DNA of 13,789 bases from Clostridia bacterium (GTDB lineage: Bacteria > Bacillota > Clostridia > Oscillospirales > Acutalibacteraceae). The stretch's first letter is position 1, and every line of letters starts with the position of its first letter. The notes beneath the pieces were generated by a model, which made no database searches, was not told where the DNA came from, and saw nothing but the letters and a program-made list of their open reading frames with translations. Below are positions 1 through 13,789 of the stretch, piece after piece. The translations under genes were made by a program, and so were the position numbers. The stretch is taken from NCBI GenBank assembly GCA_900752115.1, contig CAADUC010000084.1, positions 1-13,789 on the forward strand. Reading direction: 5' to 3'.

Positions 1-105
1 CGCCACTCCTGCTAGAATTGAATATTCCTACTCAGGGGCTCTTTTTATGCTGTCTGCACAATCTGGGGCGGTTCATTGTGGATGCGGTCCCCTTTTTCGT
101 TTTGT

Positions 106-862
106 TTATCTGGAGCACGAGGGGCGGCCGGAGCAGCCGGAACTGCTCTGTCCCGACTGGCAGCAGGAGCAGTGACTCTCACAGTAATCTCCGCCCGCCT
201 TCGGAGGGAAGAACTCGTCGGTGGGGAAATCAATGCGGCTGAACACGTCACACGGACTGTCGGAGCTCGACGCTGTGCACTCTTTCTCCGGAATGCAGAA
301 ATCGTACGTGGGAATCAGCATCTGCACATTGCGGGAGATCTGAACGATCGTAAACAGGCCGAGGGCGATATAAATGCCGCGGCGGCACGTGTTGTCAAAG
401 CCGCCTCCGTAATGACGGCAGATCCGCTCCGGGATACGGCAGCAGGGATCGCAGTGTGAACAGCAATCCTTAACATAAGCGGCAAGACCAATCGGCTGCG
501 CTACCTGTACGGTTGCCTTAGGCTGGACACGGCTGCAGGCAGGCTCCGCAGACTCACAGGCCGTGTCGGAGCTGAAGGACTTGACGTTGCCTTCACCGCC
601 GTACAGGATCACTTTTTTATTAAAGATCGCAACACCGCTCACCACAACCGAGGCAGCAGACGGAGCCGAGCATATGTCCAGGCAAACGTCGAAGAAGAAC
701 GTCATATCGACGGTGTAAAAGCCCTTATTGAACGGCACAGGCTCCAGATTGAGATAGACCGTAATCACGTCCACACTGCGCAGATGCGCGCTGGTGGCAT
801 TGGCAATCAGTTCACTTTTGTCAGGGGTAAAGTAGACGCGCAGGTCTTCCAGACAATCCTTA
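106..862 (-). CDS. 3' part of an interrupted gene for a conserved Cys-rich protein (codons 33-284)
   Basis: This is the C-terminal 252 codons of a protein whose first 32 codons lie at 2887-2790, on the far side of the recombinase element. The frame is open up to a TGA at 885-883, but no start codon with a ribosome binding site is present; the first usable start is a GTG at 774, inside a conserved-looking stretch, so this piece alone probably makes no normal protein. Visible features are the DKDCLEDLRVYFTPDKSELI segment at the junction, a beta-rich middle containing VDVITVYLNLEPVPFNKGFY, a FFFDV motif, a CCSHCDPCC cluster and a Cys/Ser-rich tail. I recognise it as a conserved clostridial family of unknown function. 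A spore-surface role would fit the cysteine clusters but is a guess. It ends with TAA; I see no convincing terminator in 1-105. Confidence 0.8.
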
Positions 863-870
863 TCACTGCA
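863..870. repeat. Left attachment core (element/3' gene half junction)
   Basis: TCACTGCA on the plus strand (TGCAGTGA on the gene strand), identical to 2790-2797. On the gene strand it is preceded by element sequence (GTCGGT) and followed by gene sequence (TAAGGA). It overlaps the TGA stop codon of the 59-aa element ORF. Confidence 0.85.
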
Positions 871-1042
871 ACCGACGCCGTATCAAATCCATGGCTGCCT
901 GTACAAGCTCGTGCAGACATGCGTCTGCCTCCCCGTTCTGTACAGGCTCCCGAATCAGCACTGTAGGGCCGATCGTGTTTCTGTCCCCCTTCCCTTTCTC
1001 TTCCTCTGTATCGGGATACACGCTTTGTTTCTCTGCGTTCAT
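863..1042 (-). CDS. 59-aa ORF inside the element, unknown function (candidate directionality factor)
   Basis: A short ORF divergent from the recombinase starts with ATG at 1042, with an excellent AAAGGAGG 8 nt upstream. It encodes a hydrophilic N-terminus (about residues 1-24, Glu/Lys-rich) and a predicted amphipathic helix at the C-terminus (DACLHELVQAAMDLIRRRLQ). The TGA stop at 865-863 lies in the left core and is followed at once by TAA. In the excised circle the core would still supply the TGA, so the protein is the same in both states. I do not recognise the family. Small basic or helical proteins encoded next to an attachment site often act as recombination directionality factors, so this is a reasonable candidate on position alone. 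Longer in-frame starts upstream (to 1174) lack an RBS. Confidence 0.6.
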   Translation of the reverse strand: MNAEKQSVYPDTEEEKGKGDRNTIGPTVLIREPVQNGEADACLHELVQAAMDLIRRRLQ

Positions 1043-1304
1043 TTTCTTTTCCTCCTTTCCGTCCGGCACAAAGGGGCAGGCCTCCTGTGCGGGACGCACG
1101 ATAAAGCATAGGAAAAGAAAAAAGTTTTTATGACAATATCCGGAAGATAAAAATTCCAAATTTTTCTGTAACAATCCTTTGCATCCAACAGTATTGGTTG
1201 CGAAGGGGGCCGGAAAGGATCCGGTTTCTTCCTCATACCTATCTTCTTAGAGAGTCCTTTCCGCGAGGTATCCGGACGGCAAGGCTCCAAAAGGAGGTAG
1301 ACGT
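1043..1304. promoter_or_regulatory. Divergent intergenic region between the two element genes
   Basis: This stretch of about 260 bp must hold the start signals of both element genes. It contains the AAAGGAGG of the 59-aa ORF at its left edge and AAAGGAGG of the recombinase at its right edge, with an AT-rich centre (about 1100-1175). I see no sigma-A promoter with both boxes at correct spacing. CATACCTA at 1234-1241 resembles a sigma-E -10 element but has no matching -35, so I do not claim it. Confidence 0.4.
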
Positions 1305-2771
1305 ATGAAAACCTTTCTGTATCTGCGAAAATCGAGAGCTGAGGATCTCTCCGACAGCACGGGCGATACGCTGCGCCGTCACCGGGAAACCCTGGAAGAA
1401 ACGGCGCGCAGCCTTGGTCTGGACGTCTGCGGCGTGTACGAGGAGGTTGTCAGCGGCGAGGATCTGTATGCAAGGCCCGAAATGCTCCGTCTGCTCCGCG
1501 ATGTGCGGGACGGCGCGTGCGAGGCTGTGCTGTGTATGGACATCGACCGTCTCGGCCGCGGTACCATGAGCCAGCAGGGTGTCATCCTTGAAACCTTTAA
1601 GGAAGCCGGCGTGAAGATCATCACACCGCAGAAAACATACGATCTTCTCGATGAGATGGATGAGGATTACACGGAACTGCAAACCTTTTTTGCCCGCAAA
1701 GAGCTCAAGCTGATCAAGAAACGGATGAGACGAGGCGTCGAGCGCACAGCTGCCGATGGGGGTTATCTTGCGAACGCTCCCTACGGCTATTGCAAAACAA
1801 GGCTTGGCAAGCTGCCCACTCTGAGTGTCAACGAGGAAGAAGCCGCTTTTGTAAAACAGATGTTTCTTCTCTATGCACAGGGCGAAGGTGCTCCGGCGAT
1901 TGCCCGTTTTCTCAATGCCTGCGGCGCGCATCCGCGGCGAAGCGAACGATTTACACGAAGCGCCGTCACGGCAATCCTGCACAATCCGGTTTATACCGGA
2001 GCAATTGTGTGGAACCGCCGCCGCTTTGTCCGCTCCGCCGGGCAAACCCCATTATGCCGGAAAATTGAAAACGATCCGGAACATTGGCTTGTCACAGAGG
2101 GAAAACATCCTGCGCTCATCAGCCGGGAGCTCTTCGATCGGGTACAACAGCGGTTCCAAAACCGCTGCCGGACCTCCGGGGGCGTTCGCTCCCTCGTCAA
2201 TCCCTTTGCAGGATTGATTCGCTGCGCCAACTGCGGCGGACTGATGCAGCTTCGCCCCCGCGCCGGCAAACCGGGAGGCTATCTGTTGTGCGAACGCCGC
2301 GGCTGCTGCCCTTCATGCGACTTTGACGCTGCGTCCAAAGCGCTGCATGACGCTCTGATCCCTCTGCTGCGCCGGATTCCCATTTCCGACAGCATGTCCG
2401 GACCACTTGACGATCGCCGCGCAGAGCTTTTGATTCGCGCTCAAAAAAAACTTGAGACGCAGCGCGCAAAACTTTGTGAGCTTCTGGAAACCGGCGTCTA
2501 CTCCCCTGAACTCTACGAGGAGAGACTTCGCATATTGCACGAGCAGGAGGAAAAGCTAACAGAACAGCTTTCCATGCTTTCTCCTTCCCTGCAGCCTCAA
2601 AGACAGACGCAACCACTGACAGCAGCGGACGCGCTCGCTCATGCCGGGCCCGCCGAGGAGAATCGCCTGTGGAAGCTGCTGATTTCCACCATCCTGTACC
2701 GGAAGGAACCAGGTTCACAACGGAATTGCTTCACACTTGAAATCCGGCTTCGGTGCCTTCCTCCGCTATGA
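1305..2771 (+). CDS. Large serine recombinase (resolvase/invertase N-terminus, recombinase domain, zinc ribbon)
   Basis: This 488-aa site-specific recombinase cuts and rejoins attachment sites through a phosphoserine intermediate. The N-terminal resolvase domain (about 1-150) shows YLRKSR with catalytic Ser10 and Arg8, and DIDRLGRG (79-86) with the catalytic arginines 82 and 85. The Recombinase domain follows (about 165-285; NAPYGY, VYTGAIVWNRRRF). A zinc beta-ribbon has C307-x2-C310 and C329-x4-C334. A Leu/Glu/Lys-rich coiled coil (about 365-425) follows. Length is close to that of SpoIVCA (about 500 aa). The start has AAAGGAGG 7-8 nt upstream. It ends 18 bp before the right core. All catalytic residues are intact, so the enzyme is probably active. 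The element around it interrupts a host gene, which makes this the enzyme that inserted the element and might excise it. Confidence 0.95.
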   Translation: MKTFLYLRKSRAEDLSDSTGDTLRRHRETLEETARSLGLDVCGVYEEVVSGEDLYARPEMLRLLRDVRDGACEAVLCMDIDRLGRGTMSQQGVILETFKEAGVKIITPQKTYDLLDEMDEDYTELQTFFARKELKLIKKRMRRGVERTAADGGYLANAPYGYCKTRLGKLPTLSVNEEEAAFVKQMFLLYAQGEGAPAIARFLNACGAHPRRSERFTRSAVTAILHNPVYTGAIVWNRRRFVRSAGQTPLCRKIENDPEHWLVTEGKHPALISRELFDRVQQRFQNRCRTSGGVRSLVNPFAGLIRCANCGGLMQLRPRAGKPGGYLLCERRGCCPSCDFDAASKALHDALIPLLRRIPISDSMSGPLDDRRAELLIRAQKKLETQRAKLCELLETGVYSPELYEERLRILHEQEEKLTEQLSMLSPSLQPQRQTQPLTAADALAHAGPAEENRLWKLLISTILYRKEPGSQRNCFTLEIRLRCLPPL

Positions 2772-2806
2772 CAGAAGGACGGTTGCGTTTCACTGCAGCT
2801 GTCATA
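2767..2806. repeat. 8-bp inverted repeat straddling the right attachment core
   Basis: TATGACAG (2767-2774, containing the recombinase stop codon) and CTGTCATA (2799-2806, host-gene codons for YDS) form a perfect inverted repeat flanking the core at unequal distances. One arm belongs to the element and the other to the interrupted gene, so the symmetry exists only in the integrated state. It may be coincidence. Confidence 0.5.
2790..2797. repeat. Right attachment core (5' gene half/element junction)
   Basis: Second copy of TCACTGCA. On the gene strand it is preceded by gene sequence (GACAGC) and followed by element sequence (AACGCA). Reconstructing attP by joining the element ends gives partial dyad symmetry around the core, with ACGG on one side and CCGT on the other at equal distance and 7 of 11 arm positions complementary. 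The centre of symmetry falls on the central AG of TGCAGTGA. Confidence 0.85.
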
Positions 2807-2887
2807 AACGCGCATGGCGTCGATGCAGACCGCTTCCTTAAAGCCATTCGACGCGCATCCCGTCGAAACAAAACCGTTTTCATCCAT
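2790..2887 (-). CDS. 5' part of the interrupted Cys-rich protein gene (codons 1-32)
   Basis: An ATG at 2887 is preceded by AGGAGG at 8-nt spacing, a good initiation site. It encodes MDENGFVSTGCASNGFKEAV and then CIDAMRVYDSCS, reaching the 8-bp core at 2797-2790. After the core the frame runs on into element DNA as unrelated sequence (ETQPSF...) and stops at 2639, antisense to the recombinase 3' end, giving an 82-codon chimeric ORF. Joining base 2790 to base 862 restores an uninterrupted frame: 98 + 757 = 855 nt, i.e. 284 codons plus stop. The joined junction YDSCS-DKDCLEDL matches what I know of intact relatives of this family, which is the main reason to treat the two pieces as one gene. The retained start and RBS suggest the gene is recently or reversibly interrupted rather than decayed. 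Confidence 0.85.
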
Positions 2888-3191
2888 AGCAGAATCCTCC
2901 TAGCATGACTCAATTGAGCGATAGTCTGAGAACAGTACCGTCGGAAACTTTCGCCGCCGCTTTCCCGGCACTCTTTCTGGAAATATGCCGGACCAGAGCG
3001 TCTGACCGGAGCGTCCGCCGTTACTCTACTATCAATGTATTGCACAGCCGGAATATTTGTGCCAAAAACCTTTTCCTCCGGCAAAGGATCGCGAAAACAG
3101 CTGCCAGGCGCGCATCATCCAAACCGCCGCGCGCTTTGCCAAATACAGTATACCAAAAAACAAAACAAATAAAAGAAAGGCAGAATGAATA
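2888..3191. other. Intergenic region between the split gene and the DUF4358 operon
   Basis: This 304-bp divergent region must contain the promoter of the split Cys-rich gene (minus) and of the surface operon (plus). It contains the palindrome CTCAATTGAG at 2909-2918, just upstream of the minus-strand RBS, a possible operator. It ends in an A-rich stretch before 3192. I could not find a promoter with both boxes at acceptable spacing on either strand. ORFs crossing it lack RBSs and look spurious. Confidence 0.4.
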
Positions 3192-3905
3192 ATGAAAAAG
3201 AAACTTCTTGCTACCCTGCTTGCCTGTGCCATGCTGGCCACCCTGTTTGCCTCCTGCTCCACCGGCGACACTTCCTCTTCCGCCTCCTCCGACGCCGCGT
3301 CGTCTGAGAGCGTTTCTTCCGAAATGGAAGAGGAATCTTCCGAGGCCGCTTCTTCCGAGACCAGCGAGGAATCCTCTGAGACGCCCGCCGCTCCCGACTC
3401 CTCCGCCCCCTCCGAGAGCCAGGGCGCATCCTCGAACGGAAGCTCCGCCTCCGCAGACGTTTCTCTGAATACCATTTTGGACGCCGTCAAGAATGCGTAC
3501 GGCGAGTCTTACCTTCCTTCCATGGATTTGACCGCAGAGGATCTCGATGCGCGCTATGGCCTCAAGGCTGACGATTATGATGAGGCGCTCGGACAGGTCG
3601 CCATGATCAGCACGCAGGTCGATACCTTCGTGGCTGTCAAGGCCAAGGAAGGCAAAGCGGACGCCGTGGTTTCCGCTCTGAACGCTTACCGCGACGATCT
3701 TGTCAACAACTCGATGCAGTACCCCATGAACGTACCGAAGGTTAACGCCTCTCAGGTGTATCAGAACGGAAACTATGTGTTCTTCATCATGCTCGGCGAC
3801 TTTGCTCCCGAAGATATGATGGCTGACGATCCAGAAACTGTGACATTCTATGAGGAGCAGAATCAGATTGCTGTCAAGGCAATTGACGAAGCCCTGGCCG
3901 GTTAA
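3192..3905 (+). CDS. DUF4358 lipoprotein with Ser/Glu-rich linker
   Basis: This 237-aa exported protein has a basic n-region and hydrophobic core (residues 1-21) followed by FASC, with Cys22 as the probable lipidated residue (a slightly atypical lipobox, Phe at -3). Residues 23 to about 92 are a low-complexity Ser/Glu/Ala linker that probably spans the wall. Residues about 95-237 form a DUF4358 domain, recognisable from VSLNTILDAV, QVDTFVAVKAKEGKADAVVS and NGNYVFFIMLGD. The domain's function is unknown; in clostridia it is often next to MBOAT/DHHW acyltransferase genes, as here. AGAAAGG lies about 11 nt upstream of the ATG, a loose spacing. A strong terminator-like hairpin follows directly, separating it partly from the next gene. 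Confidence 0.9.
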   Translation: MKKKLLATLLACAMLATLFASCSTGDTSSSASSDAASSESVSSEMEEESSEAASSETSEESSETPAAPDSSAPSESQGASSNGSSASADVSLNTILDAVKNAYGESYLPSMDLTAEDLDARYGLKADDYDEALGQVAMISTQVDTFVAVKAKEGKADAVVSALNAYRDDLVNNSMQYPMNVPKVNASQVYQNGNYVFFIMLGDFAPEDMMADDPETVTFYEEQNQIAVKAIDEALAG

Positions 3906-3919
3906 GCGATAATCCGGCG

Positions 3920-3967
3920 AACGGCGGCCGTCTGTGCGTGTATTTCGCGCCGCGGCCGCCGTTTTTT
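3920..3967 (+). terminator. Intra-operon rho-independent terminator or attenuator
   Basis: A perfect 11-bp GC-rich stem, AACGGCGGCCG (3920-3930) with CGGCCGCCGTT (3953-3963), has a 22-nt loop and runs into TTTTTT (3962-3967). It lies 15 nt after the DUF4358 stop and only 32 nt before the next start codon, leaving no room for a downstream promoter. Confidence 0.85.
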
Positions 3968-3998
3968 CAAAACTTCCGGACAGAGGAGGAAGGATTTC

Positions 3999-5426
3999 GT
4001 GGTATTCAGCAGCCTGATTTTTCTCTATCAGTTTTTCCCCCTTGTTCTCCTGCTTTACTTCGTGATTCCGGGCCGTTTCCGTACGGCGCGCAATCTCGTA
4101 CTGCTCCTGTTCAGTCTCCTGTTCTACAGTTGGGGCGAGCCGAAAGCTATCTGGCTTATGATCGGTTCCATCCTGCTTAACTATGTGCACGGCTGGTTTG
4201 TACAGCGCTTTTGTGATCGGGGCGAACGCAAAAAGGCCCGCGCCGTCGTCATTTCCGCCGTTGTGCTGAATCTTCTTCTGCTCGGCGTATTCAAATACGC
4301 CAACTTTTTTCTGCAGAACATTTCTGCAGTACTGGGACGTGAAGCTCCCCTTCTTTCCATCGCTCTGCCGATCGGCATCTCGTTTTACACTTTCCAGTCG
4401 CTTTCCTATGCGGTGGACATTTACCGGGGAGAGGCACGCTCTCAGAAAAACATTGTCGCTTTCGGAATGTATGTAACCTTTTTCCCGCAGTTGATCGCCG
4501 GGCCGATCGTCACCTTTCATTCGATCGCCGATCAGCTCAAAGGACGAACGGAATCACGTGACCAGTTCTCACGCGGTATTTCCCGCTTCCTGCAAGGATT
4601 AGGCAAAAAGGTTTTGCTCGCCAACAGCATCGGCCTGGTCTGGGAACAGGTTTCCGCCATGCCTGCCGACACTCTTCCTGCTCTCACAGCATGGATTGGC
4701 CTGTTTGCCTTTGCGTTCCAGATTTACTTTGATTTTTCCGGCTATTCCGATATGGCGGTAGGCATGGGATTGATGTTTGGGTTTCATTTTCCGGAAAATT
4801 TCGACCATCCGTACCGTTCAAAAAGCATCACAGAATTTTGGCGGCGCTGGCATATCACGCTGAGCAGTTGGTTTCGTGACTATGTTTATATTCCTCTCGG
4901 CGGAAATCGCCGGGGGCTGGCGATCCAGCTGCGCAATATTGCCATCGTCTGGGCTCTGACAGGAATCTGGCATGGGGCAAGCTGGAATTTTCTCCTTTGG
5001 GGCGTTTACTTCGGCATCCTTCTCATGCTGGAAAAGCTTTTTCTTCTGCGCTGGCTGGAGCGCCTGCCGGCCGTTTTGAGGCATGGATACGCACTGTTTC
5101 TGATTTTGATAGGATGGGTACTTTTTGCTTTTGACGATCTCTCCGCCGGCATCGCCTATCTCGGAGCCCTGTTCGGAGCAGGAGGAAGCCTCCTCTCCAA
5201 CGATACCATCTACCTGTTTTATACCAATTTGATTTTGCTCGTGATCCTCTGCATCGCTTCCGCAGGCGTACCGCAGCGGCTCCGGAACCTTTACGGCCGC
5301 CTGGCTGTAAAGCAGCCCCTGGCCGCCTCGCTTCTTGGTTCCGTGGGAGCGGCAGCCGTACTGCTCCTGAGCACTGCCTACCTTGTGGACGCCAGCTATA
5401 ATCCATTCCTGTATTTCCGCTTTTAA
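3999..5426 (+). CDS. MBOAT family membrane-bound O-acyltransferase (AlgI/DltB/PatA-like)
   Basis: This polytopic membrane protein (475 aa, family-typical length) probably moves acyl groups across the membrane onto an extracellular polymer. It starts with GTG, supported by AGGAGG 9 nt upstream and by the usual family N-terminus MVFSSLIFLYQFFPL. Hydrophobic segments run throughout. The family signature is clear: YSDMAVGMGLMFGFHFPENF, then FWRRWHITLSSWFRDYVYIP with His285, then GIWHGASWNFLLWG with the invariant His325. The DHHW gene begins 12 nt downstream, so the two are cotranscribed and surely work together. The acceptor (teichoic acid, exopolysaccharide or peptidoglycan) cannot be told from the sequence. 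Its expression seems to depend on read-through of the hairpin at 3920-3967. Confidence 0.95.
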   Translation: MVFSSLIFLYQFFPLVLLLYFVIPGRFRTARNLVLLLFSLLFYSWGEPKAIWLMIGSILLNYVHGWFVQRFCDRGERKKARAVVISAVVLNLLLLGVFKYANFFLQNISAVLGREAPLLSIALPIGISFYTFQSLSYAVDIYRGEARSQKNIVAFGMYVTFFPQLIAGPIVTFHSIADQLKGRTESRDQFSRGISRFLQGLGKKVLLANSIGLVWEQVSAMPADTLPALTAWIGLFAFAFQIYFDFSGYSDMAVGMGLMFGFHFPENFDHPYRSKSITEFWRRWHITLSSWFRDYVYIPLGGNRRGLAIQLRNIAIVWALTGIWHGASWNFLLWGVYFGILLMLEKLFLLRWLERLPAVLRHGYALFLILIGWVLFAFDDLSAGIAYLGALFGAGGSLLSNDTIYLFYTNLILLVILCIASAGVPQRLRNLYGRLAVKQPLAASLLGSVGAAAVLLLSTAYLVDASYNPFLYFRF

Positions 5427-5438
5427 GGAGGGTGTGAC

Positions 5439-6584
5439 ATGAAAGAAAAGCTTGCCGCCTGGCTTCCGATCGGCGTTTTTCTCTGCCTGATCGCCCTGCT
5501 CTCCGCATGGAATTTGCTGCGTCCGACCCGCACGTTCTCCGAAAACGAGAATCGCGTACTGACACAGTTTCCGGAACTCTCCGTAGAATCCGTTCTCGAG
5601 GGCACATTCTCGGAAAAATACGAGGAATACCTCGCCGACCAGTTTCCAATGCGCGACAGCTGGATCTCTCTGAAAACGCGCACAGAGCTTTTACTCGGAA
5701 AAAAGGACATCAACAATGTGTTCTTTGGAAAAAATGGCTGGTTGATTGACAAGTACAAGGGTACACTCTCGGAAGAACGAACGCAGGCCAATCTGGAGCG
5801 GCTCGGAAGTTTCATGCAGTTCGCCGCGGAAAAACTGGGTTCCGACCATGTGCGGGCCATGCTTGTCCCCACCGCAAGCGGCGTTCTCGACAACAGGATG
5901 CCTGCCTTTGCCTCCGATTTCGATCAGGCAGCTTTGCTTGAGAAAGCGGCTGCTCTGTGTCCCGACGACACCTTTCTGAATCTTCTGCCACTGCTTCAGG
6001 AGCACAAAGAGGAGCCCATCTATTACCGGACCGATCACCACTGGACTACGCTCGGTGCATTCTACGGCTATACCGCATGGGCGGAAAGTATCGGTTTGAC
6101 GCCCTACGGCAGGGAGGACTTTTCGGAGGAAACGGTCACCGACGACTTTTACGGCACTACCCATTCCAAAATTAACCTCCCCGTTTATCCCGACAGCATC
6201 ATTCGCTATACTCCCCGCTTTCCTGCCGCGTATCACCTCATCTTTAATCTCGGAGAAAAAGAGAGCGACAGCCTGTACGATGAGTCCAAGCTTGAAGGGA
6301 AGGACAAGTATTCCTACTTCCTCGGCGGAAACAATCCGATTGTCACGATCACCTCATCGACGGGCGAGAAAGGCCGCCGCCTGCTGATTATAAAGGATTC
6401 CTATTCGCATTGCTTTGCTCCCTTTGCCGTCAACCATTTTGAAGAAACGACACTCATCGATTTGCGTTACTTCAACCTCGGCGTCCAGACCTTCCTGGAG
6501 CAGGAAGACTTTACCGACGTTCTTGTTTTATACAGTACCGCCAATTTTGCCGACGACCGAAATCTGAACACTCTGGTCAAGTGA
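5439..6584 (+). CDS. DHHW family protein (AlgJ/AlgX-like SGNH-fold acetyltransfer partner)
   Basis: The 381-aa protein has a single N-terminal signal anchor (about 8-28) and an extracytoplasmic domain. The family signatures are FSENENRVLTQFP (about 35-47), TDHHW with Asp199 and His200, and IIKDSYSHCF with candidate nucleophile Ser321; these would form a catalytic triad like that of AlgX/AlgJ. Such proteins take the acyl group handled by the MBOAT partner and place it on a polysaccharide outside the membrane. The start has AAGGAGG 8 nt upstream, and the gene follows the MBOAT gene by 12 nt, a tight operon. It is last in the operon; a long-stem terminator lies about 95 nt downstream. All motif residues are present. 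Confidence 0.93.
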   Translation: MKEKLAAWLPIGVFLCLIALLSAWNLLRPTRTFSENENRVLTQFPELSVESVLEGTFSEKYEEYLADQFPMRDSWISLKTRTELLLGKKDINNVFFGKNGWLIDKYKGTLSEERTQANLERLGSFMQFAAEKLGSDHVRAMLVPTASGVLDNRMPAFASDFDQAALLEKAAALCPDDTFLNLLPLLQEHKEEPIYYRTDHHWTTLGAFYGYTAWAESIGLTPYGREDFSEETVTDDFYGTTHSKINLPVYPDSIIRYTPRFPAAYHLIFNLGEKESDSLYDESKLEGKDKYSYFLGGNNPIVTITSSTGEKGRRLLIIKDSYSHCFAPFAVNHFEETTLIDLRYFNLGVQTFLEQEDFTDVLVLYSTANFADDRNLNTLVK

Positions 6585-6679
6585 TTGTTTTCCCGGCTGC
6601 GGCTTCTGCGGTATACTCCCGTGTACAGGGAGCCGCTCTCCCCCTCTGTATGGTTTTGAAAATCCGTCTTTTCTGATTG

Positions 6680-6766
6680 AAACAGCGCCCCTGAAGAAAA
6701 TCTTTCGTACCGTGCAGCATGACCGGTACACGAGAGCTCTCTTCAGGGGCGCTGTTTTCTTTTTTA
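6680..6766 (+). terminator. Terminator with 17-bp perfect stem and 44-nt loop
   Basis: AAACAGCGCCCCTGAAG (6680-6696) pairs perfectly with CTTCAGGGGCGCTGTTT (6741-6757), followed by a T-rich run to 6766. The loop holds a nested 6-bp stem GTACCG/CGGTAC (6707-6712, 6724-6729). It terminates the surface operon; on the minus strand only three Ts follow, so it is less likely to work that way. Confidence 0.8.
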
Positions 6767-7015
6767 TGCTTTTGCTGTCTGCAAATGAACTAACGTGTTT
6801 TTCCCAATGATTTCTTTCTTCCGTTTGCCTGCTTTTAATTATATGCAGCTGTACTTTTATCCCCTTATTGAATCCGGTTTCGAACTGCGGGATATTCGGA
6901 TTAAAGCAAACCATCATCTCCGGATAGAATTTTTTATTTTCATCCTTTGAAATGAGTGCTGAGCAATGCAACGGATAGAGACCGAAAACAGCCGAATCGT
7001 ATAAATCGAATCAAT
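6767..7015. other. AT-rich gene-poor stretch
   Basis: About 250 bp of noticeably lower GC lies between the terminator and the deacetylase stop codon. Minus-strand ORFs here have no RBS, and the longest runs straight through the terminator stem, so I do not call a gene. It may hold gene remnants; nothing is recognisable. Confidence 0.4.
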
Positions 7016-7822
7016 TCAGGCCGTCAGTTCCTGCAGCGTACCAAAACTGTACCCAAGGCTTTCCCACTTCGTCAGCAGTTCGTCGAGAATTTCACAGTTT
7101 GTCTTCGAAGTGCTGTGCAGCAGGACAACTGCTCCGGGGTGGACACGCGGAATCAGCTTTTCAAACGCCTGTTCTGCGGTCGGCTGATTGTCCTGATACC
7201 AGTCCACATAAGCCAGACTCCAGAAAACCGTGGTATAACCAAGCTCCTGGGCCATTTTAAGATTTGGCTCACTGTATTTTCCCTGCGGAGGACGATAAAA
7301 CTTCTGCATCTCCTGTCCCGTGATTTCCCGATAGGCATCTTCCACACTCTGAAGTTCCTTTTGGAATGAGGTCGTATCGGAAATCTGGGACATATCATAA
7401 TGATGGTAGGTATGATTCGCGACAGTATGCCCTTCTTCCGCCATACGCCGGACAAGCTCGGGACTTGTCTCAAGGTAATTGCCCACGACGAAGAAGGCTG
7501 CCTTCACCTGATGCTTTGCAAGCGTATCGAGAATCGACGCCGTATAGCCGGCTTCATATCCCGCATCAAATGTAAGATAGATCGTTTTCTCCGAGGCGTC
7601 TCCTGCATACCAGGCGTCGTACTGTGCAAGATACTCCGCAGATGCATTGCCGACCGGCGTTTCTCCTTCCTTCTGAAAGCTGAGTCCCCAGTTGGTGTCT
7701 GCTCCTGCAGCAGCCTGCACGGTGTCCGCCTGCAAGCGGTTGGCTCCAACGGGTATCATGGCAAGTGCAAACAGTACGGCGGCTGCCGCGATCATATGCT
7801 GTTTCCGGATAATGGCAAACAT
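7016..7822 (-). CDS. pdaA: Polysaccharide deacetylase, PdaA-like (muramic delta-lactam synthesis in spore cortex)
   Basis: This 268-aa exported NodB-fold deacetylase has a signal peptide (about 1-33) followed by WGLSF, typical of PdaA proteins, which carry WGF at this place. Motif 1 is TFDAGYE with catalytic Asp86 and Ala87 where ordinary deacetylases have a second Asp; B. subtilis PdaA has Asn there. Motif 2 is NHTYHH (His137 and His141 as metal ligands), motif 3 is YRPPQGKYSE (Arg177), then FWSLAYVDW and HPGAVVLLH (His236). PdaA removes the acetyl group of N-acetylmuramic acid after peptide trimming, giving the delta-lactam that germination lytic enzymes recognise. The start has AGGAGG upstream; a sigma-G-like promoter is visible. 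Another PdaA-family member with a vegetative role is the main alternative. Confidence 0.85.
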   Translation of the reverse strand: MFAIIRKQHMIAAAAVLFALAMIPVGANRLQADTVQAAAGADTNWGLSFQKEGETPVGNASAEYLAQYDAWYAGDASEKTIYLTFDAGYEAGYTASILDTLAKHQVKAAFFVVGNYLETSPELVRRMAEEGHTVANHTYHHYDMSQISDTTSFQKELQSVEDAYREITGQEMQKFYRPPQGKYSEPNLKMAQELGYTTVFWSLAYVDWYQDNQPTAEQAFEKLIPRVHPGAVVLLHSTSKTNCEILDELLTKWESLGYSFGTLQELTA

Positions 7823-7847
7823 TGCCGTCCCTCCCCTCCTGCTTTAT

Positions 7848-7876
7848 GAGTATGCAGCCCGACAGGCGCATATACA
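7848..7876 (-). promoter_or_regulatory. Possible sigma-G promoter for the PdaA-like gene
   Basis: On the minus strand TGTATA (7876-7871) is followed after 16 nt by CATACTC (7854-7848), close to the forespore consensus (GnATA, 17-18 nt, CATACTA). It ends 25 nt before the start codon, giving a very short leader that begins at the RBS. B. subtilis pdaA is sigma-G controlled, which fits. Confidence 0.4.
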
Positions 7877-7902
7877 TCAAATCGCCCGCCATACCGGAGG
7901 AC

Positions 7903-7932
7903 TTGCCATACTGCGCTTTGCTGTAGTATAAT
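7903..7932 (+). promoter_or_regulatory. Sigma-A promoter for the Crp/Fnr gene
   Basis: TTGCCA (7903-7908), an 18-nt spacer and a perfect TATAAT (7927-7932). Transcription would start near 7940, leaving an untranslated leader of about 320 nt before the start codon at 8261. Confidence 0.65.
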
Positions 7933-7984
7933 GACGGCATATCCTGTGATGAGACGCCATCAAACGAAGTTCAGAAAACAGAAG

Positions 7985-8033
7985 GGTTCCCCTTCTGCAG
8001 AAAGCAACTCTCTCACACAGCAGAAAGGAACCC
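7985..8033 (+). other. Leader hairpin upstream of the Crp/Fnr gene
   Basis: GGGTTCC-CC-TTCTGC (7985-7999) can pair with GCAGAA-A-GGAACCC (8020-8033): 7 + 6 bp with a small internal loop and a 20-nt apical loop. No T-run follows directly, so it is not a plain terminator. It matches no riboswitch I know. The rest of the leader (8034-8241) shows nothing I can name. Confidence 0.45.
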
Positions 8034-8260
8034 GCCTCTTGGGGCAAAGCAATTCTCTGCGGCATTACCAGCCATCCGCCATAACAGAAAACACCGCGCA
8101 TCTGAAATGCACTCCATCCGAACGATAAAAATGCATTTCTTTTGCCTGGATGGGTAGCTGGAGGAAAAACGAAAACGGCCGCCAGAGGTTCGCTTTTCCG
8201 TTTCTCTGAAAAATGCAGATGATACACATATATCCGAAAACGAAGGAGACAGCGGCAAAA

Positions 8261-8929
8261 ATGGATCTGAAAGACTTATTTCCTGTATGGAAGCAGCTGA
8301 CGGAAGCACAGCAAAAAGAACTGGAAACCGCCGCAGCACTCCGACGGTTTGCAAAAGGCATGCGGCTGCACAGCGGAACCGGGGACTGTGTGGGACTTCT
8401 GCTTGTTGCAAAAGGACTGCTGCGCGCCTTCATTGTTACGGAAGAGGGACGGGAAATCACGGTTTACCGCCTCTTTGAGCGCGACATATGCCTGTTCTCT
8501 GCTTCCTGCATGCTGCACAGCGTACAGTTTGATCTCTATGTGGAAGCAGAAGAGGAAACCGAAGCCTATCTCATTCCGCCTCAGCTCTATGAGAAGCTGA
8601 TGAAAAGCTCCCTGGCTGTCGCCAACTATACGAATGAATTGATGGCCTCCCGCCTGTCTGAGGTCATGTGGCTGCTCGACCAGGTGCTGAGCAAGAGCTT
8701 TGACGCCCGTCTCGCCGCTTTCCTGCTTGAGGAACGCGATGTGAAACAATCCGACACGCTGCACGTCACACACGATCAGATTGCGCGCCATCTCGGCAGC
8801 GCACGAGAAGTCGTTACCAGAATGCTTCGTCACTTTCAGGCAGAAGGTCTCACCGAAACAGGACGGGGCTTCATCTCGCTGCGTGATCCCGATCGACTGG
8901 AAAAGCTGGCTGCACCTGCAAAGCGCTGA
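8261..8929 (+). CDS. Crp/Fnr family transcriptional regulator
   Basis: The 222-aa regulator has an N-terminal cyclic-nucleotide-binding-like beta-barrel (about 10-115), a dimerisation helix (about 120-150) and a C-terminal HTH (about 165-212, with THDQIARHLGSAREVVTRML as the DNA-reading segment and GFISLRD as the wing). I chose the ATG at 8261 because AAGGAGA lies 12 nt upstream and the start MDLKDLFP fits the family; an earlier in-frame ATG at 8213 has no RBS. It lacks the Fnr N-terminal Cys cluster but keeps Cys77 and Cys83 (CLFSASC), a pattern I associate with clostridial members of this group. It lacks an obvious cAMP-binding phosphate cassette. The ligand and targets are unknown. It lies alone between its own promoter and a bidirectional terminator. 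Confidence 0.9.
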   Translation: MDLKDLFPVWKQLTEAQQKELETAAALRRFAKGMRLHSGTGDCVGLLLVAKGLLRAFIVTEEGREITVYRLFERDICLFSASCMLHSVQFDLYVEAEEETEAYLIPPQLYEKLMKSSLAVANYTNELMASRLSEVMWLLDQVLSKSFDARLAAFLLEERDVKQSDTLHVTHDQIARHLGSAREVVTRMLRHFQAEGLTETGRGFISLRDPDRLEKLAAPAKR

Positions 8930-8937
8930 AAAAGAGT

Positions 8938-8975
8938 AAAAAAGGAGGTACGGCATGAAGCCGTACCTCCTTTTT
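8938..8975. terminator. Bidirectional terminator between convergent crp-like and hpf genes
   Basis: GGAGGTACGGC (8944-8954) pairs with GCCGTACCTCC (8960-8970) around the loop ATGAA; the stem is extended by A and T tracts (8939-8943, 8971-8975), giving 16 bp. U-tracts form on both strands, suiting convergent genes ending at 8929 and 9001. Confidence 0.92.
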
Positions 8976-9000
8976 GAATTTCATGAAGGAAACTTTCTTC

Positions 9001-9537
9001 TTACTCTTCCTCATCGGGTTCGAGCAGGCCGTAGCCGCCGTCCTTACGGGCATAAACCACATTGATTTCGCCGGACTCTTCATTTCGGAACATGTAGAAC
9101 TGGTGATCCAGCATGTTCATCTGAAGAATTGCCTCCTCGACATGCATGGGCTTCACGGGGAAGCGTTTGACTCTTGCAACATTGTACTCCTCCGGCTCCT
9201 CCTCGGAATTATAATAATCCATCACATACTGGTCGAGAGCGGCAGAGTGAATCTGCTTGTCAAGCTTTGCCTTGTTCTTACGAATCTGTCGGCCCAGCGC
9301 GCTGATCACGCGGTCAAGAGCCTCGTTCATCTCCAATTCAGTAGCTTCTGCACGGTAGATCATTCCGCGCTGTTTGATCGTAATTTCAACGGTCTGGCGG
9401 TTCTTCTCCACCGTAACGACCACATTTGCTTCGGCATCCTCATCGAAAATGCGTTCAAAACGCGAGAGCTTTTTCTGCGCAAGTTGTTTGAAATTATCCC
9501 TGAGATTGACTTTTCTTCCTGTAATGCTGATTCTCAT
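9001..9537 (-). CDS. hpf: Long-form ribosome hibernation promoting factor
   Basis: This 178-aa protein binds the 30S decoding region and, through its C-terminal domain, dimerises 70S ribosomes into inactive 100S particles. The N-terminal domain (about 1-100) has MRISITGRKVNL, KKLSRFERIF and VEITIKQRGMIYRAE. After a linker, the C-terminal dimerisation domain (about 120-178) shows VKRFPVKPMHVEEAILQMNM and LDHQFYMFRN. I chose the ATG at 9537 because AAGGAG lies 8 nt upstream and MRISITG is the family N-terminus; the in-frame extension to 9600 overlaps the promoter leader. It has its own sigma-A promoter and shares a bidirectional terminator with the regulator gene. Confidence 0.95.
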   Translation of the reverse strand: MRISITGRKVNLRDNFKQLAQKKLSRFERIFDEDAEANVVVTVEKNRQTVEITIKQRGMIYRAEATELEMNEALDRVISALGRQIRKNKAKLDKQIHSAALDQYVMDYYNSEEEPEEYNVARVKRFPVKPMHVEEAILQMNMLDHQFYMFRNEESGEINVVYARKDGGYGLLEPDEEE

Positions 9538-9604
9538 TGTAACATCTCCTTGCCATTCCGTATCATGCCGGCAAGTACCGGCGCAGGGATAAGTCTGCAC
9601 CTTT

Positions 9605-9633
9605 ATTATAGCAATACAGAATAAAAAAGTAAA
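9605..9633 (-). promoter_or_regulatory. Sigma-A promoter of hpf
   Basis: On the minus strand TTTACT (9633-9628), a 17-nt spacer and TATAAT (9610-9605) with an extended TGC just upstream. It gives a leader of about 60 nt containing a small GCCGG/CCGGC hairpin (9567-9582). It lies just past the fumarase stop codon, making hpf a separate unit. Confidence 0.75.
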
Positions 9634-9645
9634 GAAGCTTCCTGT

Positions 9646-10488
9646 CTAAATTGTAACATTTTTATGACGAGTCACATGACAGCCAACATTCACGGAAACC
9701 GGCAGACCTGCAATATGCGTCGGGGCCCACTCAATGTTCACGGCAAGCGCCGTCGTTTCGCCGCCGAACCCCTGCGGACCCACGCCAAGCGCGTTGACTG
9801 CTTCCAGCATCCGCTTCTCCAAAGCGGCATAGTAAGGATCAGCATTGCGCTCGGAGACAGAGCGGCAAAGCGCCTTCTTTGCCAGATAAGCGCCCTGCTC
9901 AAAACCGCCGCCGATACCGACGCCAAGCACCACCGGCGGACACGGGTTTCCCCCCGCTTCGCGGATCGTTTCCGCCACAAAGGCCACAATATCATCCTCT
10001 GTAGCTGCAGGCGTCATCATACGAAGGCGGCTCATATTTTCGCTGCCAAACCCCTTGGGCGCAACCGTCAATGCCACGCGATCACCGGGGACCAGTCTTG
10101 TATGCAGAACAGCCGGCGTATTGTCTCCCGTGTTGCCGCGGCGGATGGGATCGGCGGCAACGGAACAGCGCAGGAGTCCCTTTGTATAGCCAAGACGCAC
10201 CCCCTCGTTGACAGCGTCTTCAAATGAGCCGCCAATCAGGTGAACATCCTGACCGATCTCAGCAAAAACAACGGCCATGCCGGTATCCTGGCACACCGGC
10301 AAACACAAGCGGCGGGCCGCCTGCATATTTTCGCACAGATCACACAGCACCGCCTTTCCAAGCGGATTCTGCTCACTGTGACTCGCCTCGGTAATTTTTT
10401 TCTCCAAATCGGCCGGAAGCTCGCGATTGGCTTCCACACAGAGACGGGCAACAGCCTCCGTGATCTCTTTGACATCAATTTCGCGCAT
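9646..10488 (-). CDS. Class I fumarate hydratase, alpha subunit (FumA/TtdA N-terminal type)
   Basis: The 280-aa protein matches the [4Fe-4S] alpha subunit of two-subunit fumarases, which interconvert fumarate and malate (or tartrate and oxaloacetate in TtdA). The three cluster-ligand cysteines are in place: VCQDTG (Cys66), GNPCPP (Cys183) and VGCHVTRHKN (Cys270). Other family motifs are RRGNTGDNTPA, PKGFGSENMSRL, GVGIGGGFEQ and GPQGFGGETTAL. I chose the ATG at 10488, with AAGGGG upstream; an ATG 18 nt further overlaps the preceding stop codon. The beta subunit, needed for a complete active site and usually immediately downstream, is absent: hpf follows instead. The gene lies 14 nt after the amidohydrolase gene and is probably cotranscribed with it. 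Confidence 0.93.
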   Translation of the reverse strand: MREIDVKEITEAVARLCVEANRELPADLEKKITEASHSEQNPLGKAVLCDLCENMQAARRLCLPVCQDTGMAVVFAEIGQDVHLIGGSFEDAVNEGVRLGYTKGLLRCSVAADPIRRGNTGDNTPAVLHTRLVPGDRVALTVAPKGFGSENMSRLRMMTPAATEDDIVAFVAETIREAGGNPCPPVVLGVGIGGGFEQGAYLAKKALCRSVSERNADPYYAALEKRMLEAVNALGVGPQGFGGETTALAVNIEWAPTHIAGLPVSVNVGCHVTRHKNVTI

Positions 10489-10502
10489 GGTATTCCCCTT
10501 CC

Positions 10503-11669
10503 TCAACGGACACGCTTTCCGCTGATATAAACCATCTCCGGCTTTGAAGAGAGAAGCAGCGGATTGGAACGGAACACAACAAAGTCTGCATCTTTCCCCA
10601 TTTCCAAGCTGCCGACTCTGTCGTCGATGCCGCAGATCTTCGCGGGATTGCAGGTAATCGCTGCCAAAGCCTCTTCCTCGTCCATCCCCTCACGCACGGC
10701 AAGAGCAGCGCAAAGCGGCAAATACTGAATCGGAACAACAGGATGGTCGGTAATGATAGCAGTAGGGACGCCGGCTTTGGAAAGCTTACCGGGCGTGGCA
10801 GGAGTAAGATTGCGCAGCTCAGGCTTTGAGCGATCGCACAGAAGCGGCCCGGAGAGGACGCGAACATGCTCCTCCGCGAGCTCATCGGCAATTAAAGCGC
10901 CCTCTGTGCCATGGACAATCACATAATCAAGCGAAAACTCAGACGCAATACGCATCGCTGTGAAAATATCATCGGCACGGTGCGCATGAAAATGCACCTT
11001 GACCTCACCGCGCAGCACAGGCAGCAGCGCCTCGCACTTGCCGTCGTACTCCGGCGGATCGATCTCGCTGTCCTCCTCGGCACGCAGCACGGCTTCCTCA
11101 TAACGCTTGGCCTTCATCAGCTGATCGCGAATCAGCGCGGCTGTTGCCATACGTGTCGACGGAGACTGATTCTTATCATGATAGACATTCTTCGGATTCT
11201 CGCCGAGAGCCATTTTCATCGCCACAGGAGCACGGACAATCATCTTGTCCACACGCTTACCGAACGTCTTAAGCGCAGCGAACTGGCCGCCAATCGGGTT
11301 CGCGCTGCCGGGACCGGTAAGCACGGTTGTAATACCCGCGTCAACTGCCTCGGAAAAGCAGCGATCCATAGGATTGACCGCGTCGATAGCACGCAGATGA
11401 GGCTGGACGGGATCCGTTTCCTCGTTGCCGTCATCTCCTTCAAAAGTAAGACCGTCCTCCCACATGCCGATGTGGGTATGGGCATCGATAAATCCCGGAT
11501 AAACGTGGGCTCCCTCCAGATCCACGGTCTCCTCCTCAGGCTGCACCGGCATCGCGCCGATCTCCATAATTTTGGAGCCCTCTATTCTCATATAGCCGTT
11601 CTGAAGAGTGACGCCGGCCATGGTGTGTATCACTGCGTTGGTAAATAACAAGGAATCCACGCTCCCCAT
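10503..11669 (-). CDS. Metal-dependent amidohydrolase (imidazolonepropionase-like)
   Basis: This is an amidohydrolase-superfamily enzyme of up to 388 aa with a composite beta-sandwich and TIM barrel. Metal and active-site residues are visible: PGFIDAHTHIG (His64 and His66), KVHFHAH (His228, His230), YVIVHGTE (His253) and AIITDHPVVP (Asp308). The C-terminus has the typical GSLEMGKDADFVVF segment followed by VYISGKRVR. The substrate cannot be told; imidazolonepropionase, dipeptidase and prolidase-like members share this layout. The ATG at 11669 has no RBS. A TTG at 11651, giving MLFTNAVIHT, has GGGGAG 10 nt upstream and may be the true start. Its partner downstream is the fumarase alpha gene. 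Confidence 0.9.
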   Translation of the reverse strand: MGSVDSLLFTNAVIHTMAGVTLQNGYMRIEGSKIMEIGAMPVQPEEETVDLEGAHVYPGFIDAHTHIGMWEDGLTFEGDDGNEETDPVQPHLRAIDAVNPMDRCFSEAVDAGITTVLTGPGSANPIGGQFAALKTFGKRVDKMIVRAPVAMKMALGENPKNVYHDKNQSPSTRMATAALIRDQLMKAKRYEEAVLRAEEDSEIDPPEYDGKCEALLPVLRGEVKVHFHAHRADDIFTAMRIASEFSLDYVIVHGTEGALIADELAEEHVRVLSGPLLCDRSKPELRNLTPATPGKLSKAGVPTAIITDHPVVPIQYLPLCAALAVREGMDEEEALAAITCNPAKICGIDDRVGSLEMGKDADFVVFRSNPLLLSSKPEMVYISGKRVR

Positions 11670-11701
11670 TCTGATTCAACAAATTTCGCCCTATGCCGCA
11701 C

Positions 11702-11731
11702 AAAAAAGCGGAGCAGTCCTTTCCGCTCCGC
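11702..11731 (-). terminator. Terminator after yabR
   Basis: On the minus strand GCGGAGC (11731-11725) pairs with GCTCCGC (11714-11708) and is followed by TTTTTT (11707-11702). It ends the yab/divIC cluster. Only about 32-50 bp remain before the amidohydrolase start, so that gene either uses a promoter overlapping this hairpin or depends on read-through. Confidence 0.85.
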
Positions 11732-11761
11732 CTTTTCCGGAATCCCTCTGTCAGGCCGCGT

Positions 11762-12208
11762 TTACTTCTGAGAACCGCCGTGACGGGAGAAGCCGCCGCG
11801 CTTGGACTCCATGCAGCGCTTCAAATCCGACATTTTCTCATCGCTGGTCTGCTTAAAGCGGGACATCATTTCCTCGAAGGTGCCGCCTTCGTTGCGCCGG
11901 CTCTGCCATTCGTAATTGCCGGGGCGGCCGGGACGCTGCTGACGGGGCGCTGAATTCCCCGTTCTCGGCGGCGGATCCACTGCACGCTTCATGGAGAGGC
12001 TGATTTTGCCGTCCTCGCTGATGTTAAGGATTTTGACCTTGATCACCTGATTTTCCGAAACATAGTCCCGGATCTCCTTGACAAAGGTAGCAGCCACCTC
12101 GGAGATATGTACCATACCCGTACGTCCTCCCGGCAGCTCCACGAACGCGCCGAATTTTGTGATCCCCGTCACTTTTCCTTCCAGGACCATTCCTACCTCA
12201 AGCTGCAT
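11762..12208 (-). CDS. yabR: S1-domain RNA-binding protein (YabR-like)
   Basis: The 148-aa protein has one S1 RNA-binding domain (about 1-75), clear from VGMVLEGKVTGITKFGAFVE, GMVHISEVA and ISEDGKISLSMKR. The tail (about 76-148) is rich in Arg, Gly and Gln and contains FEEMMSRFKQTSDEKMSDLK and a GG/Arg end, as in clostridial YabR proteins. In B. subtilis yabR follows divIC, as here, supporting the name; the relative GSP13/YugI binds ribosomes. AAGGAGG lies 13 nt upstream of the ATG, an unusually wide gap filled by a perfect 7-1-7 palindrome. It is last in the cluster, before a terminator. Confidence 0.9.
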   Translation of the reverse strand: MQLEVGMVLEGKVTGITKFGAFVELPGGRTGMVHISEVAATFVKEIRDYVSENQVIKVKILNISEDGKISLSMKRAVDPPPRTGNSAPRQQRPGRPGNYEWQSRRNEGGTFEEMMSRFKQTSDEKMSDLKRCMESKRGGFSRHGGSQK

Positions 12209-12221
12209 AAAACTGTTTTAT
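12207..12221. promoter_or_regulatory. Palindrome between RBS and start codon of yabR
   Basis: ATAAAAC-T-GTTTTAT is a perfect 7-bp inverted repeat with a 1-nt centre, ending in the first two bases of the yabR start codon and abutting AAGGAGG. It could be an operator or a small structure that shortens the effective RBS spacing. Confidence 0.4.
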
Positions 12222-12239
12222 CCTCCTTAAATTGTGAGC

Positions 12240-12548
12240 CTAATTTCCGGCTATATTGACAAACACACGCTCGCCCGGTTTCGCGTAGTCAAGCTCTTCC
12301 CTGGCATACCGCTCAATGTACTCATCGTTTTGCTCCGAGTTGTCTGAAAGAGCGCGGCGCAGCTCTTCGTTTTTTATGTTCTGCTCCTCGAGCTGCTGCT
12401 GCATCTCGCCGAGCTGACGCGACTTTTCGCTGATCTGCACCTGCTGATTGACCAGAGCGGCTATCATGTAGATGGAGAACGCGCAAATCGCGATCTTCAG
12501 CAAAAGACTGGTTTTCTGCTTCTTCGTTTTGTTCTGAATCACACGCAT
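12240..12548 (-). CDS. divIC: Septum formation initiator DivIC/FtsB family
   Basis: The 102-aa bitopic division protein has a basic cytoplasmic N-terminus (1-14), one transmembrane helix (about 15-36), a coiled coil (about 38-75, with repeated Gln/Glu/Leu) and the short conserved C-terminal part EYIERYAREELDYAKPGERVFV. It acts with FtsL and DivIB in the divisome. Its place after yabQ and before yabR matches B. subtilis and supports the DivIC name over other FtsB-like proteins. The RBS is weak (AGGGCGGG region). The reading frame of yabQ runs across the first 227 nt of this gene in another frame. Confidence 0.92.
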   Translation of the reverse strand: MRVIQNKTKKQKTSLLLKIAICAFSIYMIAALVNQQVQISEKSRQLGEMQQQLEEQNIKNEELRRALSDNSEQNDEYIERYAREELDYAKPGERVFVNIAGN

Positions 12549-13083
12549 GCATCATCCCGCCCTTTCGCGCAGGCGTACGCTTTTTTCGCCGCACTCCTGA
12601 AGATACAGTTCGATTATACACTACTTTCCGGGGCGGTTTCAAGGCTTTTTTCCGCTGTTCACGGATTTTTTTCCTCAGACTGTCCGCACGGCCATAAATA
12701 CGGCGCAAAATACCCTTACACCAGGCGGCGAGACGCCGCAGCGGACGAAACAAAATCCTCTCAAGCAGCCAAAGGACCGCCTTCGTCAGCCGGACGGTTA
12801 CCCGGCCGAGAGTCACCGCATAAGCGCACCAGCCGATCCCCTCTCCCAAAAACAAATAGAAGCGAAGTACGCCGCTGCTGGCCGCCAATGCTGTGAGAAA
12901 CGTGAGAAAGGCACAGAGGACGACAACTGCCGTATCAAGAAAAAAGCTCTGCCTCCTCGGCGGGCGCATCAAAAGCCGGTAAACGCGCGCCGCATCGTAT
13001 ATGGCGCCCAAAACGACCCCCATGATAACGGCAAGCAGGAACCCTCTTATCTGCGCCTCAAGAGGGAGGTTCATCTCCGTCAT
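12322..13083 (-). CDS. yabQ: YabQ, spore cortex biosynthesis membrane protein (with an extended C-terminus)
   Basis: YabQ is a mother-cell membrane protein needed for spore cortex formation. Residues about 10-95 show hydrophobic segments and the family pattern LEAQIRGFLLAVIMGVVLGA followed by IYDAARVYR; residues about 100-170 are highly basic, with KPPRKVVYNRTV. The start overlaps the yabP stop as ATGA, indicating translational coupling. At 253 aa it is longer than B. subtilis YabQ (about 211). From about codon 179 the frame lies over divIC in a different phase and reads as low-complexity sequence rich in Arg, Ala, Glu and Ser. A TGA just before the divIC ATG (12554-12552) is one base out of phase, so a small indel, real or a sequencing error, may have removed the normal stop. 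Confidence 0.88.
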   Translation of the reverse strand: MTEMNLPLEAQIRGFLLAVIMGVVLGAIYDAARVYRLLMRPPRRQSFFLDTAVVVLCAFLTFLTALAASSGVLRFYLFLGEGIGWCAYAVTLGRVTVRLTKAVLWLLERILFRPLRRLAAWCKGILRRIYGRADSLRKKIREQRKKALKPPRKVVYNRTVSSGVRRKKRTPARKGGMMHACDSEQNEEAENQSFAEDRDLRVLHLHDSRSGQSAGADQRKVASARRDAAAARGAEHKKRRAAPRSFRQLGAKR

Positions 13084-13355
13084 CGGAACAAACGGGAAAG
13101 CATCCCGCCATTCTGACGTCCCTGCGTATACGTCAGGGAATCCACCTCACCTGTAAGCGTCAGCTCGCCCGTTTCAATGTTCAGCCGGTTAATATGCAGA
13201 CCGCTGCCTTTCACCACCAGCTCTCCGAGATCGGTATACGCTACAATCGTCTGCTCGTCAAAGCTGTCCACGTTCGACACGCCTGTGGCGGTAAACGCTT
13301 TCCTGTTCTCCAGAATCACGCTGTGAGGCAGCTTCTGCTTTTTTTCTTCCGTCAT
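13080..13355 (-). CDS. yabP: YabP family sporulation protein
   Basis: The 91-aa protein matches YabP, a small sporulation protein expressed in the mother cell and needed for normal cortex formation; it shares a fold family with YqfC. Typical parts are LPHSVILENRKAFTATGVSN, VDSFDEQTIVAYTDLGEL and KGSGLHINRLNIETGELTLTG. I chose the ATG at 13355, preceded by GGAGGG 7 nt upstream; the longer in-frame reading to 13421 does not resemble the family. The stop overlaps the yabQ start. A sigma-E-like promoter lies about 120 nt upstream of the ATG, in the gap after the yabO/rqcP gene. Confidence 0.93.
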   Translation of the reverse strand: MTEEKKQKLPHSVILENRKAFTATGVSNVDSFDEQTIVAYTDLGELVVKGSGLHINRLNIETGELTLTGEVDSLTYTQGRQNGGMLSRLFR

Positions 13356-13472
13356 ACACAGTCCCTCCGCTCGGCAATGTTTTCCATTCGAGGATTCCGC
13401 GAGGACAGGAAACGCTTTCACGGGATGTCCGGGAATACCGGCCGTACAGCGCTCTGCCTCCGGGGATAGTAA

Positions 13473-13501
13473 TATGTATGCAGGACCCCTGCCGGATCAT
13501 T
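13473..13501 (-). promoter_or_regulatory. Possible sigma-E promoter for yabP-yabQ
   Basis: On the minus strand CATACATA (13480-13473) resembles the sigma-E -10 element (CATACAnT), with AATGAT (13501-13496) as a weak -35 at 15-nt spacing. The position in the 178-nt gap upstream of yabP, and the known sigma-E control of yabPQ in B. subtilis, support it. Confidence 0.5.
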
Positions 13502-13533
13502 CGCCCCATCCGGAACTCTGCAGACGGAAGAAA

Positions 13534-13776
13534 TCATGCAAGAAACTCGTACAGATCGCCGGCCTCTTCTTTCTTGGCATATTCGCTCACAGAGAGCACG
13601 CGGGCTTTCAGTGTGCGCGCGCCGAGCTGCACTTCAAGAATATCCCCCACCTTGACGTCATACGACGCACGGGCAGGTTTGCCGTTGACCAGGACCCGTC
13701 CTGCGTCACACGCCTCGTTCGCGACAGTGCGGCGCTTGATCAGACGGGATACCTTCAGATATTTGTCAAGTCTCAT
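13534..13776 (-). CDS. rqcP: S4-domain RNA-binding protein RqcP/YabO
   Basis: The 80-aa protein is almost entirely one S4 RNA-binding domain: MRLDKYLKVSRLIKRRTVAN, ACDAGRVLVNGKPA, VKVGDILEVQLG. This is YabO/RqcP, which binds stalled 50S subunits with RqcH and helps add alanine tails during ribosome quality control; Hsp15 (HslR) is the proteobacterial relative. I chose the ATG at 13776, with GGAGG 8 nt upstream at the very edge of the window; an in-frame GTG at 13785 lies inside the RBS. Its place directly upstream of yabP matches B. subtilis. Confidence 0.93.
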   Translation of the reverse strand: MRLDKYLKVSRLIKRRTVANEACDAGRVLVNGKPARASYDVKVGDILEVQLGARTLKARVLSVSEYAKKEEAGDLYEFLA

Positions 13777-13789
13777 TCGTTTCACCTCC

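Follow-up and report, generated by a model that had tools for sequence, protein, structure and literature searches.

A 1.9-kb serine recombinase element inside a conserved cysteine-rich gene of Oscillospirales: a candidate natural mini-skin

Does a gene that lies in two pieces on either side of a recombinase element still make its protein, and if so, by what means? This question is raised by the window analysed here (the whole stretch of 13,789 nucleotides of contig CAADUC010000084.1, from a Clostridia bacterium of the Acutalibacteraceae), in which a Cys-rich gene is divided in this way (Table 1). The first-pass annotation proposed that excision would restore the gene in frame, possibly as a programmed rearrangement during sporulation, and gave a merely recent selfish insertion as the alternative. 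Its coordinates for both halves and for the element are all correct, and the data fully bear out both an insertion and a reading frame that would be restored; the alternative is contradicted by the data presented below.

Table 1. Positions in the window of the split gene, the intervening element and their candidate signals.
Feature	Positions	Strand	Remarks
Cys-rich gene, 3' half	106..862	-	final base of codon 33 through the stop codon
Intervening element	863..2789		1,927 bp; splits the Cys-rich gene
59-aa ORF, candidate recombination directionality factor	863..1042	-	behind GGAGG; TGA stop inside the att core
att core TGCAGTGA, gene's 3' side	863..870	-	shared-core repeat
P half-site CGGTTGC	868..874	-	attP dyad
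TCATACCTATC, upstream of recombinase, promoter candidate	1233..1243	+	identical in four of the six elements
Large serine recombinase, 488 aa	1305..2771	+	Resolvase PF00239, Recombinase PF07508
P' half-site GCAACCG	2780..2786	-	exact inverted partner of 868-874 about GA
att core TGCAGTGA, gene's 5' side	2790..2797	-	crossover dinucleotide inferred as GA (2791-2790)
Cys-rich gene, 5' half	2790..2887	-	begins at 2887 with the start codon; codons 1-32 and the GA of codon 33
Conserved block upstream of Cys-rich gene, promoter candidate	3015..3068	-	TTTTTGGCACA...AATACATTG..., alignment of window and L001-L005

When the flanks are joined, the window sequence gives, as had been claimed, an in-frame gene of 855 nt (284 codons and a stop) that reads DSCS-DKDCLEDL at the junction, the cut falling in codon 33. 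The 5' half has kept its start and ribosome-binding site (AGGAGG at 2901-2896), and the 3' half is free of early stops, its frame being open in the window and in five relatives (L001-L005). The core said to be shared exactly by the junctions is indeed present at both ends of the element; these two copies (2797-2790 and 870-863) are the only ones on the minus strand of the window, and the plus strand has none. Continuity of homologs across the junction, the check that the first-pass annotation had called for, was found in the protein matches, where intact homologs align without interruption. Insertion of the element in a conserved Cys-rich gene, with an exact in-frame empty site, is therefore confirmed. 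Pfam scans gave no credible domain for the gene product, and no solved relative was found.

The same insertion is present at the same codon in every one of the five genomes examined from the genus of the nearest relative (L001-L005, L002 being Anaeromassilibacillus sp. An200). Element size (1,763-1,913 bp in these five) and orientation are conserved within the genus, with the recombinase opposed to the Cys-rich gene there as in the window. The neighbourhood is conserved too: a DUF4358 gene and the gene that follows it are found at all five loci (the latter partial in L005, which ends there), and a third neighbour at four. A second copy of the Cys-rich gene was found in none of the five genomes, the two halves being the only matches at E <= 0.001.

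Although synonymous sites have diverged heavily, both halves have stayed under purifying selection. Among the 15 pairs formed by the window and L001-L005, dN/dS is 0.02-0.15 for the 3' half and, in 14 pairs, 0.04-0.22 for the 5' half (the L001-L002 pair is without any difference there); for the 3' half, dS lies at 0.9-2.0 in 14 pairs and at 0.26 for L001-L002. The recombinase itself has a dN/dS of 0.08-0.38. Selection on both halves, when no other copy was found, is a sign that they become one gene at some stage.

One could object that the insertion is fixed, that the gene is dead, with no excision, and that its halves look intact through recency. This objection can point to the protein search, in which no excised form from the nearest genus appears among the 120 matches listed of 2,433, the full-length ones being at most 69% identical. 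It can also point to the 35 of 234 SpoIVA-positive genomes that have no match to the gene, so that the gene may be non-essential. However, the synonymous divergence just described is hard to reconcile with recency when both halves are open and their dN/dS is low, as is the persistence of attP symmetry in several carriers whose arm sequences differ (see below), and we consider a dead gene very improbable. It should be added that the three best of the listed matches (P0121-P0123), as well as P0219, are 3' fragments, a warning that the halves of split genes can stand in databases as separate proteins.

Could the halves then really act as separate proteins, or be joined at the level of RNA or translation? 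Selection on both of them would be compatible with either, but we see hardly any room for such readings. The cut falls within a stretch, CIDAMRVYDSCSDKDCLEDL, that is conserved in the homolog alignment; the extension that the element encodes for the 5' half differs in sequence and in end point between the window, L002 and L004; and the 3' half has no in-frame ATG, GTG or TTG ahead of residue 63. A group I or group II intron was rejected, as no intron family gave a match at E <= 1 in positions 700-3200.

The element itself has several features of a skin-like element: a site-specific recombinase of its own, a location inside a gene whose flanks can be joined to an intact frame, and a shared att core with inverted repeats at the ends. 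In line with the claim that the recombinase keeps its catalytic residues, the motif YLRKSR is intact and serine 10, which we take to be the catalytic serine, is invariant in 11 aligned rows. The protein resembles the recombinase of the cyanobacterial fdxN element, whose known role is in developmental excision (NCBIfam recomb_XisF, NF041201: E 2.1e-28); however, its 99.5 bits lie below the curated cut-off of 375, so that it was rejected as an XisF, and organism and gene are both different. The 1,927 bp contain no phage structural genes, and offer room for, and show, nothing beyond the recombinase and the small ORF; identity as a prophage was rejected on this ground. The small ORF is found in all six elements (window and L001-L005), each time behind a purine-rich stretch resembling a ribosome-binding site, GGAGG itself in four. 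Its product has a C-terminal motif, roughly EEL..L..EAA..I.RRLQ, common to L001-L004 and weaker in L005, and appears weakly constrained, since pN/pS is 0.44-0.78 in the four pairs tested. It is a candidate directionality factor.

In the window, the midpoint of the attP dyad, CGGTTGC-N8-GCAACCG, coincides exactly with the GA of the shared core. The attP sites were reconstructed for 16 of 18 elements (L014 and L054, with TC and not GA at the crossover place, were left out), and collectively they are symmetrical around a single GA dinucleotide. The mean symmetric run is 8.1 (range 4 to 14.5), versus 3.6 when each element's end is exchanged for that of another; shuffles give 2.5 +/- 0.27 and attB 2.4. 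Symmetry is weak in some elements (run 4 in L062, 5 in L007) and is retained in several carriers despite differing arms.

Of 80 related recombinase loci, 67 contain a half of the Cys-rich gene that is cut at the same place, a count in which 11 loci were accepted on a weak 5' match (E 0.07-0.5) backed by its position 32-109 nt from the recombinase, which includes L017, L054 and L072 with the half more than 1.1 kb away (5.7, 1.7 and 1.35 kb), and in which L054, where both ends are present, was binned as "5 only". The 13 loci outside the count are L025, L040, L049, L068, L069, L071, L073, L074, L075, L077, L078, L079 and L080. In L069 a 3' part from residue 72 adjoins the recombinase, in L078 the alignment runs from residue 18 into the recombinase end, L071 borders a CotJA match, and L077 (from Tepidibacter, a family member at 34%) adjoins a truncated sigK. 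Among 40 genomes with a related recombinase, the gene is apparently uncut in three (G022, G025 and G040) and its 3' part was not found in G011. In the order sample, the count of 17 does not include the partial matches of G041, G209 and G127 or the two adjacent matches without insert of G171 and G238; in the same sample a contig ends just upstream of the 3' part in G261, and G168 has no recombinase within the stretch examined. Two genomes, G024 and G061, carry prophages of 37 and 40 kb, with phage structural genes, at the same codon, and for this reason the window element has the look of such a phage that has been worn down to a natural "mini-skin".

These distributions also bear on a more serious rival, namely that a mobile element or prophage remnant simply prefers this attB, excises in some cells at a low, unregulated rate and is tolerated in a mostly-off gene, restoration being a by-product of mobility with no developmental programme. 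The prophages at the same attB, the many sizes and genera of the elements found there, the uncut state of the gene in the great majority of genomes bearing it and the lack of an excised form among the listed matches are all in its favour. On the other hand, a dN/dS near 0.1 would not be expected of a mostly-off gene, and the element looks inherited rather than moving about, because it is present throughout the genus sample, in a conserved context, and because the window and L001-L005 fall into matching nested clades in the recombinase and gene trees of 44 loci (supports 0.75-1.0). Overall these trees have 16 of 41 clades in common, with a recombinase-gene distance correlation of 0.60 that none of 2000 permutations reached. 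Inside the clade there is one mismatch, a weak one: in six-taxon trees the recombinase pairs L001 with L002 (support 1.0) and the gene pairs the window with L002 (0.66). We therefore think that a mobile element without a programme is unlikely, if worth keeping in mind, and that shared codon, conserved neighbours, matching clades and purifying selection contradict a merely recent selfish insertion.

Is the gene one of sporulation? It is found in 199 of 234 genomes with SpoIVA and in 4 of 13 without it (Fisher p = 3.5e-5, with no correction for kinship), and this co-occurrence makes it a likely spore-protein gene, whose product may be located at the spore surface. When the regions upstream of the recombinase and the Cys-rich gene were scanned for a sigma-E consensus, the matches were no better than in shuffles. 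Because of this, and of the lack of an excised form among the listed matches, we infer programmed excision rather than assert it; excision in the mother cell would nevertheless be the best reading of a split, selected gene for which no second copy was found.

We consider it quite probable, taking all the evidence together, that the element is excised in the mother cell at sporulation and is a mini-skin derived from a worn-down prophage. The recombinase would remove the 1,927 bp by attL x attR recombination, the 59-aa product likely serving it as directionality factor; excision would be timed to the mother cell during sporulation and would rebuild the protein of 284 aa, which is likely a spore protein. 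On this view a prophage that once occupied this attB has shrunk to its recombination module, and descent has preserved the module since the host would need it to rebuild the gene.

Precedents exist in the cited papers, which describe sporulation gene rearrangements in sigK, spsM, gerE and yabG (PMC5025042, PMC4191935, PMC5595907, PMC10747680). In the C. difficile skin element, a large serine recombinase (CD1231) and one small directionality factor (CD1234) are reported to be necessary and sufficient for the precise excision that rebuilds sigK (PMC5025042), and excision by a large serine recombinase, likely with a small factor, is what we predict for the window element; the C. difficile insertion is however prophage-like, whereas the present one, in another gene, consists of a recombinase and one ORF in 1.93 kb. 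In Bacillus cereus ATCC10987, gerE contains gin, likewise a non-prophage element with serine recombinase and directionality factor in a sporulation gene (the window having a candidate factor and a likely spore-protein gene), but gin has 28.6 kb and three recombinases and occurs in certain strains of B. cereus and B. toyonensis (PMC5595907); the elements described here have 1.76-1.93 kb and one recombinase and occur in every genome examined of the genus. SPbeta of B. subtilis, with its attB in the spore-envelope gene spsM, is excised during sporulation (PMC4191935), as is predicted for the window element, but is an active phage, in contrast to the window element, which lacks phage genes; its counterparts at this codon are the prophages of G024 and G061. 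Finally, yin in yabG of C. botulinum V73 is an intervening element of a sporulation gene excised as a circle, but a prophage described as unique to one strain (PMC10747680). Our literature search, with most subscription journals outside its coverage, found no report of interruption of the Cys-rich gene.

The present case concerns another gene, which in dozens of species is interrupted at a single codon. The elements responsible range from full prophages to a recombinase with one ORF, the smallest form being kept by one genus in all genomes examined. They are candidates for a minimal excision system in the laboratory, and strains such as Anaeromassilibacillus sp. An200 and Caproiciproducens galactitolivorans BS-1 (L010) make it testable whether the insertions regulate the spore or are simply tolerated. 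A broader idea, on which we are evenly divided, is that DNA splicing builds this gene in many Oscillospirales, a worn-down prophage having become an inherited "DNA intron" of less than 2 kb, a developmental lock on a spore protein; other serine recombinases would have invaded other codons of the same gene, and in at least one genome (G038) two excisions would then be required per protein. The elements at the shared codon form a natural gradation, with phages at one end and what looks like a domesticated switch at the other.

The element of the window interrupts the Cys-rich gene at codon 33 (see table), and the first-pass annotation, which had read the two parts as one gene split by a recombinase element and restored in frame on joining, holds in its coordinates and its reading frame. 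The sequence TGCAGTGA stands at both borders (2797-2790 and 870-863) with no further copy in the window, and joining the flanks of the 1,927-bp insert gives 855 nt, that is 284 codons plus a stop. The small ORF of the element is conserved only weakly.

Features of the split gene and its element in the window
Feature	Position	Strand	Remark
Cys-rich gene, 5' part	2887-2790	minus	part of one split gene
Cys-rich gene, 3' part	862-106	minus	part of one split gene
Large serine recombinase, 488 aa	1305-2771	plus	inside the element
59-aa ORF	1042-863	minus	GGAGG ahead of start; TGA stop falls within the att core

At E <= 0.001 the joined protein finds 2,433 matches; of these the top 120 were listed. 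As had been anticipated, homologs run on across the junction: 14 of 18 aligned rows (one row being the joined query) carry CIDAMRVYDSCSDKDCLEDL, or a near variant, without a break. The remaining four (P0121, P0122, P0123 and P0219), including the three top-scoring matches, are 3' fragments, and since the C-terminal residues of P0121 and P0219 are those of the 3' halves of the related loci L002 and L005, these fragments represent the window's split as it occurs in relatives. Among the best 120 of 2,433 matches, none of the full-length ones exceeds 69% identity, so that the excised form from the window's own lineage is not seen there.

The strongest argument that the halves would be joined at some time comes from their substitution pattern (Nei-Gojobori counts, 15 pairs among the window and its five nearest relatives, L001-L005). 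In the 3' half, dN/dS is 0.02-0.15, with dS of 0.9-2.0 in 14 of the 15 pairs and 0.26 in L001-L002; in the 5' half it is 0.04-0.22, a rough figure from 90-96 nt only (L001 and L002 show no difference); in the recombinase it is 0.08-0.38. Such low values are not expected of a gene that is permanently cut and never rebuilt.

L001-L005 come from Ca. Caccousia avicola, Anaeromassilibacillus sp. An200, two uncultured relatives and Ca. Caccousia avistercoris. At the same codon they carry elements of 1,908, 1,913, 1,763, 1,893 and 1,878 bp, in which the recombinase is antiparallel to the gene, just as it is in the window's element. Searching the genus to which L001 belongs gave exactly these five genomes, all split, each with the two halves and no other copy at E <= 0.001. 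A DUF4358 gene adjoins the 5' half in all five, followed in all five by what we take to be an MBOAT-like gene (a 140-residue part in L005); the third neighbour (window 5439-6584) is present in four, L005 stopping short of it. In trees of 44 loci, the window, L001 and L002, then L003, L004 and L005, are nested alike for recombinase (supports 0.75-1.0) and gene (0.85-1.0). Within the first clade there is a weak disagreement, the recombinase pairing L001 with L002 (1.0) and the gene pairing the window with L002 (0.66). Over all 44 loci the two trees have 16 of 41 clades in common, and their distances correlate at 0.60 (0 of 2000 permutations equally high). Within the genus, the element looks to have been passed down by descent.

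A scan based on the recombinase alignment (one genome per species, best 80 of 161 loci kept) revealed half of the Cys-rich gene abutting the cut in 67 of the 80, a count that includes eleven weak cases (5' matches with E 0.07-0.5, 32-109 nt from the recombinase). Both halves are seen in 16 loci, the 3' half in 26 and the 5' half in 25, the nearest half lying within 1.1 kb of the recombinase in 64. The 18 elements with both ends reachable, the window's included, measure 1.8-6.9 kb. The crossover of serine integrases takes place at a dinucleotide, and GA stands at that place on both sides in 16 of these 18, with TC on both sides instead in L014 and L054. Taken as a set, the attP sites rebuilt from the two ends of the 16 GA elements form a dyad centred on GA, with a mean best run of 8.1 (4 in L062, 5 in L007, and 14.5, the highest, in L036). 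The corresponding values are 3.6 after an exchange of ends between elements, 2.4 for attB and 2.5 for shuffles (sd 0.27, maximum 3.4 of 200). Arm sequences vary by species, the symmetry being kept in several elements (CGGTTGC/GCAACCG in the window, AGGTTGC/GCAACCT in L001, GGCGGTTGC/GCAACCGCC in L003).

In two genomes, G061 and G024 (L098-L102), a single contig holds both halves, cut at the same codon and separated by about 40 and 37 kb. Both inserts carry terminase and tape-measure genes (G024 also a portal gene) and recombinases of the same family (45% and 42% identity), and are therefore prophages. Prophages and small elements at one codon place the window's element in a range that extends from prophages to no more than a recombination module, and we infer that it arose by erosion of such a phage. 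In G022 (L022), a weak 5' half match lies beside a recombinase on a short contig and an apparently uncut copy occurs in the same genome, which suggests either a strain mixture or a second copy.

In a sample of 247 genomes drawn from the order Oscillospirales, the gene is present in 203 and uncut in the large majority of them. The 3' part starts at residue 27-32 in ten (G001, G016, G030, G033, G061, G065, G117, G168, G245, G261), with a family recombinase beside it in eight (L001, L016, L030, L033, L098, L107, L108, at 3.7 kb, and L109); none was found in the stretch beside the 3' part of G168, and the contig of G261 ends there. A second cut place, at residue ~140-165, occurs in G051, G071, G143, G192 and G184, with recombinases 27-33% identical to the window's (respectively L091, L092-L093, L094, L095 and L096; distances 1.9-20 kb) and GTGGAG on both sides in L091, L094 and L095. 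G070 (L097) is cut near residue 77 and G106 (L114) near residue 166, with recombinases 36% and 38% identical. At least 17 of the 203 thus appear to be cut, a recombinase being seen in 15. Outside this sample, the gene of an uncultured Flavonifractor (G038, L103-L104) shows residues 31-143 and 150-276 as pieces separated by about 13 kb, a different recombinase ahead of each; a motif search of the contig did not find its 5' part. Past the first cut this gene is in two or more pieces, each with its own recombinase, and two excisions would be needed.

SpoIVA (TIGR02836) was detected in 234 of the 247 genomes (229 over the cut-off), and the gene is present in 199 of these versus 4 of the 13 others (G104, G149, G174, G235; Fisher p = 3.5e-5, uncorrected for kinship). 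In the window, yabP and yabQ lie about 10 kb away; the minus-strand entries 12240-13421 and 7016-7822 comprise yabP and yabQ matches over cut-offs, a polysaccharide deacetylase and a weak, sub-threshold FtsL/FtsB-like match. Pfam scans of the product gave no credible domain, and no solved relative was found; one match cluster is named DUF3794 in UniRef. Cysteine content and co-occurrence together suggest a role at the spore surface. Elsewhere, in Tepidibacter thalassicus (L077:7563-7967, minus strand), a family recombinase adjoins a truncated sigK, the classical skin position, and is probably that of a skin element; in Oscillibacter sp. (L071:7455-7967, minus strand), a recombinase relative directly adjoins an ORF with a CotJA match, and its target may be a spore-coat gene.

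Several elements that interrupt sporulation genes are already known, among them skin in sigK (PMC5025042), SPbeta in spsM (PMC4191935), gin in gerE (28.6 kb, three recombinases; PMC5595907) and yin in yabG, called unique to one strain (PMC10747680). Our literature searches found no published report of the present gene. As far as these show, what is new is the target gene, the reduction to a recombinase and one ORF in less than 2 kb, the element in all five genomes searched in one genus, the wide spread across the order and the several cut positions in one gene. A scan for the sigma-E promoter consensus, upstream of the recombinase and of the gene, scored no higher than shuffles did. For skin excision in C. 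difficile, a recombinase and one small directionality factor are reported to be both required and enough (PMC5025042). By analogy, the most likely mechanism in the window's lineage is excision in the mother cell: the recombinase, with the aid of the small ORF product, would there join attL and attR, the excised circle would be lost together with the mother cell, and the germ line would retain the split copy.
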